Source of the DNA: Aquitalea magnusonii
GTDB lineage: Bacteria > Pseudomonadota > Gammaproteobacteria > Burkholderiales > Chromobacteriaceae
Length of the DNA: 64,000 bases
Reading direction: 5' to 3'
Assembly: GCF_003202035.1 (NCBI RefSeq)
Contig: NZ_QJKC01000002.1
Coordinates: forward strand, 1 to 64,000
The notes below the pieces were generated by a model that worked only from the letters and a program-made list of their open reading frames with translations, was not told where the DNA came from and searched no databases. Position numbers and translations under genes: made by a program. Shown in pieces: positions 1-64,000 of the stretch. How positions within the stretch are numbered: position 1 is the stretch's first letter; each line of letters begins with the position of its first letter.

Positions 1-120
1 AATCGTGCTGGGAGCCCGGTGCAATGCCTTTGCAATGGCCCTGGCACTCTCTCCCTGCTGTTTCATTGCCATGATGAACCCGCGTTCTTCGGCACTGAGG
101 TGCTCATAAGTTCTTTGCAT
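1..120 (-). CDS. IS30-family transposase, N-terminal 40 residues (cut by window edge)
   Basis: The reverse strand from 120 encodes 40 residues beginning MQRTYEHLSAEERGFIMAMK and running off the left edge. This is the typical opening of IS30-family transposases: a helix-turn-helix segment that binds the element's terminal inverted repeats, ahead of a DDE catalytic domain lying outside the window. The element therefore extends leftward and its right end should be near 146-173. Whether the full transposase is intact cannot be seen. The ATG is preceded by no strong Shine-Dalgarno sequence. Confidence 0.85.
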   Translation of the reverse strand, partial: MQRTYEHLSAEERGFIMAMKQQGESARAIAKALHRAPSTI

Positions 121-145
121 GCAACAACTTAACCTTTAATTGGTT

Positions 146-173
146 GGTGTTGCACTTAGCTCTTGAAACCGCC
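146..173. repeat. candidate terminal inverted repeat of the IS30-type element
   Basis: The sequence upstream of the transposase start, ggtgttgcacttagctcttg and the following bases, lies where the outer end of an IS30-type element should be. Its partner repeat is outside the window, so this is a positional inference. Confidence 0.35.
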
Positions 174-206
174 GTACTTTCTTTTGGCGAAGCAAAAGCA
201 AAGTAC
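174..206. repeat. near-perfect hairpin next to the IS end
   Basis: gtactttcttttg (174-186) pairs with caaaagcaaagtac (193-206) around a 6-base loop, with one extra base in the right arm. It directly abuts the candidate IS end. It may be an intergenic repeat or a weak terminator for the leftward gene ending at 349; there is no T-run directly after it on either strand. Confidence 0.5.
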
Positions 207-348
207 CTCGACGGCGGGGCGAGACCCGCGATTTGGTTTTTTGCTTTTAGCTGTACGGTGACAACCCAGCGGCGCGCGACTCGCCATGGACGGTGAGGGA
301 AGCCTGCTTGCAAGCACCAGCAGGCGTGGGCAACTGCCGCCCAACACG

Positions 349-792
349 CTAAGACCGGCGATGCCGCCGAGACATTTGCCGCCCGGCACGGATATTCTGT
401 GCCATCAGGAAAAGATTAACCGCACCGGCGAGTAATTCCAGAAGCTGTACCGTGTAAAAGCTGCGATCAAACTCGCCGGACTGGGCCTTGCTGCAAAGAA
501 AAATCGCCGCCGGAATCAATATCAACAGTCCATTGGCGCCGATGATGGGCATGCGCCGACGTTTGGCCACCAGGGTGGGGAAAGTGCTCTTGCCCCCCAT
601 GGCAAAGCCGGTTGCACCAACGATGGCCATGCAGGGAACAAATGCAATCAGCGCATAGCTGATGGCCAGCTTCACACTGGCAACCGCGGCGTGGTCGAAG
701 AAAAGCTCGGCAACCATGGTCGAGGTCCAGAATACCGCAATAAAACAAAAGGCCAGCACGCCGGCAATGGCGTGAACATTACGTTTCATCAT
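349..792 (-). CDS. small integral membrane protein, co-transcribed with a MarR regulator
   Basis: I do not recognise this protein. From the ATG at 792 (preceded by AAGGAG) it has 147 residues with about four hydrophobic segments: near residues 6-28, 38-60, 82-98 and 110-128. It ends in a basic tail with RRHRRS. The start overlaps the last 14 bases of the MarR-type gene 779-1246, so the two are translationally coupled. That suggests the regulator controls this membrane protein. No transporter motif is visible. An upstream in-frame ATG at 828 lies inside the regulator and lacks a ribosome-binding site. Confidence 0.75.
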   Translation of the reverse strand: MMKRNVHAIAGVLAFCFIAVFWTSTMVAELFFDHAAVASVKLAISYALIAFVPCMAIVGATGFAMGGKSTFPTLVAKRRRMPIIGANGLLILIPAAIFLCSKAQSGEFDRSFYTVQLLELLAGAVNLFLMAQNIRAGRQMSRRHRRS

Positions 793-1246
793 GCTCTCCT
801 TGTGGCGGCATCTCATGCAGCTGCGCAATCAGGCGCAAGGTGTGCAGCGTGGTTGCCAGCGCTTGCTCCGTGAATGCCGCGCCGCTTTTGGCTGCATGCA
901 CTTGCCAAGCCTGATTGACACGTTCGAACAGCGCACTGCCCTGCGTGCTCAGGCGGTAAAGCGGCGAGCGCAGATGGGACGGATTGGGCAGCTTCTCAAG
1001 CAGGCCATCCTCAAGCAGCAGATTCAGTTGTTTTTGTGCGCCCTGGCGCGAAACCCCCATTTGCTCGGCAATTTGCGGGGCGGTTAGCTGGTGGCTGGCC
1101 AGGGCAATCGCGCCGAGGATTTGCCACCTGGCGCTGGTCAGGCCGTAGGGTGCGGTGAATGCATCACCCCATTCCAGTAATTTTCCATTTGCCTGGAAGA
1201 GCGCGATAACCGTATCTGATAGGAGCTGGGAAATTTCAGTTTGCAT
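779..1246 (-). CDS. MarR-family transcriptional regulator
   Basis: 155 residues from ATG 1246 (MQTEISQLL). The central part LTAPQIAEQMGVSRQGAQKQ is the recognition helix-turn-helix, followed by LLEDGLLEKLPNPSHLRSPL, the usual MarR wing with a basic turn. MarR proteins are dimers that typically repress a neighbouring transporter or detoxification gene and release DNA when a small ligand binds. The downstream membrane gene overlaps its stop. An upstream ATG at 1309 would add 21 residues, but it lies inside the inverted repeat that looks like its operator, so 1246 is preferred. Confidence 0.85.
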   Translation of the reverse strand: MQTEISQLLSDTVIALFQANGKLLEWGDAFTAPYGLTSARWQILGAIALASHQLTAPQIAEQMGVSRQGAQKQLNLLLEDGLLEKLPNPSHLRSPLYRLSTQGSALFERVNQAWQVHAAKSGAAFTEQALATTLHTLRLIAQLHEMPPQGEHDET

Positions 1247-1269
1247 CGGGAAAGTCTCGCTGACGACTA

Positions 1270-1311
1270 AATTGACAACCAGTTTCCAACAATGAAAACC
1301 AGTTGTCAATT
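1270..1311. promoter_or_regulatory. candidate MarR operator/promoter
   Basis: AATTGACAAC (1270-1279) is exactly complementary to GTTGTCAATT (1302-1311). The octamer AACCAGTT also occurs as a direct repeat at 1277-1284 and 1297-1304, exactly 20 bp or about two helical turns apart. The site lies just upstream of the MarR gene. On the minus strand its outer arm provides a TTGACAAC-like -35. Confidence 0.6.
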
Positions 1312-1853
1312 ATTCTGAGTGCACACCATCCTGTGTGTCGATGCAATGCAACAAGATGGCCTGTCAGCGGATTACCACCCTGGCCTGGCGCCAGTGGGGG
1401 ATGCGTCATTGCGGATGATGAGGTGCTGCCGCTCGTGCCGTCGGCTGCAAGACTAGCCTGGCCAAGCCCTCCTTCACCTCCAAGGCCACCCCACAAGCAT
1501 GGCCTGTGGCTACCCTCCGGGACCCACCCGGAGCGAGGCGCGCCTGAACTCGCGATTGGCTATCGTCAAATCGCTCAAACAAAGCAGGCGCTTAACACCT
1601 CGCCCCGGCCACCGTCGGCATGGTGTCAGGCGGATAGTGGGTTGTTATTCAGGCATGCCCATGACAAATGGCTTGAAAATATGATATTTGAGTAAGATAA
1701 TGGCCAGCAGCAGTATGAATTGATATACAGCCCCTAGTGCCCGTATAAAAACTGTCAGGCTTTTTGTGCGCACATGCCGTAGCTATCCGTTCAGCCAACC
1801 GTTCTGGCCCCACATTTTCCCTGGTAGTTCAAATCCACAAACGACATTTTCTT
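1312..1853. other. non-coding stretch holding repeat copy A
   Basis: I see no convincing gene in this 542-bp gap. Reading frames here have no recognisable product or ribosome-binding site. It contains repeat copy A (1488-1640). The last 170 bases are AT-richer and should hold the promoter of the lipoprotein gene at 1854. Confidence 0.6.
1488..1640. repeat. dispersed repeat copy A with two-stem hairpin
   Basis: Shares cacaagcatggcctg near its left end and caggcgcttaacacctcgcc on its right with copy B at 2730-2815. It contains a 52-bp hairpin (1540-1591): outer stem GCGCCTG/CAGGCGC and inner stem GCGATT/AATCGC. The hairpin is closely matched by copy C (3795-3846) and absent from copy B. Confidence 0.75.
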
Positions 1854-2504
1854 ATGAAACGACTTATTACCTGCATCCTCTCTATTCTGCTGTCTGCTTG
1901 CGCCGTTACGCCACCGAAGATCGCAGTAAGTGACCTTGGCAAGTCCCAGGCCGTAACACTTCAAGACATTCACCCTGCAGAAGAAAACAAACGCGAAATA
2001 TTCAGTTATCTCATTACAAGTGAGCGCTACGGCATCTTCCGACTTGGTGACATTGCCACGGAACCCCGTGCTTTGCGGTTGCTTCAGCATCGCGTGTACG
2101 AGCACTTTGGTGATGCATCCCCCATAAGCGTGAAGGTCCATCACTTTGTCGTGTATCAGAACATGCAAGGCTCGCTTCGCGCAGGAGCGCTCGGCTCTGT
2201 GTTTGGAGCTGCTGGAGCCGTCCTTGCTTCATCATCTGTCAATAACGATCTTGGAGGCTCTGTTTCGATCATTGACCCAGCACTGTTTACCAGCACTGCC
2301 GGTGATAGTGAGTGGAAGCGCGGCATTTCGACTACGCAGGAAAATCCAAATAATGGTGCGTCTTTCGTCACTTGGCTTGACGTGGAGATCAATGGCAAAC
2401 GGGTATTTGTACGCGGTGTCTCGCCAATGAAAGTACCAGAGGGCAAGGCTCCTTACGTCGTGGCACTCGAATCTACCTACGACTATCTACTGAAGCAGTT
2501 CTAA
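1854..2504 (+). CDS. predicted outer- or inner-membrane lipoprotein, unknown function
   Basis: 216 residues from ATG 1854. The N-terminus MKRLITCILSILLSACAV is a lipoprotein signal peptide with lipobox LSAC, so Cys16 or its near neighbour would be lipidated. I do not recognise the rest. It has a short glycine/alanine-rich stretch (GALGSVFGAAGAVLASSS, near residues 116-133) that may insert in a membrane. GC content is clearly below the surrounding genes, and the gene is bounded by repeat copies A and B. An in-frame earlier ATG at 1764 would place residues before the signal peptide and is rejected. Confidence 0.75.
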   Translation: MKRLITCILSILLSACAVTPPKIAVSDLGKSQAVTLQDIHPAEENKREIFSYLITSERYGIFRLGDIATEPRALRLLQHRVYEHFGDASPISVKVHHFVVYQNMQGSLRAGALGSVFGAAGAVLASSSVNNDLGGSVSIIDPALFTSTAGDSEWKRGISTTQENPNNGASFVTWLDVEINGKRVFVRGVSPMKVPEGKAPYVVALESTYDYLLKQF

Positions 2505-3097
2505 ATTAGCCTTGCCAACTGGCCTGCGACACACGGGCGGTAATTGCAAGCGCAACACCATGCCTACGCTCCCCTGCTTAATTGCGGGCTCAAGGCAGAC
2601 GCCGACATGGCCATACCTTCGGGATTTTCATGAGCCATGTCGACATCCTACGCACTTCGTGCTCTGGTGCCGGTTAAGCAAAGCGCCTGGTCGTCATGGC
2701 CGATCTGCAAACTTTACCCGCCAATGGCAACCTCACAAGCATGGCCTGCGGCTGCCCGACAGGTCCCGCCCGAGGCAGGCGCTTAACACCTCGCCCCGGT
2801 CACCCGTCGGCATGCTTGACGGACCCACTGATTTCATTGCTTCAAATGAGAATCTGCCAAGGCATGGTCAAGCAGGCTGGAAGATTGTGTTTTCTATACT
2901 GAAACACTGACAAATGACTTGAAGTGCGTGATATGCGTACATGGCAATCAGCGACAGTAATAACTTTAATATTAAGAACTTGCCGTCCGGCCAAAATCAC
3001 CATCTCAAGCCTCGTCCTACCCACATCTGATATTTAAGCGATGTTGACATCCAAGTAGATATTTGATGTTTTACCACTCAGCCGTACGGGAGTTGAT
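2505..3097. other. non-coding stretch holding repeat copy B
   Basis: No supported gene in this 593-bp gap. It contains repeat copy B (2673-2815) and, from about 2890, AT-rich DNA with a TTGACA at 3044-3049. That is a possible -35 for the lipoprotein gene at 3098, without a good -10 at 17 bp. Confidence 0.6.
2673..2815. repeat. dispersed repeat copy B with long-range inverted arms
   Basis: Left arm GTTAAGC-aaa-GCGCCTG (2673-2689) is complementary to CAGGCGCTTAAC (2776-2787). The right part (from cacaagcatggcctg, about 2733) matches copy A, but without the 52-bp hairpin: the flanking sequence goes directly from gaggc to aggcgcttaac. Confidence 0.7.
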
Positions 3098-3709
3098 TTG
3101 AAAAATTTCATTATCTTGCCGATAGCCACCTGCCTCACATTAGGATGCACATCCACATCCACTCCCGAAAATCAGAATCTTTCCGATGTTGCATTTGTAA
3201 AAAAAGCCACTCTTACGGAGGCAGTATCCAAAGTCATAAAATCAAAACCATCAGCCATATTCGATATCTACGTGGAGTGGGGTATAATGCCTGGAGTGTA
3301 TTTGGCCGACAAAGAAAATGAATATGGTACTTTCTATCTTGGAGCGGGCCGATCCTTTTTCGAAAAAGGTGGAAAAGACTCCCCATATCGACTTCGCAAA
3401 GGCGGATTTTGGCTCCCAAAAGGAAAAAATGACACTCCGAAGATTTTTTACATTTTTGAAACAGAAAATGTTGTAACATACAATATAGATACCACCGCAT
3501 TAACCATTAACAATGTAAATAATCAGAATAATCCAGGCAAATTTAGTGCGACAAAAGCGCAATTAGTGGGGGGCGCCATAGGAATGGGAATTGTAAACGC
3601 TATAATCGATGCTGAAACCGAATCAATGAAAGGAAAAAGATTCTTTATTCCCAATGTAGAAAATGATTCAACTGTAGAAAAATTGAAATCGATCAATATT
3701 GATTATTAA
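3098..3709 (+). CDS. AT-rich predicted lipoprotein, unknown function
   Basis: 203 residues from a TTG codon at 3098 that follows GGGAG by six bases. MKNFIILPIATCLTLGC gives a lipoprotein signal peptide with lipobox LTLGC, lipidated Cys17. The remainder is unrecognised. It has a glycine-rich hydrophobic stretch VGGAIGMGIVNAIIDAE near residues 157-173, in the same relative place as in the neighbouring lipoprotein. Base composition is strikingly AT-rich for this chromosome and codon use is A/T-ending, a sign of transfer. It sits between repeat copies B and C. Confidence 0.7.
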   Translation: MKNFIILPIATCLTLGCTSTSTPENQNLSDVAFVKKATLTEAVSKVIKSKPSAIFDIYVEWGIMPGVYLADKENEYGTFYLGAGRSFFEKGGKDSPYRLRKGGFWLPKGKNDTPKIFYIFETENVVTYNIDTTALTINNVNNQNNPGKFSATKAQLVGGAIGMGIVNAIIDAETESMKGKRFFIPNVENDSTVEKLKSINIDY

Positions 3710-3794
3710 TTCGCCTTGCACCTAGCCTCCACCGCTACGCACATTCCTGCCTTTAAGGCATGCAAGCGAGTTCCGACATTCCCCGTTGGAAGGC

Positions 3795-3846
3795 GCGCCT
3801 GAACTCGCGATTGGCTAAGGTCCAATCGCTCAAACAGGGCAGGCGC
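3795..3846. repeat. dispersed repeat copy C (52-bp two-stem hairpin)
   Basis: Outer stem GCGCCTG (3795-3801)/CAGGCGC (3840-3846) and inner stem GCGATTGG (3807-3814)/CCAATCGC (3822-3829). The asymmetric internal loops have the same lengths as in copy A, and the total length is identical (52 bp). Differences from copy A lie mainly in the loop and at the tip of the inner stem. Confidence 0.75.
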
Positions 3847-4093
3847 TAAGGAATACTGGCCCGCACCTGGCTTGCTGCGCGCCTTGCGCCGCAGTGGCAA
3901 ACCGCTGGCGCGGCACTTGCATGACTGGTTGAACAGGCTGCTGCCGGCACTGGCGCAGCAGATTGCCGCGGCGCAAGGTATTGCCGTGAATAATGGCGAG
4001 TTGTTGGGGCTGGCCGCTGCCTGTCATCAGCGTTTGCATCGCCGGCTGGCCCGACAGCTGCTGCGTGCGGAACAGGCAGCCTGCCCGGTGTGA
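3847..4093 (+). pseudogene. C-terminal remnant of an unidentified gene
   Basis: The frame ending at the TGA 4091-4093 is open from 3803, but that upstream part lies inside repeat C. It reads EYWPAPGLLRALRRSGKPLA onward for about 80 Leu/Ala/Arg-rich residues with high-GC codon use like the core genome. No start codon with a ribosome-binding site is present. It looks like the 3' end of a normal gene whose 5' part was replaced by the repeat/lipoprotein region. I cannot name the family. A short gene from TTG 3872 is the alternative. Confidence 0.4.
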
Positions 4094-4141
4094 CATCCGG
4101 CAGGGGCAGGCTGAGTGGGTAATGGCGCTGGCTGGCGACAG

Positions 4142-4846
4142 CTAAGCGTGACGCCAGCTGAACTGCTGAAAGGCCTGATGCCAGTAGTCCAGCACGGACG
4201 GGCCTGGCCAGCAGCTGGCATCAAACAGCGCCTGCCCTGTGCCATCCCGCCCCTGCTGCAAAGCGGCGTGGCGCACGCCTTTGGCCTGCAGGTTGTCGGC
4301 CAGCCGGTACAGGCTGTCTGCCGTCATTACGCGCGGGTCCAGTGTGGTGCGGCATTCCAGTTCAGCGGCGCTGTCCAGCGCAATATCCAGCGCCTGCCAC
4401 ATGCGGGCTTCGCTGCCCGGCACACCGGTGACAGCATCCACCCCGCCGGGGGCGGCCTTGATGTCCAGCCCGATCCAGTCCACCAGCCCGGCCACCGCGG
4501 CCAGCCGCTGCGGGTAGATGCCGGCGGTGTGCAGGCCGATGGCCAGCCCCGGCTGGCGGGCGTCGTGCATCCAGTCTGCCAGCTGCGGGGCCAGCGTGGG
4601 CTCGCCACCGGAGAACACCACGCCGTCCAGAAAACCGACGCGCGCCGCCAGCATGCTGCGCACCTGTGGCCAGTCCAGTTTCCCGGCACTGCGGGCTTGC
4701 AGGCCGGGGTTGTGGCAATAGCCGCAGCGCCAGGGGCAGCCGGCGACAAACACGGTGGCCACCAGCCGTCCCGGCCAGTCGCAGCTGGAAAACGGCTCGA
4801 TGCCGGCCAATGGCAAGCCGGGCTCAGTGATGCAGATGCTGTTCAT
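4142..4846 (-). CDS. nrdG: anaerobic ribonucleotide reductase activating protein (radical SAM)
   Basis: 234 residues from ATG 4846. CPWRCGYCHN carries the radical-SAM CxxxCxxC cluster motif near residue 40, and SGGEPTL the SAM-binding GGE motif. NrdG uses S-adenosylmethionine and a 4Fe-4S cluster to form the glycyl radical on class III ribonucleotide reductase. Its start overlaps the end of the separate glycyl-radical gene (4824-5009) by 23 bases, so its translation is coupled to the protein it activates. It is the last gene of the nrdD operon. The upstream in-frame start at 4888 lies inside the previous gene and is not favoured. Confidence 0.9.
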   Translation of the reverse strand: MNSICITEPGLPLAGIEPFSSCDWPGRLVATVFVAGCPWRCGYCHNPGLQARSAGKLDWPQVRSMLAARVGFLDGVVFSGGEPTLAPQLADWMHDARQPGLAIGLHTAGIYPQRLAAVAGLVDWIGLDIKAAPGGVDAVTGVPGSEARMWQALDIALDSAAELECRTTLDPRVMTADSLYRLADNLQAKGVRHAALQQGRDGTGQALFDASCWPGPSVLDYWHQAFQQFSWRHA

Positions 4847-5009
4847 CAAAATGCAGGCGTTCGGCAAACTCGCCCTGCTTGCCCACATTGAAGGCCGAGA
4901 CTGGACGGAAATAGCCCATCACGCGGGTCCACACTTCGCAGCGGGTACGCAGGGCCGGGTCGAGTTGTGCGGTGCTGATGACCTGGGGGTGTCGGGTTGG
5001 GGTTGTCAT
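4824..5009 (-). CDS. free-standing glycyl-radical domain of class III ribonucleotide reductase
   Basis: 61 residues from ATG 5009, preceded by a strong CAGGAG five bases away. The sequence RVMGYFRPVSAFNVGKQGEF (residues 29-48) is the C-terminal glycyl-radical loop of anaerobic ribonucleotide reductases, with Gly32 the expected radical site. In most NrdD proteins this loop is the end of the large chain. Here the large chain (5050-6765) stops 40 bases earlier in another frame, and this peptide has its own start and ribosome-binding site. It overlaps nrdG, whose product should activate it. It could be a split enzyme subunit or an accessory replacement domain as GrcA is for pyruvate formate-lyase; the former is more likely because the large chain lacks the loop. 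Confidence 0.8.
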   Translation of the reverse strand: MTTPTRHPQVISTAQLDPALRTRCEVWTRVMGYFRPVSAFNVGKQGEFAERLHFDEQHLHH

Positions 5010-5049
5010 GGTGTTCTCCTGTAAAGGGACGGGTGAAAGCGTGTCAGCC

Positions 5050-6765
5050 TCAGCTGGCGGCAGTGGCTGCCATGGTGCGGACCAGCAGTTCGGCATCGCA
5101 CTTGGGGCAGTATTCGTGGTGGCCACTCAGATAGCCATGCTGCGGACACACCGAGAAGGTGGGGGTGACCGTGACATAGGGCAGCCGGAAGCGTTGCAGC
5201 GAGCGGCGCACCAGCTGCTTGCAGGCTGCACTGCTGCTGATCGCCTCGCGCATATACAGGTGCAGCACGGTGCCGCCGGTATAGCGGCGCTGCAGCGGCT
5301 CCTGGTGGCTGAGCGCGGCGAAGGGGTCGTCGGTATGGCCGGCGGGCAGCTGGCTGGAATTGGTGTAGTAAGGCTGGGCGTCCGTGCCGGCCTGCAGGAT
5401 GCCGGGGTAGCGCTTGCGGTCTTCGCGGGCAAAGCGGTAGGTGGTGCCCTCGGCCGGGGTGGCTTCCAGGTTGTACAGATGGCCGGTGCTTTCCTGCATT
5501 TGCACCATGCGCGCACGGATGTGGTCGAGCAGCTCCAGCGCCAGCTGCTGGCCATGGGCGGTGGTGATGTCGTCGGCATCGCGGCTGTAATTGCGCACCA
5601 GCTCATTGATGCCGTTTACGCCGATGGTGGAGAAGTGATTGCGCAGCGTGCCGAGATAGCGCCTGGTGTAAGGATAGAGGCCATCGTCCATCCAGCCCTG
5701 TACCCGCCGGCGCTTGATTTCCAGGCTGTCGCAGGCCAGGGCCAGCAGGCGGTCGGTTTCGGCCAGCAGGCCGGCCCAGTCGCCGCAAAAGCGGTAGCCC
5801 AGCCGTGCGCAATTAAGGGTGACCACGCCTAGCGAGCCGGTCTGTTCGGCACTGCCAAACAGGCCGTTGCCGCGCTTGAGCAGTTCGCGCAGGTCCAGCT
5901 GCAGCCGGCAGCACATGGAGCGCACCATTTGCGGCTCCAGATCGGAATTGAGGAAATTCTGGAAATACGGCAGGCCGTAGCGGGCCGTCAGCTCGAACAG
6001 CAAATCGGCATTGGCGCTGTCCCAGTCGAAATCCGGGGTGATGTTGTAGGTGGGGATGGGAAAGGTGAAGGCGCGGCCATGGGCGTCGCCGCTGGCCATC
6101 ACCCGCAGAAAGGCGCGGTTGATGCGGTCCATTTCCGGCTGGCAGTCGCCATAGCAGAACGGCATTTCCTCGCCGGCAATCAGCGGGATCTGTTCCGCCA
6201 GGTCGGCCGGGCAGCGCCAATCGAAGGTGAGGTTGGTAAATGGTGTCTGCGTGCCCCAGCGCGAGGGCACATTCAGGTTGTAGACAAACTCCTGCATGGC
6301 TTGCTCCAGCTGGGCATCGCTCAGGCCATCGCGCTTGATGAAGGGGGCCAGGTAGGTGTCCACGCTGGAAAAAGCCTGTGCGCCGGCCCATTCGTTTTGC
6401 AGGGTGCCCAGAAAATTCACCATCTGCCCCAGCGCCGCGCTCAGGTGGCGCGGCGGGGCCGATTCCACCCGGCCCGGCACGCCATTGAAGCCTTCGTGCA
6501 GCAACTGGCGCAGCGACCAGCCGGCGCAGTAGCCGGCCAGCACATCCAGATCATGCAGGTGGAAATCGGCCTCGCGGTGGGCCTGGGCCACTGCCGCCGG
6601 GTAGATGCCATCCAGCCAGTAGTTGGCGGTGAGCTTGCCGGCGGCATTCAGAATCATCCCGCCCAGGCTGTAGCCCTGGTTGGCATTGGCAGAGACGCGC
6701 CAGTCGGCGCGGCTGAGGTATTCGTCCAGCGTGGCAAGCGGACTGACCATGACAGGTTTTTTCAT
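5050..6765 (-). CDS. nrdD: anaerobic (class III) ribonucleoside-triphosphate reductase, catalytic chain without glycyl-radical loop
   Basis: 571 residues from ATG 6765 (MKKPVMVSPLATLDEYLSR). MCCRLQLD carries the candidate active-site cysteines and SLGVVTLNCARLGY is a class III core motif. The C-terminus CPQHGYLSGHHEYCPKC is the zinc-binding CxxC-like domain, after which the chain ends at AATAAS with no glycyl-radical loop. The enzyme reduces NTPs to dNTPs under anoxia. A GTG at 6798 would extend it by 11 residues, but that codon lies within a NrdR-like operator and lacks a ribosome-binding site. The ribosome-binding site for 6765 is itself weak (AAGG about 14 bases upstream). Downstream genes are the glycyl-radical peptide and nrdG. 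Confidence 0.88.
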   Translation of the reverse strand: MKKPVMVSPLATLDEYLSRADWRVSANANQGYSLGGMILNAAGKLTANYWLDGIYPAAVAQAHREADFHLHDLDVLAGYCAGWSLRQLLHEGFNGVPGRVESAPPRHLSAALGQMVNFLGTLQNEWAGAQAFSSVDTYLAPFIKRDGLSDAQLEQAMQEFVYNLNVPSRWGTQTPFTNLTFDWRCPADLAEQIPLIAGEEMPFCYGDCQPEMDRINRAFLRVMASGDAHGRAFTFPIPTYNITPDFDWDSANADLLFELTARYGLPYFQNFLNSDLEPQMVRSMCCRLQLDLRELLKRGNGLFGSAEQTGSLGVVTLNCARLGYRFCGDWAGLLAETDRLLALACDSLEIKRRRVQGWMDDGLYPYTRRYLGTLRNHFSTIGVNGINELVRNYSRDADDITTAHGQQLALELLDHIRARMVQMQESTGHLYNLEATPAEGTTYRFAREDRKRYPGILQAGTDAQPYYTNSSQLPAGHTDDPFAALSHQEPLQRRYTGGTVLHLYMREAISSSAACKQLVRRSLQRFRLPYVTVTPTFSVCPQHGYLSGHHEYCPKCDAELLVRTMAATAAS

Positions 6766-6780
6766 AACAATATGTAGTGC
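6765..6780. promoter_or_regulatory. NrdR-like box, proximal
   Basis: taaCAATATGTAGTGc fits the NrdR consensus acaCwAtATaTwGtgt at most core positions (one core change, ATG for ATA). Its centre is 30 bp from the distal box, close to three helical turns, the usual spacing of paired NrdR boxes. It abuts the nrdD start codon. Confidence 0.6.
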
Positions 6781-6794
6781 CTTGAAATTTTCAG

Positions 6795-6810
6795 ACACTA
6801 TATATTGATT
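6795..6810. promoter_or_regulatory. NrdR-like box, distal
   Basis: acaCTATATATTGatt matches 13 of 13 leading positions of the NrdR consensus, with only the last bases deviating. NrdR is the ATP/dATP-sensing repressor of ribonucleotide reductase operons and usually binds two such boxes. It overlaps the expected transcription start of nrdD. Confidence 0.7.
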
Positions 6811-6842
6811 TTTAGCGCAGCAAAGTCACAGCTGGAAAAGGC

Positions 6843-6856
6843 TTGATGCGGATCAA
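6843..6856. promoter_or_regulatory. FNR box upstream of nrdD
   Basis: TTGATGCGGATCAA is a perfect match to the FNR consensus TTGAT-N4-ATCAA. A start site about 41-46 bp downstream on the minus strand would fall at 6803-6808, and TAAAAA (6809-6814) can serve as -10. This is the class II activator arrangement expected for an anaerobic operon. Confidence 0.8.
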
Positions 6857-6914
6857 GTGCCGCCCCTGCCGGCCACTTGCACCAGGGTGGCACCGGTTTT
6901 TCATGCTGCTGTCT

Positions 6915-6932
6915 TGTAGGGATTGCCCTACA
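6915..6932. promoter_or_regulatory. perfect palindrome in the nrdD-pot intergenic region
   Basis: TGTAGGG-attg-CCCTACA has 7-bp perfect arms. It lies about 100 bp upstream of the polyamine-type transporter operon and could be an operator or RNA hairpin. No family consensus is recognised. Confidence 0.4.
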
Positions 6933-7035
6933 GGACTACAGCATTTTTCCTGACAGTAAAATCCGCAGCCCCCCGATACCCCTGCTGTCATCCACTTTTT
7001 ACAATTCAGTCATCACCATTTAAACAGGAGTGGTC

Positions 7036-8142
7036 ATGGCTGAAACGAACGCAAGCGACATCCTGGTCCGCTTCAAGAACGTACAAAAGAGCTACGACGG
7101 CGAGACCCTGATCGTGAAGGATCTCAATCTGGATATCCGCAAGGGCGAATTCCTGACCCTGCTGGGTCCGTCCGGCTCCGGCAAGACCACCAGCCTGATG
7201 ATGCTGGCCGGCTTTGAAACCCCGACCGCCGGCGAGATCATGCTGGGCGAGCGTTCGCTCAACCGCGTACCGCCGCACAAGCGCGATATCGGCATGGTGT
7301 TCCAGAACTACGCGCTGTTTCCGCACATGACCGTGGCCGAGAACCTGGCTTTCCCGCTGAAAGTGCGCGGCATGGACAAGACCGACGTCACCGAGCGCGT
7401 CAAGCGTGCCCTGTCCATGGTGCAGCTGGACAAGTTTGCCAACCGCTACCCCGGCCAGATGTCCGGTGGCCAGCAGCAGCGCGTGGCCCTGGCCCGCGCC
7501 CTGGTATTCGAGCCGCAACTGGTGCTGATGGACGAACCGCTGGGTGCGCTGGACAAGCAGCTGCGCGAACACATGCAGATGGAAATCAAGCATCTGCACG
7601 AACGGCTGGGCGTGACCGTGGTGTATGTGACCCACGACCAGAGCGAAGCGCTGACCATGTCCGACCGCGTGGCCGTGTTCCATCAGGGTGAAATCCAGCA
7701 GATCGACAGCCCGCAAGGCCTGTACGAGCATCCGCGCAATACCTTTGTCGCCAACTTCATCGGTGAAAACAACCGCCTGCATGGCAAGCTGCTCAGCCGC
7801 GATGGCGAGCGCTGCACCGTGGGCCTGGAAAACGGCGAGCGCGTGGAAGCCATGGCCATTCACGATGCCGCCCCCGGCGCACCGGTATCGCTGTCCATCC
7901 GTCCGGAACGCATCAAGCTGAACGTGGCGCAGGAGCAAAACCGCTTCTCCGGCCGCGTGCGCGAATTCATCTATCTGGGCGACCACGTGCGCATCCGCAT
8001 GGAAGCCTGTGGCAACTCCAGTTTCATCGTCAAACAGCCTATCGCCACGCTCGACCCCAAGCTGGCAGTGGGCGATGTGATTTCGCTGGGCTGGAATGTA
8101 GAACACGTAAGAGCGCTCGATCCCGTCGAACTGGCCGAGTGA
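7036..8142 (+). CDS. potA: polyamine-type ABC importer, ATP-binding protein
   Basis: 368 residues from ATG 7036, five bases after AGGAG. Walker A GPSGSGKT, signature MSGGQQQR, Walker [13 protein letters not shown] and the switch histidine VTHDQSEA are present, followed by a C-terminal regulatory TOBE-like region (about residues 280-368). This is the PotA/PotG architecture. The protein powers uptake through the two permeases encoded at 9352-11465, with the binding protein at 8200. All four genes run in the same direction as one operon. Substrate assignment to spermidine/putrescine is by family; related systems carry other small cationic compounds. Confidence 0.88.
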
Positions 8143-8199
8143 GTGCGTGCGAGTGAGTAAGGTGTAGCTGTAGTCCTAAAACAATAGGAGATCTATCAA

Positions 8200-9237
8200 A
8201 TGAAGAAATGCATGAAAGCTCTTTCGCTGGCCGTGGTTGCTGCTTGCTGTGCTCAGACTGCCCTGGCCGGTGACCTGACCGTGATTTCCTTCGGCGGCGC
8301 CAACAAGGCTGCCCAGGAAAAGGCCTACTACGCCCCCTTCACCAAGGCTACCGGCATCAAGGTAGTGGGCGGCGAGTACAACGGCGAAATGGCCAAGGTC
8401 AAAGCCATGGTCGACACCAAGAGCGTGTCCTGGGACGTGCTGGAAGTGGAATCCCCGGAACTGGCCCGCGGTTGCGATGAAGGCATGTTCGAAAAGCTGG
8501 ACTACAGCAAGATCGGCAACAAGGCTGATTTCGTACCGGGCGCTGCCCAGTCCTGCGGTGTGGGCATCTTCGTATGGTCGACCGTACTGGCCTACAACGC
8601 CGACAAGCTGAAGGTTGGCCCGACCAGCTGGAAGGATTTCTGGGATGTGAAGAAATTCCCGGGCAAGCGCGGCATGCGCAAGGGTGCCAAGTACACCCTG
8701 GAAGTAGCGCTGATGGCTGACGGCGTGGCACCGAAAGACGTGTACAAGGTACTGGCCACCCCGGCCGGCGTGGACCGCGCCTTCAAGAAGCTGGACCAGC
8801 TGAAGCCGAACATCCAGTGGTGGGAAGCCGGCGCGCAACCGCCGCAGTACCTGGTATCCGGCGACGTGGTGATGAGCTCGGCCTACAACGGCCGTATCGC
8901 CAACACCCAGAAGGAAGGCAAGAACCTGAAGATCGTCTGGAACGGCGGCATGTATGACTTTGATTCGTGGGCCATCCCGAAGGGCTCGCCGAACAAGGAC
9001 GCTGCGCTGAAGTTCATCGCTTTCGCCAGCAAGCCGGAAAACCAGAAGGTGTACTCGCAGAATATCGCCTACGGCCCGACCAACAAGAAAGCCGTACCGC
9101 TGCTGGACTCGAAGCTGGTGGCTGACCTGCCGACCGCTCCGCAAAACATCAAGAGCGGTGTCGCCGTGGATGTGGCTTTCTGGGCTGACTTCGGCGAATC
9201 GCTGGAACAACGCTTCAACGCCTGGGCTGCCAAGTAA
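8200..9237 (+). CDS. periplasmic substrate-binding protein of the polyamine-type ABC importer
   Basis: 345 residues from ATG 8200 after AGGAG. The first 23 residues are a signal peptide ending TALAG. The mature part begins DLTVISFGGAN and shows the PotD/PotF-like fold features: WDVLEVESPELARGCDEGMF, VSGDVVMSSAYNGR and AKKAVPLL-like C-terminal region. It captures the substrate in the periplasm and delivers it to the permeases. It lies between the ATPase and the permeases and is followed by two strong hairpins that probably stabilise its mRNA segment so it is made in excess. Confidence 0.85.
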   Translation: MKKCMKALSLAVVAACCAQTALAGDLTVISFGGANKAAQEKAYYAPFTKATGIKVVGGEYNGEMAKVKAMVDTKSVSWDVLEVESPELARGCDEGMFEKLDYSKIGNKADFVPGAAQSCGVGIFVWSTVLAYNADKLKVGPTSWKDFWDVKKFPGKRGMRKGAKYTLEVALMADGVAPKDVYKVLATPAGVDRAFKKLDQLKPNIQWWEAGAQPPQYLVSGDVVMSSAYNGRIANTQKEGKNLKIVWNGGMYDFDSWAIPKGSPNKDAALKFIAFASKPENQKVYSQNIAYGPTNKKAVPLLDSKLVADLPTAPQNIKSGVAVDVAFWADFGESLEQRFNAWAAK

Positions 9238-9256
9238 GCAGCTGCAACACGCATGA

Positions 9257-9287
9257 CTGCTGCCGGCTCTTTTATATCCGGCAGCAG
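9257..9287 (+). terminator. intercistronic hairpin after the binding-protein gene
   Basis: CTGCTGCCGG (9257-9266) pairs with CCGGCAGCAG (9278-9287) around an 11-base U-rich loop. No T-run follows. A second C/G-rich hairpin (about 9294-9319) comes next. Position within an operon suggests partial termination or 3'-end protection rather than full termination. Confidence 0.6.
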
Positions 9288-9351
9288 GTCCGCCCCCTCG
9301 GGGGTTCATCCCCAGGGGGTTTCACCCCTTACCTGATCCGGAGCCGGAAGA

Positions 9352-10620
9352 ATGACCGCTTCCTCTGCACCCACCACCGCTGTCGCAGCCACCCTGCCGG
9401 AGGCCGGCCGTTCGCTGAAACAGAAGCTGGCCCGCGCCGAGCGCATGAACAAACTCAAGTCCCAGCTGCTGATCCTGCCGCTGGTGCTGTTTATCCTGCT
9501 GGTATTCGTGCTGCCCATTACCAGCCTGTTATTCAAGAGCGTCAACAACCCGGAAGTGGTGGACGCCATGCCGCACACGGTCAAGGCCATCTCCAGCTGG
9601 AGCGGCCGCGCCCTGCCGCCGGAAACCGTGTATGCCGCGGCAGCACAGGACATCCAGCAAGCACACGATGACCAGAAGCTGGGTGATCTGGGCAAACGCC
9701 TGAACATGGAAGTGGCCGGCTACCGCAGCCTGCTCAACAAGACTGCCCGTGCCCTGCCGATGGACCCGGCCCCGAAATCCTACAAGGACGCGCTGACCAA
9801 TCTGGACGAGCGCTGGGGTGACCCGGCCTACTGGCAGGCCATCCGCCGCAACACCAGCAGCCAGACCCCGTTCTACCTGCTGGCCGCCATGGATCACCGC
9901 ATCGATGATCTGGGCGAAATCAGCCGCTCCGCCCCGGACCAGGCCATTTACCTGGACATCTTTACCCGTACTTTCTGGATGAGCCTGGTGGTGACCGCCA
10001 TTGCGCTGGCCCTGGCCTACCCGCTGGCCTACCTGCTGGTCAACCTGCCCACCCGCACCAGCAACCTGCTGATGATCCTGGTGCTGCTGCCGTTCTGGAC
10101 CTCCGTGCTGGTACGGGTTGCCGCCTGGATCGTGCTGCTGCAATCCGGTGGCCTGATCAACTCCACCATGCAATGGCTGGGCCTGATCGATCATCCGCTG
10201 CAACTGGTGTTCAACCGCACCGGCGTGTACATCTCCATGGTGCACATCCTGCTGCCCTTCATGATCCTGCCCATCTACAGCGTGATGAAAGGCATCTCCC
10301 CCAGCTATATGAAAGCCGCCATCTCGCTGGGCTGCCACCCGTTTGCCAGCTTCTGGCGCGTGTACTTCCCGCAGACCGTGGCCGGTATCAGTGCCGGTGC
10401 GCTGCTGGTGTTCATCCTGTCCATCGGCTACTACATCACCCCGGCCCTGCTGGGTAGCCCGAACGACCAGATGGTGAGCTACTTCGTGGCCTTCTACACC
10501 AACACCTCGATCAACTGGGGCATGGCTACCGCACTGGGCGGCCTGCTGCTGGCCGCCACCATGATCCTGTACATCGTTTACAACTGGCTGGTAGGCGCCA
10601 AGAGCCTGCGCCTGGGCTAA
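9352..10620 (+). CDS. potB: polyamine-type ABC importer permease (PotB/PotH-like) with large periplasmic insert
   Basis: 422 residues from ATG 9352. The N-terminal cytoplasmic region is followed by a membrane segment (LLILPLVLFILLVFVLP, about residues 42-58). A periplasmic stretch of roughly 140 residues follows before the next membrane segments at about 205. The cytoplasmic EAA-like loop is in the region AAISLGCHPFASFWRVYFP. PotB proteins are about 285 residues; this longer form, with an extended first periplasmic loop, is seen in a subgroup of permeases. It forms the channel with the product of 10647-11465. Confidence 0.85.
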   Translation: MTASSAPTTAVAATLPEAGRSLKQKLARAERMNKLKSQLLILPLVLFILLVFVLPITSLLFKSVNNPEVVDAMPHTVKAISSWSGRALPPETVYAAAAQDIQQAHDDQKLGDLGKRLNMEVAGYRSLLNKTARALPMDPAPKSYKDALTNLDERWGDPAYWQAIRRNTSSQTPFYLLAAMDHRIDDLGEISRSAPDQAIYLDIFTRTFWMSLVVTAIALALAYPLAYLLVNLPTRTSNLLMILVLLPFWTSVLVRVAAWIVLLQSGGLINSTMQWLGLIDHPLQLVFNRTGVYISMVHILLPFMILPIYSVMKGISPSYMKAAISLGCHPFASFWRVYFPQTVAGISAGALLVFILSIGYYITPALLGSPNDQMVSYFVAFYTNTSINWGMATALGGLLLAATMILYIVYNWLVGAKSLRLG

Positions 10621-10646
10621 CCCTCACCCTTCACGGAGACATAACC

Positions 10647-11465
10647 ATGCTGAACCCGACCATGTCGCCCATCGAAAAGGTGTGGCACTACGTTCTGCGC
10701 ATTACCAGCGGCCTGACCCTGCTGTTCCTGATCATGCCGGTGCTGGTGATCATTCCGCTGTCCTTTAACGAAGGCTCTTTCCTGGTGTACCCGCTGACCG
10801 GCTTCTCCTTCCGCTGGTATCAGGACCTGTTCAGCGCACCGGAGTGGATCCGCTCCTTGCAGAACAGCATGATCGTGGCCCCGGCCGCCACCGTGCTGGC
10901 CATGGTATTGGGCACGCTGGCCTCCATCGGTCTGACCCGTGGCGAATTCCGTGGCAAGGGCATCATCATGTTCCTGCTGATTTCGCCGATGGTGGTGCCG
11001 GTGGTGATTGTCGGCGTGGCCAGCTACCTGTTCTTTGCCCCGCTGGGCATGGACAACAGCTACACCACGCTGATCCTGGAACATGCCGCGCTGGGCGTAC
11101 CCTTTGTCATCATCACCGTGACCGCCACCCTGCAGGGCTATAACCACAACCTGACCCGTGCGGCAGCCAACCTGGGTGCTTCGCCCATCACCACCTTCTT
11201 CCGCATCACCCTGCCGCTGATTGCGCCGGGGGTGATTTCCGGTGCGCTGTTTGCCTTTGCCACCTCGTTTGATGAAGTGGTGGTGACGCTGTTCCTGGCC
11301 GGCCCGGAACAGGCCACCCTGCCGCGCCAGATGTTCAGCGGCATTCGCGAAAACCTCAGCCCCACCATTGCGGCAGCGGCCACCTTGCTGATCGGCTTCT
11401 CCATCCTGCTGCTGCTGACACTGGAATGGCTGCGCGGCCGCAGCGAGCGTCTGCGTACCAGCTGA
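10647..11465 (+). CDS. potC: polyamine-type ABC importer permease (PotC/PotI-like)
   Basis: 272 residues from ATG 10647 after GGAG. Six hydrophobic segments are visible, and the EAA-type loop AAANLGASPITTFFRITLP near residue 175-193 contacts the ATPase. Length and layout match PotC/PotI. It lies 26 bases after the first permease gene and is the last gene of the operon, followed by a terminator at 11509-11540. Confidence 0.88.
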   Translation: MLNPTMSPIEKVWHYVLRITSGLTLLFLIMPVLVIIPLSFNEGSFLVYPLTGFSFRWYQDLFSAPEWIRSLQNSMIVAPAATVLAMVLGTLASIGLTRGEFRGKGIIMFLLISPMVVPVVIVGVASYLFFAPLGMDNSYTTLILEHAALGVPFVIITVTATLQGYNHNLTRAAANLGASPITTFFRITLPLIAPGVISGALFAFATSFDEVVVTLFLAGPEQATLPRQMFSGIRENLSPTIAAAATLLIGFSILLLLTLEWLRGRSERLRTS

Positions 11466-11508
11466 TTGCAAACATTCCCTCATCTGCTCCATCCATTGCA
11501 GAGCATTG

Positions 11509-11540
11509 CAGGCCGGCCATAACAGGTCGGCCTGATTTTT
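11509..11540 (+). terminator. rho-independent terminator of the ABC importer operon
   Basis: CAGGCCG (11509-11515) pairs with CGGCCTG (11528-11534), followed by ATTTTT. Confidence 0.7.
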
Positions 11541-11657
11541 GTCAAGAAATCATTATTCAGTTTGCCGGCGGAACCGCTGTTGCTTGTAATCCGCGGCCAG
11601 CAGCTTAGTATTCAGGAAGTCTGCGCCCCGTGCGCCCATTCCTGTGCAAGTTTGTTT

Positions 11658-13208
11658 ATGCGACTTATCCCGGCATTAAGCCTGCTCCTTGTTAGCTCCT
11701 CCCTGTTTGCCGCCCCGGGCAGCGACTCGGCCACCTGGGAATACCAGGTCAAGCCGGGGGATTCGCTGTGGTCGTTTGCCGACCAGCACCTGTCCTCTCC
11801 CGCCTATGTGCCGCGCCTGCAAAGCCTCAACCACATTGCCGACCCCTACCGCCTGACGCCGGGCAGCCGGATCAAGGTGCCCTATCCCTGGGTCAGGCAG
11901 CATCCCTCCAGCGCACAGATCGAAGAGTTTTCCGGCGAGGTCAGCGCACACGATGCCAAGGGCAAGCCGCTACCCATCAACAAGGACATGCGTTATCCCA
12001 AGGGCGTACAGTTCCAGACCGGCAACGACGCCATGCTCAAGCTGCGCTTTGAAGACGGCTCCACCCTGCTGCTGAACGCCAATTCCAGCGCCCAGCTGCA
12101 AAACGAAATCTACTATCCCAGCACCGGCTCGGCCAAAACCGAAATCAAGCTGGACAAGGGCAATGCCGGCAGCTCGGTGATTCCCAACATCCTGATGCCC
12201 AACCGCTACCAGATCCGCACGCCATCGGCGGTCACCACCGTGCGCGGCACCGAATTCCGCGTCAATACCGAGTCGGTCAGCGCCACCATGACCGAGGTGC
12301 TGCGTGGCAAGGTCAGCGTCAGCGGCAAGAGCAAGGCCCAGGTCGATGTCCCGGCCGGCTTTGGCACCCTGGCTTCAGGCTCCGGCAAACCCAGCGCCCC
12401 GGAGGCCCTGCCTGCCGCCCCGGATCTGGGCCCGCTGCCGGCAAGCAGCAGTTTCAACCCGCCCCTGCTGAAATGGGCGGCCGACCAGCAGGCCGTGGCC
12501 TACCGCATCAAGCTGCGCGGGCCGGGCGAACATGGCCGCCTGCTGGCTGAACGCACGGTGGCCGCTCCGCAGCTGTTCCCGGCACTGCCCGCCAATGGCG
12601 AATACCTGCTGTCGGCACGCGCACGCAACCAGCACGGACTGGAAGGCTACGACAGCAGCAAGACCTTTACCCTGGCCGCCTTCCCGCCACCGCCGCTGCT
12701 GTTTGGCACCGCCGGCGTGCAGGAAATCCGCACACAGTCGCTGCCGCTCAAGCTGCTGGCCAGCCCGCAGCAGCCCGTGCAGCTGCAATTGTCCCGCAGC
12801 AGCGACTTTGCCAGCATCAGCCAGAGCCTGACGCTGCAGGACGGCGACATCACCCTGCAGCTGCCGGACAAGGGCCAGTGGTTCTGGCGCGTGGCGCGGC
12901 TGGATGAACAGGGCCAGCCCGGCCCGTACAGCGATACCCAGCAAGTGCTGGTCAAGGGCCTGTTCTCCAGCATCGGCAACAACACCCCGGCCCTGCTGGG
13001 GCGGCGTTACCCGGTGAGCGGAGCCCGCTACACGCTCAAGCTGGCGGATAATCCGACCATGCAAAACATCAGTTATCACGACACCCGGCCGCAGCCGGCC
13101 TGGCTGCTGGACACACTGCCGCGCGGCCAGTACTTTGCCCAACTCGAAATCAATGGCGATGATGGATATCACGCGGTGGAAGCGATTGAAAAAATCAACA
13201 TCCAATGA
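11658..13208 (+). CDS. exported LysM and FecR-domain protein
   Basis: 516 residues from ATG 11658. A signal peptide (MRLIPALSLLLVSSSLFAAP) is followed by a LysM module (YQVKPGDSLWSFADQHL and following, about residues 26-75) for peptidoglycan binding. A FecR domain follows (about 115-235, with LRFEDGSTLLLNANS and TVRGTEFRV). The C-terminal half contains two repeats that look fibronectin-like. It is probably anchored to the cell wall in the periplasm. The next gene, a CHASE2-GGDEF cyclase, starts 21 bases later. FecR/LysM proteins are often encoded beside CHASE2 sensors, so this one may feed the cyclase. Ligand unknown. Confidence 0.82.
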   Translation: MRLIPALSLLLVSSSLFAAPGSDSATWEYQVKPGDSLWSFADQHLSSPAYVPRLQSLNHIADPYRLTPGSRIKVPYPWVRQHPSSAQIEEFSGEVSAHDAKGKPLPINKDMRYPKGVQFQTGNDAMLKLRFEDGSTLLLNANSSAQLQNEIYYPSTGSAKTEIKLDKGNAGSSVIPNILMPNRYQIRTPSAVTTVRGTEFRVNTESVSATMTEVLRGKVSVSGKSKAQVDVPAGFGTLASGSGKPSAPEALPAAPDLGPLPASSSFNPPLLKWAADQQAVAYRIKLRGPGEHGRLLAERTVAAPQLFPALPANGEYLLSARARNQHGLEGYDSSKTFTLAAFPPPPLLFGTAGVQEIRTQSLPLKLLASPQQPVQLQLSRSSDFASISQSLTLQDGDITLQLPDKGQWFWRVARLDEQGQPGPYSDTQQVLVKGLFSSIGNNTPALLGRRYPVSGARYTLKLADNPTMQNISYHDTRPQPAWLLDTLPRGQYFAQLEINGDDGYHAVEAIEKINIQ

Positions 13209-13229
13209 GCAATCGCATAAAATACGCGC

Positions 13230-14852
13230 ATGCCATCACCGATAAAACACCGGTCATATCAACTGCTGCCGCTGCTGGCGGGGCTGCTCGGCCTGCTGCT
13301 GGCGCTGACCGGTGCCGTGCAGCGGCTGGATTACTGGTTTTACGATGCGGCGCTCAGCCGGCACACCCTGCACAAGAGCGCCGATGATCCCATCCTGATC
13401 GAAGTGGACAACCGCAGCCTGGCCGAGATGGGCAGCTGGCCCTGGCCACGCGAGTTGCACGCCCGCCTGATCGATCAGCTGCAATACGCCAAGGCCGTCG
13501 GCCTCGACATCGCCCTGGCGGAAAGCACGCTCGCCAGCAACCAACCCGACCAGTCGCTGGCTGCGGCCATCCGCCGCAATGGCAAGGTGGTCAGCCCGGT
13601 GTTTCCGGAAAGCGCCGGCGACACCCTCACCGAAACCCGGCCGATACCCTTACTGGCGGCGGCCTCCAACCGGCTGGGACACACCGACTTCGAGCGCGAT
13701 AACGACGGCGTGATCCGCCGTACCTATCTGATGGCCGGTCTTGGCTCTGCCGACTTTCCCGGCTTTGCCAAGGCAGTGTACGAGGTGGCACAGGGCCTGC
13801 CCGCCCCGGCCCTGAAACTGCCCTTCCATGGCAGCGACGAATCCTGGGTGCGCGACGACGAAGTACTGGTGCCGTTTGGCAATGGTGCCGAACCCTTCGA
13901 ACGCATGTCGTATATCGATGCCCTGTCCAATGCCGAGCGCGAGACTTTCCGCAACCGCATCGTGCTGATCGGGGTGACCGCCGCCGGGCTGGGGGATATG
14001 CACACCACCCCGATTTCCGCCAATTCGGCCGGCATGCCCGGCGTGGTGATCAATGCCTATCTGCTGCGCGGCCTGCAGGATAACAGCCTGATCCGGCCAT
14101 TGAACCTGCTGCGCCAGGGGCTGCTGACCCTGCTGCTGATCGTGGCACTGGACTACCTGCTGACCCCATGGAGCCGGCAACGAACGGTGCTGCTGGCTTA
14201 TCCCGCCGCCACCCTGCTGGTGGCCGGCGCATCCATGCTGCTGCTAAACCTTGGCCATATCTGGTTCGCTCCGGCCAGCAGCATGCTGGTACTGGTGCTG
14301 GCCGGCCTGACCCGCTTCATCATCCGCCAGGCCAGCCTGCAGACGCTGGCCACCACCGACGGGCTGACCCAGCTGGCCAACCGCCGCCATTTTGACGAAG
14401 TGTTCATTCCGGCCATCGAACGCCAGCGCAACGCCCAGCAGCCGCTGGCCTTTGTCCTGCTGGATATTGACCACTTCAAGCTATACAACGACCAGTACGG
14501 TCACTATGCCGGCGACATGGTACTCAAGCGCGTGGCCCATGTGCTGCGCGAATCATTCCAGCGCAAGGGCGAATTGCCGGCACGCCTGGGCGGCGAAGAA
14601 TTCGGCGTGCTGATGCCCGGCGCCACCATGCAGGATGCGGTCGATGCCGCCGAAACCTTCCGCCAGCGGCTGGAAGACCTCGACCTGCCGCATGATGGCA
14701 GCCCGCTGCACAAGGTGACTTGCAGCATCGGCGTGGCTGCCCGCATCCCCCAGCAAGACGACACGGCCCAACGCATCTACGAAGAAGCCGATGGCGCCCT
14801 GTATATCGCCAAGCGCTCCGGCCGCAATGTGGTCAGCCCGGCATCCAGCTAG
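13230..14852 (+). CDS. CHASE2-domain membrane diguanylate cyclase
   Basis: 540 residues from ATG 13230. One N-terminal membrane segment is followed by a periplasmic CHASE2 domain (about 30-280, with DYWFYDAALSR, PILIEVDNRSLAEMGSWPWP and GLGDMHTTPIS). Three membrane helices (about 288-365) and a C-terminal GGDEF domain come next. The active-site loop is RLGGEEF, a functional variant, with the substrate-site motif LLDIDHFKLYND before it. It should make c-di-GMP in the cytoplasm in response to a periplasmic signal. The usual inhibitory RxxD motif is RKGE here, so product inhibition may be weak. Paired with the upstream FecR/LysM protein. Confidence 0.88.
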   Translation: MPSPIKHRSYQLLPLLAGLLGLLLALTGAVQRLDYWFYDAALSRHTLHKSADDPILIEVDNRSLAEMGSWPWPRELHARLIDQLQYAKAVGLDIALAESTLASNQPDQSLAAAIRRNGKVVSPVFPESAGDTLTETRPIPLLAAASNRLGHTDFERDNDGVIRRTYLMAGLGSADFPGFAKAVYEVAQGLPAPALKLPFHGSDESWVRDDEVLVPFGNGAEPFERMSYIDALSNAERETFRNRIVLIGVTAAGLGDMHTTPISANSAGMPGVVINAYLLRGLQDNSLIRPLNLLRQGLLTLLLIVALDYLLTPWSRQRTVLLAYPAATLLVAGASMLLLNLGHIWFAPASSMLVLVLAGLTRFIIRQASLQTLATTDGLTQLANRRHFDEVFIPAIERQRNAQQPLAFVLLDIDHFKLYNDQYGHYAGDMVLKRVAHVLRESFQRKGELPARLGGEEFGVLMPGATMQDAVDAAETFRQRLEDLDLPHDGSPLHKVTCSIGVAARIPQQDDTAQRIYEEADGALYIAKRSGRNVVSPASS

Positions 14853-14879
14853 CCGGCAATGTCCGAGAGATGTCCATAA

Positions 14880-14904
14880 AAAAGGCAGCCATCAGGCTGC
14901 CTTT
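14880..14904. terminator. bidirectional terminator
   Basis: AAAGGCAGCC (14881-14890), loop ATCA, GGCTGCCTTT (14895-14904), with A-run and T-run on the two sides. It separates the cyclase gene from the convergent ferredoxin gene. Confidence 0.85.
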
Positions 14905-14914
14905 TGCATGAGTG

Positions 14915-15259
14915 CTAATCTTGCGGACAGAGCACCAGCCAGTCCTCTTCCCCCACCGTCAGATGGCAGGCCAGCCGCCAGCCGGATGACACATCCGGCC
15001 AGCACTCGGTGCCAGCGGCGGCCTGGTCGATCAAGCCGGCCCGCAGCAGGACATTGCGCTCCTTGCGCCCCAAGCTCACCGGCTGCAGCGGGCCGCCATG
15101 ACTGATACGCACCTTGCAGGTGCCACATGTCCCCTGCCCGCAGCGCCAGTGCAGCGGGACCTCCGCCAGCCTCGCCACATCCAGCAACAGTTCACCGGGC
15201 TGGGCCTCCAGCTCGGCCAGCAGCCGCTGCTGCTGGTCGACAAATCGCAGCTGCGGCAT
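14915..15259 (-). CDS. plant-type 2Fe-2S ferredoxin-like protein
   Basis: 114 residues from ATG 15259. CGQGTCGTC (Cys40, 45, 48) plus Cys98 in WRLACHL is the CX4CX2C...C ligand set of plant-type 2Fe-2S ferredoxins, and the length fits a stand-alone domain. It is an electron carrier of unknown partner. The gene starts 2 bases after the moeA stop in the same direction, so it is co-translated with the molybdenum-cofactor genes mobB-moeA. That raises the possibility of a role with a molybdoenzyme, which is inference only. Confidence 0.82.
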   Translation of the reverse strand: MPQLRFVDQQQRLLAELEAQPGELLLDVARLAEVPLHWRCGQGTCGTCKVRISHGGPLQPVSLGRKERNVLLRAGLIDQAAAGTECWPDVSSGWRLACHLTVGEEDWLVLCPQD

Positions 15260-15261
15260 GG

Positions 15262-16464
15262 CTAGCAGCCGAAGCGCCCGATCGGCAACAGCTCCAGCAA
15301 ATCGCCCGGCTGCACCTGCTGGCCGGCCGCCAGCCGCACCAAACCGTCGGCCCAGGCGCAGGAGGTCAGCACACCGGAGCCCTGGTTGGGGTAAGGCTGC
15401 AGCTGCCACTGGCCATCCTGCTGCACCAGCTTCACCCGCAGGAATTCCTCGCGCCGGCTGTCGGGGCGGTCCCAGACAAATCCGGCCGGATACTGCCGGG
15501 GTGCCTGGCCGATATCGGCCAGCAGGCCGGCACAGCGCTGCAGATAGGGTTTGACCAGCACCTGATAAGTGACAAAGCCGGACACCGGATTGCCCGGCAG
15601 GCCGACAAAGCCCGCCTGGCCAACCCGGCCGCTGGCCAGCGGCTTGCCCGGCTTGATGGCGATTTTCCACAAGTCGAGCGCCCCTTCGGCCTCGACTGCC
15701 GCCTTGACGTGGTCTTCCTCGCCTACCGACACCCCGCCGCAAGTCATGATGACATCCGCCAGCGCGGCAGCGTCCTGCAGGATTTCGCGGGTGCGGCTGA
15801 GCGAATCGGGCACGATGCCCAGATCGGTCACCTCGCAGCCCAGCTGCATCAGCTCCGGCACCAGCCAGTAGCGGTTGGAGTTGTAGATCTGTCCGGCGGC
15901 CAGCGGCTGCCCCGGTTCGACCAGCTCGTCACCGGTAAAGAACACCGCCACCCGCAGCGGCCGGAACACGGTCAGCTCGGCCACACCGATGGAGGCTGCC
16001 AGGCCCAGATGCGCGGCAGTCAGTTGCTGCCCGGCGCTCAGTACTTGGCTGCCGCGGCGGATATCCTCGCCCGCACGGCGGATATTCTGTCCGGGACGGG
16101 GACTCTGGCTGAACGCCACCCGGCCATCGGCTTGCAGCTCGGCCATTTCCTGCATCACCACGGCATCGGCACCGGCAGGAATGGGCGCACCGGTAAAGAT
16201 GCGCGCCGCGGTGGCCGCTTGCAGCGGCTGCGGCTGGCAACCGGCAGCAATGCGTTGTGACAGCGGCAGCGGCTGGCCGGCATCCGCGGTATTGAGGGCA
16301 TAGCCGTCCATGGCGCTGTTGTCGTGCGGCGGCACATCCAGGCTGGCCAGCAGCGGCGTCGCCAGAATGCGACCCAGCGCCTGCAGCAGCGGAACGGTTT
16401 CGGTAGCGGTAAGCGGCCTGGCGCGCTGTAGCAGCCAGTCGCGGGCTTGATCAACGGTGAGCAT
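15262..16464 (-). CDS. moeA: molybdopterin molybdenumtransferase MoeA
   Basis: 400 residues from ATG 16464. PHDNSAMDGYAL is the MoeA signature, and IFTGAPIPAGADAVVMQE and NSNRYWLVPE are further family motifs. The MoaB/Mog-like domain shows TCGGVSVGEEDHV and LPGNPVSGFVTY. It inserts molybdate into adenylated molybdopterin to make molybdenum cofactor. It overlaps mobB by 14 bases and is followed by the ferredoxin gene. Length is normal for the family. Confidence 0.93.
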   Translation of the reverse strand: MLTVDQARDWLLQRARPLTATETVPLLQALGRILATPLLASLDVPPHDNSAMDGYALNTADAGQPLPLSQRIAAGCQPQPLQAATAARIFTGAPIPAGADAVVMQEMAELQADGRVAFSQSPRPGQNIRRAGEDIRRGSQVLSAGQQLTAAHLGLAASIGVAELTVFRPLRVAVFFTGDELVEPGQPLAAGQIYNSNRYWLVPELMQLGCEVTDLGIVPDSLSRTREILQDAAALADVIMTCGGVSVGEEDHVKAAVEAEGALDLWKIAIKPGKPLASGRVGQAGFVGLPGNPVSGFVTYQVLVKPYLQRCAGLLADIGQAPRQYPAGFVWDRPDSRREEFLRVKLVQQDGQWQLQPYPNQGSGVLTSCAWADGLVRLAAGQQVQPGDLLELLPIGRFGC

Positions 16465-16960
16465 CTTGATGTTGTTCCAGCAAGGCAAGAATGAAACGGA
16501 CAAGGCCGGCGGCATCGTTCCGGGTAAAAGCGGGTAGCGCAGTCGCCAGTGGTGCATCGGAAACCACCGCCAGCACCTGAGCATCGTCGAGGTAAAGCGG
16601 CGCATGGCCCAGCGCCGGATCATACACTTCCAGCTTGGGAATGGCTTCGTGCTTGAAGCCTTCGGCCAGCACCAGATCACAGGGACGCAGGGCTGCGACA
16701 TGGGCGGCCAGCGGCGCATCATTGCCCTGCGGCAGGGTTTCCACCAGCAGGCGGCGCTGCGCCCCTGCCAGCAAGACCTGCCGCGCGCCGGCCTGGCGAT
16801 GCCGCCAGCTGTCCTTGCCGGGCTGGTCCCAGTCCACATCGTGGTGCGTGTGCTTGATCACGGCCACATCCACGCCAGCGGCCAGCAGCAGCGGAATGAT
16901 TTTTTCCAGCAAGGTGGTCTTGCCGCTGCCGGAATAGCCGGCGACTCCCAGAACATACAT
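16451..16960 (-). CDS. mobB: molybdopterin-guanine dinucleotide biosynthesis protein MobB
   Basis: 169 residues from ATG 16960 (MYVLGVAGYSGSGKTTLLEK). The P-loop GYSGSGKT and the metal/nucleotide motif IKHTHHDVDWDQPGKDSWRH are typical. MobB is a GTPase that assists formation of the guanine dinucleotide form of molybdenum cofactor. It is the first gene of mobB-moeA-ferredoxin. No mobA is seen nearby. Confidence 0.92.
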   Translation of the reverse strand: MYVLGVAGYSGSGKTTLLEKIIPLLLAAGVDVAVIKHTHHDVDWDQPGKDSWRHRQAGARQVLLAGAQRRLLVETLPQGNDAPLAAHVAALRPCDLVLAEGFKHEAIPKLEVYDPALGHAPLYLDDAQVLAVVSDAPLATALPAFTRNDAAGLVRFILALLEQHQDAHR

Positions 16961-17050
16961 GGCGGCGCTACTCGATAAAATGGGGCAGGAGCGCATCATA
17001 ACATGTGCCCCTGCCCCATCATTCAGCCGGATGACCTAGTTATTCGGTAC

Positions 17051-17269
17051 TCAGGCCACCGCCCGGGCAAAATGAGTCGTCTGCTCCTCGGGCTGTTCGA
17101 AACGCTTCCAGTCCACGATCATCACCTGGCTCAGCCCGCAATCCAGCGCCAGTTGCGCCTCGATTTCTTCCAGCACCTGATGACAATGGATACTGCCATT
17201 GATGGCGACTTCGGCACGCCGCATGACCGTGTCGTCGGGCGTGACAAACCAGATGCAATAGCGACTCAT
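17051..17269 (-). CDS. small protein of unknown function
   Basis: 72 residues from ATG 17269, with a very strong ribosome-binding site AAGGAGGGG four bases upstream. Begins MSRYCIWFVTPDDTVMRRAE and ends in THFARAVA. It has no signal peptide or membrane segment, and Cys residues at 5, 32 and about 45. I do not recognise a family. It lies between mobB and the AspA-like gene in the same direction and probably has its own promoter. Confidence 0.6.
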   Translation of the reverse strand: MSRYCIWFVTPDDTVMRRAEVAINGSIHCHQVLEEIEAQLALDCGLSQVMIVDWKRFEQPEEQTTHFARAVA

Positions 17270-17449
17270 GCTGCCCCTCCTTCCTGTAGATGCACTTACC
17301 TTACCAATATCGGTGCAAGCGGCAGCAAACTGCAAGTTTTCGACCACGGCAAAGCCATGGCAACCGTGACTAGGGATGGAAAACACCACAAACCACCCGC
17401 CCTGCACTTGCCCTTGCGCACCCGGCAGGCTAGTGCCGGGCCGCGCGCG

Positions 17450-18574
17450 CTAGGCTCCCAGCAGATTGCCCTTGCCTAGCGGGCTGGCCCCGGCGATCTT
17501 AGCCACCGTGCCACCACAGGTGACATAGGGATGGCGGGCAAACACATAGAACACCCCGGCCGTGCCCGCGCGCAGGATGGTGCTGCTGCCGCTGACGGGG
17601 TCGATCACCTCGGCGATGGCATCGCCCGCCTGCACCACGCTGCCCAGCTCGGCCAGGCTGACAATCACCCCGGCATGCGGCGCGATCAGGGTTTCCGAGC
17701 CATCCAGCGGCGTGGCCGGATGCGGCAGTGCCGGGACCGGCCGCGCTGCGCCACGGATCACGCCGCAGCCGGTCAGGTAATGCAGAATGGCCTGACTGTC
17801 CTGATCGGCCAGCGCATGGCTGACATCACCCTCGCCGCGCAGCTCCACCGTCACCGCCACGCTGTCGAATGGCACGGGGAATTGCGGCAAGGCAGCTCGA
17901 ATCTTGGCCCAGGGCAGGAAGATCGCTTCGTCGAAGGGCATCACGCCATAGGCATCGGCCAGCAGGGACGCCCCGCATTGCAGGTGGGCAGCCAGCGCCT
18001 CCACCAGCGGCCAGTGCTCGCTATGCGCGTAAATATGTACCGGGCCGGCAAAGTCGCAGTGCAGGTCCAGCACCAGATCGGCATCGATGGCCAGCAGATG
18101 CAGGGTCTGGCGCAGGCTTTGCAGCTCGGTGTTGACCGGCTCGGCCGCAATGGCAGCACGCAGCGCCTGGCGGATGATGTCGCGGTTGGCATGGGCATCC
18201 TGCGTCAGGCTATCGGCCAGCTGCGGCAGCACGCGGGCCGAAGGTTCGCTGTACAGGCGGTTGAAGTTTTCCCCGCTTTCCAGATCGAAACGGCCTTGCG
18301 GCTGGTAATGCAGCTGCTGGGCCAGGCCGATGGGATTGGCCACCGGCACCAGCACGATCTCGGCCTGCAACAGGCCCTGCTGCTCCAGCGCAGCAAACTG
18401 CTGGCGCAGCTTGTGCGCCACCAGCATGCCGGGAATCTCCCCCGCATGCAGGCTGGCCTGGATATACACCTTGCGCGGCCAGCCACCTGTTCCGGCAGCG
18501 CCGAAATGAAAGCTGGTGATGCTGCGCTGGGTGCCCAGGCTGGGCGACAGCAGCGGGTGAATTTCCGTTCGCAT
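17450..18574 (-). CDS. succinylglutamate desuccinylase/aspartoacylase-family hydrolase
   Basis: 374 residues from ATG 18574, after CAGGAG. HAGEIPG gives the zinc-binding HxxE, and LVLDLHCD the third zinc histidine of this carboxypeptidase-like family. NPIGLAQ and GENFNRLYS are substrate-site motifs. The C-terminal 110 residues (from about 295, LIAPHAGVIVSL) form a lipoyl-like barrel. Such enzymes hydrolyse N-acyl amino acids. The gene follows the ABC ATPase gene by 34 bases, so the transporter probably supplies its substrate. The specific acyl amino acid cannot be read from sequence. Confidence 0.82.
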   Translation of the reverse strand: MRTEIHPLLSPSLGTQRSITSFHFGAAGTGGWPRKVYIQASLHAGEIPGMLVAHKLRQQFAALEQQGLLQAEIVLVPVANPIGLAQQLHYQPQGRFDLESGENFNRLYSEPSARVLPQLADSLTQDAHANRDIIRQALRAAIAAEPVNTELQSLRQTLHLLAIDADLVLDLHCDFAGPVHIYAHSEHWPLVEALAAHLQCGASLLADAYGVMPFDEAIFLPWAKIRAALPQFPVPFDSVAVTVELRGEGDVSHALADQDSQAILHYLTGCGVIRGAARPVPALPHPATPLDGSETLIAPHAGVIVSLAELGSVVQAGDAIAEVIDPVSGSSTILRAGTAGVFYVFARHPYVTCGGTVAKIAGASPLGKGNLLGA

Positions 18575-18608
18575 GAATGACTCCTGATGATGTGAGATGC
18601 CGGCAGTA

Positions 18609-19376
18609 TTACTTCAGGCTGCCGGACAAAAACTGCTGCAAGCGTTCGCTTTTGGGCTGGCTGAGCACCTGGGCCGGGTGGCCTTCTTCCTCGATCCGCC
18701 CCTGGTGCAGGAAGATGACATGATTGGACACATTGCGGGCAAAGCCCATCTCGTGCGTCACCACCACCATGGTGCGGCCCTCCTCGGCCAGTGCCTGCAT
18801 CACCCGCAGCACTTCGCCCACCAGCTCCGGATCGAGCGCCGAGGTGGGTTCGTCAAACAGCATCACCTCCGGCTCCATCGCCAGGGCACGGGCAATGGCC
18901 ACCCGCTGCTGCTGGCCACCGGACAGATGGGCCGGGTATTTGTTTTCCTGCTGCTCGGTCAGCCCCACCTTGGCCAGGTATTTGCGTGCGCGCTGCAGCG
19001 CTTCGGCACGGCTCAGGCCCAGCACATGCATGGGCGCTTCCATGATGTTTTCCAGCACGGTCATGTGTGACCACAGATTGAAATGCTGGAACACCATGGA
19101 CAGCTCGGTGCGCATTTTCTGCAATTGTTTCGGATCACGCGGACGCTGGCTACCCTTTTTGTCCAGCACGGTCTGCAGCAGCTCGCCATTCAGGCTGATT
19201 TCGCCGGCGCAAGGCTGCTCCAGAAAGTTGATGCAGCGCAAAAAGGTGCTCTTGCCCGAGCCGGACGAGCCGATGATGCTGATCACATCGCCGGCCCTGG
19301 CCTTGAGCGAAACCCCCTTGAGCACTTCATGCTGGCCGTATTTCTTGTGCAGGCCGTTCACAGTCAATTTGTACAT
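18609..19376 (-). CDS. polar amino-acid ABC transporter ATPase (HisP/ArtP type)
   Basis: 255 residues from ATG 19376. Walker [10 protein letters not shown], signature [10 protein letters not shown], Walker [17 protein letters not shown] and [10 protein letters not shown] match the HisP/GlnQ group. The insert [12 protein letters not shown]-like [17 protein letters not shown] is typical. It energises uptake through the two permeases encoded upstream (19398-20797). Spacing to the permease gene is 21 bases. No binding-protein gene is in the window, so the pair must borrow one from elsewhere. Confidence 0.9.
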
Positions 19377-19397
19377 GGCAATCTTTCCGAATCCGTA

Positions 19398-20111
19398 TCA
19401 ATGGCCCATGGGGCGCAAAAAGGCCAGCCAGCGTTTTTCACACAGGCGGAACAGCCCGACCAGGGCAAAGGCGATGCAGGCATACAGCACGGCGGCGATG
19501 CCGAAGGCCTCGAAGGAGGCGTAAGTCGCGGCATTGACATCGCGCGCCACCTTGAGGATGTCCGGCACCGTGGCGGTAAAGGCCACGGTGGTGGCGTGCA
19601 GCATCAGGATGACTTCATTGCTGTAGTAAGGCAGTGCCCGGCGCAGCATGGCGGGAATGATGATGCGGGTGTACTTGACCCAGGGCGACATGCCCAGCGC
19701 GCGTGCCGCTTCGATTTCGCCATAGGGAATGGCGCGGATGGCGCCGGCAAAGATCTCGGTGGTATAGGCGCAGGTATTGAGGGCAAAGGCCAGGATGGTG
19801 CAGTTGAGACCCTCGCGGAAAAAGTGCTCCAGCAGGTCGACCGAGCGCACCACATGCAGGCTGTACACCCCCGAGTAAAAGATCAGCAGCTGGATATACA
19901 AGGGCGTGCCGCGAAACACATAGGTATAGAACCATACCGGCCCGCTGATCCAGCGCCGCGACGACACCCGCGCCACCGCCAGCGGGATGGACAGGCAAAA
20001 GCCGCAGGCAACCGAGGCAATCAGCAGCCACAGGGTCATGGCCACGCCGGACAGGTGATAGCCGTCGTTCCACAGCCAGGCCTGCCAGTAATTCTGGATG
20101 ATCTCGCTCAT
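19398..20111 (-). CDS. polar amino-acid ABC transporter permease (HisM type)
   Basis: 237 residues from ATG 20111, which overlaps the stop of the upstream permease by 4 bases. Family features are FRGTPLYIQLLIFY after the third membrane segment and the EAA loop EIEAARALGMSPW. Five to six membrane segments are visible. It pairs with the HisQ-type permease to form the channel. Confidence 0.9.
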   Translation of the reverse strand: MSEIIQNYWQAWLWNDGYHLSGVAMTLWLLIASVACGFCLSIPLAVARVSSRRWISGPVWFYTYVFRGTPLYIQLLIFYSGVYSLHVVRSVDLLEHFFREGLNCTILAFALNTCAYTTEIFAGAIRAIPYGEIEAARALGMSPWVKYTRIIIPAMLRRALPYYSNEVILMLHATTVAFTATVPDILKVARDVNAATYASFEAFGIAAVLYACIAFALVGLFRLCEKRWLAFLRPMGH

Positions 20112-20797
20112 AGCACCGCCTTGCGCACACCGGCCGAGTAATGGTTTTCCAGCCAGATCAGCAGCAGATTGGACACGGTGGTGATCAGCAGGTACATCAG
20201 CGCGCCCACCACGGCAAACAGGAACATCTGCATGGTGGCCTTGCCGGCGTCCTGGGTGGCCTTGACGATGTCGGCCAGCCCGATGATGGACACCAGCGCG
20301 GTGGCCTTGATCAGCACCTGCCAGTTATTGGCAATGCCCGGCAGGGCAAAGCGCATCATCTGCGGAAACAACACCCGGCGAAAGCTCTGCCATGGCGTCA
20401 TGCCATAGGCGATGGCCGCTTCGATCTGCCCAGCCGGCACCGACAGGAAGGCGCCGCGAAAGGTCTCGGTGAAATAGGCGCCATAGATGAAGGCCAGGGT
20501 CACCACGCCGGCCAGAAAGGGGTCGATGTCGATCTGCGCCAAGCCCAGCGCCTCGGTGCACTGGTTCAGCCCCAGTTGCAGGCTGTAGAACAGCAGCAGC
20601 ATCAGCACCAGGTCGGGCACGCTGCGAATCAAGGTGGTATAGGCGGTGGCCCAGCCACGCAGTAGACGGCCCTTGGCCAGCCGGGAACTGGCACCGGCCA
20701 GACCGATCAGCATGGCCAGGATCAGCGACAACAGCGACAGCTTCAGTGTCACCCAAGTACCCGCCAGAATGAGCGGGCCGAATCCGGACAGGAACAT
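20108..20797 (-). CDS. polar amino-acid ABC transporter permease (HisQ type)
   Basis: 229 residues from ATG 20797, with AGGAG seven bases upstream. IRSVPDLVLMLLLFYS and the EAA loop QIEAAIAYGMTPWQSFRRV are typical. The reading frame extends upstream to 20983 without a stop, but that extension has no membrane character and its last part overlaps a separate short ORF. The ribosome-binding site of this gene lies within the end of that 31-codon leader ORF (20800-20895). Confidence 0.9.
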   Translation of the reverse strand: MFLSGFGPLILAGTWVTLKLSLLSLILAMLIGLAGASSRLAKGRLLRGWATAYTTLIRSVPDLVLMLLLFYSLQLGLNQCTEALGLAQIDIDPFLAGVVTLAFIYGAYFTETFRGAFLSVPAGQIEAAIAYGMTPWQSFRRVLFPQMMRFALPGIANNWQVLIKATALVSIIGLADIVKATQDAGKATMQMFLFAVVGALMYLLITTVSNLLLIWLENHYSAGVRKAVL

Positions 20798-20799
20798 GG

Positions 20800-20895
20800 C
20801 TATCTCCTGACGGAAGGACACGGTGAATGATGGGAATGGCGCACGGCAGCAGCTGACGCTGCCAGCCGGATCTGGCGGGCAGAAGGGTGGTTCAT
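20800..20895 (-). CDS. 31-residue leader ORF upstream of the permease genes
   Basis: ATG at 20895 follows GGAGAAATGTC; the peptide is basic, includes RHSHHS, and ends RR. Its stop codon TAG overlaps the AGGAGATAG that serves as the next gene's ribosome-binding site, so its translation would deliver ribosomes to the permease start. Histidine and arginine residues near its end recall attenuator leaders of amino-acid operons, but the run is short. It may equally be a coupling ORF with no specific role. Confidence 0.45.
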   Translation of the reverse strand: MNHPSARQIRLAASAAAVRHSHHSPCPSVRR

Positions 20896-21020
20896 GACAT
20901 TTCTCCTGGTAGAGGGTAAAGCGACCGGTCGGCCGTCCTTGCTGGACGATTCTCAGCCGGTCGCGCCCGGCGATGGCAGCCATTGCGGCAACACATCTGT
21001 CACGATCCTAATCAAGCCTT

Positions 21021-21034
21021 ATTGTATATACAAT
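21021..21034. promoter_or_regulatory. HutC/GntR-like operator 1
   Basis: ATTGTATATACAAT is a perfect 14-bp palindrome containing TGTATATACA, the core recognised by HutC-type GntR regulators of histidine utilisation. Confidence 0.6.
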
Positions 21035-21217
21035 GATTTTTTATTGTGCATGCGCAGCATGCCAGCAGCGGAGACACAGCCGCCTGCCAGATAGACATGC
21101 GTATGAAACAAAGAGGGAAATAGCGGCAAATAACTGTTTTTGTTGCAATATAAATCAGGCCGCTCATGCAGATCGGCACCAACGGAGCGGCTGGATCTGG
21201 CAGCAAGCCGCCATGAT

Positions 21218-21229
21218 TTGTATATGCAA
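21218..21229. promoter_or_regulatory. HutC/GntR-like operator 2
   Basis: TTGTATATGCAA differs by one base from the palindrome of operator 1 and lies about 196 bp from it, far enough for DNA looping. Confidence 0.45.
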
Positions 21230-21266
21230 TTATCGCAAAAGTGTTGCGGCCAGCACCAAAACCGGC

Positions 21267-21767
21267 TCAGGCCAGCACGGCGCGCAAGGCCAACCAGCGG
21301 CTCAGTTTGGCTGGATAAGACAGGGTATAGGCAGGACTGGAAGAAGGCAGATCAAACAGCAATGGCTGGCTGACCATGCCCGCCAGCTGCTTGCGGCCGA
21401 TGCTTGCCGCGGTGCCGCCATTGAAGGCAATGGCACGCAAGGCCGGCAGGCTGGCACACAGCGCCGGCAGGTCATTGGGGCTGAGGTCGCGGATGGCTGC
21501 ATCCAGGCTGCCCGGCCGCCGTGCTTGCGCCACCACATCCCACAGCCCGATACCGTGTTGTTGCAGTGCCGCCAGCCGGCTTGGGTAGTCCAGCCCCGGC
21601 AGATCATCATCCAGCAGCTCGCCCAGCAAACGCCAGAACTGGTTGCGCGGGTGGGCATAGTATTGCGCCGCCCGCAGCGAAGCATCGCCGGGCAAGGACC
21701 CCAGGATCAGCAAACGGGTTTGCGCATTCACCACCGGCGGGAAACAGGATTTGGCGCTATCGCTCAT
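21267..21767 (-). CDS. DNA-deoxyinosine glycosylase (uracil-DNA glycosylase superfamily)
   Basis: 166 residues from ATG 21767. LLILGSLPGDASLRAAQYYA and HPRNQFWRLLGELL are the N-terminal motif of family 6 (hypoxanthine) DNA glycosylases. FNGGTAAS and LPSSSPAYTLS are the downstream substrate-site motifs. It removes deaminated adenine from DNA in base-excision repair. It follows rnhB by 12 bases and closes the large housekeeping block. Confidence 0.82.
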   Translation of the reverse strand: MSDSAKSCFPPVVNAQTRLLILGSLPGDASLRAAQYYAHPRNQFWRLLGELLDDDLPGLDYPSRLAALQQHGIGLWDVVAQARRPGSLDAAIRDLSPNDLPALCASLPALRAIAFNGGTAASIGRKQLAGMVSQPLLFDLPSSSPAYTLSYPAKLSRWLALRAVLA

Positions 21768-21779
21768 GGGCAGCAGCAG

Positions 21780-22397
21780 CTAGAACAGCTGACCCTGCTG
21801 CCGGGCCAGCCAGGCCTTGACCGGGCCAAAGGATTTGCGATGCGCCGCCAGCACACCATGCGCTTCCAGCGCAGCCAGGTGTTCGGCGGTGGGATAGCCC
21901 TTGTGGCGGGCAAAGCCGTATTGCGGATGCAGGGCATCCAGCGCCACCAGCTCGGCATCGCGAGCGGTCTTGGCCAGGATGGAGGCGGCGGAAATGGCCT
22001 GCACCTTGGCATCGCCCTTGACGATGGCTTCCGCCGGCAGGCTGATCTGCCTGGGTACGCGATTGCCATCGATCAGCACCCTGCCCGGCTGTGTTGCCAG
22101 CCCGTCCACCGCCCGGCTCATCGCCAGCATGGTGGCGTGCAGGATATTCAGCTGGTCGATTTCCTCGACGCTGGCACTGGCGATACACCAGGCCAGCGCA
22201 TCGCGTTTGATGAGGACGGCCAGGGCATCGCGCCTGACCTCGCTCAATACCTTGGAATCGGCCAGCCCGGCAATGGGCCGCGCCGGATCGAGAATCACCG
22301 CGGCGGCAAACACCGCCCCGGCCAGCGGGCCGCGTCCGGCCTCATCCACGCCGGCGATCAGCTCGTCAGCGGCCAGCAGGCTCAGGCGCTGTGACAT
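21780..22397 (-). CDS. rnhB: ribonuclease HII
   Basis: 205 residues from ATG 22397. [13 protein letters not shown] carries the catalytic Asp-Glu, and [16 protein letters not shown] and [11 protein letters not shown] carry the remaining acidic residues. It removes ribonucleotides and RNA primers from DNA. The start overlaps the end of lpxB by 16 bases, a common lpxB-rnhB arrangement. Confidence 0.93.
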
Positions 22398-23560
22398 CCG
22401 GCCTCCTGCAATACGGCGGTGGCAGCCAGTTCCGCCGTATCGGCCAGCAGTGACTGATGCAGATCGGTAAAGGCCTGCACCATCTCCACCCTGGCATCCT
22501 GATCGACATACAGGCGCTTGACCTCGGCCGCCAGCTTCACTGCCGTGGCATCCTTTTGCAGCAGTTCCGGCACCACAAAGCGGCCACACAGGATATTGGG
22601 CAGCCCCACATACGGCAGCTTGATCTTGCGCTTGACCAGCTGATAGGTGAGCCAGGACAGCTTGTAGCTGATTACCATCGGTCGCTTGGCCAGTGCCACT
22701 TCCAGTGTGGCGGTGCCACTGGTGACCAGCACCACATCGCTGGCAATCATCGCCATCTGCGCATGGCCGAACAGCTTGCGCAGCGGCAGATCCCAGGCTT
22801 TGTGGCGGGTCAGCAAGCGGTCGAACAGATCCATGGTGGCGCGGGTGGCCAGGGGCACCAGGAAAGTGGCATCCGGATAATCGCGCAGCAGGATGCGCGC
22901 CGCCTCGATATACAGCGGGGCCATGAATTCCAGCTCGCTCTTGCGGCTACCCGGCATCAGGGTGAATACCGGCGCCTGCCGTGGCAAACCCAGCTGTTCG
23001 CGCATGGCCAGCTGGTCCGGCACCATGGGGATGGCATGGGCCAGCGGATGGCCAACAAAGTCCGCCCGCACCTTGGCTTGCTGGTACAGCGCTGGCTCCA
23101 TCGGAAACAGGCAGAGCACGCGATTGACTGCCTTGCCTATCTTGTAGATACGCTCCAGCCGCCATGCCCATACCGAGGGGCTGACATAGTGCACGGTGGC
23201 AATGCCGCTTTTCTTCAAAGCCGCTTCCAGCGCCAGATTGAAGTCCGGCGCATCCACCCCGATAAACACATCCGGCTTTTCGGCCTGCAACTGTGCGCGC
23301 AGAGTGCGGCGGATACGCAGCAGCTCAGGCAGACAGCGCAGCACCTCGGCATAGCCGCGCACGGCCAGTTTTTCCTGCGGCACCATCGAGGTAAAACCTC
23401 GCGCTTCCATGCGCGGGCCGCCGATACCGGCAAATTCGATATCCGCATGGCGCGCTTGCAGCGCCTCCATCAGGTGGGCTGCCAGCAGATCGCCAGAGGC
23501 TTCGCCAGCCACCATGGCCACCTTGAGCGCGCCTTTACGCTTGAACAAGGGTTCGGACAT
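22382..23560 (-). CDS. lpxB: lipid-A-disaccharide synthase
   Basis: 392 residues from ATG 23560. [20 protein letters not shown] is the N-terminal signature, with [32 protein letters not shown] and [10 protein letters not shown] following. It joins UDP-diacylglucosamine to lipid X to make the lipid A disaccharide at the inner membrane. It follows lpxA by 2 bases. Family length is normal. Confidence 0.95.
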
Positions 23561-23562
23561 GG

Positions 23563-24339
23563 TCAGCGGATGATGCCTCGCTCGGACTGGGCAAAGAAGC
23601 GGGTAAACGGCTCCAGCTCGGCATGGCCTTGCTGGGCTTCGGCCAGGATGGCTTCCTTGGCGGCATCGTATTGCAGACCCTGGCGGTACAGCGCCTTGTA
23701 GGCATTGCGCACGCGGCGGATCTGCTCCGGCGTGAAGCCACGGCGCTTCAGGCCCTCGGCATTGATGCCGGCCGGCACCGCACGGTTGCCATGCGCCATC
23801 ACATACGGCGGCACGTCCTGCGCCACCGCACTGGCAAAGGCGGTCATGGCGTGATCGCCGATGATGGCAAACTGGTGCACGCTGGTGAAACCACCCAGGA
23901 TCACCCAGTCGCCGATATGCACATGGCCGCCCAGGGTGGCGTTATTGGCAAAAATGGTGTGATTGCCAATCTGGCAGTCATGGCCCAGATGCACATAGGC
24001 CATGATCCAGTTGTCGTTGCCCAGGCGGGTGACACCCACATCCTGCGCGGTACCGATATTGAAGGTGCAGAATTCGCGGATGGTGTTGTTGTCACCGATT
24101 TCCAGCCGGGTCGGCTCGCCTGCGTATTTCTTGTCCTGCGGGATGGCGCCCAGCGAGCTGAACTGGAAAATGCGGTTGTTCTTGCCGATGCTGGTATGGC
24201 CTTCGATCACCACGTGCGGCCCCACCCAGGTGCCGCTGTCTATGCTGACATCCGGCCCGATGATGGAGTAGGCACCGATTTCCACATCGGCGGCGATGCT
24301 GGCTTTGGGATCAACAATGGCTGTCGGGTGAATGGCCAT
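23563..24339 (-). CDS. lpxA: acyl-ACP-UDP-N-acetylglucosamine O-acyltransferase
   Basis: 258 residues from ATG 24339 ([15 protein letters not shown]). The first 190 residues are hexapeptide repeats (left-handed beta helix), with [13 protein letters not shown] containing the catalytic His, followed by a helical C-terminus. It catalyses the first step of lipid A synthesis. It follows fabZ by 2 bases. An alternative start eight residues upstream has no support. Confidence 0.95.
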
Positions 24340-24341
24340 GA

Positions 24342-24794
24342 TCAGACCTCGCGCTTGGCACACATGATTTCGGCTTCACAAGCCACCTGGCCGTCCACCA
24401 GCGCACGGGCGGTGTACTTGCCGATACCACGCTTGGTGGTGATTTCTTCCACTTCAAAGATCAGCTGATCACCGGGCACGACCTGACGCTTGAAGCGCGC
24501 CTTGTCGATGCCGACAAAGAAATACAGCTCATTGTCAGCACGCGCTCCCTGGCTCTTGATCGCCAGGATGCCGGCAGCCTGTGCCAGGGCTTCGATGATC
24601 AGCACACCCGGCATCACCGGATATTGTTCGAAATGGCCACAGAAGAAGGGCTCGTTGATGGTGACGTTCTTCAGTGCCTTGATACGGGTATTCGGCACCA
24701 ATTCGGTGACACGGTCGACCAGCAGGAAGGGGTAGCGGTGCGGCAGGCACTGCATGATTTCCCGTACATCAATCGTCACGGCGTGTTCAGTCAT
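24342..24794 (-). CDS. fabZ: 3-hydroxyacyl-ACP dehydratase FabZ
   Basis: 150 residues from ATG 24794. [13 protein letters not shown] contains the catalytic His, and [20 protein letters not shown] the hot-dog helix with the catalytic Glu. It dehydrates hydroxyacyl-ACP in fatty-acid synthesis and shares the hydroxymyristoyl-ACP pool with LpxA and LpxD. It overlaps lpxD by 8 bases. Confidence 0.95.
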
Positions 24795-25836
24795 TGGCGT
24801 TGTCCTCAGGTTCTTTCAGTTTGCCGATCTCGCGTTCGAGTTGTTTTATGCGCTTGGCGAGATCGTCCAGATGTCTTACATGAACGGCGTTACCCAGCCA
24901 TTCCTTCATGGTTTGCAGCGGATAGGACGAGGCATAGGTGTCCGGCTGGCGGATGGATTTGGACACCAGGGTGCCGCCACCGATATGCGTCTTGTCCGCC
25001 ACCTCGATATGGCCGACGAACATGGCCGCCCCACCGACAGTACAGTGGGCGCCGATCCGGGTGCTGCCGGCAATGCCGACACAACCGGCAATCGCCGTGT
25101 GTTCGCCGATCTGCACGTTGTGGGCAATCTGCACCAGGTTATCGATCTTGGCGCCACGGCGGATGATGGTGTCGGCCAGCGCACCGCGGTCGATGGTGGT
25201 ATTGGCCCCCACTTCGACATCATCCTCGATGATGACGCGACCGGTTTGCGGAATCTTGAACCAGTGGTCTTTGGCCCAGGCCAGGCCAAAGCCGTCGGCA
25301 CCGATCACGCTGCCGGAATGCACGGCCACACGGTTGCCCAGCAGGCAGCCGTGATAGACGCTGACATTGGGATAGAGCACCACATCATCGCCCAGCACGG
25401 TGCCGTCGCCGATCACCACGCCAGGATGCAGGATGCAGCGCTCGCCAATGACCACGTCACGGCCGATGCTGACATGCTCACGCACCTCGGCGCTGGCGGC
25501 GATGACACTGCCCTCGCCCACCACCGCAGTGGCGTGCAGGCCAGGCTGTGGCTGGGCCGGCGGATGGAACAGCGTGGCCACCTTGGCAAAGTACAGATAA
25601 GGGTCGTCCACCACGATCCAGGAGCGTGCCGGATCCAGCTCGGCCGCGAGCTTGGGGGAAACGATCACCGCGCCGGCCGCACAGCTGTCCAGCTGCTTGC
25701 GGTACTTGGGATTGGACAGAAAAGTGATATCGGCCGGCCCCGCCACATCCAGCGGTGCCAGACGCTCGACCATGCGGTCTGCGCCCTCGAGTGCGCCGCC
25801 AAGGCGGGCCACGATATGAGAAAGCGTGTACGCCAT
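24787..25836 (-). CDS. lpxD: UDP-3-O-(3-hydroxymyristoyl)glucosamine N-acyltransferase
   Basis: 349 residues from ATG 25836 (a TTG just before it is possible). An N-terminal uridine-binding domain (to about 95) is followed by long hexapeptide repeats (about 100-290). [15 protein letters not shown] carries the catalytic His, and the C-terminus is a coiled helix ([20 protein letters not shown]). It performs the third step of lipid A synthesis. No clear ribosome-binding site precedes it; instead a terminator-like hairpin ends ten bases upstream. Confidence 0.95.
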
Positions 25837-25845
25837 CAAAAATGA

Positions 25846-25866
25846 AAGCCGACCACGGGTCGGCTT
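25846..25866 (-). terminator. hairpin between skp and lpxD
   Basis: AAGCCGACC/GGTCGGCTT with a 3-base loop, followed on the minus strand by TCATTTTTG that runs into the lpxD start. It can act as terminator or attenuator after skp; read-through is needed for lpxD unless a promoter lies within skp. Confidence 0.65.
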
Positions 25867-25888
25867 CTCCCGTAACTGTTAGGCAGGA

Positions 25889-26377
25889 TTATTTCTCAAG
25901 TTCCTTCAACACCTTGCCGGTCAAATCGAACTTGGGATTGACATAAACCACATCCTGCAGGATCAGGTCGTACTGCTCGCGGTCGGCAATCTGCCGCAGC
26001 ACGCGGTTGGCACGCTCCTGCACCGAGGCAAACTCTTCGTTGCGACGCTGATTGAAGTCTTCGGACAATTCACGCCCCTTGGCGCGATAGTCGCGATCCA
26101 GCGCTGCATATTCGCGCTCGTAGCGTTTGCGGTCGTCAATGGACAACGTGCTCTTGGCCAACAGGACTTCCAGCTCTTTGGCACGGTTTTCCATTTTTTT
26201 CAGCTCGGCCCTGCGGTCGGCAAACTCCTTGTCCAGTTTTTTCTGGATGGCGATGGCCGGCGCAGCTTCGCGGTATACCCGCTCGATATTGACAAAACCC
26301 AGCTTGAAATCAGCCGCAGTGGCCTGCAGGCTGAGCAGGGCCAGCCCCGCCAGCCACCATTTGAAAGAAGATTTCAT
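25889..26377 (-). CDS. skp: periplasmic chaperone Skp/OmpH family
   Basis: 162 residues from ATG 26377. A signal peptide (to about residue 22, ATAA) is followed by FKLGFVNIERVYREAAPA, the Skp N-terminal motif. A long charged coiled-coil region (about 45-125) forms the tentacle-like helices. It holds unfolded outer-membrane proteins in the periplasm and delivers them to the BAM complex, whose core gene bamA lies just upstream (19 bases). Confidence 0.9.
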   Translation of the reverse strand: MKSSFKWWLAGLALLSLQATAADFKLGFVNIERVYREAAPAIAIQKKLDKEFADRRAELKKMENRAKELEVLLAKSTLSIDDRKRYEREYAALDRDYRAKGRELSEDFNQRRNEEFASVQERANRVLRQIADREQYDLILQDVVYVNPKFDLTGKVLKELEK

Positions 26378-26395
26378 GTTCAGGCCTCTTTCCGT

Positions 26396-28684
26396 TTAGA
26401 AGACAGTGCCCAGCTGGAACTGGAAGCGCTGCTGCTTGTCGCCTTCCTTCTTGCGCAGCGGATCGGCGTAGCTGAACTTCATCGGACCCAGTGGCGACAG
26501 CCAGGTCACGGCAAAACCGGTGGAGTAACGCAGTTCGCTGCTGGGGGTGCTGCCAGTAATGGTGGTATCCCACACCGTACCGGCATCGAAGAACACACTG
26601 GCACGTACCGATTTGTTGTCCTTCATGCCCGGGAAGGGGAACAACACTTCGGCATTGGCCACCGCCTTGCGGGTACCGCCCATGTAGTCGCCATTGGTGT
26701 CTTTCGGACCCAGGCTGTTGGTGTCGTAGCCACGTACCGAACCGATGCCGCCCAGATAGAAGTTCTGGAAGAACGGCAGGGTGGAAGTCTTGCCATAACC
26801 ATTGGCATAGCCCACCTCACCGTTCAGCATCAGGGTATAGGTCTTGGATAGCGGGAAGAACCACTGCTGGCTATGCGTCAGGCGGTAGTACTCGAGATCG
26901 CCACCCGGCAGACCGGCATCCGCCTGCACCTTGATCGAGGCGCCACGCGTCGGCCACAGCGAGCTGTCGCGGGTATCGCGGCCCCAGCTGACCGAACCCA
27001 GCAGGGTCTTGTTCGTTGAACCATGCTGGTTGACGAAGTCGATATAGCGCTGCGGACTGGTGTCGTAGGTGGTGATCTTGGTCTGTTCCACACCAAGGCT
27101 GAAATTGATGCGGTCAAATTCGGTCACCGGCACGCCAAAACGTACCGCGGCACCATCGGTCGAGGTCTTGTAGGCCGAGGTCGAGGTGGCATCCGGATTG
27201 TACACACGGTGGTACAGGTCGTAGCCGAGGCTGACGCCATCCGGAGTGAAGTACGGATCGGTAAACGACAGCGAGATGTTCTTGTTCACCTTGCCGTTGG
27301 AAATACCGAAAGACATGTACTTGCCGGAACCAAAGATATTGCTCTGCGAAATGCTGGCCGACAGCTGGATGCCCTCACCCTGCACAAAGCCCACGCCGGC
27401 GGAGATGCTGCCGGTGGCACGCTCTTTCAGGTTGATGTTCATGTCCACCTGATCGGCGGCATCAGCCACGGCCGGGGTTTCCACGGTGACATCTTCAAAG
27501 TAGCCCAGCAGCTCGATACGCTCCTTGCTGCGCTTGACGTTGGCCGCATTGTAGGGAGCACCTTCCAGCTGGCGCAGTTCGCGCCGCACCACTTCATCGC
27601 GCGTCTTGGTATTGCCGGTGATGTTGACACGGCGTACATAAGTCTTGCGGCCTGGATCGACGAAGAAGGTGAAGCCGACCTGCTTCTTGTCACGGTTGAT
27701 TTCCGGCAATGCGTTCACATTGGCAAAGGCATAGCCTTCATTGCCCAGGCGGTCGCTCAGCGCCTTGACGCTTTCGGTCACCTTCTCGTTATTGAACACT
27801 TCGCCGTTCTTGATGGTGATCAGCTTGCGCAGATCCGCCTCGGGCACTTTCAGATCGCCGGCCAGCTTGATGTCGGAAACGGTGAACTTGCCACCTTCGC
27901 TGACATTGATGGTGAGGAACATGTGTTCCTTGTCGGCACTCATGGAAACCTGGGTGGATTCGATATTGAATTCCAGATAACCCTGGTTCTGGTAGAAGGC
28001 CTTGAGCTTTTCCAGGTCGCCGGTCAGCTTCTGCTTGGAGTACTGGTTATCCTTGGTCAGCCAGGACAGCCAGCCACCGGAAGTCAGCGTCATCTCGTCC
28101 AGCAACTGGTCCTGGGTAAAGGCCTTGTTGCCGACGATATGGATGTCCTTGATCTGGGCGGTAATGCCTTCGGTGATGTCCAGGGTGACCGCGACGCGAT
28201 TACGCTCCAGCTTGGTCACCTGCGGGGTGATTTCCACCGCATACTTGCCGCGGCTGTAGTACTGGCGCTTCAGTTCCTGTACCGCACCGTCCAGCAAGGC
28301 CTGGTCGAAAATGCGCGATTCGGCAAAGCCGTTGTCCTTCAGTGCCTTTTTCAGCTGATCCTTGCTGAATTCCTTGGCGCCATTGATGTTGAGCTGGGTA
28401 ATCACCGGGCGCTCGGCCACGGCCACAATCACCACGCCGTCGCGCGACTCTACCCGCACATCGTCGAAAAAGCCGGTGGCAAACAGGCTCTTGATGGATT
28501 CACGCGCTTTTTGTTCGCTGAAGGTGTCGCCCACCTTGACCGGGAGATAGTTGAAGACGGTACCGGCTTCGGTACGCTGCAGGCCTTCAACCCGGATATC
28601 CTTGATCACGAACGGATCTGCAGCCCAAACAGCTGTTGCCGTAGTCATGCCCAGCACAGCGGCCGCAAGTAGTTTCAATTTCAT
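26396..28684 (-). CDS. bamA: outer-membrane protein assembly factor BamA
   Basis: 762 residues from ATG 28684. A signal peptide (cleavage after VWA) is followed by five POTRA domains (about 25-420). The 16-strand barrel ends in QRFQFQLGTVF with a terminal aromatic. IGSVRGYDTNSLGP is the conserved VRGF-type loop. It inserts barrel proteins into the outer membrane. It lies 9 bases after rseP and before skp, the usual order. Confidence 0.95.
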   Translation of the reverse strand: MKLKLLAAAVLGMTTATAVWAADPFVIKDIRVEGLQRTEAGTVFNYLPVKVGDTFSEQKARESIKSLFATGFFDDVRVESRDGVVIVAVAERPVITQLNINGAKEFSKDQLKKALKDNGFAESRIFDQALLDGAVQELKRQYYSRGKYAVEITPQVTKLERNRVAVTLDITEGITAQIKDIHIVGNKAFTQDQLLDEMTLTSGGWLSWLTKDNQYSKQKLTGDLEKLKAFYQNQGYLEFNIESTQVSMSADKEHMFLTINVSEGGKFTVSDIKLAGDLKVPEADLRKLITIKNGEVFNNEKVTESVKALSDRLGNEGYAFANVNALPEINRDKKQVGFTFFVDPGRKTYVRRVNITGNTKTRDEVVRRELRQLEGAPYNAANVKRSKERIELLGYFEDVTVETPAVADAADQVDMNINLKERATGSISAGVGFVQGEGIQLSASISQSNIFGSGKYMSFGISNGKVNKNISLSFTDPYFTPDGVSLGYDLYHRVYNPDATSTSAYKTSTDGAAVRFGVPVTEFDRINFSLGVEQTKITTYDTSPQRYIDFVNQHGSTNKTLLGSVSWGRDTRDSSLWPTRGASIKVQADAGLPGGDLEYYRLTHSQQWFFPLSKTYTLMLNGEVGYANGYGKTSTLPFFQNFYLGGIGSVRGYDTNSLGPKDTNGDYMGGTRKAVANAEVLFPFPGMKDNKSVRASVFFDAGTVWDTTITGSTPSSELRYSTGFAVTWLSPLGPMKFSYADPLRKKEGDKQQRFQFQLGTVF

Positions 28685-28693
28685 AGGTTTGTT

Positions 28694-30040
28694 TTAACCC
28701 CCAAAAAGGCGGCTGATATCGTTCAGCACGGCAAATAGCATCAGCGACGCCAGCAGGATGAATCCGATCTTCTGTCCAAACAGTTGCGCACGCTCGCTCA
28801 ACGGGCGGCCTTTGACCAGCTCCGCGACATAATACATTAAGTGCCCGCCATCCAGCACAGGTATTGGCAAGAGATTCAACACGCCGATACTGACACTGAT
28901 CAGCGCCAGAAATTCAAGATACGGGCTCCAGCCCTCGCGCGCGGTCTGGCCGGCGATGCTGGCAATGGTCAGCGGCCCGGACAGATTGTCCAGCGAGGCC
29001 TGGCCGATCACCATGCGCCCGAGGAATTTCAGGCTCATCCACGCCGTGCTGCCGGTCTTGTGCAAGGCCTCGACAGCGGCTTCGGCCACGCCAGGCTTGT
29101 GCATGAAGCTCAGCTGCTTCATCCAGGCGCCATCCACCAGCGGCGCCGCACCGATACGACCGATCATCACGTCGCCATCGGCCACGGTGGCCGGGCGCAG
29201 CTTAACATCCAGCGGCTTGCCGTCGCGCTCGATACGGATCAGCAACTCCTTGCCCGGACTTTCGTGAATCAGCTTGACCCAGGCATCCCAGCTGGCCAGC
29301 GGCTTGCCATCTGCCGACAACAGCTTGTCACCCGCCTTGAGACCGGCCTTGGCTGCCACGCCGCCCTCTTCCACGCCACCAATTGCCGGCAGGTAACGCA
29401 GCGGCATCAGGCCGGGATTGCCCTGTTCCAGCGCCTTGAGCGCCTCTTCATCCGCCTGTGCCGGGTCGATGCTGCGCAACTGCGTGGTGGCCTGCGGCGT
29501 TTTCACCTGCACGCGAATCGGCACATCACCGCTGCCGGCAGCATCCACCAGCGCCAGCCGCAGCTGCTGCCAGTCGGCCACCGGCTGACCGTTGACCGAC
29601 AACACGCGGTCGCCCGGATGAAAACCGGCAGTGGCCGCCAGGCTGGGGGTCAGCACCGTGCCCACCTGCGGCGACAGTTGCACCATGCCGCCGGCAATCA
29701 CTGCCCAGTAGAACAAGACCGCCAGCAGCAAATTGGCCAGCGGACCGGCCACCACGATGGCCATGCGCTTGAGCACAGGCTGGTTATTGAAGGCCAGATG
29801 ACGCTCCCCGGCCGGCACTTCCATTTCGCGCTCATCCAGCATGCGCACATAGCCGCCCAGCGGAATCGGGCTGATGGCCCACTCGGTGTCGCCGCGCTGA
29901 AAGGTGCAGAGCGGCTTGCCGAAGCCGACGGAAAAGCGCAGCACCTTGACTCCACACAGCCGCGCCACCCAGAAGTGCCCCAGTTCGTGAAAGGTGACCA
30001 GTACGCCGATGGCCACCAGGAATGCAATGAATGTCAGCAT
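28694..30040 (-). CDS. rseP: RIP metalloprotease RseP
   Basis: 448 residues from ATG 30040. HELGH (residues 18-22) gives the zinc site in the first membrane helix, followed by GFGKPL and two periplasmic PDZ domains (about 115-290). [12 protein letters not shown] supplies the third zinc ligand region near the C-terminus. It cleaves transmembrane anti-sigma factors in the envelope stress response. It overlaps dxr by 7 bases. Confidence 0.94.
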
Positions 30041-31215
30041 GAGCCCACCTTGTTTGCGGCAAAGCGTCGCGCCTCGCCATCCTTGTCCAGCAGTGCCGCC
30101 AGCGTATTGCTGGCCGACAGGCTGACACCGGCCAGCGTGGCTTCCACCACCCTGGCGATATCGACAAAGCGCAGGCGTCCTTCCAGAAAGGCTGCCACCG
30201 CCACTTCATTGGCTGCATTGAGCACGGCCGGCGCATCGCCACCGCTTTGCAAGCTGGCAAAGGCCAGCCCCAGACAGGGAAAGCGCTGCAAATCCGGCTG
30301 CTCGAAGGTGAGCGAGCCCATGCTAAAGAAGTCCAGCGAGGTCACCCCCGCCTCGATGCGCTCCGGCCAGGCCAGTGCGCAGGCGATCGGCGTACGCATG
30401 TCCGGCGAACCCAGCTGCGCCAGCACCGAGCCATCGCGGTATTGCACCATGGAATGGATGACACTTTGCGGATGGACCACCACATCGATGCGTTCTGGTG
30501 GTGCAGCAAACAGCCAGTGCGCCTCGATCACCTCCAGCCCCTTGTTCATCAGGCTGGCAGAATCAACGGAAATCTTGCGCCCCATCACCCAGTTGGGATG
30601 ACGGCAGGCATCTTCGACGGTGACGTTCAGCAAGGCGTCTGCACTGTGCTGGCGGAACGGACCACCCGAGGCGGTCAGGATGATCTTGCGAATGCCGGAG
30701 ACGTCCAGATTGCCGGCATAGTCATGCGGCAAGGACTGGAAAATGGCATTGTGCTCGCTATCCACCGGCAGCAGCGTGGCACCATGCTCACGCACCGCCT
30801 CCATGAACAGCCGGCCAGCCACCACCAGCGCCTCCTTGTTGGCCAGCAGGATTTTCTTGCCGACACGCGCTGCCGCCATGGCCGATGGCAAACCGGCAGC
30901 GCCGACAATGGCAGCCATCACCACATCGACTTCCGGCAAGGCAGCCACCCGCTCCAGCGCGGCTGCGCCGTGCAGCACCTCGGTGGCCAGGCCCTGCTCA
31001 CGCAGCCTGCCTTGCAAGGCATTGGCGGCGACAGCATCCGCCACCACGACATAAAGGGGAAGAAAACGACAAGCCTGCTCGAACAGGCGATCCACCTGGC
31101 GGTGGCCACTCAGGGCGACCACACGGTAACGATCAGGATGACGGGCAACCACATCCAGCGTGTTGACGCCGATGCTGCCGGTTGCCCCAAGAACTGCAAT
31201 GCCTTGAGGTTTCAT
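30034..31215 (-). CDS. dxr: 1-deoxy-D-xylulose 5-phosphate reductoisomerase
   Basis: 393 residues from ATG 31215. [16 protein letters not shown] is the NADPH-binding motif. [13 protein letters not shown] and TASGGPFR, with [20 protein letters not shown], form the metal and substrate site. It makes methylerythritol phosphate, the committed step of non-mevalonate isoprenoid synthesis, which supplies UppS just upstream. The gene follows cdsA by 9 bases. Confidence 0.95.
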
Positions 31216-31224
31216 GAGATGAGC

Positions 31225-32031
31225 TTACAGCCCGCCCAGCACGCGCAGCGCATTGCTGACTGCCAGAACGGCAATGAGACTATCGATTCGGTCGTAAACG
31301 CCGCCATGGCCAGGCAGCAGCTTGCTGCTGTCCTTCATGCCCGAGACGCGCTTGAACCAGGATTCCAGCAGATCACCACAGACGCTGACTGCGGTAAGCG
31401 GCAAGGCCAGCAGCACCAGCCCCCACAGTGGCAAGCCTACGGAGATCCAGCCCAGCTTGCTGACAATGACCACGTACACCGCCACGCCGACCAGTGCGCC
31501 GTACACACCCTCCCAGCTCTTGCCCGGGCTGATGGAAGGCGCCAGCTTGTGCTTGCCGAAGGCCTTGCCGGAAAAATAGGCCGCCACATCCGCCACCCAC
31601 ACCAGGCCCATGACGGCCAGCAAGGTCAGGGCATGGGCGCTGTCAGCCTGTGGCCGCCATTCCAGAAAACCGTACCAGGCCGGCAGCATCAGCAACCAGC
31701 CCAGCAGCATGGCCAGCGGCTGCGAAGTCAGCTTCCAGCGCCGCACCAGCCACAAGGGCATGACCAGCAACCAGAACGCCAGCGCCAGGCCATGAGCAGC
31801 CAGCGGCATATGCCAGCCCTGCCACCAGGACAGGCCAGCGAATGCGCTGCTCAGTGCCAGATAGGCCCATTGCCGCGCACCGTGCAGACCGGCCATGCGG
31901 GAGAATTCCCACAGCGCCAGCAGGATGATCAGCCAGGAAAAGCCGGCCCAGGCATTGGCCGGAAACAGGAACAGCGCTGCCAGCATCAGCGGCAGCAAGA
32001 CCAGGGCAGTCAGAATGCGAGTCTTGAGCAT
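31225..32031 (-). CDS. cdsA: phosphatidate cytidylyltransferase
   Basis: 268 residues from ATG 32031, preceded by GGAG-like bases. About eight membrane segments are visible. The signature near the C-terminus is SGMKDSSKLLPGHGGVYDRI, with a conserved Asp pair later. It makes CDP-diacylglycerol for phospholipid synthesis. It starts 6 bases after uppS. Confidence 0.94.
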   Translation of the reverse strand: MLKTRILTALVLLPLMLAALFLFPANAWAGFSWLIILLALWEFSRMAGLHGARQWAYLALSSAFAGLSWWQGWHMPLAAHGLALAFWLLVMPLWLVRRWKLTSQPLAMLLGWLLMLPAWYGFLEWRPQADSAHALTLLAVMGLVWVADVAAYFSGKAFGKHKLAPSISPGKSWEGVYGALVGVAVYVVIVSKLGWISVGLPLWGLVLLALPLTAVSVCGDLLESWFKRVSGMKDSSKLLPGHGGVYDRIDSLIAVLAVSNALRVLGGL

Positions 32032-32037
32032 GGAGGA

Positions 32038-32787
32038 TCAGTTTCTGCGCTGCTGGACCGGCAGCTGTTCGCTGGTACGGCCAAAGCGGCGCTCGCGTTC
32101 GCGATAGGAATTGAGCGCGCCCTCCAGGGCCGTGCGATCAAAGTCCGGCCACAACAGATCGGTAAAGTACAGCTCGGAATAAGCCAGCTGCCACAACAGG
32201 AAGTTGCTGATGCGCTGCTCGCCACCCGTGCGGATGAACAGGTCGGGCTCCGGCGCCCAGTGCGTGGACAAGCGCGCGGCCAGATTCTCTTCGGTGATTT
32301 CACTGACACCATCGGCAATCAGGCCGTTGACGGCATTGAGCACATCCCAGCGGCCACCATAATCGGCAGCAATGCTCAGCACCAGGCCATCATTGCCGGC
32401 CGTCTTGTCTTCCGCCGCCTGGATACGTTCGGCCAGCGCCGGGCTGAAACGCTCGCGCGTACCCAGCACCCGCAGCCGGATATTGTTGGCATGCAGCTTG
32501 CTGACTTCGCTTTCCAGCGCACGCAGGAACAGCTCCATCAGAAAGGACACCTCATCCTGCGGCCGCCGCCAGTTTTCCGTGGAAAAGGCGAACAGCGTCA
32601 GGTACTCCACCCCCAGCTCCTTGCAGGCGGTCACCACTTCGCGCACGGTATCCAGCCCTTTTTTGTGGCCGGCTACCCGTGGCAGGAAACGCTTCTTGGC
32701 CCAGCGGCCATTGCCATCCATGATGATGGCGATATGCCGGGGTACGCAGCGCACCTCCGGCACGTCCTTGGTGGAGCTTCCAAACAA
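32038..32787 (-). CDS. uppS: isoprenyl (undecaprenyl) diphosphate synthase
   Basis: 249 residues from a TTG codon at 32787, eight bases after AAGGAAA; no ATG fits before the catalytic motif. [15 protein letters not shown] holds the catalytic Asp, and [14 protein letters not shown] and [18 protein letters not shown] are the substrate-binding motifs. It makes the C55 carrier lipid for peptidoglycan and O-antigen. The neighbours dxr and cdsA match the usual cluster. Confidence 0.94.
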
Positions 32788-32798
32788 GGCTATTTCCT

Positions 32799-33356
32799 TT
32801 ATACCGCCATCAGGTCTGCTTCTTTGGCCGCCAGTGCCTTGTCGATCTCGGCGATGAACTTGTCGGTCATCTTCTGGATATCGTCCTGACCGCGGCGCTC
32901 GTCATCTTCGGTGATGGACTTGTCCTTGATCAGGTTCTTGAATTCATTGTTGGCGTCGCGGCGGATGTTACGCACGGCAACACGCGCACCTTCAGCCTCG
33001 CTGCGCACCACCTTGATCAGGTCACGACGACGCTCTTCAGTCAGCATCGGCATCGGCACACGGATGATGTCACCCATGGATGCCGGGTTCAGGCCCAGAT
33101 CGGAGTCACGGATGGCTTTTTCGATCTTGGCCACCATGTTTTTTTCCCAGGCTTGCACACCGATGGTGCGGGCATCGATCAGGCTGACATTGGCCACCTG
33201 ATTCACCGGCACATCGCTACCGTAGTAATCGACCATGACATGATCAAGAATGCCGGTGTGGGCGCGACCCGTGCGCACTTTGGTCAGGTCGGTCTTGAAC
33301 GCCTCCAGAGACTTGCTCATCTTCTGCTCGGCGGATTTCTTGACTTCATTAATCAT
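32799..33356 (-). CDS. frr: ribosome recycling factor
   Basis: 185 residues from ATG 33356 ([20 protein letters not shown]). [13 protein letters not shown] and [17 protein letters not shown] are family signatures. It splits post-termination ribosomes with EF-G. Upstream ATG at 33389 would add 11 residues without support. Preceded by a terminator at 33390-33419. Confidence 0.95.
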
Positions 33357-33389
33357 GCTTGCTCCAAAAATCGGTACTTTGAAAAACAA

Positions 33390-33419
33390 GGCGGAAAGCG
33401 GCTACCAGCCGTTTCCGCC
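33390..33419 (-). terminator. terminator after pyrH
   Basis: GGCGGAAAGCGGCT (33390-33403) pairs with AGCCGTTTCCGCC (33407-33419) with one bulged base, followed on the minus strand by TTGTTTTTC. Confidence 0.7.
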
Positions 33420-33437
33420 CCTTGGTATTCATCAAGC

Positions 33438-34157
33438 TCAGCAGTGTACCAGCGTGCCTTCATCTTCGCCAAGCACTACGCGCTTGAGTGCGCCCTGCTT
33501 GAAGATGCTGAACACCTTGATGTTCAGGTGCTGGTCGCGGCACAGCGCGAAGGCGGTGGCATCCATCACCTTCAGATTGCGGCCGATGGCCTCATCGAAG
33601 GTCAGGGTCTGGTAGCGCACGGCATCCGGATTTTTCTTCGGGTCGTCAGTGTACACGCCATCGACCTTGGTGGCCTTGAGCATGATGTCCACGTTCATTT
33701 CCATGCCGCGCAGGGCGGCTGCGGTATCGGTGGTAAAGAAGGGGTTACCGGTGCCGGCACCGAAAATCACCACCTTGCCTTCTTCCAGATACTGCATGGC
33801 CTTGCCGCGCACATAGGGCTCGGCGATCTGCTGCATGGTCAGCGCGGATTGCACGCGGGCCACCACGCCCACCTTGCCCATGGCATCCTTCAGCGCCAGG
33901 GCATTCATCACCGTCGCCATCATGCCCATGTAGTCGGCCGTGGCACGGTCCATGCCGCTGGCTGCACTGGACACGCCGCGGAAGATATTGCCACCACCAA
34001 TCACGATGCCCACCTGCACGCCAAGCTCTACCACTTCCTTGATCTGGCCAACAATCTGCTCGATGGTCGAGCGGTTGATGCCATAGTTATCGTCACCCAT
34101 CAGGGCTTCACCAGACAGCTTGAGCAGAATGCGTTTATAGGAAGGAGCTTGGCTCAT
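33438..34157 (-). CDS. pyrH: UMP kinase
   Basis: 239 residues from ATG 34157 ([20 protein letters not shown]). [23 protein letters not shown] and [13 protein letters not shown] are the bacterial UMP-kinase motifs. It phosphorylates UMP to UDP. It lies between tsf and frr as in most proteobacteria. Confidence 0.95.
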
Positions 34158-34200
34158 GATAACCTCGAGTTGGGTGTTTTTAGGGCGTTCAGTTTGCAAA

Positions 34201-34226
34201 ACGGCACCCTGCAGGCAGGGTGCCGT
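34201..34226 (-). terminator. strong terminator after tsf
   Basis: ACGGCACCCTGC (34201-34212) and GCAGGGTGCCGT (34215-34226) form a perfect 12-bp stem with a minimal loop, followed on the minus strand by TTTT. Confidence 0.85.
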
Positions 34227-34249
34227 TCGATCATACAGTCTTGTCAGAC

Positions 34250-35116
34250 TTACAGCTTGGCAGCGGCAGCCACTTCAGCAGCATAGTCTACAACCTTCTT
34301 CTCGATACCTTCGCCAACAACAAACATGGCGAATGCATTTACGGAAGCAGATTTTTCAGCCAGCAGTTTTTCTACAGTCACGTCCGGATTCTTGACGAAA
34401 GGCTGACCTACCAGGGTCACTTCAGCCAGGAACTTGTTGACGCGGCCTTCCACCATCTTGGCGACGATATCAGCCGGCTTGCCGGATTCAGCAGCCTGCG
34501 CGGTGTAGATCTTGCGCTCTTGTTCCAGGGTTTCGGCCGGAACCTGCTCCTTGGATACACAGATCGGCTTGGAAGCAGCGATGTGCATGGCGATGTCACG
34601 ACCCAGCGCTTCGTCACCCTTCAGGTCGACGATCACGCCGATCTTGGCACCGTGCAGGTAGGTGGCGATGGTGCCGTCGGTTTCGTAACGCACGAAACGA
34701 CGGATGGTCATGTTTTCGCCCAGCTTGGCGATGGCAGCCTTGCGGATGTCTTCAACGGACTGGCCGTCGATCACCACAGCGGACAGGGCTTCCACATCGG
34801 CCGGGTTGGCAGTGGCAGCAGCCTGGGCGGCAGCATTGGCCAGGGCAACGAAAGTCGGGTCCTTGGCTACAAAGTCGGTTTCACAGTTCACTTCAACCAG
34901 GGCGCCAACGCCGCCGGCAACGTAAGAACCGATGATACCTTCGGCAGCCAGACGGCCAGCCATCTTGGAAGCCTTGTTACCGGACTTGATGCGCAGAATT
35001 TCTTCGGCCTTGGCCGCGTCGCCTTCCGCTTCAACCAGGGCTTTTTTGCACTCCATCATGCCCAGGCCGGTAGCAGCGCGCAGATCCGAAACCATCTTTG
35101 CGGTAATTTCCGCCAT
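34250..35116 (-). CDS. tsf: translation elongation factor Ts
   Basis: 288 residues from ATG 35116, after [25 protein letters not shown], the TDFVAKD motif ([10 protein letters not shown]) and the C-terminal dimer region are typical. It recharges EF-Tu with GTP. It follows rpsB, separated by a terminator that probably lets only part of the transcripts through. Confidence 0.95.
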
Positions 35117-35155
35117 TTGTAACTCCTGTATTCGATACGTAAGGTAATCAGGTCT

Positions 35156-35181
35156 AAAAAAAGGGGCTTGCGCCCCCTTTC
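35156..35181 (-). terminator. terminator/attenuator between rpsB and tsf
   Basis: On the minus strand AAAGGGGGCGCAAGCCCCTT is followed by TTTTT. It lies in the rpsB-tsf gap, where an attenuator is commonly found. Confidence 0.85.
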
Positions 35182-35189
35182 GAGTCTGC

Positions 35190-35918
35190 TTACTCAGCCT
35201 GGGCCGTTTCAGCAGCGGCTACGACTTCTTGCAGCGACTGAGCGCGGCCTTCCAGTACGGCGTCGGCGATGCCGCGAGCGTACAGGCGGATAGCGCGACT
35301 GGAGTCGTCGTTACCCGGAACTACGTAGTCGATGCCGTCCGGGGAGTTGTTGGTATCAACAACGCCGATTACCGGGATGCCCAGTTTCTTGGCTTCAACG
35401 ATGGTACCTTTCTGGTAGCCAGTGTCGATAACGAAGATGGCGTCCGGCAGGCCCTTCATATCTTTGATACCGCCCAGCGAGCGTTCCAGTTTGTCAACTT
35501 CGCGTTGCAGGTCCAACAGTTCTTTCTTGTTGTAGCCCATGTCAGCGCCTTCCAGGATGGCACGCTTTTCTTCAAGACGCTTGATGGACTGCTTCACGGT
35601 CTTGTAGTTGGTCAGCATGCCGCCGAGCCAGCGGTGATCAACAAACGGCATGCCAGCGCGAGCGGCTTCTTCACGGACGATCTCACGTGCCTGACGCTTG
35701 GTACCAACAAACATTACGGTACCCTTGTTGGCGGCCAGACGACGCACATATTCCTGGGCGCTGATGAACAGCGGCAGAGTCTTTTCCAGGTTGATGATGT
35801 GGATCTTGTTGCGGCTGCCAAAGATGTACTGAGCCATCTTCGGGTTCCAGAAACGGGTTTGGTGGCCGAAGTGAACACCGGCCTCAAGCATTTGACGCAT
35901 GGTAACGTTGGTGGACAT
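35190..35918 (-). CDS. rpsB: 30S ribosomal protein S2
   Basis: 242 residues from ATG 35918, after [40 protein letters not shown] and the C-terminal [20 protein letters not shown] are typical S2 sequence. It is the first gene of the rpsB-tsf unit, transcribed from the promoter at 36036-36072. Confidence 0.96.
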
Positions 35919-36035
35919 GCAAAAACTCCTTAAAGGGTTAAGCCTCCATCCGCGCAGACAACCGTCAGTATCAGAAAAATGACGGCACCCTTTGGCACGG
36001 ATGTGCGTAGTTTATTCCCCTACCCAATGTAGAGG

Positions 36036-36072
36036 ACGCAAGATTCTAGCACCACCGGGCAGGCTCACTCAA
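36036..36072 (-). promoter_or_regulatory. rpsB promoter
   Basis: On the minus strand TTGAGT (36067-36072) is followed after 18 bp by TAGAAT (36043-36048), which is preceded by TGC as an extended -10. It gives a leader of about 115 bases that includes GC-rich pairing segments, suited to S2 autoregulation. Confidence 0.65.
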
Positions 36073-36265
36073 GCGTCTTGCCGGTGTTTGCCTGCTCGCG
36101 GGCCGATTCCTGCCTTTTTCGCAGCTTGCGCCGTGTCATTCTTGCAATAAACAGGGTGGGCAGGAAGCCGAGGAAAAACAGGATGGAAAACGTAGCCCAC
36201 AGGCTGTTCTGCGCCACCGCCAGCATCAACACCACGTAGAGCCAGCCGATCAATACCATGTACAT
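36065..36265 (-). CDS. small inner-membrane protein of unknown function
   Basis: 66 residues from ATG 36265 (or 36259). Two membrane segments (MYMVLIGWLYVVLMLAVA and WATFSILFFLGFLPTLFIA) are followed by a basic cytoplasmic tail (RMTRRKLRKRQESAREQ). I do not recognise a function. The start has no clear ribosome-binding site. Its 3' end carries the rpsB -35 region. Confidence 0.6.
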   Translation of the reverse strand: MYMVLIGWLYVVLMLAVAQNSLWATFSILFFLGFLPTLFIARMTRRKLRKRQESAREQANTGKTLE

Positions 36266-36344
36266 AATCAAACAACCGTTTGAATTTTTCGAAAAAAGCC
36301 TGAACAATAGTGGCACATTGTAAACCACCTGCCCGGCCACCATC

Positions 36345-37382
36345 ATGCAAACCCGCTTTACCGAAACCTTTGGCGTGCGCCTGCCACTCGCCTGCCCCGG
36401 CATGAGCTATATCGCCACCCCCGAACTGGTAGCCGCCACCGCCAATGCCGGCGGGCTGGGCATTCTGGCCAGCGGGCCACTTAATCCGACACAAACCCGC
36501 GCCGCCATCCGCCGCATCCGCGAACTGACCGACAAGCCCTTTGGCATTGGCTGCACGCTGATGATGCCGGGCGCGCGCGAAAACTGCGAGGTGGCACTGG
36601 AAGAACAAGTGCCCGTCATCAACTTCTCGCTGGGCAAGGGCGACTGGATCGTCGAGCGCGCCCATGCCTATGGTGGCAAGGTGATTGCTACCGTGGTCAC
36701 CGAGAAGCATGCCATATCGGCAGAAAAAGCCGGCGTGGACGGCCTGCTGGTCACCGGCCATGAAGCGGCCGCCCATGGTGGCGAGGTGACATCGCTGGTG
36801 CTGATTCCCGCCATTCGCAAGGTCAGCAGCCTGCCCATTATTGCCGCCGGTGGCTTTGGCAGTGGTGCTGGCCTGCTGGCCGCCCTGTCGCTGGGTGCCG
36901 ATGCCGTAGCCATGGGCAGCCGCCTGGCCATGACCCGCGAAAGCCCGGTGCATGAGCGCAGCAAGGAGATGATTCGCCAGCGCAGCGTGGCCGATACCTT
37001 GTATTCACGTCATTTCGACGGCCTGTGGTGTCGCATGATGGACACCCCTACCGCCCGCGCCGCCACCCGCAAGCCGATGAATCTGCTGGCTGCCGCCTGG
37101 AAGGCCAGCGCCATCGCCCGCAAGCTGGGCATGCCGGTATGGAAGGTAGCCGTGGGCGGCATGCTGCAAAAACCGCAGGAACTGCGCCAGCTGGCGCTGT
37201 TTGGCGCGGCGACCGAATCCATCCGCCTGGCCATTGAGGAGGGCGATCACCAGCATGGCGTGCAGTTGATCGGCCAGGTGCAGGGCTTGATTGATGATGT
37301 TCCCAGTGTGCAGCAGCTGTTCGAGCGCATCATGCAGGAGGCCGGGCATGGCCTGAGCCGGCTGCAGCAACTGCAAGCCTAG
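36345..37382 (+). CDS. nitronate monooxygenase family flavoprotein
   Basis: 345 residues from ATG 36345. LACPGMSYIATPELVAATAN and ANAGGLGILASG form the N-terminal FMN site. GHEAAAHGG contains the conserved catalytic His and IIAAGGFGSGAGLLAALSLG binds phosphate. It oxidises nitronates with FMN and detoxifies compounds such as propionate 3-nitronate. The related enoyl-reductase FabK is a less likely alternative. Transcribed alone, divergent from the small membrane protein. Confidence 0.82.
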   Translation: MQTRFTETFGVRLPLACPGMSYIATPELVAATANAGGLGILASGPLNPTQTRAAIRRIRELTDKPFGIGCTLMMPGARENCEVALEEQVPVINFSLGKGDWIVERAHAYGGKVIATVVTEKHAISAEKAGVDGLLVTGHEAAAHGGEVTSLVLIPAIRKVSSLPIIAAGGFGSGAGLLAALSLGADAVAMGSRLAMTRESPVHERSKEMIRQRSVADTLYSRHFDGLWCRMMDTPTARAATRKPMNLLAAAWKASAIARKLGMPVWKVAVGGMLQKPQELRQLALFGAATESIRLAIEEGDHQHGVQLIGQVQGLIDDVPSVQQLFERIMQEAGHGLSRLQQLQA

Positions 37383-37614
37383 CGTAGCGCGTCGCCATTC
37401 ATTCCATTCGACTGGCGGCGCATTTTTCACACTGTATTAGCAGAAATAGCAGGACTTACCTCGATCAAAATCACCCCGCACGCAACAAGATGCCAGCGCG
37501 CCGCTTCTTGCCGCATTGCCCGTCCCCATCCCTTCCCGTATTCTCTCAGGCTGACCCACCGCCCGGCAGCAGGCCGCCACAGAGCGACCAGCCCACACTG
37601 ACAAGAGATTACCC

Positions 37615-38940
37615 ATGATCCCGCATCACCACGAGACCGACCCCAACCCGCCCCGCCCGCTCAATCGGCAGGACTACCGCACCCTGGCGCTAGCCGCCCT
37701 CGGCGGCGCGCTGGAGTTTTACGACTTCATCATTTTCGTGTTTTTTGCCCTGGTCATCGGCAAGCTGTTTTTCCCGCCGGACATGCCGGACTGGCTGCGC
37801 CAGTTCCAGACCTTCGGCATCTTTGCCGCCGGCTATCTGGCGCGTCCGCTGGGCGGCATTGTCATGGCGCACTTTGGTGACAAGCTGGGACGCAAGCGCA
37901 TGTTCACCTTGTCCATCGTGCTGATGGCCGTTCCCACCTTGCTGATGGGCATGCTGCCCACTTACGCCAGCATCGGCATTGCCGCGCCGCTGGCTTTGCT
38001 GGCCTTGCGCATCCTGCAGGGGGCGGCGATTGGCGGTGAAGTGCCCGGTGCCTGGGTATTCGTGGCCGAACATGTGCCCGCCCGCCACACCGGCTATGCC
38101 TGCGGCACGCTGACTGCCGGCCTCACCGCCGGCATCCTGCTGGGCTCGCTGCTGGCCACCCTGATCAACAGCAGCTTCAGCCCGGCACAAATCAGCAACT
38201 GGGCCTGGCGCCTGCCTTTCCTGGTGGGTGGCGTGTTTGGCTTGCTGGCGATGTATCTGCGCCAATGGCTGCAGGAAACACCGGTGTTTGCCGAAATGCA
38301 GGCGCGCAAAGCCCTGGCCGATGAATTGCCACTGAAAACCGTGCTGCGCCAGCACAAACGCGCGGTCATCCTTTCCATGCTGCTGACCTGGCTGCTGTCG
38401 GCCGCCATCGTGGTGGTCATCCTGATGACACCCACCTATCTGCAAAAACAGTTCGGCATGGATGCCGCGACCACCCTCAAGGCCAACAGCCTGGCCACCA
38501 TCGCCCTGAGCGCTGGCTGCATCCTGGCCGGGCGCATCATCGACCGCCTGGGCAGCGGCCTGACCTTCATCGGCGGCTGCCTGTTGTTGGGAGCGTGCAG
38601 CCATTACTTTTACAGCAGCGTGGCCAGCGATGGCAGCCAGCTGTATGCGCTATACGCCCTGACCGGTTTCTGCGTCGGTATTGTCGGGGCGGTGCCCTTC
38701 GTCATGGTGCGTGCCTTTCCGCCAGCAGTGCGCTTTAGCGGGCTGTCATTTTCCTATAATGTCGCCTACGCCATTTTCGGCGGCCTCACACCGATGGCGG
38801 TTTCGCTGTGGCTGCGGGCTGATCCGCTGGCCCCGGCCCATTACGTGGTCAGCCTGTGCGGCATGGGGGTCGTACTGGGCGTTTATTTGCTGCTGACCGA
38901 ATCACCCCAAGACGCAGGCAGCACATCGACACCGCACTGA
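37615..38940 (+). CDS. MFS transporter, metabolite:proton symporter (MHS/ProP-like)
   Basis: 441 residues from ATG 37615. The N-terminus has a His/Pro-rich tail then ALGGALEFYDFIIFVFFALV, the first helix of the MHS subfamily. The loop motif HFGDKLGRKRMF (GDxxGRK) lies between helices 2 and 3. About twelve membrane segments. Members carry organic acids or osmolytes such as proline, betaine or citrate; the substrate cannot be read here. No co-oriented partner closer than 230 bp. Confidence 0.82.
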   Translation: MIPHHHETDPNPPRPLNRQDYRTLALAALGGALEFYDFIIFVFFALVIGKLFFPPDMPDWLRQFQTFGIFAAGYLARPLGGIVMAHFGDKLGRKRMFTLSIVLMAVPTLLMGMLPTYASIGIAAPLALLALRILQGAAIGGEVPGAWVFVAEHVPARHTGYACGTLTAGLTAGILLGSLLATLINSSFSPAQISNWAWRLPFLVGGVFGLLAMYLRQWLQETPVFAEMQARKALADELPLKTVLRQHKRAVILSMLLTWLLSAAIVVVILMTPTYLQKQFGMDAATTLKANSLATIALSAGCILAGRIIDRLGSGLTFIGGCLLLGACSHYFYSSVASDGSQLYALYALTGFCVGIVGAVPFVMVRAFPPAVRFSGLSFSYNVAYAIFGGLTPMAVSLWLRADPLAPAHYVVSLCGMGVVLGVYLLLTESPQDAGSTSTPH

Positions 38941-38963
38941 CTGCCTCGCAAATTGCTTTTTCC

Positions 38964-38981
38964 ACGGCCCTTCGGGGCCGT
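38964..38981 (+). terminator. hairpin after the MFS gene
   Basis: ACGGCCC-TTCG-GGGCCGT, a stable UUCG tetraloop stem; no T-run follows, so termination strength is uncertain. The rest of the 38941-39176 gap shows nothing definite. Confidence 0.5.
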
Positions 38982-39176
38982 ATCCATACCTACCGCCCAG
39001 GATAATTCCGCAACGCAGCACGAATTAATTCATTCGATGACGGAACCCTCGCAGCAAATCAGCAGTCACTAATTTATTCACCCGGCACTTCACGCCATCT
39101 GCACAGCTGTTCCATACCACACTCCCGGCCTCATGCCCGCCCCGGCGGGCCTTACCAACAGACCACGGAGACGCTC

Positions 39177-40376
39177 ATGAGCCACCTGCCCTGGCACAGT
39201 CTTTCCCTTAACCCGCTGGCGGCCTTTGGCATTCTGCTGACGCTGGGCGTCATCGGTGGCCAGATCGCCAACCGTGCCGGCCGCCTGCCGGCCATTACCG
39301 GCTATGTCCTGACCGGCCTGATCATCGGCCCGGCCAGCCTGCACCTGCTGAACCAGCCATTGCTCAGCGCCGCCGACCTGTTCGTCAATCTGGCCCTGGG
39401 GCTGGCACTGTTTGAAAGCGGGCGACGGGTCGACCTGCACTGGCTGCGCGTGGAGCGCACCTTGCTGCTGACCACCCTGTGCTATTGCCTGGCGGTGTTT
39501 GCCGCCCTGTGCGCCCTGCTGTTGCAAGGCGGACTGGGCGGGCAGGCCAGCTCCATGATGGCCGCACTGGGCATGGCCACCTCGCCCATCGTCATTCTGG
39601 AAATGCTGCGCGAGACCCGTGCCGAGGGCCAGGTCAGCGAAAGACTGACCACGGCCACCGCGCTGTCCAGCTTGCTGTCGGTCATTGTCTTCGCCATCGC
39701 CCTCAGCTCGGCCCATCTGCAAAACCAGCACAGCACCGAGGATGCCATCCTGTCGCCAGCCTGGCTGATTCTGGGCTCCAGCCTGCTCGGCCTGCTGGCC
39801 GGCCTGCTGGCCATCGCCCTCAACCGCTGGCTGGGCAGCCAGCAACGGCAGCGGCAGACCGTCCTGCTGTTCGGCCTGATCGCCCTGCTGGTGGGGCTGT
39901 CCGTCATGCTGAACGCCCTGCCCTCGCTGGCCCTGCTGGTTTTCGGCCTGGCAACCCGCAATCTGCACGGGGGGCACACGGTGAGCGAACCGGGCCTGCT
40001 CAGCGGCAGCCATTTTTTCTTTGTCGCCTTTTTTGTTGCTGCCGGCGCCCAGCTGGCACCACAGGCGCTGGCCAGCCATTGGCCACTGGCCCTGGCCTAC
40101 CTGCTGCTGCGCTCGGCCATCCCCATGCTGTGCTGGTGGCTGCTGGCCCCGCAAAACTGCCTGAGCCGCCAGCGCGGCCTGTGGCTGGGGCTGGCACTCA
40201 ACCCGCTGTCCGGTGGCAGCGCCATGCTATTGGGTATGAGCACGCTGGCACTGGGCGCGGATGCCAGTGCCTTTAGCGGCACCATGATGGCGGTTTTTGT
40301 CATCAGTGAACTGACCGGCCCGCTACTGACCCGCCTGGCCTTGCACCGGGCGGGCGACATTCCATCGGAGGACTGA
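39177..40376 (+). CDS. Kef/CPA2-type cation:proton antiporter, membrane domain only
   Basis: 399 residues from ATG 39177, after ACGGAG. About twelve membrane segments. GYVLTGLIIGPASLHLL and NLALGLALFESGRRVDLHWL match the CPA2 antiporter core. No C-terminal TrkA-N/RCK domain is present, so it lacks the nucleotide gating module of KefB/KefC. The next gene starts one base after its stop, so the two are co-translated. Confidence 0.8.
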   Translation: MSHLPWHSLSLNPLAAFGILLTLGVIGGQIANRAGRLPAITGYVLTGLIIGPASLHLLNQPLLSAADLFVNLALGLALFESGRRVDLHWLRVERTLLLTTLCYCLAVFAALCALLLQGGLGGQASSMMAALGMATSPIVILEMLRETRAEGQVSERLTTATALSSLLSVIVFAIALSSAHLQNQHSTEDAILSPAWLILGSSLLGLLAGLLAIALNRWLGSQQRQRQTVLLFGLIALLVGLSVMLNALPSLALLVFGLATRNLHGGHTVSEPGLLSGSHFFFVAFFVAAGAQLAPQALASHWPLALAYLLLRSAIPMLCWWLLAPQNCLSRQRGLWLGLALNPLSGGSAMLLGMSTLALGADASAFSGTMMAVFVISELTGPLLTRLALHRAGDIPSED

Positions 40377-40377
40377 C

Positions 40378-41499
40378 ATGCTGCACTTCAATAACAGCAC
40401 CCCGCTGACCCTGGGCGTGGAACTGGAACTGATGATCGTCAACCGCCGCGACTACAATCTGACGCGTGGTTCGGACGACTTGCTGCTGCTGATAGACCGC
40501 CAGCAGCACGGCTATGACATCAAGCCGGAAATCACCCAGGGCATGATTGAAATCGGCACCGCCATTCATCAGGGCAGCGATGCCATGCTGCAGGAGCTGC
40601 AGCGCATCCGCGCCCTGCTGGTCAGCAGCGCGCAAAAACTCAACCTGGGGCTGGCTGGCGGCGGCTCCCACCCTTTCCAGCACTGGAGCGAGCAGCAGAT
40701 CTACCCCAAGGAACGCTATCAGCTGGTTTCCGAGCTATACGGCTATCTGGCCAAACAGTTCACCGTGTACGGCCAGCACATCCATATCGGCTGCCCCGAT
40801 GGCGACAGCGCCATCCGCCTCAGTCATTATCTGGCACGCTACATTCCGCACTTTATCGCCCTGTCCGCCTCATCGCCCTTTTATCAGGGCATGGATACGC
40901 TGTTCCAGACCTCGCGCCTGACCAGCGTCAATGCCTTCCCCCTGTCCGGCTGCATGCCTTGCGTGGAAAACTGGGCGCAATTCAACGATTATTTTCAGCA
41001 CATGGCCGAGCTGGGCATTGTCGCCAGCATGAAGGACTTTTACTGGGACATCCGCCCCAAGCCGGAATATGGCACGGTGGAAATCCGCATCTGTGACACC
41101 CCGCTGGACATCGTCACCCCCACGCTGCTGGCAGCCTATGCCCAGATGCTGGCGCATCGCTGCCTGAGCGAGGAATGGCACGACATCCAGGCCGCGCACT
41201 ATCACACTTACAATTACAACCGCTTCCAGGCCTGCCGCTTTGGCTTCGATGGCGTACTGGTGGATGGCGCGGCACGCCAGCAAACCGGCCTGCAGGAGGA
41301 TCTGCTGGGCACGCTCAATGCCCTGCAGCCGCAAGCCAGGGCACTGAACTGCGAAAAGGAGCTGAGCCTGCTGCGCGAGCGCACGCTCAAACGCCAGTCG
41401 GATAGCCAGTGGCTGCGCGCCATCCACCACCACAGCGGCTCGCTGTCCGAGGTGGTGCGTCGCCAGAGCGAGCACTGGATGTATGGCAGCGCGGCCTGA
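40378..41499 (+). CDS. carboxylate-amine ligase, GCS2 family (YbdK-like)
   Basis: 373 residues from ATG 40378. LGVELELMIVNRRDYNL opens the gamma-glutamyl-cysteine-ligase-2 fold. Metal and nucleotide residues are expected around QHIHIGCPDGDSAI and VEIRICDTPLD. The E. coli homologue YbdK has weak glutamate-cysteine ligase activity; the true substrate is unclear. Coupled to the upstream antiporter, which suggests a link to potassium/glutathione-type stress, by inference only. Confidence 0.85.
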   Translation: MLHFNNSTPLTLGVELELMIVNRRDYNLTRGSDDLLLLIDRQQHGYDIKPEITQGMIEIGTAIHQGSDAMLQELQRIRALLVSSAQKLNLGLAGGGSHPFQHWSEQQIYPKERYQLVSELYGYLAKQFTVYGQHIHIGCPDGDSAIRLSHYLARYIPHFIALSASSPFYQGMDTLFQTSRLTSVNAFPLSGCMPCVENWAQFNDYFQHMAELGIVASMKDFYWDIRPKPEYGTVEIRICDTPLDIVTPTLLAAYAQMLAHRCLSEEWHDIQAAHYHTYNYNRFQACRFGFDGVLVDGAARQQTGLQEDLLGTLNALQPQARALNCEKELSLLRERTLKRQSDSQWLRAIHHHSGSLSEVVRRQSEHWMYGSAA

Positions 41500-41585
41500 G
41501 GCGGCAACACAGCCGGCGGTGCAATGCAGCAGACATGGCCGCCCGCAGCAGCTAAACTGGCAGCTTAGCGTCCCAAAGCCCCATC

Positions 41586-42380
41586 ATGCCGCTCGAACTG
41601 CCCGAACACCTGAATCCCGATCTTCCCACGCGCTGGTGCATTTTCGATGGCCCGCGCCTGCTGCTGCAAAACCAGGCACTGCCTGGCGATGCCGCCCGCC
41701 ACTGGCCGCTGGCCAACCGTCTGTTCATCGACCAGCAACAAGGCAGCAATCTGTATGCGGCCGACCTGATCGGCCCGCCACCGCCGGATTGCGAGTGGCT
41801 GCCGCTGCGGGCCGCGCTGATGGCACTGCCACCGGAGCAAACCGCCGGCATCGCCCGTGCTGCGCAGCTGCGCCAGTTTCAGCATACCCACCGTTTTTGC
41901 GGCCACTGCGCCAGCCCGCTGCAACAGCACGGCCACGATCAGGGCAAGCACTGCCCCGGCTGCGGCCAGCTCTACTACCCACGGCTGTCGCCCGCCATGA
42001 TGGTGGCGGTCTATCGTGGCCAGGAGCTGCTGCTGGCACGCAGCCCGCATTTCCTGCCCGGCGTATACAGTGCCCTGGCCGGCTTTGTCGAACCCGGGGA
42101 AACCGTGGAGCAATGCGTGCACCGCGAAACCCTGGAGGAAGTGGGCGTGCGGGTGAAAAACCTGCGCTATGTCTGCTCGCAATCCTGGCCGTTTCCGCAC
42201 TCACTGATGCTGGCATTCACTGCCGAGTATGATGGCGGCGACATCCGCCCGCAGCCTGGCGAAATCGAGGACGCCGGCTGGTATCACATTGACGCCCTGC
42301 CCACCATCCCGGCCCAGCTATCGGTGGCCTATCAGCTGATTCGCCACACCAGCGACTGGCTGCGCCAAACACAAGCCTGA
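41586..42380 (+). CDS. nudC: NADH pyrophosphatase (NAD-capped RNA hydrolase)
   Basis: 264 residues from ATG 41586. Zinc ribbon CGHCASPL...CPGCGQLYYPR, then the Nudix box GFVEPGETVEQCVHRETLEE completed by VGV. The downstream motif SQSWPFPHSLM corresponds to SQPWPFPxS, the NADH-specific signature, with Pro changed to Ser. It hydrolyses NAD(H) and removes NAD caps from RNA. Ends in a strong terminator. Confidence 0.92.
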   Translation: MPLELPEHLNPDLPTRWCIFDGPRLLLQNQALPGDAARHWPLANRLFIDQQQGSNLYAADLIGPPPPDCEWLPLRAALMALPPEQTAGIARAAQLRQFQHTHRFCGHCASPLQQHGHDQGKHCPGCGQLYYPRLSPAMMVAVYRGQELLLARSPHFLPGVYSALAGFVEPGETVEQCVHRETLEEVGVRVKNLRYVCSQSWPFPHSLMLAFTAEYDGGDIRPQPGEIEDAGWYHIDALPTIPAQLSVAYQLIRHTSDWLRQTQA

Positions 42381-42394
42381 GCAGTCGTCATGCC

Positions 42395-42422
42395 AAAGGG
42401 GAGCCCATGGCTCCCCTTTTTT
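42395..42422 (+). terminator. rho-independent terminator after nudC
   Basis: GGGGAGCC-CAT-GGCTCCCC followed by TTTTTT, with A bases on the left, so it can serve both nudC and the convergent pncC. Confidence 0.88.
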
Positions 42423-42442
42423 GTTGACGGCACACCGCAGGC

Positions 42443-42946
42443 TCAGGCCGACAGCGCACAGTCCTCGATCAACTGCCGCAAACGGCCCAGCGCTGTCAGC
42501 ACGGTCTGCTGGCGCACCGCCGCCCGGTCGCCGGCAAAGTGGCAGACAAAGGCCTGGCTCAGGCCATCCGGCCCGGCCAGGGCCAGCCATACCGTGCCCA
42601 CCGGCTTGGCCGGCGAACCACCACCCGGCCCTGCAATGCCGGACACCGCCACCGCCCAGTCCGCAGCGGCACGCTCACGCGCACCGGCCGCCATCTGCCG
42701 TACCACGGACTCACTCACGGCACCGTGTTCGGCCAGCGTGGCGGCCTGCACCCCCAGCAGATCCTGCTTGGCCTCATTGCTGTAGCTGACCAGGCCATAG
42801 CCGAACCAGGCCGAGCTGCCGGCAATATCGGTCAGCGCAGCGGCAATCATGCCGCCAGTGCAGGATTCTGCCGTCGCCACCGTTTCGCCCCGCGCCAGCA
42901 GCAGCTGGCCCAGTTGTGCCGCCAGCGCGGCTGCCTGCTTATCCAT
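42443..42946 (-). CDS. pncC: nicotinamide-nucleotide amidohydrolase (CinA C-terminal family)
   Basis: 167 residues from ATG 42946. [21 protein letters not shown] is represented by [18 protein letters not shown], the family signature with the catalytic Ser, and [20 protein letters not shown] is the second. It deamidates NMN to recycle NAD. Stand-alone form, without the N-terminal CinA domain. It overlaps pgi by 8 bases and faces nudC, another NAD-related gene. Confidence 0.92.
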
Positions 42947-44591
42947 GCACGCTCCTGAAATATTCGATCAAACCGCGGGTTGAACTATCGTGTGCCGCAG
43001 GCGCGGCCGCCGCCGCGTCCAGCTCGGGCAGTATGCGCCGGGCCAGCTGCTTGCCATACTCCACGCCCCACTGATCAAAGGAATTGATGCCCCAGATGAC
43101 GCCCTGCACAAACACCTTGTGCTCATACAGCGCCAGCAGCATGCCCAGGGTGCGCGGCGTGACCTTGTCCAGCGCAATGGTATTGGAAGGCTGATTACCC
43201 GGAAACAGCTTTTGCGGCAGCAGCATGTCCAGCTCTTCGCCAGGCATGTCCGGCAATTCGGCCATGACCTCGGCCTCGCTCTTGCCGCGCATCAGCGCCT
43301 CGGACTGGGCAAGGCAGTTGGCCACCAGCACGCGATGCTGCTGTTCCAGCCCGTAATGACTGTTCATCGGCACGATGAAATCGCAGGGTACCAAGCGGGT
43401 GCCCTGATGCAGCAGCTGGAAAAAGGCATGCTGACTATTGGCCCCTTCTTCACCCCAGATCACCGGCCCGGTATCAAAATCCAGCGGCGCACCAAAACGC
43501 CCTACCCGCTTGCCGTTCGATTCCATGTCCAGCTGCTGGATATGGGCAGGCAGGCGGCGCAGGCCATGGTCGTACGGCATGATGGCGTGGGTGTGCGCCT
43601 GATAAAAGGTGTTGTACCAGATGCCGATCAGCGCCAGCAGCACCGGCATGTTCTGTGCCAGCGGTGCATGGAAGAAGTGTTCATCCATGGCATGCGCGCC
43701 ATCCAGAAACTGGCGGAAGCAGTCGTAGCCCACCGCCAGCATCACCGGCAGGCCAATGGCCGACCAGACCGAATAGCGACCACCCACCCAATCCCAGAAG
43801 CCGAACATGTGCTCGGTATCAATGCCAAAGGCCTGCACTGCCGGCGCATTGGTGGACACGGCAACAAAATGCCGGGCAATGTCGCCCTGGCTGGCTGCCT
43901 GCAAAAACCAGGCCTTGGCCGCCTCGGCATTAAGCAGGGTTTCCGGCGTGGTAAACGATTTGGAGGCCACCACGAACAAGGTGGTCGCCGGGTCCAGCTG
44001 CTCCAGCGTACGGGCGATATGCTGGCCATCGACATTGGAGACAAAATGTACTTTCAGCCCAGGATGGGCATAGGCCGCCAGCGCTTCCTTCACCACCAGC
44101 GGTCCCAGATCGGAGCCGCCAATCCCCAGGTTCACCACATCGCGTATCGGCTGGCCGGTATAGCCCAGCCACTGGCCGCTGCGCACCTTGTCGCTGAATA
44201 CCCGCATGCGCTGCAGCACGGCATGCACCTCGGGCACCACATCCTGCCCGTCCACGACCAGGCTGGCGGATTGCGGCAGGCGCAAGGCAGTGTGCAGCAC
44301 GGCGCGCCGTTCGCTGACATTGATGCGCTCACCGCAGCGCATGCGCTGCATCCAGTCCGGCAGTTCGGCCTCGTGTGCCAGATCGATCAACAGCTCCAGC
44401 GTACGTTCGGTAATGCGGTTTTTCGAGTAATCCAGCAGCAGGCCGTCCAGCCGCAAGGAAAAGCGCTGAAAGCGCTGGGCATCGGCCAGGAACAGTTCAC
44501 GCATCTGCATGAAACGGGTGGCACGTTGGTGCTGGTGCAGCTTGGCCCAGACGGGGCTGTGATTGATGCCGGTTTTGCTGTCGTCAAACAT
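42939..44591 (-). CDS. pgi: glucose-6-phosphate isomerase
   Basis: 550 residues from ATG 44591. [49 protein letters not shown] and the C-terminal [15 protein letters not shown] are classic signatures. It interconverts glucose-6-P and fructose-6-P. An upstream ATG at 44705 would add 38 residues without family support. Overlaps pncC. Confidence 0.95.
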
Positions 44592-44731
44592 GATCGTGAA
44601 ATGGCTGCATTCAAAAATGGAATTGGACTGTGCTTTATTCACCCCGCCACCAGTGGCCGGGCTGGCAAGAATAAAGGGGACTGGCGTCCCCTTTGCAGAA
44701 TGCATATTACCACCGTAGTGCCCGCACTACA

Positions 44732-45277
44732 TCACACCTTGAGAAAGTGTTCGCGGTAGTATTTCAGCTCTTCGATGGATTCCTCGATATCCGCCAGCGC
44801 CTCGTGCTTGCCACGCTTGACCACGCCGCGCGCCACCTCCGGCCGCCAACGCTTGCACAGCTCTTTCAGCGTGGACACATCCAGATTGCGGTAGTGGAAA
44901 TACTCCTCCAGCTGCGGCATCCAGCGCACCATGAAACGGCGATCCTGATGAATGGTGTTGCCACACATCGGCGTGGTACGCGCCGGCACATACTCGGCCA
45001 TGAAGGCCAGCAGCGCAGCCTCGGCCTCGGCCACACTCAGCGTGGAAGCCTTGACCCTGGCAATCAGGCCGCTTTTGCCATGGGTATTCTTGTTCCAGTC
45101 ATCCATGGCGTCCAGCACACTGTCCGGCTGATGAATCACCAGCACGGGCGACTGTCCCAGCACATTCAACTGGCTGTCGGTGGCAATCATCGCCACTTCG
45201 ATAATGCGGTCGGTTTCAGGATTCAGCCCGGTCATTTCCATGTCGAGCCAGATGAGGTTGTTCTGATCTTGTGCCAT
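44732..45277 (-). CDS. orn: oligoribonuclease
   Basis: 181 residues from ATG 45277 ([20 protein letters not shown]). [18 protein letters not shown] and [15 protein letters not shown] supply the DEDDh residues. It degrades short RNAs and pGpG, the final step in c-di-GMP breakdown, relevant to the cyclase at 13230. Divergent from the M48 protease gene. Confidence 0.95.
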
Positions 45278-45350
45278 ACTGTCCAATCTTTGCGAAACCC
45301 GAGCATTTTCCTTCATTGCCGCCGTGGCGGCAAACCCACCTGCGTAAATC

Positions 45351-46598
45351 ATGACCGAGGCATTCCGCTATCTCTTCCTGGCCGCTCTGGCGCTGACCCT
45401 GATTCTCAAATTGTGGCTGGGCTGGCGCCACATCCGCCATATTGCACGCCATCGTGCCCGCGTACCGGCCGAGTTTGCCGACGCCATCACGCTGCAGCAG
45501 CACCAGCATGCCGCCGACTACAGCATGGCCAAAACCCGGCTCGGCCTGTTGTCCAGCGTCATCGACACCACCCTGATCGCCGTGCTGACGCTGGGCGGTG
45601 TACTCGACTGGCTGGCGCGGCAGATCAGCAGCCTGAACCTGGGCGACATCGGCAGCGGCCTGCTGCTGGTGACGGCCCTGGCCCTGCTCACCTCCGCCAT
45701 CAGCCTGCCTATCTCGCTGTATAGCACCTTCCGCATCGAGGCGCGTTTCGGCTTCAACAAGATGACGCTGGCCATGTTCGTGCTGGATGCCATCAAGGGC
45801 AGTGCCATTGGCGCGCTGATCGGCCTGCCACTGCTGGCACTGGTGCTGTGGCTGATGGCGCAGGCCGGGCCGCTGTGGTGGCTGTGGGTGTGGCTGGTCT
45901 GGTCGGCTTTCCAGCTCTTGATGGTGGCGTTGTATCCGACACTGATCGCCCCGCTGTTCAACCGTTTCCAGCCACTGGAAGACCTGGAACTGAAACAGCG
46001 CATCGAAGCCCTGCTGGCGCGTACCGGCTTTACCAGCCAGGGCGTGTTCGTGATGGATGGCTCGCGTCGTTCCAGTCATGGCAATGCCTATTTCACCGGC
46101 TTTGGCAGCGCCAAGCGCATCGTCTTTTTTGATACCTTGCTCAAACAGCTGTCAGCAGTAGAAATCGAAGCCGTGCTGGCACACGAGCTGGGCCACTTCA
46201 AACGCAAGCACATCGTCAAGCGCATCGGCTTTGCCTTTGCCCTGTCGCTGGGCTTTCTGTTCATACTGGGTCAATTGCTGCATGCCGGCTGGTTCTACCA
46301 GGCGCTGGGCGTCAGCACCCCCAGCACCGCCATGGCACTGATTCTGTTCTTCCTTGCCGTGCCGGCCTTCACCTTTCCGCTGACGCCGCTGTCCAGCCTG
46401 CTGTCACGCCGTCACGAATACGAGGCGGATGCATTTGCCGCCAGCCAGTCCGAGGCGCACCATCTGGTCGCCGCGCTGGTCAAACTCTATCGTGACAACG
46501 CCTCCACCCTGACACCAGACCCGCTGCACTCGGCGTTTTACGACTCCCACCCCCCGGCGAGCCTGCGCATCGCCCACCTGCAAGGAGACCATCCATGA
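45351..46598 (+). CDS. M48-family integral membrane metalloprotease (Ste24/CAAX-like)
   Basis: 415 residues from ATG 45351. Seven or so membrane segments; the zinc motif is [13 protein letters not shown] near residue 280 and the downstream ligand in [11 protein letters not shown]. The length and topology match Ste24-like proteases rather than the shorter HtpX. It probably degrades misfolded membrane proteins. The stop overlaps the phhB start by 4 bases. Confidence 0.88.
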
Positions 46599-46921
46599 AT
46601 CTGCTCACCCTGCATTGCGAGGCCCAGCACGGCAAAAGCCCGCTGGACTCCAGCACCATCAATCAATTCCTGTCCACCCTGCCAGGCTGGGAAATCAAAG
46701 GCATCGAGCTGTGCAAGACCTTCCGCTTTGACGACTATTACCAGACCATGGCCTTTGTGAATGCCCTGGCCTGGATTGCCCATCAGGAAGACCACCACCC
46801 CGACCTGTCGGTGCACTACAACCGCGCCGTGGTGCACTTCAGCACCCACGATGCCGGTGGCCTGACCCTCAACGACTTCATTTGCGCGGCAAAAACCGAA
46901 GCGCTGCAAGGCCGGGCATGA
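46595..46921 (+). CDS. phhB: pterin-4a-carbinolamine dehydratase
   Basis: 108 residues from ATG 46595. FRFDDYYQTMAFVNALAWIA, HQEDHHPDLSVHYNRAVVHF with the His-His active site, and HDAGGLTLNDF are typical. It dehydrates the 4a-hydroxy-tetrahydropterin formed by phenylalanine hydroxylase. No phenylalanine hydroxylase is in the window. ATGA overlap with rsgA. Confidence 0.93.
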   Translation: MNLLTLHCEAQHGKSPLDSSTINQFLSTLPGWEIKGIELCKTFRFDDYYQTMAFVNALAWIAHQEDHHPDLSVHYNRAVVHFSTHDAGGLTLNDFICAAKTEALQGRA

Positions 46922-47802
46922 GAGCAGCCATCGGACAGATCATCCGCAGCCATGGCCGCCGCTTCATCGTGGAAGCCGAAGGCCAGACCTACGGCTGCTC
47001 CACCCGCGGCAAACGGGTGGACTTCGCCTGCGGCGACCGCGTGGAAATCCTGATTCAGAACAAGGAACAGGCGGTCATCGAGGCAAGCCTGCCGCGCAGC
47101 AGCCTGCTCTACCGCCAGGACGACTGGAAAACCAAGGTCATTGCCGCCAATGTCAGCCGCATCCTGTTTGTGATTGCCGCAGTCCCCAGCCCCAGCGAAG
47201 AGCTGCTCAACCGCTGCCTGATCGCCGCCGAGGCCGCCGACATCGACCCGGTCATCCTGGTCAACAAGGCCGACCTGCCGGAAACCGCCGCACTGATCGA
47301 AAAGCTGCAGCCCTATGCCGCGCTCGGCTACAAGATGATCACCCTGTCCGCCAAACAGGACATGAGCCCGCTGCTGCCGCTGCTGGATGGAGAAACCTGC
47401 GTTTTTGTCGGCCAGTCCGGCATGGGCAAATCCACCCTCACCAACGCCCTGCTGCCCGAGGCCAATGCCCGCATCGGCGACATTTCCGAGGCCCTGGATT
47501 CCGGCAAGCACACCACCACCCATGCCACGCTCTATCATCTGGACACCCTGTCGCCGGGCAGCGACCTGATCGATTCCCCCGGCCTGCAGGAATTCGGCCT
47601 CAAGCATTTGCAAGCCACCGACCTGCTGCACTACTTCCCGGAAATGCGCCCGCTGATCGGCCAGTGCCGCTTCCACAATTGCACCCACCGCAAGGAGCCG
47701 GATTGCGCGATCAAGCAGGCGGCAGCAGATGGCACGATATCCCGGCAAAGGCTGGATTTACTACAACGTTTAAGTAATGAATTGTTAAATCATACGGCAT
47801 AA
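46918..47802 (+). CDS. rsgA: ribosome small-subunit-dependent GTPase RsgA
   Basis: 294 residues from ATG 46918. N-terminal OB fold, then a circularly permuted GTPase: NKAD before GQSGMGKSTL and DSPGLQEFGL. The C-terminal zinc knuckle is CRFHNCTHRKEPDC. It helps 30S subunit maturation. The upstream start at 46882 lies inside phhB. Confidence 0.94.
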   Translation: MRAAIGQIIRSHGRRFIVEAEGQTYGCSTRGKRVDFACGDRVEILIQNKEQAVIEASLPRSSLLYRQDDWKTKVIAANVSRILFVIAAVPSPSEELLNRCLIAAEAADIDPVILVNKADLPETAALIEKLQPYAALGYKMITLSAKQDMSPLLPLLDGETCVFVGQSGMGKSTLTNALLPEANARIGDISEALDSGKHTTTHATLYHLDTLSPGSDLIDSPGLQEFGLKHLQATDLLHYFPEMRPLIGQCRFHNCTHRKEPDCAIKQAAADGTISRQRLDLLQRLSNELLNHTA

Positions 47803-47823
47803 AACGTTTTGTCATCTGGCCTG

Positions 47824-47852
47824 TTTACAATTCGGTGCAGGACTCATATTCT
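47824..47852 (+). promoter_or_regulatory. candidate promoter of the acetoacetyl-CoA reductase gene
   Basis: TTTACA (47824-47829), 17-bp spacer, TATTCT (47847-47852), about 70 bases before the start codon. Confidence 0.5.
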
Positions 47853-47924
47853 GGTAAGAAAAAAGTCATATCAGACTTCGAGATCAGCGAGTTTTCGCCC
47901 CAACAAAGACAAGGAGCCAGCATC

Positions 47925-48665
47925 ATGACAAAACGCATCGCACTCGTAACCGGAGGCATGGGCGGCATTGGCACCGCCATCTGCAAGGCTCTGGCCGAAT
48001 CCGGCCATACCGTGATCACCACCTACAGCAAGCCGGGCAAGGAGCAAGCCTGGCTGGCCGACATGAAGGGCCTGGGCTTTACCGACATCCATGCCTACCA
48101 GTGTGACGTCACCGATACCGCAGCCTGCGCCGCCATGCTGGCCAAGGCACAAGCCGAGGTAGGGGCAGTGGACGTACTGGTAAACAATGCCGGCATTACC
48201 CGTGACGGCACTTTCAAGAAGCAGACCAAGGACGACTGGGACGCCGTCATCAAGACCAACCTGGATTCGCTGTTCAATATGGTGAAGCCGGTACTGGACG
48301 GCATGGTGGAGCGCGGTTTTGGCCGCATCATCAATATTTCCTCGATCAACGGCCAGAAAGGGCAGTTTGGCCAGACCAACTACTCTGCGGCCAAGGCCGG
48401 CATGCATGGCTTCACCATGGCGCTGGCGCAGGAAGTGGCGCGCAAGGGCGTGACCGTCAACACCATTTCCCCGGGCTATATCGCCACTGACATGGTGATG
48501 GCAGTACCGGAAGAAGTACGCAACAAGATCATCGCCAACATCCCGGTAGGCCGCCTGGGCAAGCCGGAAGAAATTGCCGGCCTGATCAACTACCTGGCCT
48601 CCGACCTTGCCGGCTTCATGACCGGCGCCAACCTGGCCATCAATGGCGGCCAGCACATGATGTAA
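47925..48665 (+). CDS. phaB: acetoacetyl-CoA reductase
   Basis: 246 residues from ATG 47925, after AAGGAG. VTGGMGGIGTAIC binds NADPH; SSINGQKGQFGQTNYSAAKA carries the catalytic Ser-Tyr-Lys, and the C-terminus INGGQHMM is typical of PhaB. It reduces acetoacetyl-CoA to 3-hydroxybutyryl-CoA for polyhydroxybutyrate. No phaC or phaA is adjacent. FabG is the related alternative, but QKGQFGQTNYSAAKAG fits PhaB better. Confidence 0.9.
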   Translation: MTKRIALVTGGMGGIGTAICKALAESGHTVITTYSKPGKEQAWLADMKGLGFTDIHAYQCDVTDTAACAAMLAKAQAEVGAVDVLVNNAGITRDGTFKKQTKDDWDAVIKTNLDSLFNMVKPVLDGMVERGFGRIINISSINGQKGQFGQTNYSAAKAGMHGFTMALAQEVARKGVTVNTISPGYIATDMVMAVPEEVRNKIIANIPVGRLGKPEEIAGLINYLASDLAGFMTGANLAINGGQHMM

Positions 48666-48692
48666 GCCTCACTCCACCAGGAATACCGCACA

Positions 48693-48720
48693 AAAACCCG
48701 GCCTTGCGCCGGGTTTTTTA
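48693..48720 (+). terminator. terminator after phaB
   Basis: AAACCCGGC and GCCGGGTTT pair around a short loop, followed by TTTATT. Confidence 0.85.
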
Positions 48721-48784
48721 TTGCCATCCTGATGACCGGCATTCTGCTATGCTGACGGCCTTGAATTTCACATCAGAGCAAGAC

Positions 48785-49267
48785 ATGGCTGAACATTTGA
48801 CCATTCAGGGCGAAACCAAGGAAGAAAAATACCAGACCCTGCTGCCGCAGGCGCAGGCACTGGTGCAATACGAGGATGACCAGATTGCTGCCCTGGCCAA
48901 TCTGGCAGCCGCACTCCATGCCAGCTTTGACTGGCTATGGACCGGCTTTTACCTAGTCAAGGGCCAGCAGCTGGTACTAGGCCCTTTTCAGGGCCCGATT
49001 GCCTGCACCCGCATCCCGCATGGCAAGGGAGTGTGCGGCAGCGCCTGGGCACAAAACCGTACGCTGATCGTGCCGGATGTCGACGCCTTCCCCGGCCATA
49101 TTGCTTGCTCATCCAGCGCCCGCTCGGAGATCGTCGTCCCCGTACACAATGCTGCCGGCGCAGTGGTCGCAGTACTGGACGTGGACTCCACCCGGCTCGA
49201 CCAGTTTGACACCACCGACGCGCAATACCTGGAAACCATCTGCCAGGCACTGCAACACCTGTTTTAG
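48785..49267 (+). CDS. msrC: free methionine-(R)-sulfoxide reductase (GAF domain)
   Basis: 160 residues from ATG 48785. A single GAF domain: WTGFYLVKGQQLVLGPFQG, CTRIPHGKGVCGSAW and HIACSSSARSEIVVPV supply the three redox cysteines of fRMsr. It reduces free methionine-R-sulfoxide. An in-frame start at 48704 precedes the family N-terminus. Followed by a shared terminator. Confidence 0.9.
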   Translation: MAEHLTIQGETKEEKYQTLLPQAQALVQYEDDQIAALANLAAALHASFDWLWTGFYLVKGQQLVLGPFQGPIACTRIPHGKGVCGSAWAQNRTLIVPDVDAFPGHIACSSSARSEIVVPVHNAAGAVVAVLDVDSTRLDQFDTTDAQYLETICQALQHLF

Positions 49268-49275
49268 CGCTCGCA

Positions 49276-49306
49276 AAAAAGCAGATGTATCACGCATCTG
49301 CTTTTT
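49276..49306. terminator. bidirectional terminator
   Basis: AAAAAGCAGATG and CATCTGCTTTTT form a 12-bp stem between the convergent msrC and KfrA-like genes. Confidence 0.88.
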
Positions 49307-49316
49307 GACTGCCTGC

Positions 49317-50414
49317 TCAGGCGAGCGGCAATTGCAATTGCCGGCTGACCCACTCGCGCATTCCCGCCTCGTCCAGCACCGCCAGATCCTCGCGCGCGTC
49401 ATGCATGGCAGCAGCCAGACGCTGCCAGTGCCGCTCCAGCCCCGCCGCCATCTCCCCGGCAAGGCGCGCATTCTCCCCCGCCATATCCAGCAACCGGGCA
49501 CTGGCCTGCTCCGCCAGCACCGACTGGCGCTCGGCAGCCTGTTGCAACTCGATAGTGCGCTGTTCCAGCATTTCCAGACGCGCTGCCTGCTTGCCGGATT
49601 CGCGATCACGCTCGGCCAGCCGCTCACGCCAGACCTGCTCCACTTGCAGCACCTGGCGCCGCGCCGCTTGCAATTCTTCCTGCAAGGCCGCCGACGCCAG
49701 CTTCATGGACTTGCGTTCCTCCTCAACCTGCTCATACAGGCGCAGCCGCAAGCCCTCCAGCCGCTCATAAGCCAGACTCTCCCGCCGCTCGGCCTCCCGC
49801 CGCGCCTCTTGCAGCCTTTGCTCATGCCGCGCCTCCAGCTCGGCCACCCGCTCGTCACTGTCGCGACGCACTTGCTGCGCCTCCAGCCTGCTGGCTTCCA
49901 GCTGCTCGCCCAACCGCTGACTGTTGGACTCCAGCAGCAGATGGCGCTGCTCGGCAGACTGTAGCTTGCCATCCAGCTCCTGCAAACGCGCAGCGCGCAG
50001 CTCCAGCTCACGCAAGGCCGATTGCAAGGATGCCTGTGTTATTTCCAACTGCGACTGGGCCGCCGCCTGCGCCTGAGTCGCCTCAGCCACTTGCTGCTCA
50101 GCCTCCTGCCGCACCGCTTCCCATTGCTGCTCGGCCGCCGTGCAAGACTGCTGCCAGATCAGGCTGAACGCCTCGGCCAGGCCAGGAGGCCAATCCGGAT
50201 GGCGGGCGGAACTGGCCATGCGCGCCAGAAACTCCTGTCGCCACTCCTTGAGCGTGTTGTTGATGGTGGTATTGGAACCCGTGCCCAATCGGTTGCGCAC
50301 TTCCACCACGGTAGGCCACACCCCTTCACCCACCAATTCAAAAGCCACCTGCCGAATACGCGAATAGATGTCAGTTGCCATGTCCGCCATGCCATTTTCG
50401 TTGAGTGCAGGCAT
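49317..50414 (-). CDS. KfrA-like DNA-binding coiled-coil protein
   Basis: 365 residues from ATG 50414. The N-terminus has the KfrA-type domain (IRQVAFELVGEGVWPTVVEV, RLGTGSNTTINNTLKEWR, to about residue 75). A long Ala/Gln/Glu/Arg-rich coiled coil follows (about 105-335). KfrA proteins on plasmids are alpha-helical autoregulators linked to partition; chromosomal forms are of unknown role. Two start codons are possible (50414 and 50390), neither with a good ribosome-binding site. Confidence 0.82.
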   Translation of the reverse strand: MPALNENGMADMATDIYSRIRQVAFELVGEGVWPTVVEVRNRLGTGSNTTINNTLKEWRQEFLARMASSARHPDWPPGLAEAFSLIWQQSCTAAEQQWEAVRQEAEQQVAEATQAQAAAQSQLEITQASLQSALRELELRAARLQELDGKLQSAEQRHLLLESNSQRLGEQLEASRLEAQQVRRDSDERVAELEARHEQRLQEARREAERRESLAYERLEGLRLRLYEQVEEERKSMKLASAALQEELQAARRQVLQVEQVWRERLAERDRESGKQAARLEMLEQRTIELQQAAERQSVLAEQASARLLDMAGENARLAGEMAAGLERHWQRLAAAMHDAREDLAVLDEAGMREWVSRQLQLPLA

Positions 50415-50510
50415 CTTAACACAGGAATAAAATATTATTTATTACGTATTACATTATTTTATTACACTCAACACTTGTTTATTTCCGATTACTATACTTA
50501 TCGGATGTTA
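50415..50510. promoter_or_regulatory. AT-rich regulatory region upstream of the KfrA-like gene
   Basis: Contains recurrences of ATTA(C/T) such as TATTTATTACGTATTACATT and TTTTATTAC between about 50430 and 50465, possible binding repeats for autoregulation. The 50511-50618 remainder has nothing definite. Confidence 0.4.
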
Positions 50511-50618
50511 TTACCCAAAAAATCCACAACACAGCGCAAATTAACCACCCCTGACACCATCCCAAATCGTCAGCAAATCGGCACGACCGCACCACCCCAC
50601 CCAAACCGCCCAAAACAA

Positions 50619-50644
50619 AAGGCCCGGCATACAGGCCGGGCCTT
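50619..50644 (-). terminator. terminator after the response-regulator gene
   Basis: AAGGCCCGGC and GCCGGGCCTT pair; on the minus strand TTTTGTTTTG follows. Confidence 0.85.
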
Positions 50645-50662
50645 ACCAGACAACACCACACA

Positions 50663-51802
50663 TCAGCTCGCATCACCCCCTACCACCCGGCGCAAATCTG
50701 TCAGCATTTGCGACAAGCGGTTCTGCAAGTCTGAAATATCCGCCTGCGAATTCAGCAACTCCTCCACCCCCTCATCCAGCGCCCGGTTAAGCATGTTTTC
50801 CTGACTGGTCGTCAGCATCATCGACACATAAGCCACATCCACCCGCTGCCGCACATTTTCCAGCGCAATGCGGCTCGATACCAGATTATCCCGCTGCGCC
50901 CTGTCCACCTCCCCCAGCACCCCGGTCATGCACACAGCCAGCCGGACAATTTCCTCATCACGCTGCCGCGCCAGCGCCAGCGCCGCCAACGCCCGCGCAT
51001 GCACATCCGCCGTTTCGACCAGCATGGTCAGATGATCTCGCAAGCGACCACAACGATCCTCATCCTTAAGCGGCATGTCGCGCACCAGCAAGGACACCAC
51101 CGGGTAATTGATCACCATGCGCGTCTTGAACTGCTCCAGACGCCCCATGCCCACCAGGTGATCCATCACCGATACTTCCAGCGGGCTGGCCGCTCCACCG
51201 CGACAGCGCGTCAGCACACCCGTCGCTACCCGCAGCTGCACACAGGCCTCCAGCCCATACAGCGCCACACCAGCCACCATGGCATCCGCCAACTCCAGCA
51301 CAGAAGATGCAGTACCCAGCTGCTTCACCACCTCCAGCAAGGCACCCATCTCTCCCATGCTCTGCATGGCAGCCATCGCCGCGCAGCTGGCATCACGCGC
51401 CAGGCCATTCAGCCGCCCTCGTTCCGCGGTGGAATCAATCAACCGTTGCAGCTTGGCCACCAGTTCCGGCGCGGAAAACGGCTTGACCACATAATCCTCA
51501 CCGCCGGCTTCATAGCCAGCCAGCCTATCCTCAATGGCTTCGCGCGCCGACACAAACACCACCGGCACCCGTGCAAACTCATCATGCAGCCGAATACGGC
51601 GACATGTTTCAAAACCATCGATGCCTGGCTGCATTTCCACATCCAGCAAAATGGCTGCCGGACGCACCTCGCCCAGCATCGCCAGCGCCTCCTCGCCACT
51701 GGCCGCATCCACCACCTCGAAACTGCGTGACAAACCCATCTTGAGCAGCCGCCGCACCGTTTCCACATCATCCACCACCAATATTTTTGCTTTTTCGCTC
51801 AT
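50663..51802 (-). CDS. response regulator with receiver domain and unassigned output region
   Basis: 379 residues from ATG 51802. The receiver domain (1-125) has the acidic pair VVDDVE, phosphorylated Asp in ILLDVEMQPGIDG, the conserved Ser in VFVSARE and Lys in YVVKPFS. The remaining 250 residues include a segment that looks GAF-like (about 150-265) and a helical tail ending in a predicted coiled coil (NSQADISDLQNRLSQMLTDL). No DNA-binding, GGDEF or EAL domain is seen. No histidine kinase lies nearby. Confidence 0.8.
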   Translation of the reverse strand: MSEKAKILVVDDVETVRRLLKMGLSRSFEVVDAASGEEALAMLGEVRPAAILLDVEMQPGIDGFETCRRIRLHDEFARVPVVFVSAREAIEDRLAGYEAGGEDYVVKPFSAPELVAKLQRLIDSTAERGRLNGLARDASCAAMAAMQSMGEMGALLEVVKQLGTASSVLELADAMVAGVALYGLEACVQLRVATGVLTRCRGGAASPLEVSVMDHLVGMGRLEQFKTRMVINYPVVSLLVRDMPLKDEDRCGRLRDHLTMLVETADVHARALAALALARQRDEEIVRLAVCMTGVLGEVDRAQRDNLVSSRIALENVRQRVDVAYVSMMLTTSQENMLNRALDEGVEELLNSQADISDLQNRLSQMLTDLRRVVGGDAS

Positions 51803-52098
51803 GCCCGCAACACCCTTCCCCCTTGATCAGCCCAGAACCCTGTCTCTCATCTATAGCTGTCAACACACACCCTGACAAACCCGAAACGACAACAGGACTT
51901 GTCCACAACCGCACGCCACCCCAGAATCGGCAAGCCCATGCCCAACCCCCAGCCTGACAGCCTCTACCCAGCCGGCCTGATCGCCGTCCAGACCGACCAG
52001 CAGGCAGCACTACTATGGCTGAGCGAATTCATCGAGCGCCCAGCTGTCTTGCGCCGACAGCCCCGTAAGCCAGCACCCTCCTCCGGGGTGCCGTCTGC

Positions 52099-52383
52099 AT
52101 GACACTGCGTCCGCAGGTGCAGCGTACCGGCAAAGCCGCCCTGCCAGTCACCGTGGCCGACACCGCAGGCTGCGGCGACACAGCCATGGACAGCTAGATG
52201 ACCCACCTCCTGCAGCACCCTCAGGCCACACCACCGCAAACACTGCGCTTTGTCGCTGCAGCGGCGGCCTGCACCGCCAGACAGCATGGTGCGCATGCGC
52301 CCGCATTGGATGAAGCGGCACAGCTATTGGCTGGGCAGCAAGCAAGTGGTATTGGCCACAGTCAATCAAAACGGCTGGCTTAA
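52099..52383 (+). pseudogene. remnant of a PfkB-family sugar kinase (C-terminal part)
   Basis: In one frame, TVADTAGCGDTAMDS is followed by an in-frame TAG (52195-52197), and then TLRFVAAAAACTARQHGAHA-PALDEAAQLLAG. The first piece corresponds to the PfkB DTxGAGD active-site motif and the second to the usual C-terminal helices of fructokinase-like PfkB enzymes. The upstream two-thirds of the gene is absent. The stop codon and missing 5' part mark it as dead. Confidence 0.6.
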
Positions 52384-52573
52384 CCCGGCCTTGCAGGCTG
52401 CTGACAAGGCAATTTGCTGCGACTTCACCCGCCTCAGCACAGCCAGGCCTTTCGACTAAGTCGACTGATTTTTCTGCCTTCTCATTTATACCCCCAGACC
52501 TTGCCTTACCAATTGCAGAAGCCCCCCTTTTCTTACGGAAATAGAGAGATATATTTTGTCAATAATATTAAAG

Positions 52574-52596
52574 GCCGGGCTTAACCCGGCTTTTTT
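52574..52596 (+). terminator. plus-strand terminator with no intact gene upstream
   Basis: GCCGGG-CTTAA-CCCGGC followed by TTTTTT. It may be left over from the decayed kinase gene or end an unannotated transcript. Confidence 0.75.
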
Positions 52597-53014
52597 ATTT
52601 CAGCAACTTCCCAGCTGACCACCTTGTAGAGCGCAAGGAAGCTATTAAAGAAGGCAATGACCACCAATCCATAAGCTCTTTCCTTTTTACCTATCAGTTT
52701 TATCTAAAATATTTAGGGCTTTTATACAGTCACGATCCGTCCCGCCACGCCCCGCCACTCCCTTCCATGTTAGCCGATACCTCCATCTATTGATTTAACG
52801 AAGAGTATCTCTACCATCAGGCACCATCGACTTTAGCGGAGCGATATACATGCAACAAAGGCTCACTACAACTTCCGATCCTTCTCCCTGGATATTGAAC
52901 TTAAACCTTGCAAAAGCCAGTAGCACTTGCAAGTGCCGCGCACCATTACCTACCTGAAATTATTTTCAAAACAAAAACACATCACACACAAATAAAATTG
53001 AAGAAAGATTCTCC

Positions 53015-54484
53015 GTGAGAATAGTTTTTAACAAAATAATTAACTATATATATACCAATAAAATTTGGCTTATCTCTGCAACAGCCTTTTCATTTCTTGC
53101 CCCATACAATACCGGATATGGCAACCTTGGCAATGCAAGCCTGACGTTCGCCATATTGGCCGTTGCAAGAAAAAGCAAAGCCGCACTGATTTTGGTATTT
53201 ATATTATTTACACCTACAATCTTATACATGCCTGCCGGGCACGCCTACGGCAAAATAAACATAGGCCATGCTGCATCACTTTTGCAAACAAACACACCCG
53301 AAGCAATGGAGTTTATCAAACTAAATTTCATCGGCTTCATCTTATGCTTCCTGGCAATAATCTTTCTCTTGGTTTATATTATTAAATCATGGAATTCGAA
53401 TCCAAAAAAAAGCCAATATTTATTTCTTATTGCATTTATCTTACTAAATGTAAATTCATATCCCAAACGATTTGCCATTGCAGCGTACATGCGGTTCACA
53501 GAGGCAAAGACCGAAGTGGAAATTTTGAAGAACGGCATCTCAATCAAAGATCAATTCACCATACTAAAAAAAGATATACAATATGAAAATATATTAGTAA
53601 TTATTGGTGAAAGCGTTACGCGTGAATACATGTCTGTTTATGGCTATCCGCTAAATACGACGCCGTGGCTAAAAAATGCCAATGGTGACTTTTACACCAA
53701 CGCAATTTCACCAGCACCAAATACTTTCCTGTCATTACCAAGAACACTTGCAAAGTTTGATGAAAATAAAAAAGAAGCCGCAAATAATATCGTAAATTTA
53801 TCAAACAAGGCGGGCCTGGATACATACTGGGTGTCAAACCAAGGGCGCATTGGAGAGTTCGACACTCCTGCAACAATTATTGCATACCATGCCAAGCACA
53901 AGTTTTTTTTAAATAACGGTGATTATGAGAGCGCAAAAAACTCCGATGATTTTCAGATGCTTCCCTATATAAACAACATAATTCGCAGCAAAGAAAAGAA
54001 AGTTATATTTGCACACATGATTGGCTCACATCCAAATCCATGCGACAGACTTCAGTCTTATCCATTAAATTTCAATACCGGGAATAAAATTATAGATTGC
54101 TACCTTTCATCAATTCAAAAGCTCGACTCATTCATAAAGAAAGCCACCGAAATGCTAGAGCAAAATGGCAAGCCATACGTGATTTTTTATTTTTCAGATC
54201 ACGGGCTAACCATTGACAATTCAAGCAATCCGGTTCGACATGGCAATGCTTATAGAGAAAATTACGACATTCCATTTTTTATCATTGACAACAAATCTCA
54301 AAAGCACAGATTAATAAATGGTCAATTTAGTAATTCTGCATTTTTATCGAAATTCTCCGAGAGGATTGGCATTGAGTACAAGACTCCTTCGGATGGAATG
54401 CGCAGCTTGGATAATGTGGTTTACAATGGCAGCGCCTTCATTGATTATAAAACCTTACCGAATTTAAAAATAATTGACGGCTAA
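53015..54484 (+). CDS. phosphoethanolamine transferase-like sulfatase-fold membrane protein
   Basis: 489 residues from a GTG at 53015 (weak GAAGAAAG upstream). Four or five N-terminal membrane segments (to about 150), then a periplasmic alkaline-phosphatase-fold domain: IIGESVTREYMSVYGYP (metal ligand Glu199), APNTFLSLPRTL (candidate nucleophile Thr237), FYFSDHGLT (Asp395, His396) and VRHGNAY (His409). Such proteins move phosphoethanolamine from phosphatidylethanolamine to lipid A, core sugars or glycans. Very AT-rich against its surroundings, so probably acquired. Shorter membrane region than EptA; the acceptor is unknown. Confidence 0.78.
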   Translation: MRIVFNKIINYIYTNKIWLISATAFSFLAPYNTGYGNLGNASLTFAILAVARKSKAALILVFILFTPTILYMPAGHAYGKINIGHAASLLQTNTPEAMEFIKLNFIGFILCFLAIIFLLVYIIKSWNSNPKKSQYLFLIAFILLNVNSYPKRFAIAAYMRFTEAKTEVEILKNGISIKDQFTILKKDIQYENILVIIGESVTREYMSVYGYPLNTTPWLKNANGDFYTNAISPAPNTFLSLPRTLAKFDENKKEAANNIVNLSNKAGLDTYWVSNQGRIGEFDTPATIIAYHAKHKFFLNNGDYESAKNSDDFQMLPYINNIIRSKEKKVIFAHMIGSHPNPCDRLQSYPLNFNTGNKIIDCYLSSIQKLDSFIKKATEMLEQNGKPYVIFYFSDHGLTIDNSSNPVRHGNAYRENYDIPFFIIDNKSQKHRLINGQFSNSAFLSKFSERIGIEYKTPSDGMRSLDNVVYNGSAFIDYKTLPNLKIIDG

Positions 54485-54607
54485 ATGTAAGGACTGATGG
54501 CGCTATTAAATCGGCAGAAATTTACCAGCCCGAATGGTAGGTATGCACCCACAGCGCTGAAGTAGCGCAGCTGTTGGCTAAGCACTCTGGCTGAGTGCCG
54601 CAATCAA

Positions 54608-54642
54608 TAAAAAAGGCCATGCACTGCATGGCCTTTTTTATT
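54608..54642. terminator. bidirectional terminator
   Basis: AAAAAAGGCCATGCA opposite TGCATGGCCTTTTTT, between the convergent AT-rich gene and the efflux operon. Confidence 0.88.
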
Positions 54643-54656
54643 TCTCAAACAAACCC

Positions 54657-54839
54657 TCAGTGATGCTCGCCCGCGCGCTGGCGGTTTACCTCGCATGGGG
54701 TGCCGGCAGTGCAGAAGGCATCATTGGCATTGCGCTGGGCATGCTGTTCCGACGCCTGACTGGCAGCTGGGCTGTCTGCCGCAAAAACCTGGCTGCTGCA
54801 TGCCAGTAGCAACAGGATGGGGGCGATGAATTTGTTCAT
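54657..54839 (-). CDS. 60-residue exported peptide, last gene of the RND operon
   Basis: From ATG 54839, four bases after AAGGAAA. MNKFIAPILLLLACSSQVFA is a signal peptide with cleavage at VFA-AD. An in-signal Cys makes a lipoprotein reading possible but the context LLACSS is a poor lipobox. The mature 39 residues are polar with two cysteines (DAFCTAGTPCEV) able to form a disulfide and end GEHH. I do not recognise it. It follows the outer-membrane channel gene by 17 bases. Confidence 0.65.
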   Translation of the reverse strand: MNKFIAPILLLLACSSQVFAADSPAASQASEQHAQRNANDAFCTAGTPCEVNRQRAGEHH

Positions 54840-54856
54840 GCTGTTTCCTTTGAATT

Positions 54857-56335
54857 TTAAATCGGTTTCGGATTGGGTGATGTTGGCTGGCCGGCGCTGT
54901 TATCCCAGCTGCCGCCCAGCGCGCGGATCAGGCTGAGCGAGGCCAGGTAACGGTCCTGGCGGATGCTCAAGGCCTGACGCCGGATGCTCAGCTCGCTGCG
55001 CTGGGCGTCCAGCAGCTCCAGCTGACCGGTCTGGCCGTTGCGATAGCGCGAGTCGGCCAGCGCACTGGCGCGGGCTGCGCTGTCCACTGCTTGCTGCTGG
55101 GCGGCCTCCTGCTGCGCCAGCAGGCGGATGTCGCTGAGCGAATCCTCCACCTCGGCCAGTGACTGCAAAATGCTGTGGCGATAATCGGCCATGGCCACGT
55201 CCATGTCGGCACGGGCTGAACCCAGCAGTGCCTGACGGCGGCCGCCATCCAGCAGCGGCAAGGACAGCAGGCCTTCCACCGACCAGGCGCGGGCCGACCA
55301 GCGGAAGATGTCGCGCAGCTGCGAGCTGGCATAGCCACCGGCCGAGGTGAGCGTCAGGTCCGGAAACCAGGCAGCTTGCGCCACGCCGACGCGGGTCTGG
55401 GCGGCCAGCAGCTTGCGCTGGGCGGCTGCCACATCGGGACGACGCGCCAGCATGGCTGCGGGCAAGCCGGCGGGAATCTGCGGCAGGCTGGCATTCCAGC
55501 TGCTTTCTTCCAGATGGAAGCCGGACGCCGGCTGGCCCAGCAACACTGCCAGCGCGTTTTCCAGCTGGGCACGCTGGCGGTCCAGCGCAATGGCCTGGGC
55601 GCGGGTGGCTTCGCTGTCGGCTTCGATGCGCGCCAGCGACAGCCCGGACTCCTCCCCGGCCTGATAGCGCTGGCGGGTCAGCTGTGCGGTGCGGGCATAG
55701 GACTGCACGGTGTCTTGCAGCAGCTGGCGTTGCTGGTCGAGCAGGCGCAGGCTGAAGTAAGTCTGTGCCACCTGACTGGCAATCAGCAGACGGCTGCCTT
55801 GCAGCAGCGCGGCACTGGCTTGGGCATCCAGCGCAGCGGCGCGGCTGGCACCGGACAGGCGACCGGCCAGGTCGATTTCATAGCTGAAATTGGCCCCGAC
55901 GCTGGTCAGCTTCACCGGCGTGGTGTTGCTGCTGTTCAGCAAGTTGGTGCCGGACGGCCCGGCCCCGGCCTGCGTGCCACGCGCACTGCCAATATTCACG
56001 CCCAGCTGCGGCATGCGGTCGGCATCGGCCACGCCCAGTGCGGCGCGGGCCTGTTGCAGACGGGCCGCCGCGGCGGCGAGGTCGGTATTGTGTTGCAGCG
56101 CGCTGTCGATCAGCCGGTTCAGCGTGCTGTCGTGATAGGCCAGCCACCAGTCGCCACGGGTGGCGGCATCGGCGGGTGCGGCCAGCGTCCAGCTGCCCTC
56201 CGCCAGCGTGGCCACTGGCGGGTTCTTGTAGCTGGCCGGCGTGGCCGGCAGCTGGCTGCCGTCAATGGCGGGCGGTGTGGCGCAGGCGCTTAGCGCAGCC
56301 GCCAGCAACAGGCCCAGGGTGATTTTGTTGATCAT
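54857..56335 (-). CDS. RND efflux outer-membrane channel (NodT/OprM family)
   Basis: 492 residues from ATG 56335 after AAGGAAG. Lipoprotein signal with LAAALSACATPP. Two repeats of the OEP fold; DWWLAYHDSTLNRLIDSALQ and ARRPDVAAAQRKLLAAQTRV are typical. It forms the trimeric exit duct for the RND pump encoded 12 bases upstream. Confidence 0.9.
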   Translation of the reverse strand: MINKITLGLLLAAALSACATPPAIDGSQLPATPASYKNPPVATLAEGSWTLAAPADAATRGDWWLAYHDSTLNRLIDSALQHNTDLAAAAARLQQARAALGVADADRMPQLGVNIGSARGTQAGAGPSGTNLLNSSNTTPVKLTSVGANFSYEIDLAGRLSGASRAAALDAQASAALLQGSRLLIASQVAQTYFSLRLLDQQRQLLQDTVQSYARTAQLTRQRYQAGEESGLSLARIEADSEATRAQAIALDRQRAQLENALAVLLGQPASGFHLEESSWNASLPQIPAGLPAAMLARRPDVAAAQRKLLAAQTRVGVAQAAWFPDLTLTSAGGYASSQLRDIFRWSARAWSVEGLLSLPLLDGGRRQALLGSARADMDVAMADYRHSILQSLAEVEDSLSDIRLLAQQEAAQQQAVDSAARASALADSRYRNGQTGQLELLDAQRSELSIRRQALSIRQDRYLASLSLIRALGGSWDNSAGQPTSPNPKPI

Positions 56336-56347
56336 CAATCCGCTTCC

Positions 56348-59300
56348 TTATTCAACATGGTGGTGCTGGACAGCCGGGTGCAGTGCATGGCCGTGCTCAT
56401 GCCCCATGGGCGGCTGGGCAATCGGGTCCAGGTGCGGCACCTGGCCGTGCAGCTTCAGTGGCCGGTTGCCGGACAGGCGGCGCATCAGCACATAAAACAC
56501 CGGGGTGAGGAACAGCCCGAATACCGTGACACCGATCATCCCGCTGAATACCGCCACGCCCATGGCATTGCGCATTTCAGCCCCGGCGCCATGTGCCAGC
56601 ACCAGCGGCAACACACCCATGATGAAGGCCATCGAGGTCATCAGGATGGGGCGCAAGCGCAGGCGGCTGGCCTCGATGGCGGCCTGCAGCGGGCTGCGTC
56701 CGGCAAACTCCAGTTCGCGGGCAAACTCGACAATCAGGATGGCGTTCTTGGCACTCAGGCCCACCAGCACCACCAGGCCGATCTGGGTGAACACATTGTT
56801 GTCGCCGTGGCTCAGCCACACCCCGGCCATGGCCGCCAGCAAGGCCATCGGCACAATCAGGATAATGGCCAGCGGCAGCGCCAGGCTTTCGTACTGTGCC
56901 GCCAACACCAGGAACACCAGCAGGATGGCAATGGGGAATACCCAGCTGCCGGAATTGCCCGCCAGGATTTCCTGATAGGTCAGCTCGGTCCACTCGTAGC
57001 CAATGCCCGGCGGCAGGGTTTGGGCCGCTACCCGTGCCACGGCTTCCTGTGCCTGTCCGCTGGAATAGCCGGGGGCGGCACCGCCGTTGATGTCGGCCGC
57101 CAAAAAGCCGTTGTAACGCATGGCCCGTTCCGGCCCGAAGCTGGGCTTGACCTTGAGCAGGGCCGACAGCGGCACCATGCTGCCGTTGGCCGAACGCACC
57201 TGCAGCTGGCCCACATCCTCTGGCCTTGCGCGGAAATCAGCATCCGCCTGCACCCGCACGGTGTAGGTACGGCCAAACTTGTTGAAGTCGTTGACGTACA
57301 GGCTGCCCAGATAAATCTGCATGGTGTTGAACACGTCGGTCACCTTCACCCCCAACTGCTGGGCCTTGCTGCGGTCCAGATCAGCCAGCAGCTGCGGCAC
57401 ATTCAACTGGTAGCTGGTATACAGGCCGGCCAGTTCCGGTGCCTTGGCCGCACCGGCCATGAAGGCCTTCACTGCCTTGTCCATCGCCTCGTAACCCAGG
57501 CCGCCACGGTCTTCCAGTTGCAGCTTGAAACCACCGGTGGTGCCCAGCCCCTGTACCGGCGGCGGCGGGAACATCACCACAAAGGCATCCTGCAACTTGC
57601 CAAATTCGGCATTCATCGCACCGGCAATGGCATTGGCGCTCATGTCCTTGCCCTGCCGTTCTGCAAACGGCTTGAGGGTGACAAACACGATGCCGGAGTT
57701 GGCACTATTGGTGAAACCGTTGATCGACAGGCCGGGGAAGGCAATGGCGTGCTCCACGCCGGGAATCTTCAGCGCGATATCGCTCATGCGGTGAATCACC
57801 GCGTCGGTGCGGTCCAGCGTGGCACCGTCCGGCAACTGGGCAAAGCCGATCAGGTATTGCTTGTCCTGTACCGGCACAAAGCCACCCGGAATGCTGTGGA
57901 ACAAGCCCGCCGTCAGCGCGGCCAGCCCGGCATAGATGGCCAGCATGACAAACTTGCGGCTGATGGCCTGCTTCACGCCCTGGCTATAGCGGGTGGCACC
58001 GCGATTGAACAGGCTGTTGAAGCGGTCGAAGAAACCACCCAGCCAGCGATCCATCTGACGGGTCAGCCAGTCTTGCGGCGCATCGTGACGTTGCAGCAGC
58101 AAGGCGGCCAGCGCCGGCGACAGCGTCAGCGAGTTGATGGCGGAAATCACCGTGGAAATGGCAATGGTCAACGCAAACTGCTTGTAGAACATGCCACTGA
58201 GGCCGCCGATGAAGGCCAGCGGTACGAATACCGCCACCAGCACCAGCGCAATGGCGATGATGGGGCCGGAGACTTCACGCATGGCGCGGTAGGAGGCTGC
58301 CCGCGGGTCCAGCCCGGCCTCGATATTGCGCTCCACGTTTTCCACCACCACGATGGCGTCATCCACCACAATGCCGATGGCCAGCACCAGGCCAAACAAG
58401 GACAGGGTGTTGATGGTGAAGCCAAAGCCGTGCATCACCGCAAAAGTGCCGATAATGGACACCGGTACTGCCAGCAGCGGAATCAGCGAGGCGCGCCAGG
58501 TTTGCAGGAACAGGATCACCACCAGCACCACCAGCGCGATGGCCTCCAGCAAGGTATGCACTACCGATTCGATCGACGCCCGTACAAACTGGGTGGGGTC
58601 GTAGTCGATGGCGTAGTCCACCCCTTCCGGCATGGCTTTCTTCAGCTCGGCCATGGTGGCACGCACCTGGTCGGAAATCTGCAAGGCATTGGAGCCAGGG
58701 GCTTGCGATACCGGAATGGCCACTGCCGCCTTGTTGTCCAGCGTGGAATGCAAGGCGTATTCCGACGCACCCAGCTCGATGCGACCCAGCTCACGCAGGC
58801 GCGTTACCGCACCATCTGCACCGGTCTTGACGATGATGTCGCCGAATTCCTGCTCGGTTTGCAGGCTGCCCTGCGCGTTGATCGGGAATTGCAGCTGGAT
58901 GCCCTTGGCGCTGGGCGAAGCACCGACGCTACCGGCCACAGCCTGCACGTTCTGTTCGCGGATCGCAGTCACCACCTCGCTGGCCGACAAGCCATGCATG
59001 GCTACTTTTTGCGGGTCCAGCCAGATACGCATGGAATAATCGCCCGCACCGTACAGCCCCACCTGCCCCACGCCGTTGATACGTGCCAGCCGGTCGCGCA
59101 CATTGAGAATGGCGTAGTTGCGCAGATAGGTCATGTCGTAGCGGCCATTGGGCGACAGCAGGTGCACCACCAGCGTCAGGTCCGGGCTGCTCTTGATTGT
59201 GGTCAGGCCCAGGCGGCGCACGTCTTCCGGCAGGCGCGGTTCGGCCTGCGCCACGCGGTTTTGTACCAGTTGCTGCGCCTTGTCCGGGTCGGTGCCGATC

Positions 59301-59590
59301 TGGAAAGTCACCGTCAGCGTCATCAGGCCATCGGTGGTGGCCTGGCTGCTCATGTACAGCATGCCTTCAGTGCCATTGATGGCTTCTTCCAGCGGCGTGG
59401 CCACCGATTCGGCAATCACCTTGGGGTTGGCTCCGGGAAACTGCGCCCGCACGATGATTTGCGGCGGCACCACTTCCGGGTATTCCGAAATCGGCAACAC
59501 CCGCAAGGACAGCAGGCCGGCCAGGAAAATCAGCAGCGACAGCACCCCGGCAAAAATCGGGCGGTCGATGAAGAATTTGGATAGGTTCAT
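56348..59590 (-). CDS. RND multidrug efflux pump, HAE1 family (AcrB/MexB type)
   Basis: 1080 residues from ATG 59590. FFIDRPIFAGVLSLLIFLAG opens the first helix. GIVVDDAIVVVENVERNIEA holds the proton-relay Asp pair of helix 4, and GLSAKNAILIVEFAREL the TM11 motif. It is about 35 residues longer than typical, with a His-rich cytoplasmic tail (MGHEHGHALHPAVQHHHVE). It exports hydrophobic or amphiphilic toxic compounds using the proton gradient. The adaptor gene is 20 bases upstream. Confidence 0.92.
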   Translation of the reverse strand: MNLSKFFIDRPIFAGVLSLLIFLAGLLSLRVLPISEYPEVVPPQIIVRAQFPGANPKVIAESVATPLEEAINGTEGMLYMSSQATTDGLMTLTVTFQIGTDPDKAQQLVQNRVAQAEPRLPEDVRRLGLTTIKSSPDLTLVVHLLSPNGRYDMTYLRNYAILNVRDRLARINGVGQVGLYGAGDYSMRIWLDPQKVAMHGLSASEVVTAIREQNVQAVAGSVGASPSAKGIQLQFPINAQGSLQTEQEFGDIIVKTGADGAVTRLRELGRIELGASEYALHSTLDNKAAVAIPVSQAPGSNALQISDQVRATMAELKKAMPEGVDYAIDYDPTQFVRASIESVVHTLLEAIALVVLVVILFLQTWRASLIPLLAVPVSIIGTFAVMHGFGFTINTLSLFGLVLAIGIVVDDAIVVVENVERNIEAGLDPRAASYRAMREVSGPIIAIALVLVAVFVPLAFIGGLSGMFYKQFALTIAISTVISAINSLTLSPALAALLLQRHDAPQDWLTRQMDRWLGGFFDRFNSLFNRGATRYSQGVKQAISRKFVMLAIYAGLAALTAGLFHSIPGGFVPVQDKQYLIGFAQLPDGATLDRTDAVIHRMSDIALKIPGVEHAIAFPGLSINGFTNSANSGIVFVTLKPFAERQGKDMSANAIAGAMNAEFGKLQDAFVVMFPPPPVQGLGTTGGFKLQLEDRGGLGYEAMDKAVKAFMAGAAKAPELAGLYTSYQLNVPQLLADLDRSKAQQLGVKVTDVFNTMQIYLGSLYVNDFNKFGRTYTVRVQADADFRARPEDVGQLQVRSANGSMVPLSALLKVKPSFGPERAMRYNGFLAADINGGAAPGYSSGQAQEAVARVAAQTLPPGIGYEWTELTYQEILAGNSGSWVFPIAILLVFLVLAAQYESLALPLAIILIVPMALLAAMAGVWLSHGDNNVFTQIGLVVLVGLSAKNAILIVEFARELEFAGRSPLQAAIEASRLRLRPILMTSMAFIMGVLPLVLAHGAGAEMRNAMGVAVFSGMIGVTVFGLFLTPVFYVLMRRLSGNRPLKLHGQVPHLDPIAQPPMGHEHGHALHPAVQHHHVE

Positions 59591-59610
59591 GAATGTCTTT
59601 CGCGTGGAAA

Positions 59611-60813
59611 TCAGCTATTGGCCGCCGCAGTGGCCGGGGGCTGCATCGGCACCATGTGCGGCGCGACCGCTGCGCCGGGCTGCACTTTTTGCAGACCGTC
59701 GACAATCACCCGTTCACCGGCATGCAAGCCGGCGGTGACAATGCGCAGGCCATCGACACTGGCGCCCAGCTGCACCTGGCGGTAGCGCGCCTTGCTGTCC
59801 TTGTCGATCACCATCACATAGCGTTTGTCCTGATCCGTGCCGATGGCCTGCTCGTTCAGCAGCAGCGCCGGATGACGCTTGGCCTGCCCCAGCCGGATAC
59901 GCACGAACTGGCCGGGAATCAGCACGCCGTCGCGGTTATCCACCGTGGCGCGCAGTTTGACCGTGCCGCTCTTGCCATCCACCTGGTTGTCCACCAGTTG
60001 CAGCTTGGCCGGGAAGGTCTGCGCCGTGCTGGTGGCCACCTGCAGCGGAATATCGCCCAGCCGCGCACGGGCAGCACCGGCGTCCGGTAGCTCGGCCAGT
60101 GCCTTGTTCACGGTTTCTTCGTCGGCATCAAAGCTGGCGTACACCGGGTTCACCGACACCAGGGTGGTGAGCACCGGCGAGTCCGGCCCGGCCGATACCA
60201 GATTGCCGGTGGTCACCAACAGCTTGCCCACCCGGCCGGATACCGGCGCGCGAATGGCGGTGTAGCCCAGGTTCAACCGTGCGGTTTGCAAGGCAGCCTG
60301 CGCGGCCTTCAGGTTGGCATCGGCGGCGCGGGCGGCATTGTTGCGCTCGTCGGCATCGCGCTGGGCAATGGCGTGGTCGGCCAGCATGCGGTTGGCGCGT
60401 TCCTGCTCGCTGCGAGCAAACACCAGCTGGGACTGGGCGGCGGCCACCTGCGCAGCAGCACGGTCCACTTCAGCCTGATACGGCGCAGGGTCGATAGTCA
60501 CCAACAGGTCGCCGGCCTTGACCAGCGCACCCTCACGAAAATGCACGGACTGGATGGCACCGGCCACGCGCGAGCGCAGTTCCACCCGTTCCACCGCCTC
60601 CAGGCGGCCGGAAAAATCCTGCCAGCTGCTGACCTCCTGCGACACCAGCAAGGCAGCAGAAACGGGGACAGCCTGGCTGGCGGCAGCCGGGGCATCCGCG
60701 CGCACGGCCTGGCTGTGCAGGCCCAGCCAGCCAGCAGCACCAATGGCAGCCAGCACGGCAAAGGAAATGGCAGTCACGGCCAGCGGTCGCCGGCCCTTGA
60801 GCGGTGGGTTCAT
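59611..60813 (-). CDS. RND efflux periplasmic adaptor (membrane fusion protein)
   Basis: 400 residues from ATG 60813. An N-terminal anchor helix (AVTAISFAVLAAIGAAGWL) is followed by lipoyl halves (VELRSRVAGAIQSVHFREGA and TAIRAPVSGRVGKLLVTTGN), a helical hairpin between them (about 110-170), and a beta-barrel. Joins pump and outer-membrane channel. First gene of the efflux operon; the 293-bp region upstream contains ATGCA-N6-TGCAT at 61019-61034, a possible regulator site. Confidence 0.92.
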   Translation of the reverse strand: MNPPLKGRRPLAVTAISFAVLAAIGAAGWLGLHSQAVRADAPAAASQAVPVSAALLVSQEVSSWQDFSGRLEAVERVELRSRVAGAIQSVHFREGALVKAGDLLVTIDPAPYQAEVDRAAAQVAAAQSQLVFARSEQERANRMLADHAIAQRDADERNNAARAADANLKAAQAALQTARLNLGYTAIRAPVSGRVGKLLVTTGNLVSAGPDSPVLTTLVSVNPVYASFDADEETVNKALAELPDAGAARARLGDIPLQVATSTAQTFPAKLQLVDNQVDGKSGTVKLRATVDNRDGVLIPGQFVRIRLGQAKRHPALLLNEQAIGTDQDKRYVMVIDKDSKARYRQVQLGASVDGLRIVTAGLHAGERVIVDGLQKVQPGAAVAPHMVPMQPPATAAANS

Positions 60814-61106
60814 ATATTTGGTTCCGTAAGGTCAGCACAGATGGTCAGCGCAGGGCGCGTGACCGGTCAGGTAAGGCGACGCAGTGCCTGTGCGGGCTGG
60901 CCGCTACGGCACTGTCTTGTTGTCGGGTGAACAAAGCACGACGGCCGGCACATGCCAGCCGGGTATTCACCGCCAGATCAGGGACGCAAATGTATCAGCT
61001 GGCATTTTGCTGAACTAGATGCAATTTGATGCATGCCATTGTGAGATAAATTCATCAATAGCTGCGCAAGCTGCATGAGGGTCATGCGTGACGGGAAGAG
61101 TTGTGC
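60814..61106. promoter_or_regulatory. upstream region of the efflux operon
   Basis: No gene seen. The candidate site ATGCAATTTGATGCAT (61019-61034) has 5-bp complementary arms and lies in AT-rich DNA suited to a promoter. It may bind the LysR protein encoded just upstream. Confidence 0.4.
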
Positions 61107-62003
61107 CTAGCTGGCTTGGTAGCGCAAGGCATCCACCAGCAGCATCAGCGCACGGGAGGACTGGCGACGGCTGGGGTAGTAGAGATGAAAACCGGGAAAC
61201 ATTGCACACCAGGGTTGCAGCACTTCCTGCAGCCGTCCATCGGCCAGATAAGGCTGCACATAGTCGCGGGTGATGTAGGCTATGCCCATGCCGGCCAGCG
61301 CGGCATTCAGCATCTGCGGCAGGGTGTTGATGATGAGCTGGCCATCGACACGAATGGAAAACTTGTGCTCGCCCTGGGCAAACTCCCAGGCATACAGCCC
61401 ACCATAGGTGGGCAGGCGCAAGCTGATGCAGTTGTGCTCGGTGAGGTCACGCGGGTGGGCGGGAACGCCGTGGCGGGCAAAATAGGCCGGTGCGGCCACC
61501 ACGGTGGTCTGGATATCCGGGCTGATGCGCACGGCAATCATGTCGCGCGCCACCTGGTCGCCAAAACGGATACCGGCATCAAAGCGCTGCGCCACGATAT
61601 CAGTCAGCCCGTAGTCGATGGACAGCTCCACCTGCACATCCGGGTAGTCCGGCAAGAGCTGCGCCAGCTTGGGCAGCAGGTATTGCTCGGCGGCAAAGTC
61701 CGTTGCGGTAATGCGGATGGTGCCGGCCGGTTTGTCACGCTGCTCGCGCAGCACCGACAGCTCGGCTTCGATTTCGTCCAGCCGGGGGGCAAAAATGGCC
61801 AGCACCTGCTCGCCAGCGGTGGTCAGCGCCACACTGCGCGTGGTACGGGTCACCAGACGCATGCCCATGCTTTCCTCCAGCGCGCGCATGGTGTGGCTCA
61901 CCGCCGAGGGCGACACGCCCAGCTTGGCCGCCGCGCGGGTAAAGCTGCCCTCGCGGGCGACCAGGACAAAGGTGCGCAGATCATTCAGGTTTTCGCGGGC
62001 CAT
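61107..62003 (-). CDS. LysR-family transcriptional regulator
   Basis: 298 residues from ATG 62003 (or 62024). N-terminal helix-turn-helix FVLVAREGSFTRAAAKLGVS-PSAVSHTMRALEE, then a periplasmic-binding-like effector domain (about 90-295). It lies upstream of the efflux operon in the same direction. LysR proteins usually act on adjacent genes, either the efflux operon or a divergent target. The divergent neighbour is a TetR gene with its own operator. Confidence 0.88.
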   Translation of the reverse strand: MARENLNDLRTFVLVAREGSFTRAAAKLGVSPSAVSHTMRALEESMGMRLVTRTTRSVALTTAGEQVLAIFAPRLDEIEAELSVLREQRDKPAGTIRITATDFAAEQYLLPKLAQLLPDYPDVQVELSIDYGLTDIVAQRFDAGIRFGDQVARDMIAVRISPDIQTTVVAAPAYFARHGVPAHPRDLTEHNCISLRLPTYGGLYAWEFAQGEHKFSIRVDGQLIINTLPQMLNAALAGMGIAYITRDYVQPYLADGRLQEVLQPWCAMFPGFHLYYPSRRQSSRALMLLVDALRYQAS

Positions 62004-62020
62004 TATTGAAATAATCTCAT

Positions 62021-62052
62021 GCAAACTGGCGCATTATTTTGCAAACTGCCGC
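62021..62052. promoter_or_regulatory. direct repeats upstream of the LysR gene
   Basis: GCAAACTGGCGC (62021-62032) and GCAAACTGCCGC (62041-62052) are direct repeats 20 bp apart, about two helical turns, at the expected operator position. Confidence 0.5.
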
Positions 62053-62199
62053 AATACGCCAGCAGATTCTGCCAGCGATAGCGGCGACAGGCCTGCTTTG
62101 CCCGGCAAGCAGCGACAGCGGCCAGCCAGACCATTGCCGCAACACATCTCCCGCCAGCCGTGCAGCGCACTTGCCTGTGACAGATGCGCACAGCTAGAA

Positions 62200-62213
62200 T
62201 GAGTAATTACTCA
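62200..62213. promoter_or_regulatory. TetR operator 1
   Basis: TGAGTAATTACTCA is a perfect 14-bp palindrome 17 bases before the TetR start codon. Confidence 0.7.
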
Positions 62214-62229
62214 CTTACTTTCCCCACCC

Positions 62230-62799
62230 ATGGCCCTCCCCCGCAGTGAAGAAAAACGCATCGCCCTGCTGGAATCTGCCGCCGCCATCATGGCTGCGCA
62301 GGGGCTGGGTGCGTCCACTGCGTCGATTGCCCGTGGTGCTGGCGTGGCCGAAGGCACGCTGTTCCGCTATTTCGCCACCAAGGACGTGCTGTACAACGCG
62401 CTTTACACCCACCTGAAGCTGGACCTGGCTGCCGCGCTGCGCCAGCACATGGCCGTGCACGACAGTCTGGACGAACAAGTACGTGCACTGTGGGATGCCT
62501 ACATCGACTGGGGCGTCAGCAATCTGTCCTTTTTCAAGACGCTGAACCAGCTGGTGGTATCGGACAAGGTAACGGCAGAAACCCGCAGCACGGTGGCAAG
62601 CCAGCTGTCCGATATCAAATGCATCGCCCAGGCCTGCTCTGACAACAACGGCCTTGCCGCCCTGCCCGGCGGTTTTGCCGATGCCGTATTCATGGCGCTG
62701 GCAGAAACCACCATCCAGTTTGTAGTGCGGGACCCGGCCAATGGCCAGGCCTACAAAAGCGCCGGATTCCGGGTGTTCTGGTCCGGCTCGGTGCGCTGA
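62230..62799 (+). CDS. TetR-family transcriptional regulator
   Basis: 189 residues from ATG 62230. The helix-turn-helix is ASTASIARGAGVAEGTLFRY-FATKDVLYNAL in the first 60 residues; the ligand domain is unassigned. The palindromes TGAGTAATTACTCA upstream and GTGAGTACTCAC downstream share the half-site GAGTA, so it probably represses itself and the reductase-like gene that follows. Confidence 0.9.
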   Translation: MALPRSEEKRIALLESAAAIMAAQGLGASTASIARGAGVAEGTLFRYFATKDVLYNALYTHLKLDLAAALRQHMAVHDSLDEQVRALWDAYIDWGVSNLSFFKTLNQLVVSDKVTAETRSTVASQLSDIKCIAQACSDNNGLAALPGGFADAVFMALAETTIQFVVRDPANGQAYKSAGFRVFWSGSVR

Positions 62800-62832
62800 A
62801 ATATTGCGCTGTATTTTTTGCTCGATAAATGA

Positions 62833-62844
62833 GTGAGTACTCAC
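62833..62844. promoter_or_regulatory. TetR operator 2
   Basis: GTGAGTACTCAC is a perfect 12-bp palindrome ending 14 bases before the next start codon, sharing half-sites with operator 1. Confidence 0.65.
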
Positions 62845-62858
62845 GACAGGAATGTGCC

Positions 62859-63857
62859 ATGCACTATGCGCGACTGGGCCTTGGCGGCCCCACCCTCTCC
62901 CGACTGGCCTGTGCAGCGCTGCGGCCAGACCCGGCCTGCCCGGATGCTGCACCACAGGCCGCCCGCAGCATAGGCCAGGCACTGGATGCAGGCATCAATC
63001 TGTTCGATACCACCAGCTGCATGGATGGCCTGGCGGAATCCCTGCTGGCCAAGGCGCTGGGCAAGCGCCGTGCCGAAGTGCTGATCAGCAGCCGGCTTGG
63101 TGCACGGCGCAACAGCACCCACAGCCACCCCGGCCTGTCGCGCGCCGATATGGTGTGGTCCATCGAGCAAAGCATGAAACGGCTGGGCAGCGACTGGCTG
63201 GACCTGTGCGTGGTACCACATGAAGACCCGTACACGCCGCTGGAAGAAACCCTGCAAACGCTGGACGACATGGTGCGTAGCGGGAAAGTCCGTTATCTGG
63301 GCTTTGCCAACTGGCCCGCCTGGAAGGCGGCCAAGGCACTGGAATTGCAACAGCGTCACGGCTGGGCGCCCTTCTGTTTTGGCGAGCTGCACTACGCCCT
63401 GAATACCCGCAGTCCGGAACGGGAAGCCATCCCCATGCTGCAAAGCTATGGCCTGGGCCTGATCGTGAAGCCCCAACCAGCAGGCATGCCGTTCAGCAAT
63501 GCGGGCGCGCTACCCACCCAGGGCTACCTGACCGGCGCCACCGCCCCGGACAGCCCGCGCAGCAACCACAGACTGGCCGAGCTGATGCGTGACATTGCGG
63601 CCAGCCATCAGGCAAGCACCAAGCAGATTGCCCTCTCATGGCTGCTGGCGCGCGATACGGTTTCCAGCATCGTGCCGGCATTCAACAGCGCCATGCAGCA
63701 CGCAGAGGCCCTGCACGCCACCACCTTGCAACTGTCCGCCACCGAATTGCTGCTACTTGATGCCGCCAGCGCCCCCACTCCGCTGTTGCCGGACTGGTTT
63801 GTGCCGCAGGAGCAGATGCCAGCAGCACAGGTCGAGCTGGCAAGAAGCTGCGCGTGA
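62859..63857 (+). CDS. aldo/keto reductase-fold protein with degenerate catalytic tetrad
   Basis: 332 residues from ATG 62859, after AGGA. Barrel motifs GINLFDTTSCMDGLAESLLA, WLDLCVVPHEDPYTPLEETL and GKVRYLGFANWPAWKA place it in the AKR superfamily. At the catalytic positions Asp50 is present. The Tyr expected five residues later is Met55, the Lys expected in strand 3 is Arg79 (ISSRLG), and the usual LH motif reads VVPHEDP with the His shifted. It may be inactive as a reductase or use another chemistry. Under control of the adjacent TetR by position. An in-frame start at 62829 overlaps the operator. Confidence 0.82.
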   Translation: MHYARLGLGGPTLSRLACAALRPDPACPDAAPQAARSIGQALDAGINLFDTTSCMDGLAESLLAKALGKRRAEVLISSRLGARRNSTHSHPGLSRADMVWSIEQSMKRLGSDWLDLCVVPHEDPYTPLEETLQTLDDMVRSGKVRYLGFANWPAWKAAKALELQQRHGWAPFCFGELHYALNTRSPEREAIPMLQSYGLGLIVKPQPAGMPFSNAGALPTQGYLTGATAPDSPRSNHRLAELMRDIAASHQASTKQIALSWLLARDTVSSIVPAFNSAMQHAEALHATTLQLSATELLLLDAASAPTPLLPDWFVPQEQMPAAQVELARSCA

Positions 63858-63900
63858 AGCTGCGGCGCTCCCTATCATTTTCGTCCCGAAAGAGAAGCCC

Positions 63901-64000
63901 ATGCCCACCCTGACAACAGAAGACGGCAGCCTGCTACGCAATGGCCGCTACCGCAACGCCCAGCCACGCCGCGCGGGCGGGCTACGCGACACCCTGCGCA
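63901..64000 (+). CDS. start of a gene cut by the window edge
   Basis: ATG 63901 follows AAAGAGAAG. The visible 33 residues begin MPTLTTEDGSLLRNGRYRNA and are basic. The RNGRYRN stretch resembles the opening of some metallo-beta-lactamase-fold hydrolases, but the overlap is too short to assign. Same direction as the TetR/AKR pair, 43 bases later. Confidence 0.55.
   Translation, partial: MPTLTTEDGSLLRNGRYRNAQPRRAGGLRDTLR

Follow-up and report, generated by a model that had tools for sequence, protein, structure and literature searches.

The nrdD locus and its radical peptide

The window, by which we mean the whole stretch of 64,000 nucleotides of Aquitalea magnusonii that was analysed, carries a gene group that very probably encodes a class III ribonucleotide reductase (RNR) in two-chain form. 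Enzymes of this class provide a standard way of making DNA precursors without oxygen, and the usual description is of one chain with an activase. The genes and sites identified at this locus are the following:

4142..4846, minus strand: nrdG, radical-SAM activase (longer ORF from 4888); TIGR02495, 181.4 bits against a cut-off of 131.15
4824..5009, minus strand: gene of the 61-aa radical subunit; PF13597 positions 532-562; dN/dS 0.089 in the genus
4914..4916, minus strand: codon of Gly32, presumed to bear the radical; invariant in 20/20 peptides of alignment A1
4938..4940, minus strand: codon of Cys24; invariant in 20/20 peptides of alignment A1
5016..5020, minus strand: AGGAG, the peptide gene's ribosome-binding site, lying six bases 5' of the ATG
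5050..6765, minus strand: nrdD, catalytic chain without the radical loop; PF13597 positions 2-529 of 562; NF006126, 988 bits against 548
5098..5148, minus strand: part of the zinc ribbon, C536 to C552 (CxxH...CxxC); three of the four columns invariant in 48/48 rows of alignment A4, the last Cys in 47/48
5908..5913, minus strand: codons of C281 and C282, the two cysteines of the finger loop (SMCCR); both columns Cys in 48/48 rows of alignment A4
6843..6856, no strand assigned: perfect FNR-type palindrome TTGATGCGGATCAA upstream of nrdD; one match in the window, 0.01 expected

The large chain, of 571 aa (ATG at 6765) or 582 aa (GTG at 6798) and with its stop at 5050, is a clear NrdD barrel (TIGR02487, 423.5 bits against a cut-off of 326.35), and its match to PF13597 (NRDD; E 2.4e-164, 548.6 bits, cut-off 26.2) breaks off at position 529 of the profile. 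It preserves the finger-loop cysteines and the presumed zinc ligands C536, H539, C549 and C552 (P0001 numbering; the chain ends at residue 567), the roles of all these residues being carried over from known NrdD. The glycyl-radical loop, which would be expected in the same chain of a class III enzyme, is absent from it. The 61-aa ORF begins 40 nt after the NrdD stop with a relative frame offset of 1 and matches the last part of PF13597 (E 6.1e-8, 32.2 bits, above the same curated cut-off), the large chain and the peptide being complementary parts of one Pfam profile. These matches bear out the first-pass annotation, which had described a large chain that stops after the zinc ribbon and a loop that is encoded by a separate gene with its own ribosome-binding site; the overlap of this gene with nrdG, also described there, was confirmed, and the product of nrdG scores above the cut-off of the NrdG2 family TIGR02495, placing an activase gene next to the reductase. 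When the peptide was scanned against Pfam (E up to 1), only NRDD came up and no other glycyl-radical family. Among solved structures, the peptide profile matched the NrdD of Thermotoga maritima weakly (E 0.27, chain residues 616-645). Cys24 lies eight residues N-terminal to the radical glycine and is also present in the re-fused proteins of Actinomycetota (see below). An ATP-cone match was not found on the catalytic chain of the window (5050-6798); this domain is present on the split chains of Cupriavidus necator H16 and of two other genomes, G631 and G718.

Conservation of the split

In the genome to which the window belongs (4.4 Mb, 49 contigs, completeness 100) PF13597 matches were found at these two places only and there is no other NrdD, so the full-length copy elsewhere that the first-pass annotation had considered as an objection does not exist there. 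The same annotation had proposed a search for the split in related genomes, and all ten genomes of the genus, this one included, were found to have it, the peptide of G008 being truncated at the end of its contig. In addition, G008 (61% complete) carries a fused NrdD on a separate contig of 5.5 kb, for which contamination is possible. The frame of the peptide with respect to the large chain takes all three values (0, 1 and 2) within the genus, with gaps of 13 to 149 nt; peptide starts and ribosome-binding sites were relied on for these genus loci only. The peptide is under purifying selection, with a sum dN/sum dS of 0.089 (nine species of the genus, 36 pairs) and 137, 68 and 456 differences at the first, second and third codon positions (nine sequences of the genus, 36 pairs). 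The FNR-type palindrome or a close variant of it stands 169 bases before the same codons in nine of the ten genus loci and 188 bases before them in the tenth.

Outside the genus, 54 of the 61 genomes of the family had a match, and a reading of the table and the fetched loci gave 31 split and 23 with fused NrdD only, so the family does not have the split as a rule. The split set includes G044, in which the large chain is broken, and G053, with the halves on two contigs. The sample of the class had matches in 28 of 274 genomes (20 split, 6 fused, 2 fragments) and that of the phylum in 57 of 398, with a separate peptide match in 12 and most of the others fused; in the latter sample G531 is split by ORF reading and G614 and G682 stand outside the split and fused tallies. 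Among the best 80 of at least 575 confirmed named relatives, 63 were split, 13 were fused (all of them Actinomycetota by record title) and 4 had no large chain in the locus. These 80 were chosen by likeness to the peptide profile, so that 63:13 is no natural frequency and the class and phylum samples are fairer.

The named relatives with the split include seven Pseudomonas as well as Stutzerimonas, Achromobacter, Ralstonia, Bordetella and Thiobacillus, and the arrangement was also found in metagenome-assembled genomes (MAGs) named Akkermansia, Omnitrophota, Gracilibacteria and Coriobacteriia. Several of the records are plasmids: in Sulfuricurvum kujiense there are three annotated genes, on pHG1 of C. 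necator H16 the set comprises 676 aa, 66 aa and NrdG, and the split was recognized by ORF analysis in C. metallidurans, Cereibacter and Paracoccus. PMC2864759 calls the NrdDG of strain H16 essential for complete denitrification, and so an enzyme built in this way seems to function in cells. The paper also gives NrdDG of C. metallidurans as Rmet_5137 plus Rmet_5139, with one tag between; in the sequence record the peptide lies at this place, and the tag may be that of the peptide. The two-part arrangement is old and widespread, a breadth that the first-pass annotation had not anticipated. No statement about a conserved split NrdD or about lone NrdD radical peptides was found in the literature searched, which comprised few subscription papers; the 1999 paper on H16 or RNRdb may mention the split.

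It could be argued that a sequencing error or a recent frameshift broke an ordinary NrdD gene, a doubt voiced already in the first-pass annotation, and the halves do lie 40 nt apart in different frames. However, no genome of the genus lacks the split, the frames number three, the gaps have several lengths and the peptide gene has its own start site; 63 of the best 80 named relatives are split as well. Sequencing error is excluded because other genomes of the genus carry the same split, and the conserved split refutes this explanation as a whole, leaving it practically no probability. Slightly less remote, and still very improbable, is the fusion of both ORFs into one protein by stop-codon read-through or programmed frameshifting. 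The ORFs are in frame in 20 of the 63 named split relatives, but a hand tally of the three relative frames gave 20, 21 and 22, as for unrelated starts; moreover, TGA, TAA and TAG stops are all present, the gaps vary, and in G631 and G718 the peptide is encoded far from the large chain. The conserved split, the random relative frames, the purifying selection and the lack of a full-length copy in the genome all support the genuine two-chain enzyme that the first-pass annotation had contemplated, and leave little doubt that the products would be two separate chains.

Evolution of the split

A tree was built with 65 of 90 rows, after dropping 25 by hand, some for their long branches and the rest for speed, under LG+G4 without a mixture model; its bootstrap had not settled (correlation 0.982). 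In this tree a clade of 41 rows (support 100/99) contains the split type of the window together with three nested re-fusions, those of Actinomycetota, of an Acidiphilium plasmid and of G697, a member of the phylum of the window. Split enzymes appear outside this main clade in six genomes of the phylum of the Akkermansia MAG, together with one viral row (100/99), and in G992, G1004 and G1019, of the phylum of the Omnitrophota MAG, together with another viral row. The fewest changes between split and fused states were 7 on the tree and 6-7 over the bootstraps, with at least 5 forced by well-supported branches. One old fission followed by three re-fusions, with separate fissions elsewhere, fits this tree.

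In the phylum of Akkermansia the cut falls at another place, since the large chains end soon after the third zinc ligand (...CPLE...) and the peptides begin with MxKC. The cut lies before the last zinc ligand, which the second chain would therefore supply, and this different site argues for an independent fission. Another type of loop, RIRRITGYLVGTLDRFN, was seen on separate ORFs at two loci (L207 and L208, in G903:C88 and G877:C32), one of them adjoining a large chain without loop and the other in a genome with fused NrdD; these separate loops apparently are a further independent case.

Peptides away from the catalytic chain

In G631 and G718 the peptide adjoins a radical-SAM gene similar to nrdG and is away from the large chain (at 9.5 kb and on another contig), as expected if the peptide is the substrate of the activase. 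Some genomes have more peptides than large chains: one large chain is accompanied by two peptides in Magnetospirillum fulvum (G717) and in G327 and by four in G908, while G846, G819 and G877 have a fused NrdD plus one or two separate peptides. The second peptide of M. fulvum (L182:3610-7223, G717:C27) is located directly upstream of genes similar to the class I nrdA and nrdB, away from nrdD. The orphan peptide of G327:C3 (L177:3953-7996) has a RecT gene in its region, as well as an ORF that partially matches the class I/II RNR barrel. In the phylum of Akkermansia several extra copies of the peptide have Sak4, RusA, ParB-like, primase or helicase genes nearby, which places them in prophage-like regions. 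Plasmid pALVIN01 of Allochromatium vinosum (L183, 77079-77288) carries a lone peptide, annotated as nrdD, with ssb and siphovirus Gp157-like genes nearby and no catalytic chain on the plasmid.

Radical peptides of viruses

The search of IMG/VR with the window-type profile gave 156 confirmed loci, and in 79 of the best 80 there was no NrdD catalytic chain within the fetched stretch (about 10 kb at most). A second profile gave 60 confirmed loci, all of which were kept, and in 53 the catalytic chain was likewise absent from the fetched stretch. When whole virus records were searched (50 hand-picked loci per set), the peptide came without a catalytic chain in 49/50 of the window-type set and in 43/50 of the second set, ANMV-1 included, though these records are often fragments and the chain may be absent by chance. 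One of the records with a lone peptide is that of an archaeal virus. Named phage functions were found beside the peptide in seven of the 11 viral loci scanned, namely a major head protein; a replication initiator, helicase and single-stranded DNA-binding protein (SSB); an endolysin; a clamp loader; a tail fibre and a virion protein; a thymidylate synthase; and an SSB. The other four (L250, L274, L239 and L338) had no clearly named phage function beside the peptide. The sum dN/sum dS of a viral cluster of 10 distinct sequences was 0.125 (45 pairs).

Annotated phage records gave four matches for the window peptide and three for a viral peptide. Among them, ANMV-1 has a lone peptide and MT835493 a fused NrdD. 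An oxygen-sensitive RNR has been inferred for ANMV-1 in PMC4372165; the ORF in question, annotated with 144 aa, matches only positions 519-562 of the profile. The 187-kb virus record of L338 (G1137) has both a catalytic chain and a peptide, some 70 kb apart (80959-82536 and 151615-151722). On two viral contigs (L284 and L343) the NrdD reading frames reach 1121 and 1072 aa, and long inserts, which may be inteins, interrupt their profile matches.

A model for the two-chain enzyme

We propose that the catalytic chain has the NrdD barrel fold with the zinc ribbon at its end, and that the 61-aa peptide would supply the missing loop, docking in the barrel so that Gly32 comes close to the finger-loop cysteines. 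NrdG would abstract a hydrogen from Gly32, and the radical would then move from this glycine to a finger-loop cysteine for the reduction of ribonucleotides without oxygen. A first structure model, with 13 similar rows, was poor (pLDDT 60.9); a confident one, obtained for a tethered read-through chain with naturally fused rows in the alignment, places the loop in its usual position. We infer that the two chains may form a complex, that activation may occur in trans and that spent peptides may be swapped. The oxygen damage to class III RNRs is described in PMC2795772 as backbone cleavage at the radical. With the radical on a chain of 61 aa, its loss to oxygen would be cheap, and facultative and denitrifying hosts would fit this reason for the split.

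Building on the two-chain view, the radical subunit could be exchangeable: a fresh peptide would take the place of one broken by oxygen, and viruses would bring their own peptide and re-arm the enzyme of the host. We see the chances of this reading as evenly balanced. It is consistent with the lone peptides of the whole virus records (49/50 and 43/50) and the phage genes beside 7/11 loci, with the dN/dS of 0.125 in the viral cluster, with the genomes that have two to four peptides for a single large chain (G717, G327, G908) or a separate peptide besides a fused NrdD (G846, G819, G877), and with the precedent of YfiD and T4 Y06I for pyruvate formate-lyase (PFL), as given in PMC8683613. On the other hand, the host chain that would match a viral peptide is a presumed one, and virus records are often fragments. 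The first-pass annotation had compared the peptide to GrcA as a replaceable domain; the lone viral, prophage-like and plasmid peptides and the genomes with one chain and several peptides favour this view, though only indirectly. The lone viral peptides might instead act as decoys, blocking or poisoning the reductase of the host, or they might be functionless relics, since they come without a catalytic chain and a lone loop could fill the barrel of the host. Against both stand the conserved glycine and the purifying selection in the viral cluster, although the search patterns demanded parts of the loop, so that its conservation in the viral sets is not independent evidence; in addition, a virus needs dNTPs and blocking the RNR would seem costly to it. 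We regard decoys or relics as an unlikely explanation. Returning to exchange, distribution and selection together suggest that viruses may re-arm the host RNR. It is an open bet, with equal chances for and against, that class III RNRs have repeatedly moved their oxygen-sensitive glycyl radical to a disposable small subunit, and that this subunit, found alone on phages, prophages, a plasmid and in an archaeal virus, serves to re-arm the host reductase and secure dNTPs once the radical of the host is spent by oxygen or turnover.

Relation to known systems

In the single-chain NrdD of Escherichia coli, phage T4, T. maritima, Prevotella copri and Streptococcus thermophilus the zinc site and the glycine loop belong to one C-terminal domain, according to PMC11226230, whereas the cut in the window falls between the two. 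The closest parallel comes from PFL, for which YfiD/GrcA of E. coli and Y06I of phage T4 are autonomous glycyl radical domains; like them, the peptide is a small free-standing radical domain for a large barrel without a working one of its own, and it is likewise phage-borne (PMC8683613). However, the PFL spare part stands beside a full-length enzyme and the peptide of the window is the only copy in its genome, coexistence with a full-length enzyme being seen instead in G846, G819 and G877. With its 61 aa, against about 14 kDa for YfiD/GrcA, and matching PF13597 only, the peptide is not a GrcA. By analogy, the viral lone peptides on the whole resemble the spare radical domain of T4. Viral re-arming, should it prove true, would be the NrdD counterpart of T4 Y06I across many lineages, and exchangeable radicals would plug into the host chain as their socket, a prospect to which we assign a half chance. 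In PMC8683613 only YfiD/GrcA and T4 Y06I are given as validated spare parts and others are thought possible, a suggestion beyond PFL that these peptides now make testable.

Other RNRs in pieces differ in kind. NrdJa/NrdJb also divides an RNR catalytic component between two chains (PMC9669993), but it is a class II enzyme. Phage NrdD is also found in pieces in the split nrdD of Aeromonas phage phiAS4 and in the nrdD interrupted by introns or inteins of other phages (PMC3653736); these are single cases due to introns, inteins or a cause not known, and they differ from a separate radical subunit that is conserved. With a natural two-chain form, radical installation, docking, exchange and oxygen damage would become separable for study, because the small size of the radical part brings synthesis, NMR and isotope labelling within reach. 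For annotation, a viral record of "nrdD present" may mean the radical peptide only, as in ANMV-1. Finally, phrog_4132 matched eight of the nine peptides scanned at E up to 0.1, five of them below 1e-4, which offers a candidate role for uncharacterized small ORFs of viruses.
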